From Liolophura sinensis (taxonomy: Eukaryota; Mollusca; Polyplacophora; Chitonida; Chitonidae), in NCBI RefSeq assembly GCF_032854445.1, contig NC_088301.1:7622281-7686280 (forward strand): a DNA stretch of 64,000 nt, given 5' to 3'. Positions 1 through 64,000 of this stretch are shown piece by piece. The notes under the pieces were generated by a model, which saw nothing but the letters and a program-made list of their open reading frames with translations, searched no databases and was not told the origin of the DNA. A program made the position numbers and the translations under genes. Numbering within the stretch: the first letter of the stretch is position 1; each line of letters starts with the position of its first letter.

Positions 1-1587
1 TTGGGTTTGCTATCTCTTAGCGCTTCTTGGATTGATAAGCTAATTTGCTAAAACAAGAATAACACTTATGAGTGGTAAATACGTATTCCGGTCAGGGCAA
101 TCTTTTTCTGTTGTCTGTCGATTGATAAACCTGTTTTCCTTTAATTATGAACACCTTTCTGTGTTCTTTGATTATTTGTCAGTAATGTTTTTTTCAAAGT
201 ATTTGAGTATATAAAGACATGACGGCGCGTGGGACTCCATCATGAATAATCGTCATAGAGTATATTAAATAGGAACAATGCAACATCCCAGGTATTATAG
301 AGAATTATAAAATAGCACCCAAACTAGACTGTTGTACTCATTCATATGGGTAAAAAAAAAACCTGGCTCACTGAAAAAAATTGAAAAAAAAATGTCAATT
401 ACACATATGAAAAAGCTCCGAGAGATATGGTCGTCCTTTTTATTATTATTTTTTGTTTGTTTGTGTTTTTTTGTTTTTGTCATTCTTTTTATTGATTACT
501 GTTTAATATATTTCCGTGCTATTTAGTAAAATATCACTATATATAGGGCAGATTGAGCCGGTGAAAGAAATGCCACGTTTTTCCTATATACTTGGTTCAG
601 TTTCTCAGGTAATGTGCAAATCTTTAAGTCAGTCACGAGTGCTTAAACACACGCGCCAGTATTGTATCCATTTGTAAATAAAGAGCTGCATAGTATCGGG
701 TTATGTTAAATGTGGGTACGTTTAAACCCGGACATACTGGGGAATACCACATACATGTATATAAGGCATAAATAGCTGGTTAGATGCTGTGATTGGCAGC
801 ATAATACATATTCACCTGGATCTGTATAAAAAGATCGGTTCCACTATTAAACTTAAAGTATATCTTGACCTATATCAATTCTTTTTCCTTTATACTCGTG
901 AAGTATAGTTATATACATAAATACTAGAACGTAATATACATATATATGGTTTTTCACGATTCCAGGTGGAAAGGATCTATACATGTAGGTCTATAATCCC
1001 ATATAATACATTAATGTCCTACATATATGTATAATAAGGACTTATCTGAAGACCTCCTATATTTCTATATTGCATTACAGAAATATGTTAGTTTCGTCTT
1101 ATCGGCTTTACTGAAATTTTTGCTCACTGATATTTCTATACAAACCACGGCCGCGGCCTACTACATATTGGCAATTTTTTTAGACTGTCTTATAGGCATG
1201 TTTTTCATTTCTGAACCCCAGGGTTTAAGTCCTATACACAATGTATAGTCTAGTGCTATAGACCAAGCATTTCACTACGCTTCGCTTCTATTTTCATTTA
1301 TGCTTTTTACGCTACTGCTGATCGAATGGGCCTAATGTGTTCTGATCTTGTCTGAAAGCTTGACTGACTGATTGTTTGTTTAAATAAATGGTGTTTAGCG
1401 CAGTGCTCAAGATTTTTCTCTTATACAGTTAAGGTACCGGGAAGGTTTACGGGTAGAGGAAATTGTCTGAAATACATATATAGCGTACCAAGGTTGAAAT
1501 AAACGCGCATTAACTGAATCCGCGTGTACATGTAATAAAAACGTGATATGCCAGGCCTACCTTCTTTACGTGTTATAATGTGTTGTA
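1..1587. other. AT-rich stretch with no recognisable feature
   Basis: I see no convincing exon, RNA gene or complete mobile element here. Open frames are short and low in complexity (T- and A-runs near 340-500). It reads as intergenic DNA or a long intron of an unseen gene. Confidence 0.5.
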
Positions 1588-1765
1588 AATTATATATTTA
1601 TTTGATTGGTATTTTACGCCGTATTCAAGAATATTTCACTTATACGACGGCGGCCAGTATTATGGTGGGAGAAAACCCGGGGAAAACCCACGGCCATCCG
1701 CACGTTGCTGACATACCTTCCCACGCACTGGTGAGAGGCTCCTGGTCATTACGGTTCCTGGTATT
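1588..1765 (-). mobile_element. SINE-1 fragment (tRNA-derived SINE, internally deleted)
   Basis: Read on the plus strand it starts with the TTTATTTGATTGG tail, then the conserved body ACGCCGTATTCAAGAATATTTCACTT and GGCCAGTATTATGGTGGGAG. The same body recurs at 15,601, 16,996, 19,251, 24,024 and 26,462. The middle part is missing: CTTCCCACG jumps straight to GGTGAGAGGCTCCTGG. The tRNA-like head lies to the right in complete copies, so this copy is on the minus strand. Family naming here is mine. Confidence 0.75.
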
Positions 1766-2966
<1,201 letters not shown>

Positions 2967-3054
2967 ATACATTCAGTAAATACCTATGATTGGATGATAT
3001 CGACAACGACGACGAACATAGTATACTTTAAATATTTACTGATAGTAAATGATT

Positions 3055-3510
3055 ACGTTCACGTAATGCCACTATACAATCTGAACTCTGTACATCCGCA
3101 TAATGTCATTGTTTATTTATTTATTTACTTATTTATTTATTTAAGTCACTACAGAATCTGATTATGTCAACATCCACGGCAATTATTTCACTGTACAACC
3201 TGAATATGTGAACATTCACGTAATGTTAGTATACAGCCGGAATACGTGCACCTCTACGCAACGTCACCGCACAATCTGAACATGTGCATGGGCACAGCCA
3301 CGTAATCCCACTATACAACCTGAACTTGGGTATACATTCATATGTAATGTCACTATACAACCTGAACACTTGTTCACGTAATGTTAGTACACTATCTGAA
3401 AACGTGTAAATCAACGTAATGTCATTATACAATTTACCTGAACACGTATATATCCAGGTAATGTCATCCTACAATATAAACATGTGTGTATATCCACCTA
3501 CTGTCATTAT
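3055..3510. repeat. Degenerate tandem repeat
   Basis: Phrases of the type ACGTAATGTCACTATACAA followed by CCTGAACACGTG recur about eight to ten times with variable spacing (roughly 45-65 bp) and many substitutions, with a short TTTA microsatellite inside near 3,110-3,145. It looks like an old, decaying minisatellite. No protein is supported. Confidence 0.7.
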
Positions 3511-3559
3511 ATTTGTTTGCTTTGTTGCTTAATTTGATTAACAGTTAGTGCTGTACTCA

Positions 3560-4045
3560 CATAGGTTCACTTAAACGAGACCACCGACTTTTAGCAAGTA
3601 ACTGACGAACATTCCCACCCGTGACATAGAGATATGTAAACATGAACGTGTAAACATGAACAAACTTACTTAGTGTCGAAATGTACAATGTGATCACTTC
3701 CAACACAGACAATATATATGAAGAATTAAATTACCAGATTTCATCGGGATTTGCCTGAGGCGCTTCTCTGTACTGATATTTTTGTACCTATTTGATGCCG
3801 AAGGGAAACTATACTCAGAACATTTTCACCTATACAATGACGATCGATATAATGTGCTGGTGTAATTAAACCACCGATATAAGGCAAGTTACTGACGAAC
3901 TTTCCCACATGTGACGTACAGATATATGCCCACCATTTTGGTGGAAGACACGAGGTCTTCAATGGACATTACACCGCGCGAACGGACGCACAAGCTGTCA
4001 TAGACTGCTATCTGCCATCAAGCAATGAGGAGAATCTACGAATCT
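3560..4045 (-). mobile_element. SINE-4 fragments, two adjacent partial copies
   Basis: Two partial copies of one body: ACCACCGACTTTTAGCAAGT followed by AACTGACGAACATTCCCAC near 3,580-3,620, and a longer one near 3,865-4,025 containing GGCAAGTTACTGACGAAC, CACCATTTTGGTGGAAGACA and GAGGTCTTCAATGGACATTA. The same body recurs at 14,050, 32,230, 38,500 and 42,915, where a tRNA-like B box can be seen. Truncated here. Confidence 0.65.
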
Positions 4046-5095
4046 ACGTGGCAATCTACTTCAGTACTGGTATACTGGTAAGTGGAAGATGAGAACTGTG
4101 TCATCGGGACAGGCTAGTCAACTAAAATACGCGTCCGTTATTCACCGGTCAACCACTGTGCATACACAATGTACAAGCTTAAGGCAAGCCGTCGCGATCC
4201 GCGTTAAGACGTGTACAGGAGGATGTTTCATTTATAAAGATGAGTGCGAGGATGGGTATATACGGGACATGCATGTACTTACCTCTTGTAATAGGTGCGT
4301 TTGACAGGATATCACGTTTTCAGAGATGTATGTATCCTGTGTAGCTGTGTATGGGGCCCCTAGGCACCTGGGTCAAACCCGGTACAACAAACACGCCTGT
4401 AGAAAGATGGAGCAACTGGCAGGCTGCACCCCGCGGGAAATCCGTGTAACTTAGTTTATAGTGACCTCTAGCAGCCCTGTATCTTGGGGTTACGACAGAT
4501 CCCTTAGCTCTGGCTAACAATTAATATATGTCATGGACAGAGTAGTGTATTTGTATATGCAAAGTTCAGGTTGACCTTGTTTTAATCAGCTGGGTAGAAT
4601 CAACCTGTAACATCTATACAGGCTTCATTATATAAAATTATCCTGTAAATAACCTGTTGGCGTGTGGACGCGAGAAACCCGGAGTTCAATTTTGAGTGCA
4701 GTGATGCCTATTCCAAACAAGTCGTAGATGTTGTGTATAAATGAGCAAAAGCTATTATAACATTCGATATATTTGATTAATAAACAGTTTAACAATATAC
4801 ACAACACTGAGAATGAATGACGAAGGAGGCTACGGACAAGATTAGTCGTGATCTATGTGTGGAAACACAATGGCGAGTCGGAATCCAAATTTCGAAATCC
4901 GCCCCAACCAGATTAGTCGATCCGTGCCATACAAATGCCTACACTGTTGTATTTTGATGATTAACAATAAAACGTCGTTAAAAGCCTGGGGCGGGGTGGG
5001 GAATATGGGCCAAGTATATTGGTCGGTCCTGTGTAAGTTGAGTGTCAGTGAGGCAGCGTTATATATAAGGATATATGTTTTAATGTTTCCTCTTA
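4046..5095. other. Gene-free stretch
   Basis: No supported gene. Open frames of 65-90 codons occur on both strands at 4,842-5,127 and overlap each other. They lack splice-compatible neighbours and any recognisable similarity. Confidence 0.4.
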
Positions 5096-5163
5096 CCATA
5101 ATGGTGGCCGCCGTGAAATATTTTTGAGTACGGCCTAAAACATCAAGAAAAATAAATAAATTA
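5096..5163 (+). mobile_element. SINE-1 3' tail fragment
   Basis: CCATAATGGTGGCCGCCGTG, then AAATATTTTTGAGTACGGCC and an AATAAATAAATTAA tail. This is the 3' end of SINE-1 in plus orientation with the rest missing. Confidence 0.7.
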
Positions 5164-6005
5164 AAAAGTGTTATTGTGTGTTGCCTAATTGTGATTACAC
5201 AACACAGCAGTTAAAGTCATCGTAGACCATGGACATCCCCTAAAACCCCTGAATATGTTCAATTCTACCGGATTATATGCAAATCTCGCTCTTCAGCGGG
5301 ATTTTGTCGTACACGAATTCCATGCCTTTTATCGCCAGCATGGCCCTGAGAAGAATGCAAGAACAGGATTGTGGAAAACTGGACCCAAACCTCACGTGTG
5401 GACGGATTCAGACAAGCATCTTGACAGAGTAGCCCACTATGCATGAACCAACTGTAAGACGAACAACATATAGAGTAAAACCAATGGTGAGAGATATATC
5501 CATAAATATTAGACCTATGTCGATATATATCAACTAATGCACAGAAAGGAAAGCAGGGTAATAAAAAACCTTAGCAATATCTGTCTCAATAGCCTAAAAT
5601 ATGTACGTATGTTTCGTATAAATGAAAACTTATTGATTATATTTACATCGAAACAGACATTCATATGCCAGCCCTCAAGCAAGATGGACGTCCGAGGTCA
5701 ATAATCGCAAGCCCAATTCCCAAAACGACGTTAAACATTAACTACCAAAGAACTCAAAAAGTCTATAAAGTACGAAAATAGGAAGAAATCGTGCAAAGAA
5801 AAACAGTCAACAGTTTTCAATGATGATGGAAAACACGGAAGGTATGCCCAAGGTGAAATCAGTATTCATGCTAGTATATATAAATTATCGATAATAATAT
5901 GTGTATCACGGTTGCGCATTGATTGCAACTGTTCGGAATAAGACACAGTCATGAAACACGGTGGCGTTAAACAGCTATCGTATACGAAATAAATCAAATA
6001 TATGG
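5164..6005. other. Gene-free stretch
   Basis: Nothing recognised. A 63-codon open frame at 5,255-5,446 has no matching splice context that I can find. Confidence 0.4.
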
Positions 6006-6240
6006 CGTGATGAATGGATGCTTGGGTTTTACGTCGTTTTCAACTTCTCAGTCATATGACGACAAAAAGTCCTTAGACGTGTATATATATACTGTGTCTT
6101 CTTGTGGCGAGGCGAGTTCATGTCGCCAAAATGCTGCCGCCACTGAAGTATCATGCCGAAGACACCCGACATGACACCCACCCAGTCACACAGCCTCACC
6201 AAATTGCTTTAATTGCTCTCATCTTTTTAATCGCCTTAGT
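6006..6240 (-). mobile_element. SINE-3 fragment
   Basis: Begins GGATGCTTGGGTTTTACGTC, then CAGTCATATGACGAC, TGTGTCTTCTTGTGGCG, GAGTTCATGTCGCC and GTATCATGCCGAAGACACC. The same order of phrases occurs at 11,338-11,640 and 35,155-35,345, which defines a dispersed family. The tRNA-like head expected at the right end is missing here. Confidence 0.7.
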
Positions 6241-7710
6241 TTAGTGGTGATGTCATACCTGCTCTGAGACATTAGTTATATCTATCACCTCCTGCTCCTA
6301 GCGACGAAACCGGGTGCTCGAAAATGCACCCTTATCAACATTATCTCCCAATTTTCTATGTTTTTATTTCTTTTATGCATGTTCCAAGAAAAAGGAGTTA
6401 TGTGTGCCTGCAGGGGTCTTCTGAGAAAACTGTGAATATATTCATCATTAGAGGTCCTTTACTGAAAGGATCGCACACACAAAAGAACACACACAAAGAA
6501 AAAAAAACACATATCGAAGTACAGGTACTTTTGACAACAGGCCGCTGTCTAGTTGTTTTCTTCCACTGATATATAGACATGGTGTGCGCCTGTATGTCAC
6601 GTGTTAGGGGCTTCTTCAGTAACTTGCCTGTTTCCGTTCTTCGCGTCTACCCTTGCGATCGAAAGGCCACTCGGTCGGTCATGCTCCGCACATATGCTCC
6701 GCTTCAAAATATGCACATCCATATATAAGTAGTACCATATGCGACCCTAAATTGTCACGTATAAATGTTAGACAAAAACAGAAATAAAGAAAACATTTTA
6801 AACAAGATCTCGCATCCACAACATACGGAAAGTCATTTTTAATTTCATAACTTTTCTATCAAATAGCTACATCGTTGCCTTATAAGATTTTAAACCAGAA
6901 AATGGCCCTTACGAAAAAAGCATCAAAAATGGAATCAAGTTTGATTAAAATAACTCCGCTCTATGTAAATAAGTCTATATATATGGGCGTACATAATTAA
7001 CAAGAATTGCATGTGACGCTATTTGACCCATCTGTAAACAGCCCAGATGAAGTAGCTTTTTTGTGCTTACCTGTATGTATCGCACATGTTTATATAAGTT
7101 GTTTTACAAGTTTTCAAACTCAAAGCTCCCTTACAAGTCGTGTACAAAACACTTCGTTAATTTTCTTTTAAAACAATCCACATTCATTTTGCCAACAATT
7201 AAGTCCCCCTAGGGTTTTACAAATAATTAAGAATATAATACTTTATACTTGTGCAACGTTTTAAAAAAAAAAACAAGTGCTCAAAACCATTTAACAATGT
7301 CAGCGCGGTCTATCACATGAAATGTACCAGAAAATGTATAATTTACAATGCATCAACGCATTATAAAAGAGGACAACCCAAACAACTAAAAAACCCCGAA
7401 AGGAGATAATTCTGATTAAAAACAATGAAAGAAAATACAAGTACAGCAATCAAAAACATTTAATGGATAACTTCATAGGAAAATTTGCATAAAAGTGGAG
7501 ATAAATGTGAAATTTGACAATACATGCACACCTGCAAAAATATATAATCTCGTATGTAGAAAACAATTACTTGTTACAAGCATATCTACATGCTATAGTG
7601 CCTATAACTTTCTCTCCAATTCCCACATTATAATTATAAGTAAGGTAAGTAACGTATATATAGGTCAGCGTTTAATGAAAACTTGTCACCGCCACAATGA
7701 AGTCAAAGAG
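6241..7710. other. Gene-free AT-rich stretch
   Basis: No gene, RNA or full element seen. Short A-rich runs (near 7,260) and weak open frames only. Confidence 0.4.
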
Positions 7711-8045
7711 TGATTGAGTGCTTGGCGTTTAACGTCGTACTTAACAATTTTTCAGTTATATGACGACGAGGGAATCCTTGGGGTGCATGTAATATGCCTC
7801 CTTGTTGCAGGACGAATTTCCACCGCTCTTTTATCTAGTGCTGCACTGAGACGCCTTACGGAAGGTGAGTAAGCCGCCCAACCCGAGCCATTATACTGAT
7901 ACGGGTCAACCAGTCGTTGCGCTATCCCCTTCATGCTGAAAGCCAAGCGAGGAAGTTACAAGTTCCTCTTTTAAGGGTCTATCGCTCCGAAGCGGACACT
8001 CTGCCAACTCTGCTCTCGGGGCCAGTCAAAGCAAACAAAGCCTTA
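7711..8045 (-). mobile_element. SINE-2 copy with tRNA-like head
   Basis: On the minus strand it begins at about 8,045 with a tRNA-like head (GGCCCCGAGAGCAGAGTTGG resembles an A box). It continues through CCTCTTTTAAGG-type sequence, CTTGGCTTTCAGCATGAAGG, and ends at 7,711 with the AACGCCAAGCACTCAATCAC tail. A second copy lies in opposite orientation at 9,655-9,935 and a truncated one at 59,606-59,790. Confidence 0.8.
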
Positions 8046-8399
8046 TTCAGTTCCACTATACATACAAAGGCTACTGTTCATGGAATGTTAATCTGTTCAT
8101 CGAGTTGGTTGAATTTATCATTAACACATCTATGTGAAATTCGGTAAACCATACATCAACAATGTTCAGGTATTCCGAGGAGTAACAAATTATGGTCCCC
8201 TATTGGTTGACCTTTATACCTGGGGCTGATTCCACAAAGCCAGTTTTGACTTAAGTCCAAAACTTCAAATATGATTTTAGAGTTTATTTTTGAGCCGTGC
8301 AAATTCAAATTTTGACCACCTCATTAATGTTATCTTGAAGACAAAGATTTTAACATTTCAACTTCCATTACCGAGAACTAAACATTGTGCCATCGTTTT
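8046..8399. other. Spacer with no recognised feature
   Basis: Contains GGGGCTGATTCCACAAAGCC near 8,222, which resembles MITE ends elsewhere in the window (42,321), but I could not find the matching opposite end. Confidence 0.35.
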
Positions 8400-9250
8400 A
8401 AATGATTATGTGGTGATGCATGCCTCGACGAAATCTTTAACATTTACGTGGTGATGCAGGCCTCGACGAAATCATTTGCATTTCCGTAGTGATGCATGCC
8501 TCAACGAAATGTTTGACATTTACGTGCTGATGCAGGCCTCGATGAAACCCTTTACAGTTACATGATGATGCAGGCCTCGATGAAACCCTTTACATTTACG
8601 TGGCGATGCATGCCTCGACGAATCCCTTTACATTTACGTGGCGATGCAGGCCTCCATGAATCCCTTTACATTTACGTGGTGATGCAGGCCTCGACGAAAT
8701 CATTTGCATTTACGTGGTGATGCATGCCTCGACGAATCCCTTTACATTTACGTGGCGATGCAGGCCTCCATGAATCCCTTACATTTACGTGGTGATGCAG
8801 GCCTCGACGAAATCATTTGCATTTACGTTCAAAATGTTTGACATTTACGTGCTGATGCAGGCCTCGATGAAACCCTTTACAGTTACGTGTTGATGCAGGC
8901 CTCGATGAAACCCTTTGCATTTACGTGGTGATGCAGGCCTCGACGAAATCATTTGCGTTTACGCGGCGATGCATGCCTCAACGAAATGTTTGACATTTAC
9001 GTGCTGATGCAGGCCTCGATGAAACCCTTTACAGTTACGTGATGATGCAGGCCTCGATGAAACCCTTTGCATTTACGTGGTGATGCATGCCTCGACAAAT
9101 TCCTTTACATTTACGTGATGATGCAGGCCTCGATGAAACCCTTTACATTTACGTGGTGATGCATGCCTCGACGAAATGCTTTACATTTACGTGGTGATGC
9201 AGGCCTCGACGAATCCCTTTACATTTACGTGGTGATGCAGGCCTCGACTT
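8400..9250. repeat. 38-bp minisatellite, about 22 units
   Basis: The unit is TTTACATTTACGTGGTGATG followed by CAGGCCTCGACGAAATCC, measured as 38 bp between successive GGCCTC phrases (8,649 and 8,687). Variants switch between GCAGGCCTCGA and GCATGCCTCAA, and between ACGTGGTG and ACGTGCTG. One partial unit sits near 8,821-8,840. There are no unique spacers, so it is not CRISPR-like. It is bracketed by two SINE-2 copies in opposite orientation. Confidence 0.93.
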
Positions 9251-9294
9251 CATTATTATTAATCCATGTATAACAAAGGGTGTGAAAGATTAAA

Positions 9295-9650
9295 TCTTTG
9301 CTGGATCTAAAAGAAGCCATGCTGACTCTCAAGATGTTACATGTTATCTGGACTTGTATCTTTATGCAAAGACCAACACGGTTTTCTCTCTCGCAGACTG
9401 TACGAGGGATGGTTTCAATGTTGACATTGTGAATTATCCTTACTTGGACAGCAATATACTGTCATCTCGCCTTGTAGCATTTGTTAGATCCTGTGTGTTG
9501 TGTGACGATTTTAATTAACGTCACAAGTTATTACTGCGAAGACTAGTGTGACAGTGTGACCAAAAGCCTTCACTCCAAGTTTCCTAAGTTTTACAATGAG
9601 TATAATTCTCTTGTAAGTGAATATGCCTTTGGAAAGAATATTCCTTGACC
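9295..9650 (+). pseudogene. Decayed retroelement ORF fragment (3' part of an RT-type polyprotein)
   Basis: One plus-strand frame reads VTCYLDLYLYAKTNTVFSLA, then FNVDIVNYPYLDSNI, SRLVAFVRSCVLCDDFN, a stop, then RHKLLLRRL. After a frame change it reads SKFPKFYNEYNSLVSEY. From memory this order of phrases (FN-DIVN-P-L-SNI, then SRLVAF-R-C, DFN-RHKLL, FYNEY) is typical of the region downstream of the reverse transcriptase in uncharacterised invertebrate retroelement proteins. The phrase that normally separates SNI from SRL is absent, and several stops break the frame, so this is a dead copy. I am not sure of the exact clade. Confidence 0.5.
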
Positions 9651-9654
9651 GAGT

Positions 9655-9935
9655 CACACCTAAGACTTTAAAAGAGGAAGTTTTAATTTCGTCGCTTGGC
9701 GTTCAGCATGAAGGGGATAGTGCAACAACTGGTTGACCCGTATCAGTATAATCACTCGGGCGGGGCGGCTTACTTGCCTTCGGTAAGTCGTCTCAGTGAA
9801 GCAGCACTAAATAGCGGTGGAAATCCGTCCTGCAACAAGGAGGCACATTACCAGTACATGCACCCTAAGGATTCCTTCGTCGTCATATGACTGAAAATTG
9901 TTGAGTACCACATTAAACCCCAAGCACTCACTCAT
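9655..9935 (+). mobile_element. SINE-2 copy, inverted relative to the 7,711 copy
   Basis: AAAGAGGAAGTTTTAATTTC, CTTGGCGTTCAGCATGAAGG, GGTTGACCCGTATCAGTATA and the end CCCCAAGCACTCACTCA match the reverse complement of 7,711-8,000 over nearly its whole length. The tRNA-like head is mostly lost. The ORF seen here is part of the element and not a gene. Confidence 0.8.
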
Positions 9936-10619
9936 TCAAAAGACTGCTTTTTTATATATGAATTATAGTTTATTAATTTATGAAGTATGATATGCATCTA
10001 GAAATCGACCGTTGTATAGTCGATCAGTCTGCATGTTGGTACAATACTAATTTAACTACATCTAAGCGCAATAAAGTACGAAACTCCATGTGGGGATGTC
10101 GAATCTATTTCGAATCTGCGCTTGTTTTGACTTAATTTTTGGCTGTAGAAAAAGAAATCGTTGGATGAAGCCTATATCTGTTGATGGATCGTTAATTTTG
10201 CTCGTGAACTTGCAGTATTGCATTATATAATCATCTTTGAAAACACGTGAATGGTACTGAATGGGCGTCTCCTTTGAAGGCAAGCGCCTTGGCCTATAGA
10301 TCACGATCCGTTCCCGCAGTGTTTGTGTTTAATTCCAGATACATGTAATTCGAAATCGAAATGGGTGGTGGGTGGATTTGGTTGTATGGGGAAGGGGTGG
10401 GGGGTGGGGGGGGGTGCACATTTTCCACATAATCCTTTCCTGATTCAGAAGCTGTTTGGAGTGAATGCATTTAACGGAAGCTAGATCTAGGATTGTGTCA
10501 CTACAGATTCACAAAAAAACTCACACTTATCATCAAGCCCTGGAAGCGCAGATATTGTCTTTTTCACGTCTTTGTTCGGACTGTTTTTTAAAGTCATATT
10601 CAAGAATTTTTGACTTACA
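9936..10619. other. Gene-free stretch with a G-rich run
   Basis: No gene supported. Positions 10,360-10,420 hold a run of GGGTGG-type sequence with several G-tracts that could form a G-quadruplex. An 80-codon minus-strand frame at 10,062-10,304 has no splice or similarity support. Confidence 0.4.
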
Positions 10620-11020
10620 TGTTGACAGCCACTTCTATGGGTGGAGGAAAACGGTGTAACCGGAGTATCCGATGGCAGCCAATACTATGGGAGGAGGAAA
10701 ACGATGTACCCGGAGTATCCGATGGCAGCCAATATTATGGGTGGAGGAAAACGATGTACCCGGAGTATCCGATGGCAGCCAATATTATGGGTGGAGGAAA
10801 ACGGTGTACCCGGAGTATCCGATGGCAGCCAATATTATGGGTGGAGGAAAACGATGTACCCGGAGTATCCGATGGCAGCCAATATTATGGGTGGAGGAAA
10901 ACGGTGTACCCGGAGTATCCGATGGCAGCCAATACTATGGGTGGAGGAAAACGGTGTACCCGGAGTATCATATGGAAGCCAATATTATGGGTGGGGGAAA
11001 CTGGTGTACCCGGAGTAAAC
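10620..11020. repeat. 50-bp minisatellite grown from a SINE segment, about 8 units
   Basis: The unit is CGGAGTATCCGATGGCAGCC then AATATTATGGGTGGAGGAAA and ACGATGTACC, exactly 50 bp (for example 10,761 to 10,811). The phrase GCAGCCAATATTATGGGTGG and the flanking CGGAGTAAACCAACC are the body of SINE-4 (compare 42,915 and 32,230), so the array is an expansion of an internal SINE segment. Because 50 is not divisible by 3, the encoded peptide cycles every 150 bp and three overlapping open frames result. None is supported as a gene. Confidence 0.92.
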
Positions 11021-11110
11021 CAACCGATCTTTGCAAGTTAGATAACCAGCAGATTTTTCCACTAGTGACATATATCATATTGGTTAAAGGCAAACGGTCT
11101 TCATGCGGGT
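11021..11110 (-). mobile_element. SINE-4 remainder next to the 50-bp array
   Basis: AACCAACCGATCTTTGCAAG, TTTTTCCACTAGTGACATAT and AGGCAAACGGTCTTCATGCG continue the SINE-4 body directly from the last array unit, showing that the array expanded inside an inserted SINE. Confidence 0.6.
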
Positions 11111-11230
11111 CCACCCGCAAAAGAATGTCAGCTGCATATTGCAACCAAGGCCCGGAAATCAATGTAACCTTGAAATATGTACGTCTGAAAATGGTATTGA
11201 ACCTACCCCACGTGTAATCAGGCAACTGAA

Positions 11231-11312
11231 TATTTATTTGCTCCGTGTTTTCACCGTCCTCAAAAATATTTCACTTATACAACATAATACGCCACCATTA
11301 TGGTGGGAATAA
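11231..11312 (-). mobile_element. SINE-1 tail fragment
   Basis: ATTTATTTGCTCCGTGTTTT, AAAAATATTTCACTTATACA and GCCACCATTATGGTGGGA correspond to the 3' part of SINE-1. The rest is missing. Confidence 0.65.
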
Positions 11313-11337
11313 ATGGCAATTGAATATGTATGGACAT

Positions 11338-11640
11338 GTATGCTTTGGGTTTTACGTCGTACTTAACAATTTTTCAGTCATATGGCGACGAGAAGCTATT
11401 AGTGTCTGTGCATATGCCGTTTCTTCTTGTGGCAGAGCGAGTCCATACTGCCAAAGTGCAGCCCCCAGTGTAGTATCATGCCAAAGGCCAGTCACATTAT
11501 AATGACACCGCGCCAACCACTCTTGTCTCCTTGCTCTAAGCGCCAACCGAGGTAGCAACAACTACCATTTTTAAAGTCTTTGGTCTTACCCGACCTGGAT
11601 TTGATTTCAGGTCTCCTGCCCGATGTACTTGAGAAGCCTC
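11338..11640 (-). mobile_element. SINE-3 copy with tRNA-like head
   Basis: TATGCTTTGGGTTTTACGTC at the left, then CAGTCATATGGCGACGAGAA, TTTCTTCTTGTGGCAGAGCG and GTATCATGCCAAAGGCCAG. Near 11,590-11,625, read on the minus strand, GAAATCAAATCCAGGTCGGG resembles a pol III B box. This is the longest copy of the family in the window. Confidence 0.75.
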
Positions 11641-11779
11641 TGAATTAAGCAGCACTGAGCGGTGATATACAGATGCGTGAAGCTCCATACATGGAGTCAG
11701 ACTAAACCATACGATATTGGATCCATTTCAATATACTGACTGGTCGTTAACTAGAACTAAGATGGACCTTCTTCCAACA

Positions 11780-12235
11780 TGACTTATCGCAAACTAGATC
11801 TGAGATGCACATACTTCCTGTCCGATTGTTGCTAACTAGATCTGAGAGGCACCTATTTTATGCCCGATTGTTGCTAGCTAGACCTGAGATGCACCTACTT
11901 CCTGCCCGATTGTTGCTAGGTAGATCTGATATGCACCTACTTCCTGTCCAATTGTTGCTAACTAGACATGAGATGCACCTACTTCCTGCCTGATTTAAGT
12001 TGCCTTTACTTCCAGTCTGAACTGATGATAACTAGATCTAAGACGCTCATTCTTCCTGCCTGTCGGTAACCAGATCTAAAACGCCCCTACTTCTCGCCTT
12101 ATTTGTCGTCAGCTGGAGCTAATATGTATCTACTTCTTGTCAAATTTGTCGCTAACTCGATCTAAGATGCAACAATTTCCTCTCTGATTGGTCGATAACT
12201 CGGTCTAAGATGCACCTCCTTCCTCCCTGATCATT
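11780..12235. repeat. 42-bp degenerate minisatellite, about 10 units
   Basis: The unit is GATTGTTGCTAACTAGATCT followed by GAGATGCACCTACTTCCTGC and CC, 42 bp in the best-kept central units. Units diverge towards both ends. Because 42 is divisible by 3, a repetitive open frame (MHLLPARLLL-type) appears on the plus strand. I treat it as an artefact. Confidence 0.88.
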
Positions 12236-12870
12236 GAGCCTCGCTTTGGCTGGACAGGTCAGTGCCAGTGAAATAAAACATCTCGATATGCAAATGACTG
12301 AATGAGCTGATGTCACTTTCTTACATGTGGACGCAAGAATTCGATTTAAACCATAGAAGGACGGGAAGAGAGTTGGCATTTCCTCAAATCTACATGTAAT
12401 TGACGAATGATCAGAATTGGGATAAACTAGACGGAGGTCGAATTTAGACGTATTACTCACTTGATCCCCAGTTAACCACCTCGGTCACGGGGGCCATCGT
12501 ATATTGAATAGAAACTAGATCAAGGATATGGCACCATCAAAATGTCAACATTTCGCTTTTGTGTCGCCGAAGTAGGACATTTTGACATATAGATTACCTG
12601 TAGTCTTAATAACTAGGTCATCCAATAAAATCTCTCAGCACATACCTTCAGTTACATGCTTTTTTCTGTATACCCTAGTTCTTCAACAGCCTTTGCAACA
12701 AATATTTTGAAACAGTCTGTGAGAACTACAGAGTGTAGAGAAATAATTCGCATGAAACTTGCATCTTTAGTGACAAGGTCAAATCATTTTTAGTGATTTT
12801 TCGCAATGATTGTGTGCATAAATTCCACTGTAAAAAAGTGCTTTAGTGGTTGAAAAGGTTGATGACTTAC
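12236..12870. other. Gene-free stretch
   Basis: Nothing supported. This would be intron 1 of the candidate gene at 12,871-13,026 if that exon is real. Confidence 0.4.
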
Positions 12871-13026
12871 AGTATATCCAAGTTCTGTGATCATGTGAGC
12901 GTGCGTCTGTTGTGCACACTCAAGACGGATACTCTGATCAAAACGGCTCTTCTGCTCTAGCATTTCACTGGTCAACACTTGCAACATGTTCTGAACTGAA
13001 CTCGAATTACCCACCGAAGGTGACAT
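12871..13026 (-). CDS. Unassigned coding-like first exon
   Basis: On the minus strand an ATG at 13,026 opens 52 codons that end exactly at a strong donor (ACT then GTAAGTCATC) in phase 0. An in-frame stop lies 12 bases upstream with no AG in between, so if real this is the first coding exon. The peptide (MSPSVGNSSSVQNMLQVLTS, then EMLEQKSRFDQSIRLECAQQ and THAHMITELGYT) has the composition of a helical protein and low repetitiveness. I do not recognise the family. It lies about 500 bp beyond the EIF2D stop codon on the same strand, so it may start the next gene to the left. I found no second exon in the remaining 12.8 kb. Confidence 0.4.
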
Positions 13027-13506
13027 CAGAAGGCATCAGTTAACGCTGAAGACATCAAAAGGGATATGACCTCTGGTATGGCGAGAATGGGATATTATTA
13101 TGTCAGCTTCAGTTTTACTTACTTTCTATATTAGACTTTAATTCTAATTTGTTGAAGGGATTCATCTTGTCCCAACAAGTAGGTAATTCACACAGTTCAT
13201 CAAAGTGCAGAAAACCGCATACCCTAAAATGTCAACAAATTCAGCCATCCAGGTTTAACTTTAGATCCGATTTTAAATTAAAATTCATCAGATTTTAAAG
13301 AATAAAACATATCGTTCACGCAGGGGGCACATATGAACTTCCCAAAAATTCTAAAACGACCTATGTAGTTCAGAGAACAACCATCTAATACGCTAAAACA
13401 TGCACAATGTCTATCTCCAATCTGTTGGATGTTTAGAAAGTTGTGAACAACAGACAAATCACAAGAAATGAATACAATACAGCAGTTACAACTCAACAAT
13501 CCATAT

Positions 13507-13512
13507 TTTATT
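13507..13512 (-). terminator. EIF2D: EIF2D poly(A) signal candidate (AATAAA)
   Basis: On the minus strand AATAAA begins about 10 bases after the TGA stop of EIF2D, and a GT-rich stretch follows (13,430-13,495), as expected for a cleavage site. This would give a 3' UTR of only a few dozen bases. Nothing shows whether a later signal is used instead. Confidence 0.5.
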
Positions 13513-13522
13513 AAATTAAATT

Positions 13523-13593
13523 TCATCTTCGTTTTCCCGATTTGGGGGCTTTTTCCAGACCTTTAATATATTTCCTTTGTATGTGATATTCTC
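13523..13593 (-). CDS. EIF2D: EIF2D exon 15 (last coding exon)
   Basis: Acceptor TCTTTCCAG, then GEYHIQRKYIKGLEKAPKSG, KRR and stop TGA at 13,523-13,525. This is the conserved lysine-rich C-terminal end of the SUI1 domain (family pattern RK-I-GLEKA-K-GK). Phase continues from exon 14. Confidence 0.95.
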
Positions 13594-16500
13594 CTGGAAA
13601 GACAAAGACATGTACATCTCAATAACGCTTTGAGAACTTAAGAGCGTGTCAGTGATACAGCAATGATCAAAATTTGCATATTGGATTAATGTAATGTCTC
13701 ACTTTACATGATTATCTGATAGTCAGAAAACAGCACACACCTCTGTCTCAGCCTATGTTTCTATTGACACTTGATACAAACGTATTCCTTTTTACTCACA
13801 ACAGTAGGCCTACATTCATTTCATAACTGACATTATTAATTAATTCTATTAATTGACACCGACAACATTTATACCCAGGAATGTTGATTATAAGTCAACA
13901 TCAGTGATGAGGCTTAGCCTAACAAACCAAACTTAGTTTCGAACTCACATAGTTTCTAAACGTCAAGCAGTGACGTAAAGCTAGCTTAGAGACCGACCAC
14001 TGCATCGTAAGGAGTAAGGCATTATGCACCAAGACAATTTTTCACATACTCATTAGTGGTCGCTTTTATGGGAGGAGGAAACCCAAGTGCATTTGGCTCA
14101 GTTGATGACACATTCCTAATGTGATTACAAACTTGCATGCCATGTAGGCGAAAGACAAGAGGTATTCAGCCAACAGGACACTGCACGAAAGGCCACAAAG
14201 CGTCTTCCACAAGTTATTATCAGCAAGACCTCACATACAGTGCCAGAGGGGGAATCTTAAAATTCCCTGGCCCAGTTCACGGTAGAGGAAATTAGAGTGA
14301 ACCATAAGCCTTTGGCAAGTATATGCCTTCTCTTCACAAATAACAGAAAGATTTTCGCTCCCAGAGAAAGCTCAATATTTATGCCACCAGGTAAAGGGGT
14401 CCCTAGCCAACTTCATATAAGACAAATTGAACAGTCCTACAAGCACTGTAGAGCTCTAAGTCAACCAAAGAATGGTTGAGGCAGGAGAATTTTGATGATC
14501 CCTGTTCAAGACAGAAACTAAACCAACACTTTGACGATTTAAGGATTGCTAAAGAAGTAAATAAATACCATAATTCTTCTATTCATTAGGTCATCTGGTA
14601 TGCTCCATTTAGCCAATATACAGTCATGAAAAACAGGAGTACAGATTTTCTCTTTTCTTACAGTGTTAGTCCATCTAATAAATAAACTTTACATATTTTT
14701 ACTTTTCTGAAAAAAGCAAACAACAAAACCTAAGAAAAATTAATTTAGCTTTCAGTACCATTAATAACCTAAAAATTAGAAGAATAACGGTAAATATGTC
14801 ATACTTGTGTATTACAGTGATGATTATGTATTCAGCAAATACTCACCCAGCAGAAGATCTGATATAAAGTTGATCTGGTTCCCCTGTACCATGACCTGAA
14901 GTCCCTTATTCTTCTGGGCGGTGGGGCAGGCAGAGGCACTACAGGCTACGCTGACCTGTACTCTGTGAGCAAACTCCACCGGGTCAATACCAAACAGCTC
15001 CAGGTTATCCACCAAGGTCACCTATATCCAGAATGAATGAATGAATGATTATGGCTTAACGCCGCATTGGCAATTTTCCAGCCATATTGTGGTGAGAACA
15101 ACTTCTAAACAGGAGCCAGTAATTAGTTTTCGATAGGATGAGAATACCAAAAATGTAACAAAAATAGACGAACATGTTTAAGAAAACAGTTAAAAAAGAA
15201 CCATATCTTAGATAAAACTCGAAAACCACAAAATTTGTGCAGAAAATGTAGGAAATTGCACGTATATTTGATTTATTTGTATATATATGTGTGTGCGTAT
15301 AAAAGAACTATATTTCATGATATAGGTCAATGGCCTTTATATATTTAACAGCAGCATCGCCGGCAATGCTTTCAAACAAATCATATATAGCGCTGACCGT
15401 GTCTTTGCCGCACATTAGCAAAGTCCACACAGTCAACAAGGATTTTTTTAACGTAGTATTGCGCATCACATCCAACATACTCTGGAGCACAGCTCCCATC
15501 GAGAACATAAATGAGTGTTAAACGAGAATGCCCAAGATGGCACTTCGTTAAAACTACCTGATCTCTTCTGAGATCTGAGATCTGAGACATACCGCGTGTA
15601 TACTTATTTATTTATTTGATTGGTGTTTTACGCCGTACTATTATTTCACTTATACGACGGCGACCAGCATTATGGTGGGAGAAAACCAGGCCCTAGATAG
15701 GGGAAACCCACGACCATCCGCAGATTGCTCACAGACCTTCCCACCTATGGCCGAAGAGGAAGCCAGCATGAGCTTGACTTGAACTCACAATGACTGCGTT
15801 CGTGAGAGGCTTCTGGGTCATTACGCTGCGCTAGCGCAGTACACAACTGGGCCACGGAAGCCCCTACCATGTGTATAAGAATTATAGCCAATGGCAGGGT
15901 GAATAGCGTGCAGTTTATTATAATCTGTAAATCCTATTCACTCTGCCAAAGGCGACTAAAATGTTTAAGAGTATTAGACCCAAAATCCGTGTACGCTATT
16001 TTTATTTTGGATATAGGTATATTTAGGGCAGCCTTTGCCTCCCTGTCCATGACTTGTTATCTAACAGAATATAATATATTTGCCTCTTTAAATTTATTTT
16101 CTATGTAACACAAAAATCTGAAGTATTAACGGATTTTTAAATTTGTTATTCCCTATTGCCATAAGGCAAGAAAGCGAATCAGTTCTGAATCTCGGTTGAG
16201 AAGTTTGAAGAAGAAGAAGAAGAAGGAAGAGAAAGGGGTGACGAAGAGAAGAGACCCAATGTTTCCAAGACCGCTGCTGACGCAACCCTGTTTCAATCCT
16301 TTGACCCGTCAGTATATATAAGTTTATAATATGGATAATTAGCCTTGATTTCAGGAAAATGTTGCTGGAATTATAAGAGGATTTGTATTGGATTTCTTAT
16401 GTTATATAAAAAAGGCTAGTCAGCCTCTACAAACTCTCTACTGGTGAGGTTCTAAAAGCATCAAGGCTAGGCCTCAAACCTTGGTGACAGACAGGATCCC

Positions 16501-19500
16501 AAATTCTTATATACGACTTCCTTGCTGAACCGTAAATAATGGACCCATAGTCCAATTTAGACCTCCTCACCACAGGAAGATTTAATAAAATAGAACCGTC
16601 AGAGCCCCAATCGGTCCTCGGCGCGACCCTGATTATATCGAGAGCTTTTGTATATTTGGCTTTAGGCTTTTTTTTACATGGGTATGAAAGACAATTTATT
16701 ATCGAATATTATACCAAAAAAATTTAGTTTCACCAACAACTGTGATCTGTTTACCACAAAATTTTAGATCAGGGTCAAGATGAAATTTATGTTTAGTACA
16801 AAAATGCATACCAACGGTCTTAGATCTTTTCATTTTCAGTTGCCCATTTCTCGATCTTATTGAGACAATGCTGCAGCTGATGTTCGCTGTTATTCATAGT
16901 TTTAGCACGGTAGTATATAAGAAAATCATCCACGTATGAAGAACCTTCTTTGTCAGATGTTAATGTTTTGGCTAAGCTATTTGTTTTCATCTTTATTTAC
17001 CTATTTATATATTTATTTATTTATCTAATTCGTGTTTTACGCCGTACTCAAGAATATTTCGATGGCGGCCAGTATTATGGTGGGAGGAAACATAGCAGAG
17101 CACGGTGGGGGGGGGGACCCTTGACCATCCGCAGGTTGCTAACAGGCCTTCCCACATACGGCCGGAGAGGAATATTTTTATGCTAAACAATGTTGGCGAT
17201 AATATTCTGCCCTGAGGAACACCCATTACCTGCTCACAGGAGTCAGAAAGAGTATATCTTCAACTGACGATCAGATAAAAATTCTGATATAAATATCGAT
17301 AATCGACCTGTAAGGCCCATATCAGATAGGTCCTTAAAATACCAGATTTGTATGTGGTGTTGTAGGCCTTCTCAAGGTCGAAAAATATCGACACTAACTG
17401 TCCATTGTTAATAAAACCATCCCGAACAAAGTGATCTAAAGTTGATCGACCTTGCCGAAAACCAAAATGCATATTAGAAAGTAACTTGTTATCATCCGTC
17501 CCATAGTCTTACAGACAGAGCTGTTAAGAGCTACGGGACTGTAATTAGACGAATCGCTAAGATTCTTAAGCGGTTTGGGGAATGATACACGCCCTCCTTC
17601 CATGAAGGTGGAAATTACCAGTTATCCAAATATCATTAAGCAAGTTCAAGAGAATCTCAAGTTTTCTCGCAGTTTTAAGTTCATCGAAAAAAAGGGACGA
17701 TTGTAACACAATTTTTTAAAAGAAAAGGGCAAAGTTTCGCCTTCTGGTGCTTAACGTTGAAATTCCACAGAATAATTCTCAGAATAGGTTCTTAGAAATT
17801 GTTTCAGCTATTTTATTTGCTATATCCGAAGGAGAAGTTAATATATTATCTCAACCTTCCAAATGCTGAACTTTGGCTTTATTATTTTTTGCCTTTACGT
17901 TTCTGAACAACGTTCCAGAGCTTACGCATTGGTGTTTTTAACATAATGCCTGAAACAAAGTTCCGCCAACAAGGTCGTCCCTTGGACTACTTGAGTTATT
18001 GAGGAGGCTTAACTCTAAAAACACGAAAATGGCTTGAGTTATTATCAGTAGGACATGTATTAAAACTCCGCTCTGCCTTTTTACGGTTCTTAATGCTTTA
18101 CTTCTGGATAGTGAATTTGTTCAAGTCTTACTGATAGTTCTATCGGCAGCTCGTAAAATGAGTTCATTAAATTTCAACTTAGGATCATCTGCTGCATTAA
18201 GAGTCACTGGAGTGACGTCAGCCTCACAGAACATCTCAAATGCGATCCAGTCTCCTTTATCTAATTTCCACCTAACTAAAGGTTCTAAAAAAAATTAGAA
18301 GTGTTACGTTGTAGGATAACAGGGAAATGGTCACTACCACAAGATCATTATGCACTCAAATCAGGGAGAAGTGATGGATCTGTGATAGTGAGATCGATAG
18401 CAGAATAAGCTGTCTGCAGCTTGCTTGTTATTTTGATAAAATTTACCTTAAGATCTCGACAATTCCATTGTATAATTTTGTCATATATACACATTACGGA
18501 GGGAGACTTACAGGGAATTTATCTTTGTGTTTGGACCGAGGACGACCCTTCCCTGGAGATCGGCTAGAAGATCTCCCTGGTGCAGGTGATGTATCACATA
18601 CACATCTGATGTTGAAAGATCGACGTCCTCCAACGATCCAAACTTATTAAACGCTCGGGCAGGATCCCAAGTGGCTTTAGATGGGCGCTCTGTGGTGTCA
18701 CTACGTTTACTAGGTTTATTATTGTAACTTTTGGACTTATTTTTGGCATTATTATCTTTAGAGGGATTGAGTTAAGGTTTAACACTTTGTCCGTTACTAC
18801 TCACTGGTTTCATTTGTTGTATCAAAGTAGTCTTGGTTGGACAAGAAAATATGTACCTTTTTATTGCTGGTCCTTTGTTCAACATTAACACTGATGGGCT
18901 CCAGTTTTCCCTTCCTGATGACAGGTGGGCGACCTGGGAAGGTCACCTGATGAACAACCGGCATCTTCTGTAAAAACCTTCAGGGTAAAAGCAAAACAGG
19001 ACAAGAAGCTTAATCTGCCTGATGGTCCTTGCTCAAAAATGCATTAGAAAACACGTCAGATATAACTCTTTGCTAATACCAAACTCACAAGACTTTGTCA
19101 ATACTGGTTGAAACTCACTACGCTGAATGTACACCAGTAAATCCTTGGACGCTCCATGAACTGTTATGTTTTGCGTAGTCTATATTTAGCTTGTGACATG
19201 CAATGCCGCACTTCAGCTGGTATCTGGCATCCATCTTGTTTTGACATTTAGGGGCCTCCATAGTCGAGCAGGTTAGTACTCCGCCATAGAACAAGGACCC
19301 AAGAGTCTCTTACCAATGTGGTCACTGTGAGTTCAAGTCCAGCTCATGCTGGCTTCCTCTCCTGCTGTACGTGGGAAGGTCTGCAGTAACCTGCGGATGG
19401 TCGTGGGTTTCCCCTCTGGGCTCTGTTCTGTTCCTCCCAAAATATTGCCGGCTGCCTTCATATAGGTGAAATATTCTTGAGCACTGGCATTGCGTAATAC

Positions 19501-22500
19501 ACCAATCAAATAAATATTTTGATATTTCTATTTCCTTGGTCCTGCTAACAAGAAGCAATGCCTTAAACACGTTTGGAGCAAGAAGCTATACTTCACTTTT
19601 TGTTTTTTCGTTATAGCTATTATCATACTGTTTTCTTGTTTTTCTTTTTTTAACTGGTGATAGGCTACAGTAATGCTGTGTCATATGAATTGTGCATCAC
19701 ATGGACTATTCAGTAAACAAGCAGAGACTGTGAATATGTACCTGCTCAGAAGTTCCTCCCAAGTCATGTGAGTTGTGTTTACCTCCCCTTTGTCCAGGAC
19801 CACATCCCCTATGATGGGATCTATCTGCACCACACTGGAAACAAGTCAAACAAAAATGAAAGCCCTTTTACTCACTAGTGGTGACCATCCAGGCTAATAT
19901 TACTACTTTAATAGTTTAAATAACTACTGCAAAATTTAAGTTTAGCATTTCTGAAGAGACACTTTTTACTTGATTCTGATTGATTCATCCATTAAAGGAC
20001 CAGTTGTGGAGTTTGATTTACCTATTGCAAACGTTTCTGACAAAACATCTGCAACAGCTATATTTGTACTCAAATGAATTTTATTTATGAACAATCTTTT
20101 ACATGGGAGTAAATTACCCAGAGAAAGATGTCTGGCAAGGAGTAACAGCAATTCATCTAGAATCTGTCAGTACATAGACAACAGCCTTTCTGCTTGATGA
20201 TATGAACATACCATCTAAAAGAGTTCTATTTCCTAAGCTCAGTGTTTAAGTCATAATGCCTTAAGCCAAAAGCAATTTATGCAGAGATGTTATGAAAAAT
20301 AGATGAACACAGTGTTGTGAATGTGAGCCAAATCGGCTTCCACTGTCATTTGCAAGACTGTCCACTGGCAGAGAATGACAGACTGATTCCAAATGTGCTA
20401 AATCAGTTAAAATATTAAATTATAAAATATAATTATTAAAATATAACATATATATGAGACAGAGAAAGTTAAACTTCATCTGAGGCTCATTTCTGATCAT
20501 GACTTTATTGCTGATACATACATATACTTTTACCAGTATATTATCCTGATCAGAGATACACATTGTGTAATAAAACAGATATCACCATGGTGATAGTTGC
20601 TCATGCTCAGTTGTTGATTGTGAAAGGAAAGAGTTATTAAAGGCAAAAAAGGGACTAACATTATATCAAATGTAAACATTTGCAAAATACAGAGATAATG
20701 TTTATCGTACACAGAGGTATATAATGAAATAAACCATATATGGCCTACATAGGCCTAAAAGACAAGGTTTATCCTGATCAGGGGAGTATACAGTAAAATA
20801 TTTTTACTTTCATAGATTTAATTCAAAAATTGGTTCACAGGAATTAATTTTTGCATAATTAATGAATGGAATTCTGGGGAAAAAATCTTAAAACTGTTCA
20901 ATTTTGCGAGTTATAATATGGCCGAAATTACTCAAGCATGTCAAACTGGTATTATCAAGGATGGGTATCATCCTCTTTTGTTTCCCGTGGTGTCGCTAAA
21001 AAATATAAATTCACCATTATCAGAGCCCATCATTCATGCTTGATTAACCCAGTCAAGCAACATGATTAGTTTGAGATTGTTTTCAGTTTTAATTGTCCTC
21101 TGTAGCTGGTCAGAAACTGTTATTAACCATTACATACAGCTGTCAAACACCCATTGAGCTGTTGTATACAGTTCATAATTTGTTAGAAGCTCAGTCATTG
21201 GTCCAAAGGAGACGCTTAGGCCAATGGGACAGCGTGTATCAAAGCAACATTCATTGGAAGCCAGCACTTGTTTTATACCCACTAAGCAGTAACACCAAAG
21301 ATTGTATATATTTAAAGCTTAACTTTAATTTAATTACAACCAATACACGCATGACCACTTCGGCTTGAATTTTTGCATTCAGTTTGAGCATTCGTACCAG
21401 AAAAACACAGAACTGAGTTTTTTTAACCTCAATATTCAGTTTTTAACTGAATTTTACCACCGTATACCAGGGCCTAAAGTTGACGTGTATGAATCCTTGT
21501 GACTGATCCCATATGTGCTAAATCAGGTAAAATATGGCTAATTACAAATGTCCAACAATAAAGACAATGTAATTTTCAGCTCAGAGCTATAAACTTCTCC
21601 GTCTGTGTGTCTGTTGGTTGATTCCTCAGCAGGCATGTTGGTCAGTCACTTTGTCCAGTCACTTGGTCCCGTCACCTGGTCCCGTCACCTGGTCCCGTCA
21701 CTTGGTCCGGTCACTTGGTCCCATCACTTGGTCCCATCACTTGGTCCAGTCACTTGGTCCCGTCACTTGGACCAGTCACATGGTCCAGTCACTTGGTCCC
21801 GTCACCTGGTCCCGTCACCTGGTCCCGTCACCTGGTCCCGTCACCTGGTCCCGTCACCTGGTCCCGTCACTTGGTCCCGTCACGTAGTCGAGTCACTTGG
21901 TCCCGTCGCTTGGTCCAGTCACCTGGTCCAGTCACTTGGTCCCGTCACTTGGTCCCGTCACCTGGTCGAGTCACTTGGTCGAGTCACTTGGTCCAGTCAC
22001 TTGGTCCCGTCACCTGGTCCCGTCACCTGGTCCCGTCAAGTGGTCCAGTCACCTGGTCCAGTCACTTGGTCCCGTCACTTGGTCCAGTCACCTGGTCTCA
22101 TCACTTGGTCCTGTCACTTGGTCCAGTCACTTGGTCCCGTCACCTGGTCCCGTCACCTGGTCCAGTCACTTGGTCCAGTCACTTGGTCCAGTCACTCGGT
22201 CCCGTCACCTGGTCCCGTCACTTGGTCCCGTCACCTGGTCGAGTCACTTGGTCGAGTCGCTTGGTCGAGTCGCTTGGTCCCGTCACCTGGTCCCGTCACT
22301 TGGTGCAGTCACCTGGTCCCGTCACCTGGTCCCATCACTTGGTCCTGTCACTTGGTCCAGTCACTTGGTCACGTCACCTGGTCCCGTCACCTGGTCCCGT
22401 CACCTGGTCCCGTCACTTGGTCGTGTCAACTGGTCCAGTCACTTGGTCCAGTCACTTGGTCCCGTCACCTGGTCCCGTCACCTGGTCCCGTCACTTGGTC

Positions 22501-25500
22501 CAGTCACTTGGTCCCGTCACTTGGTCCCGTCACTTGGTCCCGTCACTCCTTTATACCTATCTTTACATGGATCACTCAATTCATGAGTGGCCTTAGAGCA
22601 AGATGACATGAATAGTTTGCAGGATACTGGAGCTAGTTTGAAGTGTTGGTCCAGTCACTTGGTCCCGTCACTTGGTCCTGTCACTTGGTCCAGTCACCTG
22701 GTCCCGTCACCTGGTCCCGTCACTTGGTCCAGTCACTTGGTCCTGTCACCTGGTCCCGTCACCTGGTCCAGTCACTTGGTCCCGTCACCTGGTCCCGTCA
22801 CTTAGTCCCATCACCTAGTCGAGTCACTTGGTCGAGTCACTTGGTCGAGTCACTTGGTCGAGTCACCTGGTCCCGTCACTTGGTCCAGTCACCTGGTCCC
22901 GTCACTTGGCCCCATCACTTGGTCCCGTCACTTGGTCCAGTCACTTGGTCCCGTCACCTGGTCCCGTCACTTGGTCCCGTCACTTGGTCCCGTCACTTGG
23001 TTGTGTCAACTGGTCCAGTCACGTGGTCCAGTCACTTGGTCCAGTCACTTGGTCCAGTCACTTGGTCCCGTCACCTAGTCCCGTCACATGGTCCCGTCAC
23101 TTGGTCCCGTCACTCCTTTATTCCTATCTTTACATGGATCACTCAATTCATGAGTGGCCTTAGAGCAAGATGACATGAATAGTTTGCAGGATACTGGAGC
23201 TAGTTTGAAGTGTTTTGTCTTTTGTAACAATTTCCTGTGTAAGCAATTGTGGCACACAGTTGAACATGGTGAAAAAATTTAAAGACTGCAAAATTTACCT
23301 CTTTTTATCTTGTACTTGTAGGTCGTTAGCCTTCACGTAATCTGTGATGACGGCTCTGACATCAGTGGACGACAAAGCTGAGCCCTTACTGTAACAGAAC
23401 ATACCATTTATGTTAATTATTACATTATCTGGGAACAGATTTTCTCGTCTGTTAGTGCACCTGTGCCACTTCATAAGACAATGTGAAGAATAACATTTTT
23501 TAACATACCAAGATAGCTGCGTATACAAGAAAGAAATTTCTTTCACAGCACTTGAGTCTGTGGTAATTAAATCCTAAAGAACAAATCCAAAGTGGACCAT
23601 AACCAATTTACCACGTGAATTCCAATTATTCAAAACTTATCATGCCACTTGACTAGATGTTGTCAAAAAAAAAAGATGATGTGACATTGAAAAGACATCA
23701 TCACAAATGTGGGTGCCTTTAATGTTGGTTCCTTTCACATATTTTCATTTCAAATTTGTATTTGTCTCTACTTATGAAAAGTTAAACATGAGAAATTAAA
23801 CATGTAAACTTTTAAATGTACACACCAGGGATGTGTTTTACAAAGCTCATTTTAATGCTATGGTGACCTGTGTCTTTTCTAAATGTCACAAAGTGTAAGT
23901 TTTGACAGCTTTGTAAAAAAATTTTCACTTATGTGAGGGGAGTCAGTTAATGGATGGAGGCACTTAATTAATTAACTGGAGCACTATAGCTAAACCATTT
24001 AGACCTTTGGCCACAATACTGACAGGGGGCTCAGTTGGTTAGCGCGCTAGCACATTGTAATGACCCAGGAGCCTCTCACCAATGCAGTCACTGTGAGTTC
24101 AAGTGCAGCTCATAATGGCTTCCTCTCTGGCCGTACGTGGGAAGGTCTGTCAGCAACCTGCGGATGGTCGTGGGTATTTTGCAGGCTCTGCCCGGTTTCC
24201 TCCCACCATAATGCTGGCCATAGTCGTATAAGTGAAATATTTTTGAGTGCGGCGTAAAACACCAATAACATGAATAAATGAACGATACTGACAAATTGTC
24301 CCACCTGTGAGTTCGGCCAATACGCAAACCACGCTGGTGGAAAGCAACTGACCTTCAATGAGCCTTTAACAGACTGCTAAAACGATGACATGAGCGATGC
24401 CAACTGCTTTACTATTAACAAGGCACCACAGCACAGTTTTGACTCCATGTCTGGGGTGTCCTAGCTACATGTAGATTAGACGTCTAACCTGTATCCAGCA
24501 GGTCTGAACACTGGCAGCATGACTGAGGTCACCGAGTACATCTCCTGTATGCACGGAGGCTGAAATCCCTCATCCCCAGAAGACTTACTACCTTCTGCAT
24601 CAGGTTCCGGAAGGTCTGGTGGAGTGAAATCCCTGAAGCTGCCAGTGTGATCAACAAACAGATTAATGAAGTTAATGATCAAAAATTCCCTCCCTGGCTA
24701 AGTTGATAAAAGTTATATTGAATTTAGAAAGGTGTTTTGAAATTTGTTTGGAAGGCAGGGTGATATCTTACTGGAAGCACAGATTATTAGGTAGCACGGC
24801 TACCAAAGAGCTCGCCTGTAGGAGGCCTATGAATGCAAACTTCAGCTGAAAGCATAAAGCACTTAAATATTTACCTTAAGACCGAATCCAATACACAAGA
24901 AACAAAGTTGTGAACTTTGTATGCACACAGGGCATCAACAACTGAACATTTCCCTCGTCTTACTGTCATTTTACACATGTATGCAATCCCTGAGATTGCA
25001 TGATGCAGACGCTGATGGTAGCGCAGAAGCTACTGTATGCCTATACATAGTACAGGTGCACTAAACTGTACGTTTTATCATCAAAAACAATGCCCTAAAA
25101 CTTTTAATTGCCTCTAAAAATGTACTTTTTTGGAAGAAAAGTATGGGCACTTCTGTTACAGTGTGATCTTTGTTGGAAATATCTAGTTTTTGAGGTTTAA
25201 CAATGACAAATAAAAAAACAAGTTTTACAGGCATATGTGAAAGTGAAATCCTAGCTTATTGTTGTCAGTGTTCTTACATTAAGGGTATAGCATTTCACAT
25301 TACCATTTAAAACTTCTATGACATCTAATTCTACGTTTGTCTTCATTATTCACATATTTCAAAATTCAGTGCGTTTTGTTAATGTGCCAGCACAAAAACA
25401 CTTTCGTACCGAGTGATTTGTTGAATCTGACTTATCATATGGACATAGGACAAGCTCATTTCATTTACACCTAACTAAATACATGTAGATAAACAGATTA

Positions 25501-28500
25501 CATGCTTCATTTCTGTTGAATTCTTCAGGTCGCTATGAACAATCACACAGTGTGAATGCAGCTTTAGATACATTTGAATGTAATAAAAATAAACTGATGA
25601 TGAAGCCTTTCTATCGCTTGTACTCACTCTGGATGAGATTTGTTTATCTCAGTCACACTCTCCACTCCTTTTGTCAGTTCCTTCACTTTGATTAGTCCTT
25701 TTTTAGACATGGCTTGTAAAAACTTTGATAGCTGAAAAAGATATACAATTACAAGTACCTGCCTTCTTCACCTATCTGAAACGCTCTTACATCACCGTAT
25801 TTCCCCAACTTTTTCGCAAGGAGCCGAGATGAGTTCAGCTTGCTGCATGAAGTCACAACTCTACAACATTGCCACAACCTATATGAACATAAAAGCCCAT
25901 ACCTCAAGCAGGGGCACTAACTTGTTTTCCTGCCACCGATCACTTAACAGCAGACCGTGTGAGTATAGTGCGGGTGGTGGGGGTATAGACAATGGTCATA
26001 GGGTATAGATAATGTTCGACTTGCGGCGTAGGCCCCTAATTCTAACGGGTGTCATGCAAAGCGATATGGCCAAACTGCACAGCTATCCAATTAAATACAC
26101 AAATTCATGAAATTCCCGAAAGTTCCAACCACTGGTGGTTGAGTATGATGACTGCCGTCAAACGATGTTGAACGCCTAACTCAGGGATTCCAAATCAGTG
26201 AAATCTAAGTCAAACTGTCTATTCTAACAGCAGTAAACCTGCTAACCCTCCACAAAATCCATTAATTAACTTTATTTCTTGCTTAAGAGATCATTGTAAC
26301 AATAGAAACTTTCTCTCACTATTGAATCTTAATCAATAGTCATGGAATCAACTGGCATACTAAAAACCTGTGACTGAAAAGATGACCAATGGTGTGACAG
26401 GTCTCAAATGGCTATCTGTTTCAAGGTTATGTGGGTGGACTGTAAGTGAAGACCATATGGTTTACAGATATATTGGCGTTTTACGCCTTACTCCAGAATA
26501 TTTCACTCATACAATGGTGGCCAGCATGATGTTATTTTTTTATTTCATTGGTGTTTTATGTCGTACTCCAGAATATTTCACTCATACGACGGCAGCCAGC
26601 ATTATGTAATTTATTTATTTGATTGGTGTTTTACGCCGTACAACGGTGGACAGCATTACGGTGGGAGAAAACCAGGCAGAGCCCAGGGGAACCCACAACC
26701 ACCTCAGGTTGCTGGCAGACCTTCCCACGTATGGTCAGAGAGGAAGCCAGCATGAGCTGGACTTGAACTCACAGTGGCCGCATTGGTGAGACTCGTGGGT
26801 GATTACGTTGCCCTAGCGCACTAACCAACTGAGCCACAGAGCCCCCTGCCAGCATTATGGTTTGAAGATTTCACAAAATGGTGATCATAAACTCTGTGTG
26901 CATGGGTTGAACATTGTGTTCACATGTTTGAAAATTGACAGCAAATTAACAGCTTCATATTGCAACAATTTTAAACAATGGCTATCACCATTCCTCGTCA
27001 CATATTCTGGGAATTCACAGATCGTGTGCCAAATTGTCTTACAGGTAACTGACAGCTCATAGAATTCAACACTGAGCAATCAGATGAACTGATTGTCATT
27101 GACCTGCCCCTTGGAAAAACAGACTGACTGCGAAATCTCCTGACAAATTTAGACTAAATGACGGGAGTTAAAAAATTTACATATTGCCATGTATCTAGTG
27201 ATGATTATACTTTTAAGTTAGGCCTTCATACTAAACCATTTAAGTAAAACCATCATACAGTCCTGTACTGGTTGATGTATTATAACGATGTTCACTACAC
27301 TTAATCTATTTCGCACAAACAAAACAACAGATGGTCGGATAGGGGTCTGTGATTGATGTGTCCTACAAACTATACTGGAATAGAGCAAAGCTGCAATTTG
27401 CATATCAATACCACTCAGCTGGTTTGAATGCACTCGGTCAGTTGTTGATTGACACCTCCAAATTTTCACCCAAAGAACATTACCTTATTGTTAGGTCATC
27501 AGAGCCTACACTGGTTAGATAGGCCTATATGTAAGCTCTAATGTAATGCAAAAAACTGGGTGAAAATGAATTTTCTTACGAGAACAAACAATAAAACTAA
27601 GCCAAATTTCTGTAAGTGGAGGCTTACAATGTTTTGTTCAACTTATGGAAGCATAAAAAAATTATCAATTCAATTATCAATATTTTAGAAACGTACAAAC
27701 ATTGTTACTTTGGTTATTGGTTTAGAAACTTTTCATTCTACATGCATCTTGTAACAACTTTCTGAAGAAAAGAAGAACGAGTCCAATCACAAAGAGCGTG
27801 CTTTTCAGAAGTGAATGCATGCGTCAGAACTACTCATATAGAGATTAAGGGATTAAAGATGAGTGTTTGATTCTGCCTTTGAACAATCTCACGTTTAACT
27901 ATAGCTATAAACGTCACAAAATGGCCTAACATCTCTGTTACAGTGTTGATGTCGAATAATTTATTTACATTCGTTTAAAAACGGAAATGAATTACACCAC
28001 AAGCAAGACTTCAGTTTCTGTTGTGTACACCTCCCATCTTCTGAGTCACTGTTTTGGTTAGGTGAATCATATTCTACATGTATTTATTTAACAGCCTGAC
28101 TGTTCAGTCATATGCCACAGGTGATTGTATATACACGCTGTGTGAAACAAGGAATAAATGTCCAGAACTTGAGATATATGCTGGTGCAAATTCTGGTGTG
28201 ATGAACACAAAAATGTCTTGCTGGCCAGCACTCGACAGCCATCTTGTACTCCTGTATATAGATGCAGGCACGACAATACAGATGCAGGCACGAGAATACG
28301 ATTACCGATACAGAGAGAAATGAACATGGCAACCACCTGTTGTCTTTAATAATTCTGTACTTGATATTTCTTGTAAATACCATAAAGAGTAACCAGTATT
28401 TGTCAGCCATGCTGGCTGACTGTACCACGTCTCTCAGCACATTAGGGCTTACATGACAGACCCCCTGCAATGTGTGATCTGTATCTTACAGGAACGGGAT

Positions 28501-31500
28501 TACACCCGATCTACCCATCTGCCTGCCATGAATTCAACCCTGACGTCTTCGTAAGTTTTATGCCCCTGCTTGCGAAAAGGCTGCAGAAATACAGTAAGCA
28601 TAACCCAGTGAAAAGAACCCAATTTCACCTGCAGTTTGGTATGTCAAAATGTACATTCAACATCACATAAAGGCCTTAAAATGATACTTCTATGTCAACA
28701 CTTTGAAGAAATTAATCAAACTGCACAAAAAACCTTGAGTTGGCCTATAAGGTGGATAAAGCAATCAGAATGAAGCAAAAAGTGTCACCTGAAAAATGCT
28801 AAACTTTAAGTTAAAAACAGTGCCTCTAAATAATTTTACACATATGTAAAATATACTTCAAATTTTTGAAAGGTTCTAATCATAAACAGATGACATGGGT
28901 TCTACAGTAGTAATTCCAAAAAAAACATCTGCCATCCTTATATAGACTCACTTGACCATTGGTATGTATCTCTGTGTTTTCTCCTTCAAACCAATGACTT
29001 AACAGAGATCCATATTAAATTTTCATTAAAACCCTAGAACAGTAGCTGAATGGTCGCCATCAATGAGTTACTATTACAATACAAACTGTCATCGTCAGTA
29101 TGTTCTAATCTCTTACAGAGAAAACTGTGCCAGTAAGGAAATCAAAGATGGCTGACAGCAGCCATATTGGATGATGTAGATAGTGATAGAAATAAATCCT
29201 AGTGGTCCTTTCACTGACTTGGAGCCAGTGTGTAATTATGAACTGGTCAACGTACATGTGTATCTAGATCTCAAGGAGAGATGTGACATGTGGACAGACA
29301 TATGTCGGCCAAAATGTGATATGTGAAGGCTGAAAACTAATGCAATGCCTACCTTCTTATAAGTGGACTTCTTAACATCAAGAATATCTTTTCTTGTACT
29401 GAAAATAACAAATCCGTCCAGATTTTCATTTGATTTGGGGGAACTATTATGAATGACACATCTCAAAGGTGAATGCACATTAATGGACTTCAAATTTTCT
29501 TGCATTACAGGAAGACTGGTGTCAGTGATGTCAAAAGCTTATTTTTTACTTCAAACCATATATCTGACATTGAAATTCCTCTACTTGAGATAACTTCAAA
29601 AGTGAAAATATATGTAGAAACATAGGATATCCAACATAATGAAATGCCTTATACAGCCAACCTCAGATTACAAGCATCTGATTGCATTTATTTAAGTGAA
29701 AAATAAAATCAGTAAGTTTAAGTGACCTTTCCACTTAATTTTTTCAACTTAAGTTTTGTTCATTCAATTTCAAGGTTATCTTTACTGTTTCACATTTACT
29801 TTGATCATCTACAGTCAGGTGAGACTAACATTAGCTGGATTAAATGTAGACAAAAATTAGTTTTCAAAACTGATTTCAGCTTAATTTTGTTCTTTGACAA
29901 GATGAAAAAGGACTGTTTTCAACAACTATTGCAGGTCGTCCAAACATACCTGCAAGGAAGCATTAAGTTTCTGTACAGATTGCTGGTTAAAAGAGGAAGG
30001 TCTGATTTCTTCACTTTGGTTTTCAAAGCTGTCATAAAAGCCTCAAACAGGAATTCATCCATGTCAGCTGCAAGGATAAACAGCTATATGCTAAACTTCA
30101 CACAAAATTTCATAAAAATGTGTTTTGAAGGGAAAGGACAGATTTGTTCAGCGGTATCTGCTAGAATAAGAAATAAGAAACCGTCCTTAAAGCCTCTTCA
30201 AAGATCTTCATAATCTGCCATGAAGAGGGAATAGTAAAATATTTCAGCTTCTGGTTCTTGGAGGCAGAAATCTGAAACATGTACTTCATTGTATAAGATA
30301 ACAAACGATAATCTTTCAATATTTTTTTCACATGTAAACATCCTCATGTTGTTTGTTTAAATTGTCCCACGCACATTTTTACATTCATAACTGATCACTG
30401 AACAAGGACAGTGGAATCTGTAAATAACTTTTAAACCAGACACAAGCCTTTATTCTGTCCTTTAAACCAGCCTCTCACCTGTTGTATATGTGACAGGTTC
30501 TGGTTCAGATGCAGCCTCTTCAGAAGGTTCTACCTCCTCAACCCCACCCTCTGCACCCTCACATTCACCATTAGCTACTGGATCTCCAGCCTCTAGATTG
30601 AGGCTCTCTACTGTGGGCACCTCTTCTGATTTTTCTGGCAGCCCATCCTGATCCACATCACTTTGCTGATCAAAATCTGGATCTGGAAGAACAGGTGGCT
30701 CAGACTTGTCCCCAACAGACCTGTTTAATGAAGAGCGAAAGAATGGACAAGAAGATGAAGTACAATCAAAGATTGTGACTAGCAAATGAAACCTACCCTG
30801 CTTTTAGTAACCATATACCATTCATGTATACTTAAGTAAAACAAGAGATCCGTCTCAATTTTGTACATCTTTATATTCCAAGTGCAATTTCAAGCTTTCC
30901 CTCTCCACCAGACTAGGTGATGTATAGGGTAATAGAATTTTAAGGGACAGAAATGACTCATACCTGTAAAGGGAGAGAACTGTGAAGACGCAGTGCTGTC
31001 ATCACGCTGTATCATCACTGAATGACTGGATGGGGTTTAATGCCACAACGGCTCTATTTCAGTCACATCATGGTGATAATAGATGTGTATCTAAGTTTCT
31101 CTGTCTTGACCAAGAACCAAAAAACTTCCTTCCTTTAATCATCACCCAAAATTTTAGACGGTGTCAAACACATCTGTTTTGTTTTATAGGTTTATATATA
31201 ATTTCTGCTATTCTGTAAGACGCGTTGTAAGTTGGAGGTCACGTAACCACCCTTTCGTGTCGAAAACAAAATATTAAAGCATAGAGGAAAAGGTCACTTT
31301 TTGCCACTTCGCTAGCGACCAGTAAGGTCAAGTTGCACAAAATAACGTCACAAAAGCTCTGCAGAAACACTCTGACTATCTGGAAAGCTGAAAAATTATA
31401 CACATTCAACGGATACAAGATCTCTGACAGCGATTCAAAAATAGGCATTTTCCTATGCAATAATGTAGGGAGGACAGTTTCCTTCAGCCATGCCATAGGT

Positions 31501-34500
31501 TACTAAGGAGATCATGTGGTCTCTAGATTCCGATCTTTCTTGCAGAATTGGAATCTACTAATACTGTCAGTAAGCGATGAACACAGTAAAATTATTTATT
31601 TGATTGGTGTTCAACATTAGACTCAAGAATTTTGCATTTGAAAAGTGGAGATCAGGTTTATGGGTGGAGAAAAAAAAGTACCCAGAGTAGGTCAGTGACC
31701 TTCATCAGTTACCTGACAAATCCACAGCCAGAAAAGAATTCAATGAAACCCACATAAAGAATTTTAGCAAGAAATGCTTGGCTGTAGACACACAACTTAC
31801 CATGATTTACATATAATTTACCATAGTGGGCATACAGCTTAACATAAATGACACACAACTTACCATAGTTGACATACAACTTATCATAGCTGACATACAA
31901 CTTACCATAACTGATGTACAATTTATCCTACATGTAAATGACCCATAACTTACCATAATCGGCACACAAAGTAACATAACTGACATACAACTTACCATAA
32001 CAGGAATACAACTTACCATAATTCATCTCCTACTATGTGGCAAATCTTAACTCCTTTTCCTTTCATTCCTGAATCTCTCATATCATCAGATGACATGAGG
32101 GCTACTCCTGTGGCAATGGGGGCTCTATGAGGGATAGAAAAGACACAAGGCATGTAATAAACATTAAATTCGCAGTGATTTGATTTGTTGCTTTATTGTG
32201 CCACAGCCAAAGGGGAAAACACACATATGATAATAGTGGCCAGTTTTACCGGTGGAGAAAGCCAGAGTACATCTAAATGGAGTAAACCACTGACACATCT
32301 GTTGAAGGTGAGCAGTTACTGCCAGACTTCATCTAAATGGAGTAAACCACTGACACATCTGTTAAAGGTGAGCAGTTACTGCCAGACTTCATCTAAATGG
32401 AGTAAACCACTGACACATCTGTTGAAGGTGAGCAGTTACTGCCAGACTTCATCTAAATGGAATAAACCACTGACACATCTGTTGAAGGCGACCAGTCTCT
32501 GCCAGACTTCATCTAAATGGAGTAAAGCACTGACACATCTGTTGAAGGTGAGCAGTCTCTGGTAGATTTCATGTAAGACCGCACCAATGTCCCCACAACA
32601 ATGAAGCACAGGAATCATGAAAATTCCCGACCAAGAGCGGGACTGAACCTATGACCCAGCAAATGAAGAGCATGGATTAAAGGTCATGACCTGCTCCCAA
32701 AACAGTAAAACTTATGAACACGAAAACTGATTATAAGCTAATGCAGGGTAAGTATGTGCAATTGTTGAAAGGCTTAACAGAAGTCGCATATCGAAAATTG
32801 GCTGTGACATTTCACTGGTTCACACCAAGAAATGAAGACCTGAGAGTGGGATTGCAAGTTCAAATCCTACTCTGGCTCGTCTGCCTCGGACTTTAATAAT
32901 ACCATGCAGCTGCAGGTTTGTCAGGTACTTGTCAAGGTGCAGTGGTTTTCTCTTGGCCCTGTCTCCCATCACATGATAGTAGTGTATATGTAAAACCTCT
33001 TCCTTCATTTTGCATAATAATATCTTTATTTATTGAAGGTAGCTCAGTAAATTTACAATGAAACTGTTCTTCCCCAAGACCTTCACAGAGAAAACAATAT
33101 ATAGGAAAGATGTAATTCAGAGTTTACTAAAAAAAAATACATCTATATACTTATACAAAACACGATAAAGCATCATGTAGATTGAAAAGCGGCGGTATAC
33201 ACATTCGTGTATACAAAAGCAACAACAAAGCCAATAGTGTTGTCACAACAACTATCCCAACCAGCAGGAGAAGCAGGTGGCTCCCCCGAAACAGGAAAAC
33301 TTATTTAAAGTCAAATTTTAGATGACAAACTTGGGCATGAATACCCACATGTATCAATATTGTCGAACTTTAGCATTAATTCCTACCTACTGCCAAATTT
33401 CGCCATGAAGACCTACCTACTGCCCACTAGTCTCACGGCACAGACCTCAGCTTTCTCTACGGAGGGCAGGTTATCACCAGCTCTTACAACCACCCCCGGC
33501 AACATCAGATCTGTAAACGAACACAACTGCATGTATTATTAATAAAATCATCAGAAGTCACAATTTGTTTTATCTTCTGACCTGAAAACCTTTTACAATG
33601 GGATACTGACAGAAATGGGACGTATTACGTCATTTCAGTGACACTGGACATTTCACTACAGCATCGACAGAGTGAAGTCGCAGTGGGTAGACCAATATGT
33701 CACAGATGAAACCGCAGAATGCAACATGTTTCCACATTAGCGCCACCTTTTGTGAGAGGAAAATCTGCTGGTGCCCCATTAAGACAATAAGCCAAATGAT
33801 GTCCAGCCTTTGCAAATAGAGAACCCTCCATTCAATAAAATTGTTCCTGGTCCCAAAGGGTGGCAGCATTCTTTCCAAAACTATTATCAAAATATATACC
33901 AATATATATGACAGTGACATTATGGTTGACAGAAACCTTGCAGAACCCGGGGGAACATCAAAAATGACGATGAGATATAGGGTTTTCAATGTGAATAGGC
34001 TGAAGAGTTGATTTATTTTTATTTTGACGTTTTTTGAACTGTTTTCTGTCAATTTGCAGCTGTGCCCCAAAACCTGTTTGCCCTCAGTACATTACATGGG
34101 CGCTAGTGAATGATGTAAGAGGCTGTATAATTTTACAGCATTTTTTAAAATTAAAATATTTAAAATCACGACTTTTACCAAAAAAAGGAAAATTAAATTT
34201 GTTTTGTCTTCAAAACAATCATCAGTTCTGCTGTCGCATTTATCTCTGCTTCAGTCAAACACCACATGATTACTCTGAATTTTCCAGTGCTCCAAAATGC
34301 ACACCTTGCTCACTTAAACATATCCTGTAATGTTAAAATGTCCCACAAAGAATAAACAAACTAAGTACAGTGCCAATAACGCGTAAATATTTTGCAGCAG
34401 TTTTGGTGGCAGGCATTTTGGAGGGTGTTTGTTTTTGACGTGATCCCTTCTGCACGACAGACATAAGACTTCTCTTCAACCCTGCTGTGTCTTTCCGAAT

Positions 34501-37024
34501 ACTGAACAAATAACATCGAAGATGAAGTGTACATTACAATAAGGTCTTCTTCTGGTTACAGATATGTATCGTAGACCTTACAAAACATTGCAACTCTTTA
34601 TTTGAGCCCTAGTGTAAACCATGAACGGGGCCATCGATCTGTTGTCAGTGCACACATCTCTCTTGAAGTAACGCTGAGGAGAGAATTACATGTTTAAAAA
34701 TATGTTTTTTTGAATGCCAATGCATCAATGTAAGAGAATATCATAGTGTTTATTGTATTTTTATCATATAATGTGAGTCATACTGTGCCAAAATCTATAG
34801 GCATCATGACTATCTACTCCACTCTATTCTGTCCAAATGCAAAACGCACTTAAAAATTCCTTATTCGCCACCAAAACAACTCCTGTTTGTAAAGCTTTTA
34901 CATTCCTGGTATGAATATATGTAGATACTTCTGTTTTCGGCGAATTTTTGTTTAATGGCATTTTCATTGAAGTAACACTTTAAGATAAATTTCCCACCTG
35001 CTCCTCCAGCAAGTTTACCAAAGACGGGAGGCCATGTGGCAAACACTGGCAAGATGTCCGGGCATTTCCATAGAGTATAGACTGGAACATAAAGCAAATC
35101 TGCAAATTATCAAACATACTAATCCGACATGTCCATGCATGAGAGTTTGCTAGATGTATGTATGCTTCAGTCATATGACAACAAAGACTCACTAGGTCTG
35201 TCTACATATATTGTGTCTTCTTGTGGCACCGCGAGTCCATGCCCCCAAAGTGCTTCCGACACTGATATATCATGCTGCAGACACCAGACATAACACCCTA
35301 CCCACTCACATTATACAGACACCGAGCCAACCAGTCAGGAGTGACCCCGAAATATCTTTTTTTATCCTTCCAACACTTAAAAATTTGTAAGTATTTGCAA
35401 AATTATGAAAACTATCACATTATGGAGGGAGGAAACTAGGCCAGAAATTTAACTTAGATACTAAAATAATAGTCCTGCTCTGAATTACCTCCCTTGTTGT
35501 TACACGACAGCGGCTATGACATAACGCAAGATTAGTTTTTTAGGCATGAAACTGTGGGAAGTGGGACCTCACCTGTTAAAGCATGCAGTATGTAGGTTAT
35601 GTCGCAACAGTGACAAACATTTTCTCAGCATCATAAAAATCATGTAAAAGGCATGATATCAGCCTTTGAGAGTTGCATAGATGTTCAGAAAAGTAAATGA
35701 AGTTCATGTTTTTCAGCTTAAGAGTCGCCACATGTGTTTATTGTATTTTAGAATTTTAAAAAAAATGGATTGAAAAATATGTGATGTTTATCCTGGGTTT
35801 TCTCGATTATTTAAAATCTGTCTCACAGCTAAGTCTTCAACTAGCTTAAATGGCTTTTAGCTTGGAAACTTGCCATAAGCCATTTTCTGAGGCCCTACCT
35901 AACCATAGCTTACTTCTAAAAATGCACCTTTTAAATGGGATAATGACCTCAAGGGATGTAATATAGTGTGGCCCTATTACATCAGATTCAGTCATTTTTT
36001 ATCAGCTTTACGAAGAAATATACAAGCATACCTGAAGGATACAGCTTGTCAAACACCTCGAAGAAAATAGGGTTCTTCTGAAGGATATACACCAAAGCAC
36101 TGTCACCAGAACCAGTGTAGACTTTCATAATGCTCATCTCTTCTTTGGCTGGGATGATTTCTCCCAGCATCTCGGAGGTCAGGTTTGGGTACAGTTTTGC
36201 TATCTGAGCTCGCAGTTTTTTCCTGTATCAGCATATGATAAGGCAAGTTCAAAAAATATAGCATAATTCCTCAAGCTTTTCGCATAGGAAAGAGCAACTT
36301 TCAGAGCTATTTATGTACATTTTTCATTTGATTTAAGCAGATCTTTAGGTTGGTGTCTTTTATTACCAAAAGACTTCTTTGATAACAAAGAAAGGCAGTT
36401 GTAAAGACTAGGGTGATCAGTGGCAGAATTCTTGCCTGCCACAACAAGCTACCCATGCAGCTAAAAACTAACTTCATTGATGTCCACTTTTAAATATGGT
36501 CTTAAAAAGTATTTACTTCAGCTGTAGTCGCACACTAAATATCATATCTATGTTTTTCATGTTCTTTGTTTTGATAAAGTGTTTTTCCCGCCACATTGTC
36601 ATAAAATATTGAATGATGTGTACTTTATTGGTGATAAGTAAATCTGAATCTGTCCCTATTGTTAGTCAATGAGCGCCTCCTCAGATGTTCATTGTGAAAA
36701 GCTACTTCTTCAATGAATTGACGGAATTTGACATCACTTTACCATGTGACATCACCCTCAAATTTAAAATTCCCCTGAGAAAATCGGCCTGGATCTTCCC
36801 TGAGTACGCAATTACTACTGTAACCTTGAAGACTCCAACGACGCTAAGCCAGAATAAGAGGAGTTGGTGTCTTTCGGGCTAGGGCCGACAAGATACATAA
36901 GCCAGGGAAAAATAGCTGATTTCATTAACAACCAAGTGATCAAACTTCCTAAAAAGTGGATCAAGTACCTGTCGGAACCCTTGATGGAGGTCTGTGATTT
37001 AATTTTAAACGGCTTGAAAAACAT
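13523..37024 (-). CDS. EIF2D: EIF2D (eukaryotic translation initiation factor 2D, ligatin): complete gene, 15 coding exons
   Basis: eIF2D delivers initiator or other tRNAs to the 40S P site without GTP and helps recycle 40S subunits, overlapping in function with MCT-1/DENR. It acts in the cytosol. I joined 15 coding exons (minus strand): 37024-36969, 36222-36032, 35081-34998, 33510-33417, 32124-32017, 30720-30479, 30067-29950, 29398-29353, 25731-25628, 24632-24489, 23388-23299, 19834-19742, 18977-18857, 15021-14847, 13593-13523. All junction phases match. The total is 1,737 bases, 578 residues; human eIF2D is about 584 (from memory). Expected domain order is present: N-terminal domain and PUA (about 1-177), acidic linker (177-258), winged-helix region (258-347), SWIB/MDM2-like (about 395-456) and SUI1 (about 470-570). 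No frameshift or stop is seen. Introns carry a LINE, several SINEs and arrays of 13, 21 and 60 bp. Confidence 0.96.
14045..14290 (-). mobile_element. SINE-4 fragment in EIF2D intron 14 flank
   Basis: GTCGCTTTTATGGGAGGAGG, TTGCATGCCATGTAGGCGAA, AGAGGTATTCAGCCAACAGG and ACTGCACGAAAGGCCAC match the SINE-4 body in a diverged form. Confidence 0.5.
14847..15021 (-). CDS. EIF2D: EIF2D exon 14 (SUI1 core)
   Basis: 175 bases from acceptor GGATATAG to donor GTGAGT. Encodes VTLVDNLELFGIDPVEFAHR and, later, KGLQVMVQGNQINFISDLLL, the SUI1-like fold (NLE-FG-DP and Q-QGNQ patterns). Starts phase 0, ends phase 1. Confidence 0.96.
15028..15125 (-). mobile_element. SINE-5 fragment
   Basis: ATTATGGCTTAACGCCGCAT, GGCAATTTTCCAGCCATATT and GTGGTGAGAA. 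A related fragment (ATTATGGCTTAACTCCACCT, CAGCCATATTGTGG) lies at 41,885-41,945 in a SPEF2 intron, so this is a dispersed family. Only the 3' end is visible. Confidence 0.55.
15601..15864 (-). mobile_element. SINE-1, near-complete copy
   Basis: From the right end, minus strand: a tRNA-like head GGGGCTTCCGTGGCCCAGTT with B-box-like GAGTTCAAGTCAAGCTCATG; the body CTTCCTCTTCGGCCATAGGT, GGTCGTGGGTTTCCCC and CCACCATAATGCTGGTCGCC; and the tail AAATAAATAAATAAGTATAC. Roughly 265 bp. It lies in EIF2D intron 13, antisense-neutral to splicing as far as I can see. Confidence 0.85.
16420..18845 (-). mobile_element. LINE (non-LTR retrotransposon, Jockey/X-element-like), broken, in EIF2D intron 13
   Basis: Minus strand, 5' to 3': an ORF1 end with NNKPSKRSDTTERPSKATWD and FNKFGSLEDVD (about 18,720-18,600); the start of an APE-type endonuclease with IIQWNCRDLKVNFIK (about 18,475-18,425) and CGSDHFPVI-type sequence near 18,330; reverse transcriptase with MHFGFRQGRSTLDHFV and VSIFFDLEKAYNTTYKSGIL (17,470-17,340), MGVPQGRILSPTLFSIKI (17,226-17,170), YVDDFLIYYRAKTMNN (from 16,936); and a C-terminal part with DWGSDGSILLNLPVVRRSKL (about 16,600). 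Family placement is from memory. The frames are interrupted by stops, shifts and an inserted SINE, so it is inactive. It lies in the sense orientation of EIF2D. Confidence 0.88.
16996..17188 (-). mobile_element. SINE-1 nested inside the LINE
   Basis: TTTATTTATTTATCTAATTC, GTGTTTTACGCCGTACTCAA, GATGGCGGCCAGTATTATGG and CATACGGCCGGAGAGGAA. It separates the LINE reverse-transcriptase codons for TLFSIKI from those for NSLAK and YVDD. It is cut before the tRNA-like head, so it is 5' truncated. It must be younger than the LINE copy. Confidence 0.85.
18857..18977 (-). CDS. EIF2D: EIF2D exon 13
   Basis: 121 bases. The acceptor is TTACCCTGAAG, chosen over the closer TTTTTACAG because only it keeps phase and gives the family pattern RFLQKMPVVHQV (human has R-LEK-P-YQV). 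Continues TFPGRPPVIRKGKLEPISVN and ends TSNKK at donor GTACAT. The LINE starts within about 15-30 bases of this donor. Confidence 0.94.
19251..19517 (+). mobile_element. SINE-1, near-complete copy in EIF2D intron 12
   Basis: GGGGCCTCCATAGTCGAGCA as the tRNA-like head, GTGAGTTCAAGTCCAGCTCA as the B box region, TGGCTTCCTCTCC, TGCGGATGGTCGTGGGTTTC, then the tail CACCAATCAAATAAATAT. Plus orientation, antisense to EIF2D. Confidence 0.85.
19742..19834 (-). CDS. EIF2D: EIF2D exon 12
   Basis: 93 bases, phase 2 in and out. Encodes VVQIDPIIGDVVLDKGEVNT then THMTWEELLSR, the end of the SWIB/MDM2-like domain (family pattern LDP-L-D-L). Confidence 0.95.
21648..22547. repeat. 13-bp minisatellite block A, about 69 units
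   Basis: Unit GGTCCCGTCACTT with variants (CCAG, CGAG, CCAT for CCCG; CCT for CTT). It lies in EIF2D intron 11. The unit lacks a stop in every plus-strand frame, so long repetitive open frames of up to 333 codons run through it. They encode LVPSLGPVTWSRH-type repeats and are not genes. It is followed by a unique segment that recurs after block B. Confidence 0.96.
22548..22644. repeat. Unique spacer, first copy of a duplicated pair
   Basis: CTCCTTTATACCTATCTTTA, TCACTCAATTCATGAGTGGC, AGATGACATGAATAGTTTGC and ACTGGAGCTAGTTTGAAGTG. It recurs almost exactly at 23,113-23,214, so block plus spacer was duplicated as one unit. Confidence 0.93.
22645..23112. repeat. 13-bp minisatellite block B, about 36 units
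   Basis: Same 13-bp unit and same variant types as block A, including the distinctive run of CGAG units (22,815-22,862) and the GGTTGTGTCAACT unit near 23,000, both of which have counterparts near the end of block A (22,225-22,265 and 22,421). Block B is therefore a shortened duplicate of A. Confidence 0.95.
23113..23214. repeat. Unique spacer, second copy
   Basis: Near-identical to 22,548-22,644 (TTATTCC here for TTATACC there). After it the sequence continues as unique intron to EIF2D exon 11. Confidence 0.93.
23299..23388 (-). CDS. EIF2D: EIF2D exon 11
   Basis: 90 bases, phase 2 in and out, acceptor TGTTACAG and donor GTAAAT. Encodes SKGSALSSTDVRAVITDYVK then ANDLQVQDKKR, the start of the SWIB/MDM2-like domain (family pattern VR-IV-DYV-NDL). 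Confidence 0.95.
24024..24280 (+). mobile_element. SINE-1, near-complete copy in EIF2D intron 10
   Basis: GGGGGCTCAGTTGGTTAGCG is a good pol III A box, GTGAGTTCAAGTGCAGCTCA the B box region, followed by GGCCGTACGTGGGAAGGTCT, CACCATAATGCTGGCCATAG and the tail AACACCAATAACATGAATAA. A SINE-4 fragment follows at about 24,290-24,368. Confidence 0.87.
24489..24632 (-). CDS. EIF2D: EIF2D exon 10
   Basis: 144 bases. Encodes EDFTPPDLPEPDAEGSKSSG then FQPPCIQEMYSVTSVMLPVF and RPAGY. Links the winged-helix region to the SWIB domain (family pattern PP-I--LY-V---M-P-F). Phase 2 in, phase 2 out at donor GTTAGA. Confidence 0.94.
25628..25731 (-). CDS. EIF2D: EIF2D exon 9
   Basis: 104 bases, phase 0 in. 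LSKFLQAMSKKGLIKVKELT then KGVESVTEINKSHP. It matches the strongly conserved KFLQ-M---G-I-VKE--KGVESV segment of the family. Donor GTGAGTA. Confidence 0.97.
26462..26848 (-). mobile_element. SINE-1 with tandemly repeated tail, EIF2D intron 8
   Basis: The tail-proximal segment (TTTACGCC, CCAGAATATTTCACTCATAC, GGCCAGCATGATG) occurs three times in a row (26,467, 26,550, 26,627) before one full body and tRNA-like head (CACTAACCAACTGAGCCACA, near 26,818-26,838). This looks like repeated insertion of one SINE into the tail of another, or tail duplication. Confidence 0.8.
29353..29398 (-). CDS. EIF2D: EIF2D exon 8 (46-base exon)
   Basis: Encodes (S)TRKDILDVKKSTYKK between acceptor TTATTTTCAG and donor GTAGGC. 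The LD-KKS-YKK motif is diagnostic of the family. Phase 2 in, 0 out. Confidence 0.96.
29950..30067 (-). CDS. EIF2D: EIF2D exon 7
   Basis: 118 bases. (A)DMDEFLFEAFMTALKTKVKK then SDLPLLTSNLYRNLMLPC, the first winged-helix segment (family pattern MDELL---F--AL---VKK-DLPLL). Acceptor ATCCTTGCAG, donor GTATGT. A 163-codon plus-strand frame covering it is only its antisense shadow. Confidence 0.96.
30479..30720 (-). CDS. EIF2D: EIF2D exon 6 (acidic linker)
   Basis: 242 bases. (W)SVGDKSEPPVLPDPDFDQQ at the start and EPSEEAASEPEPVTYTT at the end. Rich in Glu, Pro and Asp, low complexity, as expected for the variable linker between PUA and the winged helix. Phase 2 in, phase 1 out. Confidence 0.92.
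31794..32019. repeat. 21-bp tandem array spanning the EIF2D exon 5 splice donor, 11 units
   Basis: On the EIF2D (minus) strand the unit is ATGGTAAGTTGTATGTCAGT plus T, 21 bp. Unit starts (plus coordinates) are 31794, 31815, 31836, 31857, 31878, 31899, 31920, 31947, 31968, 31989 and 32010. The last one spans the true exon-intron junction (TTATG, GTAAGTTG). Five downstream units keep an intact ATGGTAAGTT. Reading past the true donor gives TGG TAA, an immediate stop. Confidence 0.93.
32017..32124 (-). CDS. EIF2D: EIF2D exon 5 (PUA domain end)
   Basis: 108 bases. (R)APIATGVALMSSDDMRDSG then MKGKGVKICHIVGDEL. Matches the PUA pattern LVG-RAP-A-GV--MS--EM---G-KG-G. Donor is the first member of the 21-bp donor array. 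Confidence 0.96.
32230..32700 (-). mobile_element. SINE-4 copy containing a 60-bp tandem expansion
   Basis: Left part GTGGCCAGTTTTACCGGTGG then GTAAACCACTGACACATCTG; right part with a B-box-like ATAGGTTCAGTCCCGCTCTT on the minus strand (near 32,638-32,655). The middle, 32,270-32,566, is five 60-bp repeats of the internal segment. Confidence 0.7.
32270..32566. repeat. 60-bp minisatellite, 5 units, inside a SINE-4
   Basis: Unit CATCTAAATGGAGTAAACCA, CTGACACATCTGTTGAAGGT, GAGCAGTTACTGCCAGACTT. Units start near 32,270, 32,330, 32,390, 32,450 and 32,510. The unit is a multiple of 3, so open frames run through both strands (SSKWSKPLTHLLKV-type). It lies in EIF2D intron 4. Confidence 0.94.
33382..33424. 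repeat. Short duplication across the EIF2D exon 4 donor
   Basis: CCTACCTACTGCC occurs at 33,382-33,394 and 33,412-33,424, 30 bp apart. On the gene strand this is GGCAGTAGGTAGG, the exon end plus donor, and its downstream copy. Confidence 0.85.
33417..33510 (-). CDS. EIF2D: EIF2D exon 4 (PUA domain)
   Basis: 94 bases. (D)LMLPGVVVRAGDNLPSVEK then AEVCAVRLVGS. Matches the ADLMLPG and L-LVG core of the PUA domain. Acceptor TTTACAG, donor GTAGGT, with a second GTAGG copy 30 bases downstream. Confidence 0.96.
34998..35081 (-). CDS. EIF2D: EIF2D exon 3
   Basis: 84 bases. (V)YTLWKCPDILPVFATWPPV then FGKLAGGA. Matches the family pattern VYTLW--PD-LP-F-TWP-V--KL-GGAD. Phase 1 in and out. Confidence 0.97.
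35155..35345 (-). mobile_element. SINE-3 fragment in EIF2D intron 2
   Basis: GCTTCAGTCATATGACAACA, TTGTGTCTTCTTGTGGCACC, GAGTCCATGCCCCCAAAGTG and ATCATGCTGCAGACACCAGA follow the order seen at 6,006 and 11,338. Truncated at the head. Confidence 0.65.
36032..36222 (-). CDS. EIF2D: EIF2D exon 2 (N-terminal domain)
   Basis: 191 bases. (R)KKLRAQIAKLYPNLTSEML then VYTGSGDSALVYILQKNPIF and FEVFDKLYPS. Matches the family N-terminal domain (KKLR, SE-----E---V-K-Y---GD---VY----NP--FE---LYPT). Phase 2 in, phase 1 out. Confidence 0.97.
36969..37024 (-). CDS. EIF2D: EIF2D exon 1 (start codon)
   Basis: ATG at 37,024; MFFKPFKIKSQTSIKGSD, then donor GTACTTG. The family start is MF-K-F-VKS-T-IKGSDR, so this start is firm even though an upstream in-frame ATG exists in the open frame. 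Confidence 0.96.
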
Positions 37025-37356
37025 GGTTATTTCCTCGAACTCGAAGGAATGTAACTTGAGAAAAAATCCAGGTTCAGTTCTGAAGTGATGTTGTTGTACA
37101 TCAGCATGGAGCAGAAAGCGGAAGTTGTAGTGCTCGTTTGTTGAACAACCAATCATCATGCACAAAAGTCCTTTGTCCAATCGCATAGCTTGTTATAAAG
37201 ACATTCGGCTGATAGTAACTATGACTACGAATATAACGCTATGGTGGACTGCAAGGGGGACAAAGTGCTGTCAGATCGCGCAAAATTACTCAGGACGGGC
37301 TTTCTGGTCATTCTTTAGTTCTGTGACAAATGTTGTGATAAAAACTGCACGTTAAA
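37025..37356. promoter_or_regulatory. Shared bidirectional promoter of EIF2D and SPEF2
   Basis: Only 332 bp separate the two start codons on opposite strands, so both promoters and 5' UTRs must lie here unless there are upstream non-coding exons. Visible motifs: GCGGAAG (ETS-like) at 37,118; two CCAAT boxes in the same orientation at 37,149-37,153 and 37,177-37,181; and a TATAAA at 37,194-37,199. I did not find a convincing RFX X-box, which many cilia genes carry. Motif function is inference. Confidence 0.6.
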
Positions 37357-37414
37357 ATGACGGATATATTGTGTAGGTGGCTCAACGAGGAGCTCAGGTT
37401 ATCACAACCCGTGG
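37357..37414 (+). CDS. SPEF2: SPEF2 exon 1 (start codon)
   Basis: MTDILCRWLNEELRLSQPV, donor GTAAGTG. Matches the family start M-EILC-WLN-EL--S. Phase 1 out. Confidence 0.96.
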
Positions 37415-40400
37415 GTAAGTGAATCTGTTGCAGCGTTGCTTGTTTGCCGACGTATTGAATCATGGATGGAAATGGCATTTCCCTGGGTCCGAATTTACCT
37501 GGCATATTTTTCTCATTAAACTAAGTGAAGTAGACATGTACTCCTCAAATAGTGAACACTACTTTCTTAATACTTAGTTTGAAGGGGGAATGTGATTGTA
37601 AATTGTCCTCAAACAGGCCTGGTACAAATACACTGACCTGCGTTAACATGTAATGAAGTTTATGAACACTGTCGGTAGGTAAACTTTATCTTATTTCTTC
37701 ACACTTTGTTTGGAGTGGAGTGTTAAGGTGAGTCGTCTTCTTAATTAGGCTTTACATGATGAACTAACAGTGTATGGAATGTGCTGGGTAGTCTGCACTA
37801 ATGACATGTGCATGATTTTTGTTGCTTTCCAGATTCAAAAGCATTTGCAAGAGATTTTGCCAGTGGATATTTGATAGGAGAGGTACTGTATAAGTATCAG
37901 CTTCAGGATGACTTTGACCAGTTTTCACAAAACAGGTAAAATGGAATATATTCTTATATAAATATCAGTGTGTGTAACTAGATGTATACAGAACATGGTG
38001 ACTGGCGATCAAGAGGGCGCATTCGACCATGAATCATAAACAATATCGTTGCAAATGCATGTCACATGTCCCATACATCAGTGATATATGTTCACATTTT
38101 GTGTGATATTTCATCATAAGTGCTTTCACCAGGAATGGAATGATAAGTGTCATTGCTGAGATAAGGGTCGTAGTTTATTAGGTGTTTTGGACTCATCCAT
38201 TGATAGGTACATAAACATACATGTGGTTTTGACGGTTATAACGTCACACTGACAAAATACCCTGCTACCAGGTATTCTGTTATTGCTGAATTAACTGAAA
38301 TGAAAAATAGGTGAATAGTTGCAAGGTCATACAAAGTTATTGACTTAAGAGGTAGCAAAATATAAGAATGACAGTGTAAGCACATAGTTTTAGAGCTGTT
38401 CATTGTATAACCAGAAATGACTTATTGTGATACCATGTGGGGTTTTGGTGACAGTGAGCGGTCAGCAATGGAAATGTGACCGTTTGTACAGTTTAAAATA
38501 GTCATTGAAGACCACTTGTGGTGTACATATCTGCACCTCGTAAGTGGAAAAGTTTGTTAGTGACTTGTCAGAGGCCCGAGGTTTACACTGGGTACTCTGT
38601 ATTCTCCACCCAGAAAATTGACCACCATCGTAGGATAGAGCAATTTTTGAGTATTGTATCAAACAACAATCAAATAAATAAATAAATATATAAGTAAAAG
38701 GCTTACTGTACAGAAGGTCTATGTCAAAATTACATTTGTCCAAATAGAATATTCCATATATTGATTGACATACTGAAGGTCAAACTACAGCCCTTTTCTT
38801 TTTATTCTAGAACTGCAGATTCCAAACTTAACAACTTTACAAGAATTGAACCAGTCCTCCACTTACTGGGTATCCCATTTGACACTAATGTTGCCCGGGA
38901 TATCATCACCGAGAAACATGGGGTGGCCACCCGACTGATGTACCAGCTCTTCATTGCTCTTACAAACAAGAAGAAAGCAAATTTAACAGGAGTTGCCATG
39001 GAAACAATGAGGCCGTCAGCTCCAGCAAACCTGAACGCTATTCAGAGTGTGTTGTATAAGGAGGTACGGGTTGTTATTAAGTTAGCAAATGTACAAGAAT
39101 TTATGCCAACAACTCCTCAGATCTGGTATTGACTTGTAGTGCACTTTTAAGCAGATAGCCTCAAATTATGCAATACAAGTCATTAAAGGTTCACAAGGAA
39201 TAAACTTGAGGAATTTAAGGAACTAATTTCTATCAAAATGACACACTTATTTTTTTTGTGTTCTATTGGTAATTATCCTGACTGTCAGTTTCTGTCTAAA
39301 ATAGAAAGGCTTTCATGATATTTGTTTAGAAGAGCCCAGCAGATTGTTGTGGGAGACAGAGATAAACTGATTTGAAGCAAGAAGAATAAAATTTTCAAAT
39401 TGATGTCTTTCTTTCTTTGCAGAGACTAAAACACATAACCCCTCGTCAGACTGACTTGAATTTGGATGCTTTAGCATCTCATTTCCATGAGAAACGGATC
39501 CAAATGGAGGAAACTGCATTCAAAGAGAGGTTTGAGGAAGAAGAAAGACATCGGCAAATGGTGCAATCCCATCGCCAACGTCTCCTGGAGAAAGCTAGGG
39601 AGGCTAGGAATAAACAGAGTGAAATGATTGCCAGAATTCAGTGAGTTATCTCCCATGTTACTCAGCTATTCCCCTTGATCCTCATGACCATTCCCTGCTA
39701 CACCCAATACCTACATGGGTATTTTAAAAGGTTTGATTCTTTAAATTTGCATATGCATATTGTATACAGAACAGAATTTAAGAGGTATATATTTTCACAA
39801 ACAACATGAATGAAATATTCATTTATATTTGCCTTATAGGCATTTCATCTTTAAATATGTATTGCTTATGTGAATGGTCAAAGATGGTAAGATTGGTGTA
39901 GTTCTAATTTCGCCTGCATCTGAAGGTGAAAGAATTTAAACAAAGATATTAGAAGCAGGGATGTAGAAATTTTTACTGTTGAAAAAAATTATGGGTATAT
40001 ATATGTATTTTATTTGTAGAGCTGCAGCTGTTCATATTCCCAAACCCCCTGCACATAAATCATCAAAGTCTATTGCTGCTAGAAAAGCTGAAATGAAGAA
40101 AAAAGAAGCACAGGTTTGCACATTACAAATATTTTGTTTTCTTGATTTTGAAATTATGCAATAGTTTTTGATTTTGATATGAAAGCAATACATTTTTAAG
40201 AAATCATGCTGTATACCAGTGCTTAAAAGAAGGTTGTTTTTTTCTGAGCATCGGTATGGAGATATGCTGACATCAATGGTTTGATGATATGTATCCTTAC
40301 ACACATGTATGAATCAAATGCTTTAATGGCTTCAGCATGATGAGAAAGTGAAACAAATTATATGCATGCTGTTAGTATAACTACATGTCTTAAGATGAAT

Positions 40401-43400
40401 GTAATTAGCTTATTAAAAAAGATAAATAAGCATGTACATGTATATCCGAATTCTTATTGTTTATTTCAGGAGGCCTTAATACAGGTGATTTACTGTTGAA
40501 ATCAATTGCATGCTTTTATTTTATTTCATGTCTTTGTTATTTGATATTTACTCATTTATTTTTCACTTTCGGTTTCATTGCTTGATAATGCATCCTTTTT
40601 TGCCAGTTTATGTATGCATGTATGCATTGTGACGGATTAGAATTGTGGTTGAACTTAATTTACACTCAGTATGCTCTGAATTTGTACAAATATTTATGGG
40701 TAATTCAGATAAAAAGCTTTTGTGTTTCTTTTGATAAAACACACTGCTATTTGTAATTTGTAGTTTGTGCATCATTCTGGCCAAATTAAATGTTGCCACT
40801 TTGGACTTTTGCTAATATCAGAGAATGCTTTTTTAATTTTGTTTCATTTACTGGAGAAGAATTAAACAGCGTCAGGTTTCGCATTAGTTGTATGCATATG
40901 TACATTACTTTCAGAATACTTGAATTTACAATTTACTCAGTGCTGATATGGAAAGTACATGGAGACAGACTCATTGACCAGTGTGACAGATATAAATGTA
41001 GTTAAATGATTCCTGCCTGCACAAGTCTGTTTCAAGTATAAAAACATGTCATTCTTTGCTGTTACTGTAATTCTTCAACCTTTCCACATGTTTGCAAAGT
41101 GTTTATTCAAGCAAATTCTGCAGGAATTATTCTGTGTAGACTGACAAAATTATACTTTGTGAAGCCCTGAAATTGGCCAGTCCAACAGTGTAGTTTTGTC
41201 TCCAAAGTCAAATTAAAAAAGTTCATACGTTGCACTGAAAGTTGCTCTTTCGTATGCAAAAAGGTTGAGGAATTAGGGTAAACTGTGTTGCATGTGAACT
41301 GCCTTTTTACTTTACAAGCACAACTATACAGAAAGAGTAGGCCCTAATAAGAAATTACAAAAAAGCATTACAGAAAAGAAACAGTTCACCGGTTGGACTG
41401 ACCTACTATACACAGGTAAAGTTCCCTATTCCGAAAAGATGGACTTAATTTGCATTTTCATTTTTTCATCTTGTAGGAAACTTGTGATTCAATTGCTCAG
41501 TTTGAGAAGAGAATGAAGATGATTTTACCACCGTCTAAAATGATGGGTGATGATGGCTCTAGGTAATAAACTAAACATAAACTCTGGTTATGTCTTAATT
41601 ACAGGTATAATTATGTTTAATGTACATTGGCATTAAGAAGTGTTTTAATTACAAGCAGTATGTTTGCAAATATAAATTAATACTATAAAGCATTTTGAAA
41701 TGGACATGTAGTCTTAGAACTGTTTGTCATACATGATTAATATTCATAGAAGAAGCCCCCAAAACCTTCTGTGTCCTTTGTTCAAGAAACTAGTGATAAA
41801 AGCTAAGCCAGACTATTGTTAATCCTAATCTCATTTTAATACAAAGCAAGTGGTGCATGCATCTATGCTTCAGTAAATATAATGGATAATTATGGCTTAA
41901 CTCCACCTCGGCAATATTTCAGCCATATTGTGGCATGAGTAAATATAAGGCGTACATATAAGTCTGAAAAGACTTTTGAACAGCTGGCCTCAGTTCAGGT
42001 GTTCACATAAAAACTATATCTGTGATGATATCTGTAATAAAATATATACTGCAGTAGCCCTAAAACCTCGTCACATTTATCATATGAAGAGTAAAAGCTA
42101 GGTTCATGCCTTGTTACTGTGCTGTGGTAGCCCTTGTACTGGAATGGATGTACACGCAATTCTCAGGAAACGTGATTTTGAGGCACTGAATGATGGCACA
42201 CAACAGTGGTAATATTTTACATGATAAGAGTGAAATTTAAGTAGGTCCCTAAAACCTCACATGCATGACATGCATGCTATATAACGTAGATCACAAACAA
42301 GAAAGGCTTTTTCACACTCTGGGCCCAGTTACACAAAGCGGCCTTCAACATTTTTGTATTGTGCATTTGTTGCACGATATTTTGCACGTCACCATTACCA
42401 TACTGTTGTCCTATATGTGTGATTATCATACATGTACATCTTTGTGAAACTGGGCCCTGCTTTTTCCCAGAGTGCACCACTGTAAATTAGCATTGACATA
42501 ATTCTGGGTTATTCGGTAGTAAGGGATTTAGACAACTATGGTAAACTTTAAATACCCTTTACATGTATTTTATTCCTCATAGTTCTCATTATCTTTCTTC
42601 CCCTGTTTTAAGTGAAGCCACTGATTTGGAGGTGTTTTCTGTAAGAGCTGATGAAGAAGGCCACATAACAGTCGATCCTGTGGAGCTGATTAAGACAAAA
42701 TCTAATGATGACTACATTGGGAAAATCAGAAAAGGCTTAACGAGGATGAGTCAGCTCGTAATGAACGAGAGAAGAGACGAAGGAAGGTGTTGGTGGATCA
42801 GATGAGGGCTCACCAGGCCCAGGAGGTTAATACTCTTCATTATGCAAATTTACAGTATGGACCTTTAGTACTGACCAAGCAGACCTAAACTGCTAAAAGC
42901 AGGCACTAACCCGTCACTACTTATTTATTTGTTTATTTATCTGATTGTTGTTTAACACCATACTGGGATGCCTTGGGTATACCTTTGACTTCTGACAAGT
43001 TATTGACAAACTTTTCCCACATTTAATATGCAGATATGCTCATCATATTAGTGCAAGACACATGACCCTCAACAAATATAAACACAGCAACAGCCACACA
43101 AGCACAAACTGCCTCATCAGTATATTGTGAGTGCGCATGAATCTCAAAATTCCTGGTCCAAGGCTGGATTTGAACCTATACATGTAGCTCATCGTGCATC
43201 TAGCATTCTACTGTCATTGGTCCAGGGGTATTTTGAGTTACTAGAGAACTCATCATACATGGTAATCTGACAACTGTAGGTTCTTAAGCTGTTCTACAAG
43301 CTTCCTACTGACACACCACCGCCTTGCTACAAGCTTACTACTGACGCACCACTGCCTTGCTACAAGATAACTACTGATACACCACTGCCTTGCTACAAGC

Positions 43401-46400
43401 TTACTACTGACACCACAGCCTTGCTACAAGATAACTACTGATACACCACTGCCTGGCTACAAGCTTGCTACTGATACCACTGCCTGGCTAATGATCATTA
43501 CTAGATTGTCTGTAGAGATCTAGTTTGTGCTGTATAAGCCTCTGACAGACTTTATGCAAGTGGAATTACGATGAATATGGTATGTGGCATTGTTCATGAA
43601 AATTAAGATGAGCAAATTTACAGCAAAAAGAAAAGTTTTTGTTTCCATTTGAGTCTGAAGCTTGATATTTATATGGGTATGTTTTTACAGGAAGCCAGGA
43701 GAGAAGAGATGTTAGTGAACAGGCTAATGCGACAGTCACAGCAGGAACGTCGCATTGCCGTACAGTTACTGCAAGCGCGACGCGAGAAAGACGTGATACG
43801 AAAGAGAACAGAATCATAAGGGAACAACAGTATGAGCAGAGGAGACTAAGAGACTTTGAGGAAGCTATGAACAGAGAAAACGTAAGTTCTTAAGGAATTA
43901 AAATGTATGATGTATGAATGTCACCAGGTTTTACCAGGATACCAGGATGCAGAACTCTTCCTCAATCTGCACCTCATTTCATCTAGACTCTTGGAGAGGT
44001 TGAGTGGATTTCCTTAGTCTGCAACTCATTTCATCTAAATTCTTGGTGAGGTTCAGTAGCTTTTTTTTACGCTGTGCCTTCCCTTTGACCCATTCACTAA
44101 TTCAATCAGTCTGTCAGTCCATCATTCACCTGTTAGAGGAAAGGGTTTGCTGGACTAAGGTGTAGCGTGAGGCACAGAGGAGCTTCAGGTACTGGCTCAT
44201 GGCAAGTGCTGGCCTATGAATCATTAGGTCACACAAGATGTGGGTTCAATGCCATTCTTGGACAAGCATTTTCATCATTCCTTTGCCTGTTCTTTGCTGC
44301 CTTGGCACAATATGCATCCAACAGTGCTCTCTTGTCACACATGGAAAACCTCACCATGTGTGACCTCATAACTTGCTGAAGACCAGTTTTTATATGACAT
44401 GTCATGTTGATAATCATTCACTCAATCAGTCTGTTGATCAATCAGTCAATTAATTGTTCACCTTCTGTAGGAGATGGCCCGCCTGGCTAAGCTGGAATAT
44501 GAGGAGCAGATAAGGAAGGACCAGGAGTTACATGACAAGTTAGCTGCAGAGAGGGCAGAGGCCAAGTACAGGAGACACTACGACAGCTGTCAGGATGTTC
44601 TCCTCAATATGGTGGATTTCGCTTGTAAGGTGGCAGAATACAGAGAGCTGACAAATAAGTAAGCAACATACATGCATATGTCTATGTATATATCATGTGG
44701 TGTATTTGACCTAAAATTCCAAATATGACCACCCTAAGTCATTTATGTTTTAACATATGCATTTATGAAAGGTATTTGCTTTGTCATATTTTGAGAGTAT
44801 TATTCTATCTAGATCAACAAAACTTTCCTTGGAGCTTTTCAGTTTTCCAGTCCACCAGGAGTGAATACTGATGGTCACTTATTTTCCACCAATACAGCAC
44901 AACCAATAAATTGGCTGTCTGCAGTTTGGATGTAAAAGGGTGTCATATATCTGCGAAAAGCCAGTACTTTATTCGTCATAGCTTTAAAATATTCACGTGA
45001 ATCAGGTTAAACCCCAATGAAATAATTAATCAGCAGAACAAAAGTCCAGGCATTGAAAACATAAAATTCATATTTGGATAAGGGTCAACATAGATTCTGT
45101 TTATGATAACTATTGGGCCACATTCACCAAAATAGAAATAGAACAAGCATCTTATGAAGGTACAACACAGGCAGCAAATATCATTACATTGGAAAAATCT
45201 ACTTGTAAAGTTTCGTGCTTACTTCCAGAGTAAGGTCACACCAGTTTTATTGTTGTTTTAAGGGCAGTGTGAATGTTTTTGCTATGTCGTAGGAGAGTAT
45301 AAAAAAAAACTTTTAAATAATATTTGACCATCATCTGCAATTTTTCTTTTGGAAGACATTGGTGTTACTGAAAGAAAAATATGGCATAAAGTAGTTGTCT
45401 CTGTGGATTACTCAACCCAGAGTGTACTGTCACACATGTTTCCTCAGACTGGTGCCCCCGAAGCTGATTCGAGACTGGTCCAGTCTGTTTGTGGCAGGAC
45501 ATCCCCTGTATGAAGTGATACCAGAGGCCGCTCCTGCTGAGATTACACCAGAACAGGTGCTAGAGGAGGAGAGACAGAAACTGCTCGATGAGGGAGACTT
45601 TGTCGAGTATAAGGTTTGTCAAAACAAAGCTACTCTCTTTTTTGGGGGGAGTTGGATTTCATTGTTCTTAAAGCCTTGATGGATACAATTAGTCGATAGT
45701 TACCTGTCTCATGTAATGTTAACATTAACAGAGTTCATTTGAGTGCACAGTTATGACATGGAAAAGTTTCCCAATATGACTAAAAGTTGGTTTACTTCCT
45801 TACTCCTGTTTGTCCTCCCAAAATGTTATGGGCACCATTATTATATTAGTAAAAAAAATTCGAAAGTATAGCATTAAACAATTCAGATAAAGAAAATTTG
45901 ATAAAAATGACAAATTTCAAAGGTTTGAGATGTGGTCCCTGTTAATCTTCCCAGTGTTGGTTCCGTTGCTTTAAACCTGAATGCTCTGGTGAGCTTATCC
46001 GGGACTACTTTCACGGTTCTCAGTTATGTCGTAGCTCAAAGGTTCTCAGTTCTCTCATAGCATTTTTAGTTATTAAAAACATCAGAACTTACTTGACAAT
46101 TTACAGGAACACTTGTCAAGAATAATTCATGAAATTTAAAGAATGTTGACCTCTTTTCTTGATGACCACAAATCTTGACAACATTTCACAGTTGTCCTTT
46201 ATTTTCATAAAAATGATACAAAGTTAATCCATTCTCCAGATTCACCTAAAATTATATGCACCTAGATTTTTTTAAATATTTTTTGTAGTAATTCTACTTG
46301 GTTTTTGAGAATGCACCCTTCTCAATTGCTTTGAATCACATGTGCTACCTACATGTATGAGATTCATAATACCATTACTTTCTAAATAAAGACATTTTTA

Positions 46401-49400
46401 TTGTTTTTTTTATGATGTTTTTCATATTTTTTTGTATAGTTGCAATATATTAATGAATTTTTTCCTGTGGTAAAATCTAAATATGTGCATGATGTATATA
46501 TTTACTTAATTTAATTTGGCTTTATGTATCTTACTGATGTGACGTTACAAATGACTTCCCTCAGAACATGGTAGGGGAATGGCAGCCCAAGGAGAACTGT
46601 GAGGTGACTGGCCCTCCAAGGGATAATCCAATACTAGGGCATGTTGTGCAGCGCATCTTTGACATGGTTAACCCACCCAGTGTAAGTACATGTTTATACA
46701 CAATGTAGATTTCTTGATTTGTAATTGCTTTTGTCTTATTTGGTAACTCAGTGTTTAGTATCTTTTGACATATACATATTTAGTCTCCTTATCAAGTGAT
46801 GTGTGTGTGTGGGGGGGGGGGGGGGGGATTGTCTGTGGCCAAGTGATTAGCATATCAGCACAGCACACTAACCCAAGAGCATTTCACCAATGTGGTCGAT
46901 TTGAGTTCAAATCTAGCCCATGTGTATATTTAGGTAATAGTTGATGACTTTGTCCCTTGGTATTAACTTGAGGTTTTGAAAATTCAGGTTACTAGATTTC
47001 TTCATGTTAATTTGTCTGTTAATTTTCAGCCACCCCCTCCAGCCCCCAAGTTCCCCCCATTTCCAATCAAGGCATGTGTACTGGGGAAGCTGTTCAGTGG
47101 CAAAACTTCATGCATACAGAAGCTAGCTGAAGGTAAGGGATTACCACATTGTAGTATGATGTAAACACGTTAATATGTGCTGTGTTGTATTTCAGAAGTG
47201 TGTATAGGTCTTTTGTGATATCTCATAACAGTATTTCTGTCTCATGGTGATTGGGGTGGGTGGGTGGGAGGGTGTCTTGTAGCAACACTTTCAATCATCC
47301 AATCGCTGGGATACACAAAGTGTTGGTTAAATCTCATCCAAAGACTTCTCACAAATACTCTTCCACTAATGTTTTTAGGAGCCTTGGTGATTTTAAATGA
47401 TTCACAGTGCTGGTAGGACTCTTCATGTGGTCTTACATGGACAACATATAATAATTGTTACATGTAAATCTTGTTTGTTTGCAGAGCACAGACTTCAACT
47501 GCTCAACTCAGAATCTCTCATAGAAGAGGCCATCCAGGCCTTTAAAGACAGAGAGATTGAAGTGTTACCACCAGTAAGTCATTCTGCTCAAACTCCCTAA
47601 ATGGATAAACCAACAACCAGCGGGACCTATTGGCTATATAAACCAACAACGAGCAGGACCTATTGACTATATAAACCAACAACGAGCAGGACCTATTAAC
47701 TATATAAACCAACAACGAGCAGGACCTATTGACTGTATAAACCAACAACCAGTGGGACATATTGACTATATAAATCAACAACCATCAGGACCTATTGACT
47801 ATATAAACCAACAACGAGCAGTACCTATTGACTGTATAAACCAACAACCAGTGGGACATATTGACTATATAAACCAACAACGAGCAGGACCTATTGACTA
47901 TATAAGCCAACAACGAGCAGGACCTATTGACTGTATAAACCAACAACCAGTGGGACATATTGACTATATAAACCAACAACCATCGGGACCCATTGACTAT
48001 ATAAACCAACAACCAGCGTGACCTACTGACTATATAAACCAACAACCAGCGGGACATATTGACTGTATAAATCAACAACCAGCGGGACCTATTCACTACA
48101 TAAACCAACAATCAGCGCGACTTATTAACTATATAAACCAACAACCAGCGAGACCTATTGACTATGTAAACTGTCTGTATACTGTGAAGACCACTTTTGC
48201 CAAAATCATTTGATTTTGTTTTGCATTGGGATGCTTGCGTGTGTGTTTCTTTCTTAAGCATTCTTGAATAGTTTGTGGGTGCACAGGAACCAGTTTTTAA
48301 GCAGGTTTTAAGTGATATTTTGCACTGATTCAAAATGAATATACCCTTTTATTGTTGAAATAAAATTCTCTATAACATCTATCGTGTTACTGGTATATGA
48401 AAAAAAGAAGAAAAAAAAAACTTCTTTAAAGGTAAAGAAAGCTAAAGAAATTAATATGGTGAATCAGAAAGACATTTGAAAACTATGCATAAAAATATTT
48501 TAATTTACCTTTTATAAATTCTTTTTGCGGGAGTTAGGTACTCAGATGTCACAAGGAATATTTCCCACCCCCAACACAGTTTTAATGCTGGAATAGCTCT
48601 TGTTACTCAAATATAGTAAAATATTAATTAAAAAGTTTGTAACAAAAAAAAAATCATGTGTAGGTGAATATTTAGAAAAAGAGGTGATCTGCACCTTTCC
48701 TCTAACTATACAGGTTGTTATACAGCTTACTATACAGCTTACTATACAGCCCTCCTTTTACTGCATTTAATTCATTGAAAAAAAATCTAAAATAAGGAAT
48801 AAGGATAAATATCTCTCCTGATCATGCCCACTTCAGTAATATCCGGTCTTTTTCTTTCACAAAAATGAAAATTTGATTTCAGGAAGAAGAGAGGCCTGTT
48901 GAGGAAGAGTGCAGCCCTGAGGCCTCACAGCAGCCCCCAGCAGAGCCCCCAGTAGAGCCCCCCAGTACCACTGAAACCAATCAGACAGGTAAGGTGACTG
49001 CACACAGGTTTCCACAAGGTCAGTTTTACAAAAAAGTGAAATAAAGGAAAGTCTTTTCCTTTCACCAATGGAATGTTTGAATTCTATTACACATATGTTC
49101 ATGGTAATAAATAGTTAAAACACCAAACAAACCAATCTACATACTTGCCAAACTCATGTCTATCCGCTACATCACCAACGAGACCCGTTTCTGCATGTTG
49201 TCAAACTTTTTAGTTTTAGTACCTATGTGTCCAAGCCCTATGACCTAATGCACACGGGGATAGTGCATGTAGCACTAGTGACCCAATGCAATCGTTTTTT
49301 TTTTTTCACCACCAACATGTGGTGAAAATAATAGCTGCACGTGTTTCATGAAGACTTGGGGACATCTGTAAATAGGGCTCAGAAAACGATAGTTGCCACT

Positions 49401-52400
49401 TGTACATACGCCACGGAATGAGATAAAAATTGTCCAGAAGACCACAGAGACGTCGGCAAATGTAATTCACTTGCCTTTTGCTGATCAGACGTGTTTTCTT
49501 GTATTTTCTTTCTCCGGGCAAGTTGGTGGAAGGCTCAGTTCCCATATACATATTTTACTATTGATAGCTTTTGATTGTGAACTAACCTTACCCAATATTA
49601 AAAGTTCACAACTGATTTCTTGGCTAGGAGAATACCACCCTTTCATGCTCTCCTCACCCCACTACCACCAACCCTTGGCCTCAAACAAACCCAAAAGTTA
49701 TTCTCTGGCAGAAACCTTGGCACTTTTGTTCTATAAAGAAGCACTTCTATGTGAATAAGGTGATATTTACAAATAAAGTTTATAGACTGGTCTGCAAGAC
49801 AGCATGAGAGAAAGTTGACTAGTGCGTGAACAGTTTGGTACTGCGGTTGTCACTACAGCTGACTATTATTATTCTTGCACAATGTTGATGGATGGAATTT
49901 TTCACATTTTTCTTAACCACAGAGACAGAAATTACTGCCGGAGAGCCCCAGTTGAAGGATGATAAAGCTTCAGATACTTCCAAGGCCAAAGAAGGTAAGG
50001 GTTTATTATACTGAAGCATTACAGGTTATTACATTGTGTGGCATTGTCCATCCTTTGGCAGTATTTCCAGAACACTTCACTCAGAGTTATAAAATAATCC
50101 TTTGTCTCTGCACATGTTTCACAAAGGATATTTCCCATATTATAACCATGAGAGAATAATTATGATGAAAAACTTCTGTTTGGCTCTCAAATTAAACCTA
50201 AATGTGCATGCTATTCAGCCTAAATTTGTTTTGTTTTTTTATTTGTTTATTTTTTCTTTATTTTGCACTTTTTCAGAGACCCCAAGTGAACCCCAATCCA
50301 GAGCAGAACAGCCAGTTCCGCCCACACCTCAAGAGCCTCCGAAAACTGCTAGCACTTCAAGTCTGCCAGCATCAGTTAAAACCGGCAGTGAACAAAAGCT
50401 GACTGAGGATGACAATTCTGAGGTAAGCCTATGAAAGTCAAGGCCACGATACTGTACCTATACTGATTCAGTGTCTTCATTTGTATTATCAGACAATGGG
50501 AGGGTATTTCTTAATTACAAATTTCTGCCTACTGACATAGTGATAAATTTCTCCAAAAGTTTAAGAAAGGAGAAAAAAAAGCATCATCATTAGACACGTA
50601 CACGATAGTGTTATTTATATATAAATGATTATTTGTACTGAATTCTTGAGTTTGGCATGTAACACTAATCATATAAAATAAATCTTTTATGGTGTCATTA
50701 AGAAAAAGTTTTCTTTCCAGCAGACTAGCCAACAAATTTTTGTTTGTTTTTATATCCAGCTAATGTATGCCCAAATAACTATAAGCAGATAACAAATAAT
50801 CGTAGAACTTTAATCTGTTTATTATAGCCAGAGCTGTCAGCACGTGCTAAACTGGGAGGGAAAGCTGCTAAGTGCTTGAAGCGAGGTCGCCCTGTGGATG
50901 ACCCCATCGTTGTTGAAATCCTTGTGGAGGCTATTAGGTGAGAAACAAAATCTTACATGACAGGAATTTGTCTTCCACCTGTATGGTGTGCATAAATGTA
51001 TGTTACGTGAGAAAGTTCAACAGTAACTAGCCAGTTGTTGGTGATTTTCTCCATGCCTAGAGGTTTTATTCCGTCCTTGAAACTCACCGCCATCACAGAT
51101 ACAAGGGAGAAATTTATTTCTTGAGCTCATGCATATAAGTGAAAAATTCTTGAGTACAACAGTTAAAACCTGTCAGTCAGTCAACCAGTCAATCAGTACA
51201 TGCTTATGTATGCATCTGCTTTTTTGACATTACTAAACTGTCTAATAAAGTGAATGTATTCAAATCCTTCTCTTTCTCTGGATCTATAACAGCCCTAGGA
51301 AGCCTTTCCAGTATGGGGCATAGTGAGATATTCTCCCCAATTTACTGAGGCCCAGTTACTCCAATGGGATCATCTTGAAAACTATGTAATTTAAAGTGAA
51401 AGTAAGCACCTGACTACCGTTTATGTCCACTGAGAGACTACCATTCGAAGTATCTTAATCTGGCATTAAATATTTGTTTAGATTTTTTTTCAACCCTGTA
51501 AAAGTTTAGTGAAACTACATCTTGACACAGTTTTAGCGTGTCTCCATTATCGAGAGAAAGGTGAGATCACGTTTACTCTACTTTTCTAATGTCAAATTTT
51601 CCGTATAATAGTCTAAGCAGTAGCGTGTACAAAGAAGGCCCAATTTATAAATAGCTTTGTGGGAATTGGACAAACTGGAAGAGTATTTCCTCTGCTGCTA
51701 GAACTGTTGATACAGTAGGCTTACAATATCATTTACAGGAACACCAGCGAGCAGGCTGTTTAAATAGCCTGCAGATGCACAGCTGGGGTATTCCTGGTTC
51801 AGATTATAGCCTCCGGAGGGGTTGAGCTGGTGATTTTGACCCCTATTAAGTGTTTTCAAAAGTACAATGGGATTTTTGCATAACTAGATTCATGCTCAGT
51901 GCTGAAACAAATGGAATCTATGCACCACTGAGGCTGATCTAGGCATTTGACTGTTGCTGAATTTTATGCTTGAATGTTGAAGCGCTGGCTTCTAAGGTGA
52001 AAGCAGTGCTGACCTAGTTAATGCAGACATCAGAGAAAGCACCTTGGCTTGAACATGGTGTTTCAATAATCTTACTGTATTTTATAAAAGAAAACGTCCT
52101 TTGTATGCGAGAAGTGTGAAGGAGCAGAATTTCAATCCTTCAGTTCTAATAAATTCAGAGAAAAAAAAAATTTTGTCATAAAATATAATTTATTTTATCA
52201 TAAGACTTAGTTAATTTTAAGTGTTGTTCACCTTCTCATTCCCATAAATCCCTAATGAATTTTGCTCTGACTCTGATATTTGTTATTAAAAACTGCTGAC
52301 TAAACGCTGAAATAAATGACAAAAAATGTATTTGTATAATTTGAACAGAGTGACCCTATTGGGGAGATGAGTGTTGGGGCCGAAAGTGTCTGACATAATT

Positions 52401-55400
52401 TGCGATGCCATTGTGGAAAATTACTTGGCTTGTAAATCAACTTATTTTATGTCTGACCTGGCCCACAATACTGTGTGAACTGTCCCTTCTGCTACATGTA
52501 GCTAAATCGTTGAGTTCCTAAGCGATCTCAAATGTAGTAGTTAATTCTGTGTTATCATATGTCACTGCATGGAGTGAATGGGTAAAAACTATGTCACAGC
52601 TTAGGCGGCACTGTAACATGTCTCACAGCAACGTGTTTGATTGGATAAAATTCTCAAGATGGCTGTCTTGATTCACACCAACATTTTGTGCAGTATTGTC
52701 ATTTTGTTGTACATGCTATTCTGTGAAATCTCACGAAAATAATGATGTATGATGCCTTTTAGAAAGCTTGAGTATCCTGCTTTCGATTGAAATATGTTTT
52801 AGCCAGGCGCTGTCTTGTCCTTTTATAATGTAAGTTTTTCTTTTTTCTTGCTCTTTTTGCATAGGCAAGTTCCTGAAGGAACGGGATGGGTGTTGGATGG
52901 CTATCCAACAAACTACACACAAGCTAAGCTGCTCGAGAAAGCACTGACTGGGTTTGATTCTACTGCCAAAGATGGGAGTAAGGGAGGTAAAGGGGGTCCA
53001 GGTAAGAGAGCGTCAACGCTGGTACCCGATCCTCGCCCACCCCCACCTCCTGCAGAACCAACCAGCGGCATAGATGTGGTCATCCTTCTTGATGTCCCTG
53101 ATGACTTATGCTTGAAGAGAGCCTCAGGGAGATACCGTAAGTACAAACATGTCATTCATCTTGTTACCCTGTTGCTAAAAATAAAATCTAAAATCGACAT
53201 TTTATTTTGTACAATATTAACGTTTTTTTTTTGTTTTTTTTTCAATTTTCCGCCCTGTTTTTCATGGCTTTCCAATCAAGTAAATTTTGCTGTAGCAGGA
53301 ACAGTTGCTGAGACAATCCTGATTTCTCACAGATTAGATGATTCTTCAGTTTTGTTTTACTCTTAGTTTCTCCGATGACATTAAAAACAGATTCATTCTG
53401 CCCATAAAATATACATGTAAATGTTAATTATTGTGGCCTGATGGAAAAAAATAGGTATGATTATGTGCACTGCAGGTCTATTTTTACAAAACCAAATAAA
53501 AAACAAATATCATTCTTTTGCAAAGCTTTGGATGTTTCTGTGATGAGATTTTCCAGTGGAGATGATTGTTTTTCTTCTCTTCAAATGTAGTTGGAATCAC
53601 ATAAACAGGCTAATACTTCTGTTTTTATACTGTTACAGAATCTCTACTGAAAGATTACCATTACCATCAGGAGTTTAAACCTCCCCCTGAGGGAAGTGCT
53701 ACAGGTATGGGAAAACAAGATAAGGTGATACCTGTTGAGGATCCGGCCCATGACCAGGAACAGGTGCAATACAGGTGAGTTAACGAGGTCATGAGATCAT
53801 AGGGGAAAGTATCACAACATCATCCATCAATTTTCTGTAACTTTTAATTGGTCTCTTCTTATTCAGAATCGCTGGTTTCCTGGACTCATGGGCAAAGCTG
53901 GAAAAGTGGTACAAGAAGTTTGGCAACCTCAGAGTGATTGATGCCAGTCAGCCAATGGAGACAGTGCAGTTGGAGGTGGAAAAGGTGTTTGAGGAAACAC
54001 TGGCAAAGGTAAGCATTATGTTAAGGGAGAAGAAAACATAAAGATGATGCCAAAATCAGATGAAAGAGCAAACATGATCTTCAATATTTTATTGGATTTT
54101 TTTTCAGAAGAAAACGGTATTTGAAAATATTTTTGTACGGTGGGTATTTGGGACCAACTTTTGGTATTTATTGTTGTTGCGTAATAATGTTCTAAATAAG
54201 GATGTAATGTGATCTAATAAATTTATTTGAATGTAAATTTGTTGTTTATATGGAAACATATGCATTTAACCTAAATTATGATAATATTTATGAACCTGTT
54301 AAAAATATAAATATAATCTAAATTGAGGTTTAATACATTTGTTAGCTAAAAAAAGAACAAATTCTAGTGCAAAAATATTAATTTAACCTGTGTTGTATCC
54401 TCATTTATGACATTATTAAACAAATACTATAAATACCAAAAAGTGATCCCAAATACCCACCATACAAAAATTATTTTCAAATGTCACATGCTTTGCTTTT
54501 TAATCAGAGAATACACAAGGCTACCAGACAATGCACTTCTCCTGCTTTCAGATTTATGCTGACATGTGTTAGTTCCAGTGGAAAATAAGATAGGCTAGGC
54601 TTTGAACTCTTATAGAGGGAAAGAGTATTTTCATGTCAGTGCAAATTTAGGCAAGTAAGCATAGTTTTCTACAGATGAAATGATGTCTGTCACTCAAACT
54701 TAGCCGTTTTTGATTAAAACTTTTTAAATATCCAAACCACTCACTTACATAATAAGTATTTTATTCCGATTTCCTGAAATAGGGACATCGGATGGTATAA
54801 TATACCTATAATGGTATTAATGTACATTATCAATGTACATTGTGGCCAAAGTCCAATATTTTGTTTGCCATTCTTGTATACAGTTACAAGGACCAAAAGA
54901 AGAACCAGAATCTGTGCCAGTGGCCTCTGAGGAAGCTCCAGCTGAGAAGGTGGAAGAAAAGCCAGTAAGTTATTATTTATTATTGTTATGTGTATTAAAA
55001 TCTATATTGACTTCAAAATAGTGTTTATCAAGCTGAGCATTTGTCCATTTTCAAGACTGGCTGTTTTGCAAAATCATTAAATTTACTTCCAGTTCATAAA
55101 TTCCTTTGTTTTTTTAAGGTTTATATTAGGTTTGTCACCATACTTTTAGGGGAAATCCATATTTGAAGATTTCACCTCAGTGGACAAACAGTATAAACAT
55201 GTCATATGTGGTTCTGTGTTAACTAGGCAGAAGTTCCACCAGAACCAGAACCTAAAGAAGAAGTGGTAGAAGAGAAAGTCTCCAAGAAAGGCTCCAGAAC
55301 AGGTAATGTGAACAAATAAAATTTTATTTATTTGACTGTTATGCATAATCAAAAAGTTTTCCCTGATACAATGGCAGCCAGTATTATTGATGTACATGTA

Positions 55401-58400
55401 GGAAGTGCTCAGATAAACCACACACCACTGGAAAGTTTGTCTGTCGCATATGTGAAATATTCTCGAGTAGTGTGTTCAACAACAACAATCAAAGAAATAA
55501 ATAAATTGCACTACTAATCCGTCTTCTGCTAGATCATCCAAAATTTTGACAATTACATGTATCTAAAAAGGTGTTAGGGCTGGTCAGTATTATGCCCCAC
55601 ACTCTTGTTAGGGCTGATCACTAATATGCCCCACACCTCTTGTTAGGGCTGATCACTAATATGCCCCACACCTCTTGTTAGGGCTGATCACTAATATGCC
55701 CCACACCTCTTGTTAGGGCTGATCACTAATATGCCCCACACCTCTTGTTAGGGCTGATCAGTATTATGCCCCACAGCTCTTGTTAGGGCTGATCACTAAT
55801 ATGCCCCACACCTCTTGTTAGGGCTGATCAGTATTATGCCCCACACCTCTTGTTAGGGCTGATCACTAATATGCCCCACACCTCTTGTTAGGGCTGATCA
55901 GTATTATGCCCCACACCTCTTGTTAGGGCTGATCACTAATATGCCCCACACCTCTTGTTAGGGCTGATCAGTATTATGCCCCACACCTTTTATTAGGGCT
56001 GATCACTAATATGCCCCACACCTCTTGTTAGGGCTGATCAGTATTATGCCCCACACCTCTTGTGAGGGCTGATCAGTATTATGCCCCACACCTCTTGTTA
56101 GGGCTGATCACTAATATGCCCCACACCTCTTGTTAGGGCTGATCAGTATTATGCCCCACACCTCTTGTTAGGGCTGATCAGTATTATGCCCCACACCTCT
56201 TGTTAGGGCTGATCACTAATATGCCCCACACCTCTTGTTAGGGCTGATCACTAATATGCCCCACACCTCTTGTTAGGGCTGATCAGTATTATGCCCCACA
56301 CCTCTTGTTAGGGCTGATCACTAATATGCCCCACACCTCTTGTTAGGGCTGATCACTAATATGCCCCACACCTCTTGTGAGGGCTGATCAGTATTATGCC
56401 CCACACCTCTTGTTAGGGCTGATCAGTATTATGCCCCACACCTCTTGTTAGGGCTGATCACTAATATGCCCCACACCTCTTGTTAGGGCTGATCTCTAAT
56501 ATGCCCCACACCTCTTGTTAGGGCTGATCAGTATTATGCCCCACACCTCTTGTTAGGGCTGATCACTAATATGCCCCACACCTCTTGTTAGGGCTGATCA
56601 GTATTATGCCCCACACCTCTTGTTAGGGCTGATCACTAATATGCCCCACACCTCTTGTTAGGGCTGATCACTAATATGCCCCACACCTCTTGTTAGGGCT
56701 GATCACTAATATGCCCCCACACCTCTTGTTAGGGCTGATCAGTATTATGCCCCACACCTCTTGTTAGGGCTGATCACTAATATGCCCCACACCTCTTGTT
56801 AGGGCTGATCAGTATTATGCCCCACACCTCTTGTTAGGGCTGATCACTAATATGCCCCACACCTCTTGTTAGGGCTGATCAGTGTTATGCCCCACACCTC
56901 TTGTTAGGGCTGATCAGTAATATGCCCCACACCTCTTGTTAGGGCTGATCACTAATATGCCCCACACCTCTTGTTAGGGCTGATCACTAATATGCCCCAC
57001 ACTTCTTTCCCTCATAAACTTGAACAGTTTTCGTGTTAAAGTGTAGTGTAAAACATCCAATAAATAAACACCACAAGATATACACCATAAGATTTAGATC
57101 CTATAGATTATTCAAATATATTTAATAAAAAAAGTTTCGGTGTTGTTTTCATGTTTTAACTAATGTTTTTAAGAGTGATTTAAAAACACCGATCTCTTTC
57201 CATTTTGGAAGTCATCATTTTTATATCAGAAACCTCAGTGATTCCTGCTTTGCATCTGAAATATTTTTGTTTATGTGACATTAAGCTTAAATAAATCATT
57301 CACAGTTATAAAAGTGAAATAATGTTGAGTATCAGAATTCGAAGCACAATGTATGTTCGGTGTGTACATGTCATAATGTCTTACCTTTTAAATGTACAGG
57401 AAATGTTCAGTGGCATTTATCACCTGACCATAAAGATCATGGTATGAATCAAATGGTTTATAGCAGAATTTTAATTAGACGCTCTTTTTTCAGTAGTGCA
57501 TAGCATAGTTATCTCTTATCTATAGCATGATCTTTTCAAGTTCCAAAGTCTTTTTATATTTCTAATACGGGTATGTGGGGAAGTTTCACATAAAATCATC
57601 CCCTGAGGGCTTTATAAATCATACAAGACTTCATATATTGAGATTTGAAAATATCTCAACTTAGTTTTAGTAAAAGTTTCCTGTTTGCTTGTGAAAGATC
57701 TTGGAAACACCTTTACATGCATTTAAACTCTTAGCCTAAATATAAAGTTTATTATCTGCTAATAGTTTTATAGATAATGTAGTCAAAATGCATGTAAATG
57801 TTCCACATAGTTATTATTTAAAGATACTTCAGTCTAGTCTGATGAAGCTTTTTAAGATAGAACTCTCACATTCTCTTACATTTTATTAATCAGTGGGCTA
57901 AATATATAGTTTCCTTTTTTTGTAGATGTTTGTAATAGTATTTTATGCAATGCAGAAATATAGTCATTTTTTTTTCAAATTAAATGGTTTCAAATTTTAT
58001 TTGTTGATCAACAGTGTTGTTTTAGTATGGATTAGTCTTATTGAAATGTGGTCTTTGTGATGCCTGGAAAATGAGCAAAATTGTGTTGTACATTGTCAGT
58101 CAGGTAATAAAATAATATATAAAACATCTCCTCTTGTATAAAGCTCTTGTAAAATTGCATTTCTTTGCTGGGCTCTATTCTGAGATTGAAGGTAGGTTTG
58201 AAAACTTTCGCTTAATTAAAAACAAAGCTTGCATGCTGCAATTACACCCAAGCAAAGTCAAGTGCCAGTAGGATTGGTGGGAGTTTTAATCCATTGGACA
58301 GTTGTCCCCCTTGATGAGTGCAGGCTACCTCCCTTTATTTCTCAGTCTGGACTGTTCCATGTCAGCAGTGATCTCGTCATCACTTTTATCTGTACATTTT

Positions 58401-61400
58401 AGGCTCAGGAAAGTCCAGGAGCTCTTCAAAGGAGTCAGCAGGTAGATCTAAAAGTAAATCTCCCAAGAGGGGAGACTCACCAAAGAAACCTGACAGTGGG
58501 AAGAAATCGCCAAAAATTAGAGGTGGGTGCTACGAAAGGGTTTGGACTGATTTCACAGTATTTGTGTGATATGATAGGGGATATTTCATGATATATTAAC
58601 CAACGTAATCAAAACACTTGTATCAGCCATGGAAAGGAACATATACTGCTGGAGATGAAAACCATTTGGGCATACTGGTTATAACTTACATGAGCGTGTT
58701 GCACGGGTATACGTCCTGATCTATTGTCGAGAAGATAAATATTTCCACGAGCCTGAATGCAGTTGCTTGTTCAAGGCAAATTGACCAGTCAAAATCTTTG
58801 AATTTTCTATGAAATTTTATAGATAAATATGTGGGTGTGGCATCATTTTTCTTTTATAAAGAACTGGGTACATGGCTTTACTATTTAATCAATATATACA
58901 GTCACGTATTTACCAGTTAGCATTTTTGTCTTTATTTTTCTTTAGATTTCAGTAAAAATTGTGATAAAAAGGAATATAACAAAGCCATGATAAAAACAAA
59001 ATGTTTGAATTCATTTTCTGACACACCCAAACATGGGACTAGTCCGAAAAAAGGTGTCCAGACAGACCTTTCTGAAGCCAGTTTATTGGAGCATGATGTC
59101 CAAATTTATTTCCTTTTCCTATCTACCCCATGTTCAGTGTTGTAAAAACCGTGTCCAAATGTCACTGATTTTTCATTCTGGACAGCTTAACAAGTATCTG
59201 CCTAACAGTGAGCACTCAGGCCTAGTTTGATTTGCCCATTCTTGATTTCTAGAGTCCTCATCCAAAACATCCAAACGAGTGAAGTCTGGTAAGAAGGCGA
59301 AGACCCCGGAGCCTGAACCAGAGCCTGAGGTACCAGCGGAACCCCCGGGGCCACCTCCGCCTCAACCGGGCTCTGAGGAGTGGGTCTTTGTGGATGAGCC
59401 GCTGTCTCTGGTAAGACACAAGCACTGTAGGTCAGATACGAGCAATGAGTATATACCAGCTTCATGCAAAGTTGTGTTGGTGTGTTGCAAGAAATCAGAA
59501 CTGTTTAGTGCACCAAGCCAGGATAAGGGGACATGTTCACATGTACAGTACCAATAGTTTCATTGCCTGTGAAGGATTGTTGTGGAATTGTCTTCAAAAG
59601 AAATAAATACTGGCCCCGACAGCACAGTTGGTAAAGCGTCTGCTTCAGAAGGCGGTGGACCCAGGGTCGATCCTGGGTCGGGTCACGCCTTAAGACCTCA
59701 AAAGAGGAAGTTGTAACTTCCTTTGCTTTAGCGTTCAGCATGAAGGGGATAGTGCACAGTGGGGACAGCACTGCACAATGCATTGGCATTACTGAAAGAA
59801 GAAGACTTTTTATCACATAGTTTTTTTTTTACTATTTACAATTTCTCTGATCAATACAGAAATGGACCCAATCCTCACTTCAGCTCAATTTTTAGGTCAC
59901 ATACCTAACCACATCATTTTTTCCTCAGGAATTGGCGCACATATTGGCTAAGCATTGGGAGGTAGTGGAGAATACCTACATCTCCAACGGGAAATTCATG
60001 TTTCGTAAAGTGAGAGAAGAAAGAGAAAACATCATAAGATATTTCTTCCAAATAAGGTAATGTTAATGTCTCAATTACTAATAGCAATCTGAATGATTTA
60101 TAATGTGTCACTTTTTTGTTTTTCCATGTTTTCCGGTTTTTTTTATCTTTTTTTTTCTCAAAGTCAGCAGTGAAGTTGACTTTGAATTGAATTGCTAATA
60201 TACTGACAGAAGTAATCTTTAAAATATAAGAAAAGGTCTGAGTTATTTTGTCTTTTGACAACACAAAAATTTGTCAAAGTAAGCATATGCATACTACAGT
60301 TAACAGTCCTTGTTATTTATTTCACCTACACTATACTACAATAAATACTTTCAAATACAGTCAAAAGTGAAAATCTCGCTTTTTTCTATTACATATAATA
60401 ACTCTATTGGCTTTACAGACAGGACTATCTGGCTTACTTAAGAAGACCTGATCATAAGCAGGAGTTTGTCACTCAGTGGCAGAAGGTAGGCCTATATAAT
60501 AATAATATGTTCATCAAAGATATTACAGATCTTTTATCTTAAATATGGCATGTAAAAGTTTTCAGAGTCACATAAATTCATTAAAATGATCCTTTTGATG
60601 TCAACACTTAACATTTTTGGATAAGAATTTAATCGAAAAAACTCTTAAGTGGCCCCTTAAGGTGAATGAGTCCCATCAGAATCAAGCAAAATGTGTCTCT
60701 TTGCAAAATGCTTAACTTCAGGTGAATTACTCTGAAAGAGGATGCATTCTCTGAAGAATATTTCCTAGTACATGTAGATCTGCATCTCTGCTTCTGTTTA
60801 TTGTAATTTCAGTTAACTTTTGCAAACATAATGGTTTAAAGTTTATTAAAACATAGCTCAAATACTCTAATGTAAGATTTTTGAGTCATGAATTTTTTTG
60901 TTTTTTTTGTTTTTTTTTGTTATAACAGGACTACAACAGCATTCCTGATGACATGCGTGATGACGAGGAGACAAAAGCTGAGCTCCACCAGCGTACAGAT
61001 GATCTGCGTGAGAGACTGTGGAGTATCTGCGATGAGCGTAAGGAACAGGCTGAGGAGGAGAGAACAAATATCATGGCTGATGGGTGGTTAGACGACAGAC
61101 TGGGAATACTGAGCAACCACTACATCACTCTTATGCAGGTATATGATTCTTATGTCTGACTGTCTGTCTGTCTGTATGCTGATGGGTGGTTAGACAAAGG
61201 CAGACGGTACTGAGCAACCACTACATAACACTCATGCAGGTCTATGATTCTTATGTCTGACTGTCTGTCTGTCTGTCTGTATGCTGATGGGTGGTTAGAC
61301 AAAGGCAGACGTTACAGAGCAACCATTACATCACCACTCATGCAGATATATGATTCTTATGTCTGTCTGTCTGTCTGTATGCTGATGGGTGGTTAGACAA

Positions 61401-63896
61401 AGGCAGACGGTACTGAGCAACCATTACATTACACTCATACAGGTATATGATTCTTATGTCTGACTGTCTGTCTGTCTGTATACTGATGGGTGGTTAGACA
61501 AAGGCAGACGGTACTGAGCAACCACTACATCACTCTTGTGCAGGTCTATGATTCTTATGTCTGACTGTCTGTCTGTCTGTCTGTATGCTGATGGGTGGTT
61601 AGACAAAGGCAGACGGTACTGAGCAACCATTACATCACTCTTATGCAGGTCTATGATTCTTATGTCTGACTGTCTGTCTGTATGCTGATGGGTGGTTAGA
61701 CAAAGGCAGACGTTACAGAGCAACCATTACATCACCACTCATGCAGATATATCATTCTTATGTCTGTCTGTCTGTCTGTATGCTGATGGGTGGTTAGACA
61801 AAGGCAGACGGTACTGAGCAACCATTACATTACACTCATACAGGTATATGATTCTTATGTCTGACTGTCTGTCTGTCTGTATACTGATGGGTGGTTAGAC
61901 AAAGGCAGACGGTACTGAGCAACCACTACATCACTCTTGTGCAGGTCTATGATTCTTATGTCTGACTGTCTGTCTGTCTGTCTGTATGCTGATGGGTGGT
62001 TAGACAAATGCAGATGGTACTGAGCAACCACTACATGACTCTTTTGCAGGTATATGATTCTTATGTCTGATTGTCTGTCTGTATGCTGATGGGTGGTTAG
62101 ACAAAGGCAGACGGTACTGAGCAACCATTACATCACTCTTATGCAGGTCTATGATTCTTATGTCTGACTGTCTGTCTGTCTGTCTGTATGCTGATGGGTG
62201 GTTAGACAAAGGCAGACGGTACTGAGCAACCATTACATCACTCTTTTGCAGATCTATGATTCTTATGTCTGACTGTCTGTCTGTCTGTATACTGATGGGT
62301 GGTTAGACAAAGGCAGACGGTACTGAGCAACCATTACATCACACTCATGCAGGTATATGATTCTTATGTCTGACTGTCTGTCTGTCTGTATACTGATGGG
62401 TGGTTAGACAAAGGCAGACGGTACTGAGCAACCACTACATGACTCTTTTGCAGGTGTATGATTCTTATGTCTGACTGTCTGTCTGTCTGTCTGTCTGTCT
62501 GTATGCTGATGGGTAGTTAGACAAAGGCAGACGTTACAGAGCAACCATTACATCACCACTCATGCAGATATATCATTCTTATGTCTGTCTGTCTGTCTCT
62601 ATGCTGATGGGTAGTTAGACAAAGGCAGACGGTACTGAGCAACCATTACATCACACTCATACAGGTATATGATTCTTATGTCTGACTGTCTGTCTGTCTG
62701 TAGACTGATGGGTGGTTAGACAAAGTCTTACCGTCGCTTGTCTCTACTGATTTAAAAAAAAGAAAAAAAAACATTTTGTTCACAGGGATCATATTTTACA
62801 GCTTCCTGCAGCAAGTCTTTAACATCGGTTAATAGCACAGGTCTGTCTGTCTGTATGCTGATGGGTGGCAATAGCACAGTCTCTCTGTCTCCCTTGTCGT
62901 CATGAGCTCCATATGTGACAAAGGTGTTTGAATGCTGTTTATGTATGTACATGTTATATACAGTCCATGTGACTCTAGTTCCACTACAGTGCTATAGGAT
63001 TTAAAATGTAGCACATTTATTGCTTTGGTAAATACTTTTGCCATATCCAGTTCCAGTAGTAAACTTGTGTATTTTGTGTTGTGGCAGTGTGAAGTGGACA
63101 GATTCCAGGACACGGTGCGGCTGATGAGGGATTATTACCGTGGCATGGAAGGGCATGTGCCTGATGAAACTAACCCAAAGTTTGCCAGACTGCCCCTTAT
63201 AGAGGTCAGTAAGCATTTGGGGGACAAATATCTGTAGACCCAGCTTCTGGAGTCAGTAATGTAGAAACTTCTTTTGAGGTTGATGCTTATATTTGCATGA
63301 ACTCAAACTATTACATGTGGTTCAGCTCAAATATTGGCCTGGTATCTGAAGTAAGGTACAAATAATCTCAGGGCTTAAAGGCGAACACTAAAATAAAGTA
63401 TATATGAGATGAGCACCGGCCATTAAACACCAGGCTGTTCTTAAAGGTAGCATTACCTATGTGTGTTTCATAGCTCTATTTACTGTAAACCTTTTGGAGC
63501 TTTAATCCACCTTTTCCAGTAGAATTTATGCATATAACTGTTATGGAAACGATGCTAAAAATGATTTCTTTGTGTCATTTTATGGTATGTCATGATTTTG
63601 TAGCTGCCTGTGGAGAGGCCTAACTCACCAGACAAAACTCCAGCTACCAGTGATGGAATGCCTTCTCCAATCCCTAACACTGATGCAGAGCCACCGTCTA
63701 CTCCCAAAGACAAGGATAAGTCACCCCAGTCCAAGTCCCCAAGGGCTAAGTCACCTAACAAGGACCGCTCCCGTTCTCCCAAGGGTGGTGGCAAATCTCG
63801 CACCCCCTCAGGCAAGAGGCGTGACAGGAGTAAAGAGAAGAAGGAAGAGAAAGAAGGAGGGGTAGCAGATACAGGCGCAGACAGTAAGAGACCAAG
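37357..63896 (+). CDS. SPEF2: SPEF2 (sperm flagellar protein 2, KPL2 / CPC1-like): 30 exons, C-terminal part outside the window
   Basis: SPEF2 is a large axonemal protein of the central-pair apparatus (C1b projection; CPC1 in Chlamydomonas), needed for flagella and motile cilia. Exons: 37357-37414, 37833-37935, 38811-39063, 39423-39640, 40020-40113, 40470-40484, 41477-41562, 42613-42825, 43691-43881, 44471-44658, 45448-45613, 46565-46681, 47030-47132, 47485-47573, 48883-48988, 49923-49994, 50277-50422, 50828-50937, 52865-53136, 53639-53774, 53867-54008, 54884-54964, 55227-55302, 58403-58522, 59253-59410, 59929-60056, 60419-60485, 60929-61138, 63088-63204, 63604-63896. Order: calponin-homology domain (about 1-105), coiled coils, split adenylate-kinase-like domain (Walker-A-like GKLFSGKT about 587-594; VLDGYP about 786-791), acidic and Ser/Lys-rich linkers, conserved helical region. 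All phases agree except two apparent one-base losses, in exons 8 and 9. The usual C-terminus (EF-hand region) is not reached. Confidence 0.95.
37833..37935 (+). CDS. SPEF2: SPEF2 exon 2 (CH domain)
   Basis: (D)SKAFARDFASGYLIGEVLYK then YQLQDDFDQFSQN. Matches the family CH domain (FA--F-SGYL-GEVL-K--LQDDF--F). Acceptor TTTCCAG, donor GTAAAA. Confidence 0.97.
38500..38690 (+). mobile_element. SINE-4 fragment in SPEF2 intron 2
   Basis: CATTGAAGACCACTTGTGGT, GTAAGTGGAAAAGTTTGTTA, ACTTGTCAGAGGCCCGAGGT, TTGACCACCATCG and tail CAATCAAATAAATAAATAAA. This is the 3' half of SINE-4 in plus orientation. Confidence 0.65.
38811..39063 (+). CDS. SPEF2: SPEF2 exon 3 (CH domain end)
   Basis: 253 bases. TADSKLNNFTRIEPVLHLLG, DTNVARDIITEKHGVATRLM, YQLFIALTNKKKANLTGVAM, ending at KE with donor GTACGG. 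Very close to the family sequence (AKLNNF-R-EP-L-LLG, VA--IITEK-GVAT-L-YQL-IAL). Confidence 0.98.
39423..39640 (+). CDS. SPEF2: SPEF2 exon 4 (first coiled coil)
   Basis: 218 bases. RLKHITPRQTDLNLDALASH, FHEKRIQMEETAFKERFEEE, ending EMIARIQ at donor GTGAGT. Family pattern RL-H--PRQTD-NL at the start. Charged heptad-like helix follows. Confidence 0.97.
40020..40113 (+). CDS. SPEF2: SPEF2 exon 5
   Basis: 94 bases. AAAVHIPKPPAHKSSKSIAA then RKAEMKKKEAQ. Matches the family IQAA---IPKP segment. Phase 2 in, 0 out. Confidence 0.95.
40470..40484 (+). CDS. SPEF2: SPEF2 exon 6 (15-base microexon)
   Basis: EALIQ between acceptor TTTATTTCAG and GTGATT. It is phase 0 on both sides, so it can be included or skipped without a frame change. 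The family has a longer helical segment here (EA--V---I-KFE), which supports inclusion, but it is short and unconfirmed. Confidence 0.55.
41477..41562 (+). CDS. SPEF2: SPEF2 exon 7
   Basis: ETCDSIAQFEKRMKMILPPS then KMMGDDGS, ending phase 2 at donor GTAATA. Acceptor ATCTTGTAG. Helical segment with a phase-consistent frame. Confidence 0.88.
41885..41945 (-). mobile_element. SINE-5 fragment
   Basis: AATTATGGCTTAACTCCACC, CGGCAATATTTCAGCCATAT and TGTGGCATGA match 15,028-15,100. Confidence 0.5.
42321..42457. mobile_element. MITE-like element with GGGCCCAGTT terminal inverted repeats
   Basis: Left end GGGCCCAGTTACACAAAGCG, right end (as read) CTTTGTGAAACTGGGCCC, which is its reverse complement with one mismatch. 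Length 137 bp, in SPEF2 intron 7. The ends are typical of short non-autonomous DNA transposons. I could not define a target-site duplication with certainty. Confidence 0.65.
42613..42825 (+). CDS. SPEF2: SPEF2 exon 8 (apparent frameshift)
   Basis: EATDLEVFSVRADEEGHITV, then SNDDYIGKI in one frame. From about 42,727 the homologous sequence continues one base off: QKRLNEDESARNEREKRRRK then VLVDQMRAHQAQE. The family has SDDEYIKKIQKRL followed by -REKRRR-LLMDQ--AHEAQ, so both halves are real and one base is missing near the A-run GGGAAAATCAGAAAAGG. Read literally, the frame stops at about 42,803. Donor GTTAAT is weak. Confidence 0.88.
42915..43210 (-). mobile_element. SINE-4 with tRNA-like head, SPEF2 intron 8
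   Basis: Tail ATTTATTTGTTTATTTATCT on the left, body TTGACTTCTGACAAGTTATT and AGTGCAAGACACATGACCCT, and on the minus strand TAGGTTCAAATCCAGCC near 43,165-43,180, a good pol III B box. This copy best shows the tRNA origin of the family. Confidence 0.75.
43285..43495. repeat. 33-bp minisatellite, about 6 units
   Basis: GCTACAAGCTTACTACTGAC then ACACCACTGCCTT, with an alternate CTACAAGATAACTACTGATA form. In SPEF2 intron 8. Confidence 0.85.
43691..43881 (+). CDS. SPEF2: SPEF2 exon 9 (second apparent frameshift)
   Basis: EARREEMLVNRLMRQSQQER then RIAVQLLQARREKDVI in the first frame; then NRIIREQQYEQRRLRDFEEA and MNREN one base off, after CGAAAGAGAAC near 43,800. The family reads INRLMRQSQQERRIAVQL and NRI-RE-Q-E-RRL-DF--A in one frame. 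Either one base is missing or two are extra. Read literally, a TAA follows at about 43,817. Confidence 0.9.
44165..44460 (+). mobile_element. tRNA-derived SINE-like element
   Basis: CAAGATGTGGGTTCAATGCC at 44,231 is a B-box-like phrase, and the element ends in a CAATCAGTCTGTTGATCAAT-type simple tail. Family not assigned. Confidence 0.4.
44471..44658 (+). CDS. SPEF2: SPEF2 exon 10
   Basis: EMARLAKLEYEEQIRKDQEL, LAAERAEAKYRRHYDSCQDV, LLNMVDFACKVAEYRELTN. Family pattern F-EQ---E---HD--A-ERA-A-Y--HY--C-------VDL--KVA-YR-LTN. The donor is the overlapping GTAAGC at 44,659. Confidence 0.97.
45448..45613 (+). CDS. SPEF2: SPEF2 exon 11
   Basis: (K)LVPPKLIRDWSSLFVAGHP then LYEVIPEA and RQKLLDEGDFVEYK. 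Family pattern L-P-KL--DW--LF-A-P-YE and LLD--DYEEYK. Confidence 0.96.
46565..46681 (+). CDS. SPEF2: SPEF2 exon 12
   Basis: NMVGEWQPKENCEVTGPPRD then NPILGHVVQRIFDMVNPPS. Family pattern NMVGEW and ILGHI--R-. 39 codons, phase 0 on both sides. Confidence 0.96.
46800..46827. repeat. GT/G simple repeat
   Basis: GTGTGTGTG followed by about 18 consecutive G. A polymerase-slippage-prone tract in SPEF2 intron 12; length likely uncertain. Confidence 0.95.
46828..46930 (+). mobile_element. SINE-1 head-only fragment
   Basis: TTGTCTGTGGCCAAGTGATT (A-box part), CACTAACCCAAGAGCATTTC, and TTTGAGTTCAAATCTAGCCC (B box). The body is absent. Confidence 0.6.
47030..47132 (+). CDS. SPEF2: SPEF2 exon 13 (adenylate-kinase-like P-loop)
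   Basis: PPPPAPKFPPFPIKACVLGK then LFSGKTSCIQKLAE. The LGKLFSGKTS stretch is the Walker-A-like loop of the ADK-like domain and aligns with KGCLLGKTLSGKT in vertebrate SPEF2. The Gly spacing differs from a strict GxxGxGKT, as in the family, so catalysis is uncertain. Confidence 0.97.
47485..47573 (+). CDS. SPEF2: SPEF2 exon 14
   Basis: HRLQLLNSESLIEEAIQAFK then DREIEVLPP, donor GTAAGTC. Family pattern IL--D-LV-EAIQAF-D and EVLP. A 33-bp array begins about 30 bases after the donor. Confidence 0.96.
47605..48170. repeat. 33-bp minisatellite, about 17 units
   Basis: AAACCAACAACGAGCAGGAC then CTATTGACTATAT. Variants are CCAGCGGG/CGAGCAGG and ACTATATA/ACTGTATA. It lies in SPEF2 intron 14. Because 33 is a multiple of 3 the unit stays open on both strands (plus: IDYINQQRAGP; minus: LLVYIVNRSRW), giving several spurious frames. 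Confidence 0.95.
48883..48988 (+). CDS. SPEF2: SPEF2 exon 15 (Glu/Pro-rich linker)
   Basis: EEERPVEEECSPEASQQPPA then EPPVEPPSTTETNQT. Low complexity, phase 0 in and 1 out, with good splice sites. The family has a variable acidic insert here. Confidence 0.88.
49923..49994 (+). CDS. SPEF2: SPEF2 exon 16 (linker)
   Basis: (E)TEITAGEPQLKDDKASDTS then KAKE. Phase 1 on both sides, so a possible cassette. Acceptor TTAACCACAG, donor GTAAGG. Confidence 0.85.
50277..50422 (+). CDS. SPEF2: SPEF2 exon 17 (linker)
   Basis: (E)TPSEPQSRAEQPVPPTPQE, PPKTASTSSLPASVKTGSEQ, KLTEDDNSE. Pro/Ser/Thr-rich and probably disordered. Acceptor has a strong T-run ending TTTTTCAG. Confidence 0.9.
50828..50937 (+). CDS. 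SPEF2: SPEF2 exon 18 (ADK-like domain continues)
   Basis: PELSARAKLGGKAAKCLKRG then RPVDDPIVVEILVEAI. Family pattern RA-LG-K----LKKG--IPD-L-V-I-V-AI, the NMP-binding side of the ADK fold. Confidence 0.96.
51040..51205 (+). mobile_element. SINE-like 3' remnant
   Basis: ATGCATATAAGTGAAAAATT, CTTGAGTACAACAG and a GTCAGTCAGTCAACCAGTCA tail resemble the 3' end of SINE-1-type elements. In SPEF2 intron 18, where nothing else is recognised. Confidence 0.4.
52865..53136 (+). CDS. SPEF2: SPEF2 exon 19 (ADK-like domain, with an internal in-phase donor)
   Basis: QVPEGTGWVLDGYPTNYTQA, KLLEKALTGFDST, then a Gly/Lys- and Pro-rich insert, then GIDVVILLDVPDDLCLKRAS and GRY. VLDGYP and DVVILLDVPDD are the LDGFPR- and VI-LDV-like ADK motifs. 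A second donor (CCAGGTAAGAG, exon end 53,001) has the same phase as the final donor and would remove 45 residues in frame. Confidence 0.95.
53639..53774 (+). CDS. SPEF2: SPEF2 exon 20
   Basis: (Q)SLLKDYHYHQEFKPPPEGS, KVIPVEDPAHDQEQVQY. Phase 1 in, 2 out. The ADK lid region in the family (Y-TAHED and DQ-QHRI patterns). Confidence 0.93.
53867..54008 (+). CDS. SPEF2: SPEF2 exon 21
   Basis: (R)IAGFLDSWAKLEKWYKKFG then NLRVIDASQPMETVQLEVEK and VFEETLAK. Family pattern RI-GFLDNW--LE-W. End of the ADK-like domain. Confidence 0.95.
54120..54481. mobile_element. MITE with about 50-bp terminal inverted repeats, SPEF2 intron 21
   Basis: Left TIR 54,120-54,171 includes TTTGTACGGTGGGTATTTGG and CAACTTTTGGTATTTAT; right TIR 54,428-54,481 includes ATAAATACCAAAAAGTGATC and CCCAAATACCCACCATACAA, its reverse complement with a few mismatches. 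Length about 362 bp, AT-rich interior, no open frame. Consistent with a non-autonomous DNA transposon. Confidence 0.85.
54884..54964 (+). CDS. SPEF2: SPEF2 exon 22 (Glu/Pro linker)
   Basis: LQGPKEEPESVPVASEEAPA then EKVEEKP. 27 codons, phase 0 on both sides. Low-complexity linker after the ADK-like domain. Confidence 0.88.
55227..55302 (+). CDS. SPEF2: SPEF2 exon 23
   Basis: AEVPPEPEPKEEVVEEKVSK then KGSRT. Phase 0 in, 1 out. Acceptor TTAACTAG, donor GTAATG. Confidence 0.88.
55570..57005. repeat. 35-bp minisatellite with two interspersed unit types, 41 units
   Basis: Unit TTAGGGCTGATCACTAATAT then GCCCCACACCTCTTG (type A) or TTAGGGCTGATCAGTATTAT then the same end (type B). I count 41 units. 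The order begins B-like, A, A, A, A, B, A, B, A, B, A, B, A, B, B, A, B, B, A, A, B and ends with a B-like unit (AGTGTTAT), an A/B hybrid (AGTAATAT) and two A. It lies in SPEF2 intron 23. Confidence 0.96.
57400..57441 (+). CDS. SPEF2: Possible SPEF2 cassette exon (42 bases)
   Basis: Acceptor TTTAAATGTACAG, open 42 bases (G)NVQWHLSPDHKDHG, donor GTATGA. Phase 1 on both sides, matching exon 23's end and exon 24's start, so inclusion would add 14 residues without a frame change. No homologous segment is known to me. Could be chance. Confidence 0.25.
58403..58522 (+). CDS. SPEF2: SPEF2 exon 24 (Ser/Lys-rich)
   Basis: (G)SGKSRSSSKESAGRSKSKS then PKRGDSPKKPDSGKKSPKIR. Basic low-complexity linker like the family's GKGKKG--KRKGSPKGKS region. 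Phase 1 on both sides. Confidence 0.9.
59253..59410 (+). CDS. SPEF2: SPEF2 exon 25
   Basis: SSSKTSKRVKSGKKAKTPEP, PPPPQPGSEEWVFVDEPLSL. The PKPGSEEWVYVNEP motif is diagnostic of SPEF2 and anchors this part of the gene. Confidence 0.97.
59606..59790 (+). mobile_element. SINE-2, 3'-truncated, with intact tRNA-like head
   Basis: GGCCCCGACAGCACAGTTGG and CCAGGGTCGATCCTGGGTCG (clear B box), then CCTCAAAAGAGGAAGTTGTA and CAGCATGAAGGGGATAGTGC. It shares the body of 7,711 and 9,655. In SPEF2 intron 25. Confidence 0.85.
59929..60056 (+). CDS. SPEF2: SPEF2 exon 26
   Basis: ELAHILAKHWEVVENTYISN then GKFMFRKVREERENIIRYFF. Family pattern L---L---WE-IENSYI----------R-----YLY-IR. Confidence 0.96.
60419..60485 (+). 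CDS. SPEF2: SPEF2 exon 27
   Basis: (R)QDYLAYLRRPDHKQEFVTQ then WQK. Family pattern F--FL-RPDHKQ-FV-QWQ. Phase 2 in, 0 out. Confidence 0.97.
60929..61138 (+). CDS. SPEF2: SPEF2 exon 28 (source of the downstream array)
   Basis: DYNSIPDDMRDDEETKAELH, QRTDDLRERLWSICDERKEQ, then MADGWLDDRLGILSNHYITL and MQ. Family pattern DDEETKAELHQR--DLR-RLW-ICD-RKE-AE-ER. The last 60 bases and the donor GTATATG recur about 15 times in the following intron. Confidence 0.98.
61139..62745. repeat. About 100-bp tandem array derived from the end of SPEF2 exon 28 and its donor, about 15 units
   Basis: Each unit has GCTGATGGGTGGTTAGACAA, GGCAGACGGTACTGAGCAAC, CATTACATCACTCTTATGCA, then GGTCTATGATTCTTATGTCT and a (GTCT)n run. 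The first three parts are a decayed copy of the exon 28 end (compare GCTGATGGGTGGTTAGACGA and TACTGAGCAACCACTACATC at 61,078-61,130), and CAGGTATATGATTC is its donor. Unit length is 91-113 bp, varying with the (GTCT)n run. A last partial copy lies near 62,855. In-frame stops follow each donor copy. Confidence 0.95.
63088..63204 (+). CDS. SPEF2: SPEF2 exon 29
   Basis: CEVDRFQDTVRLMRDYYRGM then EGHVPDETNPKFARLPLIE. Family pattern E--RFQDT-RLL-DYY-GME--IP----FTR-PL. Phase 0 on both sides. Confidence 0.97.
63604..63896 (+). CDS. SPEF2: SPEF2 exon 30 (last one inside the window)
   Basis: LPVERPNSPDKTPATSDGMP, KDKDKSPQSKSPRAKSPNKD and RSRSPKGGGKSRTPSGKRRD, ending SKRPR at donor GTAAGA. A basic SP-rich disordered segment. 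The gene continues beyond the right edge. Confidence 0.93.
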
Positions 63897-63949
63897 GTAA
63901 GAATATTATGTCCCGTTGTTTAATTATCTAAATGTTTTGTACATGTACT

Positions 63950-64000
63950 TTGAATTTCTATAACCTGACCCTTTTTTTTTTTTTTTTCAATACTGTCTAT
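63950..64000. other. Start of SPEF2 intron 30, cut by the window edge
   Basis: T-run at 63,973-63,989 could belong to a polypyrimidine tract; the next exon is not visible. Confidence 0.4.

Follow-up and report, generated by a model that had tools for sequence, protein, structure and literature searches.

A probably neutral minisatellite grown across an exon-intron boundary of SPEF2 in the chiton Liolophura sinensis

In amphioxus, minisatellite-like arrays that span exon-intron boundaries, on the donor or the acceptor side, have been described under the name of mirages (PMC3087553). The genes named are Adh3, the globin genes BflGb6 and BflGb9, TnC and PGBD5 (PMC3087553, PMC3902484), the cases of PGBD5 and TnC having been added by the second of these reports (PMC3902484). 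AG and GT are kept in many but not all mirage units, and mirages are unstable in length; regular splicing was not seen to be disturbed, yet cryptic sites were considered possible (PMC3087553). The gain of introns through tandem duplication of genomic segments that bear AGGT has been reviewed (PMC3443670), and a further report reportedly treats tandem repeats by which the structure of human genes is modified (PMC2812944). No report of mirages by that name outside amphioxus was found among the open-licence literature matches listed. The matches listed for SPEF2 introns and splicing, including the available portion of PMC6930371, held no description of the array presented here.

The array lies in an intron of SPEF2, within the window (the whole stretch of 64,000 nucleotides that was analysed; Table 1). 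The two flanking exons, when joined, match sperm flagellar protein 2 in PDB 9ijj (E=1.9e-41, 109 residues) and CPC1 in PDB 7n6g (E=3.2e-13). As the alignment to SPEF2 crosses the junction, 61138|61139 is the donor that preserves the protein. The homology of the exon end to SPEF2 also indicates that the exon is ancestral and the intronic units derived. A Pfam scan of the upstream exon gave no family above cut-off, only sub-threshold matches to unrelated families.

Between window positions 61077 and 62725 there are 16 full tandem units of 97-113 bp and a partial one of 21 nt. Tandem Repeats Finder places the array at 61076-62725, with a period of 101, 16.2 copies and 87% matches, and reports in addition a period of 401 with 4.1 copies. 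The spread in unit length is owed largely to a variable (GTCT)n tract. The exon-intron boundary is situated inside the units: the edge unit, u00, consists of 62 nt of exon and 40 nt of intron, and both parts are repeated in 15 intronic units. A 23-nt pattern across the donor, CAGGTNTATGATTCTTATGTCTG, occurs 12 times in the array and in none of 100 shuffles. The original prediction, that the exon end and its donor recur about 15 times in the intron, is borne out by this parsing and by Tandem Repeats Finder; its description of the intron as filled by the array is right for most of the intron, as the array spans about 81% of it. A detached 29-nt fragment downstream, bordered on both sides by the direct repeat AATAGCACAG (10 nt; 62831 and 62870), may represent a secondary insertion.

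Table 1. Features of the SPEF2 array and of other donor-side arrays at exons with Pfam support. Five-digit positions are those of the window; seven-digit positions are those of the contig.
Feature	Position	Strand	Description
SPEF2 coding exon (exon 28 of the original prediction)	60929-61138	+	70 codons, phase 0/0; reading frame and PDB match
Unit u00	61077-61178	+	last 62 nt of exon, true donor and first 40 nt of intron
SPEF2 intron	61139-63087	+	flanked by exons 60929-61138 and 63088-63204
True 5' splice site, CAG|GTATAT	61139-61144	+	protein conserved across junction, LMQ|CEVDRF
In-frame TGA reached if a later donor is used	61157-61159	+	ORF 60926-61159
Intronic units u01-u15	61179-62704	+	15 units, each with the common frameshifting patch
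Truncated last unit	62705-62725	+	21 nt
Detached array fragment	62841-62869	+	29 nt, (GTCT)3 and unit junction
Next SPEF2 exon (CEVDRFQ...LPLIE)	63088-63204	+	acceptor AG 63086-63087; 3' end approximate
SGL exon array	7531152-7531859		Pfam 53.9 bits; 45-bp units, 15.7 copies; donor side
Phosphodiest exons, three			Pfam 76.2, 78.6 and 36.3 bits; units of 88 bp (two paralogues) and of about 50 bp (a third)
Laminin_G_2 exon array			Pfam 23.2 bits (cut-off 22.9); 122-bp units; donor side
EGF exon array			Pfam 30.7 bits; 59-bp units, 2.2 copies; donor side

How did the array grow? All 15 intronic units carry a patch, AAAGGCAGACGGTAC, where the exon has GACAGACTGGGAATAC, with a net loss of 1 nt; small variants of it are found in four units (u02, u06, u09 and u14). 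Outside the patch, in 66 compared columns, no position sets the exon unit apart from every copy; the count leaves aside the variable (GTCT)n end and one base inserted in three units. The edge unit is thus set apart from u01-u15 by its lack of the patch and by no other fixed difference, and the units share more with the exon end than the GTCT tract. As one patch is common to all the intronic units, the array appears to have grown from a single altered copy. Parts of it are nearly identical. Units u02-u04 and u06-u08 agree at 99.7% of positions, u03 being exactly the same as u07 and u04 the same as u08, and the two 401-bp blocks u02-u05 and u06-u09 are 98.0% identical. The near-identity of the two trios suggests that part of the growth is recent, and it makes the length instability that had been proposed probable. 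The (GTCT)n tract had been put forward as the slippage core. Its length does differ among units, but the repeats that make up the array are entire units of about 101 bp and blocks of 401 bp, and the tract can therefore be at most a local slippage site. The variable columns lean towards third codon positions in the right-hand exon-derived part (5/7, p=0.03; 5/8 in both parts together, p=0.08); plain neutral decay does not predict such a lean, which therefore counts against it. Past coding selection on the copies was considered on these grounds and rejected, the bias being too weak. The idea of pseudo-exons within the units, raised by the sequence, was set aside as well.

The simplest history that fits these observations is one boundary-crossing duplication, one complex change in the intronic copy and then amplification of that copy, and it agrees with the origin that had been suggested. 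In such a history, the minisatellite would have been seeded when a stretch of about 100 bp that spans the 5' splice site of the SPEF2 exon was duplicated once in tandem. The first copy would have been kept under coding selection as the real exon end, while the second would have landed in the intron, taken on the frameshifting patch of about 15 nt and been amplified by unequal exchange or replication slippage, one to four units per step; we infer this order of events. The pre-mRNA would then be spliced at the first donor, and the decoys would leave with the intron, tolerated, presumably, because exon definition favours the donor that lies beside a full-length exon. Array length would be expected to differ between individuals.

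The intronic copies are rich in donor-like sites, as had been foreseen. GT is retained in 11 of the 15 units, so splice signals are present in many units, not in all: five carry the true 9-mer CAGGTATAT, five carry CAGGTCTAT, one carries CAGGTGTAT and four have no GT. Scored in bits with a donor matrix, these three sequences reach 6.94, 2.67 and 6.21, respectively, and the consensus CAGGTAAGT reaches 12.72. The true donor is thus weak by this matrix and is tied by one third of the copies. Only six of the 190 GT sites in 60929-63085 reach its score, namely the true donor and its five identical copies. The statement that some alternative donors are as good as the true one therefore stands for these 5 of 15 copies; it does not stand for CAGGTCTATG, which scores 2.67 against 6.94 bits in this matrix. 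An in-frame TGA soon after the true junction had also been pointed out, and it would be met by all 40 of the later GT sites examined (score at least 2, 61189-62715).

Are the decoy donors maintained? In the SPEF2 array, the identity of the decoy donor 9-mer is 0.919, compared with a unit mean of 0.945. In seven arrays, the share of 9-nt windows at least as conserved as the donor 9-mer was determined. This share is 0.74 in the SPEF2 array (16 units, the partial one included), 0.33 in the SGL array (15 units), and 0.30 and 0.63 in two ENPP arrays (10 and 48 units, respectively). Arrays of three to six units give little power, and these are the EGF-like array (0.28, 6 units), the unassigned array at 32261 (0.83, 4 units) and the Laminin G array (0.85, 3 units). 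No constraint on alternative donors was seen in these windows in the seven arrays, three of which have only 3-6 units. Donor 9-mers that are neither clearly more nor clearly less conserved argue against maintained regulation and also against a removal of decoys. The proposal that the array could tune SPEF2 splicing is not supported, as the decoy donors show no extra conservation in the SPEF2 array or in the six others.

The SPEF2 array has counterparts in its neighbourhood, taken here as 264 kb (the window and 100 kb on each side). Tandem Repeats Finder gives 72 non-redundant arrays with a period of at least 20 in these 264 kb, and minisatellites cover 9.9% of the sequence. Several arrays start in a coding exon and repeat the exon end with its donor. 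Besides SPEF2, six exons with donor-side arrays have Pfam matches above the curated cut-off (Table 1); a Fibrinogen_C match is below it (18 vs 22), and a second EGF-like exon, at 7748207-7748496, was judged by eye only. Ten peptides were scanned in Pfam; the one at the array at 32261 has no match, and that of the SPEF2 exon has only sub-threshold ones. Paralogues differ in their arrays. For the ADH exon, BLAST gives 44 downstream hits in the ENPP gene E1 and none in its paralogues E2 and E3; for the FPNHYSIVT exon it is E2 and E3 that have hits, and E1 has none. On the acceptor side, a scan of open reading frames in the 264 kb yielded no peptides that were convincing by eye; two acceptor-side cases were found by paralogy comparison.

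Some other constructs of the neighbourhood stand out. The array at the SGL (regucalcin-like) exon has a frame that is open through about the first seven units, and, because its 45-bp unit is a multiple of three, decoy donors there would add 15-residue repeats, not a stop. At 7559785-7562403, the end of an ENPP-like exon is present with its donor in about 44 copies (BLAST hits), a series interrupted by an apparent dispersed SINE-like repeat. An acceptor-side array at 7604975-7605519 lies upstream of an ENPP-like exon, whose 5' boundary has 11 matches in it. Donor-side arrays are present at up to four exons of an apparent single gene at 7744685-7755450, which we take from its domain make-up to be CNTNAP-like. 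Very long minisatellites of the window are located at 55572-57007 (35 bp x 41) and 21645-23114 (13 bp x 111). Window positions 32207-32556 hold units of 60 bp x 4.9 that end in AAG|GTGAGC and follow a possible exon with a good acceptor. This array, at 32261-32556, was considered as a second SPEF2 case and set aside, as neither PDB nor Pfam gave a match to its exon-like stretch and SPEF2-like open reading frames begin, by eye, at about 37.8 kb. The array at 7541817-7542495 (SGL2) carries GTAAGT and follows an SGL exon; it could not be tied to that exon and was not accepted as a boundary case.

The SPEF2 array is best read as a neutral minisatellite, seeded by one duplication of about 100 bp across the 5' splice site and with no function seen for SPEF2; we put the probability of this reading at about 80%. 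With minisatellites covering a tenth of the neighbourhood, the array is probably a product of ordinary neutral minisatellite growth. Might it nevertheless work as a splicing rheostat, in which competing donors steer part of the SPEF2 transcripts into a premature stop and decay, in a share that depends on array length? The five decoys that equal a weak true donor in the matrix used and the stop codon that all 40 later sites would include count in favour of such a device; mirage units are regarded as possible cryptic sites (PMC3087553), and minisatellites have reportedly been linked to splicing decisions in Caenorhabditis elegans (PMC4039745). However, conservation of the decoy donors does not exceed that of the remaining unit sequence, four of 15 have no GT, and mirages in amphioxus are reported without disturbance of regular splicing (PMC3087553, PMC3902484), so that a regulatory role of this kind is improbable. 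Tandem arrays are classic sites of misassembly, and the array might be an artefact or a collapsed or expanded repeat; but its units differ in many columns and have an ordered block structure, it is just 1.65 kb long in a 60-Mb contig, the window has no N, and a like structure is present at unrelated exons nearby, all of which makes an assembly error very improbable. The genome is repeat-rich, and a dispersed repeat could have been inserted into the intron, with the exon end resembling it through exonization. This is hardly credible, as the alignment of the exon end to SPEF2 and CPC1 from other lineages holds residue by residue and a search of the species' own 609-Mb assembly with one unit gave 16 matches, all of them inside the SPEF2 array and none outside it (match counts in this search may be lower bounds).

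A different question is whether exon-intron boundaries are preferred seeds by virtue of their 5' splice sites, through transcription, R-loops or tolerance by selection. Fifty exons were defined by paralogy in five genes (three ENPP, two SGL), with Pfam borders for three of the exons, and were hand-picked from 65 merged intervals, 15 being omitted as dispersed-repeat-like, array sequence or unclear; the choice of the five genes is biased, as they had been noticed through their arrays. The donor boundary is copied downstream in 5/50 exons (6/51 with SPEF2 added), one of the five being a single 63-nt match, and the acceptor boundary is copied upstream in 2/50, one of the two having only two matches at about 72% identity. 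By the same criterion, a downstream copy is found for 42 of 400 random positions, a background that the raw donor rate equals; in 13 of the 42, the sequence immediately before the position holds little of an array. Measured against such array-start positions (13/400), the donors are in excess (Fisher p=0.039, a weak and exploratory result), but no clear difference from background is seen for the acceptors (p=0.68) or for both sides together (7/100, p=0.09), and the comparison of donors with acceptors gives p=0.44. Donor motifs that score at least 9 are present in 7/48 array consensus units, compared with 2.4 in shuffled (P 0.005) and 2.2 in genomic sequences (P 0.01), again an exploratory result; the excess over shuffles is unclear at scores 7 and 8 (P 0.23 and 0.12) and slight at 4 and 6 (P 0.045 and 0.04). 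Three of the seven strong-motif arrays are at Pfam-supported exons (SGL, one Phosphodiest and Laminin_G), and the other four are tied to none. The donor excess and the motif excess point, in an exploratory way, to boundaries as possible preferred seeds, a reading that we consider unlikely overall. As like arrays are present at further exons of these 264 kb, the SPEF2 array is most likely the product of a generally high rate of tandem duplication in this genome. Such a rate would explain most of the boundary arrays; a mild preference for donors may exist.

Could boundary-grown arrays be a genome-wide feature, found at several per cent of exon ends, where the first of up to about 40 near-identical donors is reliably chosen? 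We would give this an even chance. If it is so, the arrays would constitute a standing source, with rapid turnover, from which introns grow and new ones arise, and they would offer a natural experiment on the spliceosome's choice among equal donors. Each array sets many near-identical donors behind one exon, and one can ask if the choice between equal 5' splice sites is settled by proximity alone. Pairs of paralogues with and without arrays permit a before-and-after comparison. If arrays are frequent throughout the genome, the idea of mirages would reach beyond the amphioxus genes described, with live cases of intron growth by tandem duplication.

How does the locus compare with known systems? 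Reportedly, human introns have originated from tandem arrays that have splice sites in every unit, with alternatively spliced introns generated (Zhuo 2007). The SPEF2 array is like those human arrays in that splice sites are repeated in its units. It resembles the reviewed cases of intron gain (PMC3443670) in its duplicated AGGT sites and in that the sequence between copies can be removed by splicing with the protein unchanged; it differs in that the duplication is at the edge of an intron and the acceptor is outside the array, so that what the sequence shows is a lengthened intron. Tandem repeats in or beside exons that bear on gene structure or splicing are reportedly treated in two further reports, which may include related cases (PMC2812944, PMC4039745). 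The closest likeness is with the mirages of amphioxus: splice signals are present in many, not all, units, and near-identical blocks occur within the cluster. The differences are that another gene is involved and that the array has been seen in one genome assembly only. It is also larger, with 15 copies at SPEF2, and 44 BLAST hits at one neighbouring exon, compared with the 6 and 3 units reported for two BflGb6 haplotypes. The SPEF2 array is most likely a minisatellite of the mirage type, one of several in its neighbourhood and probably neutral.
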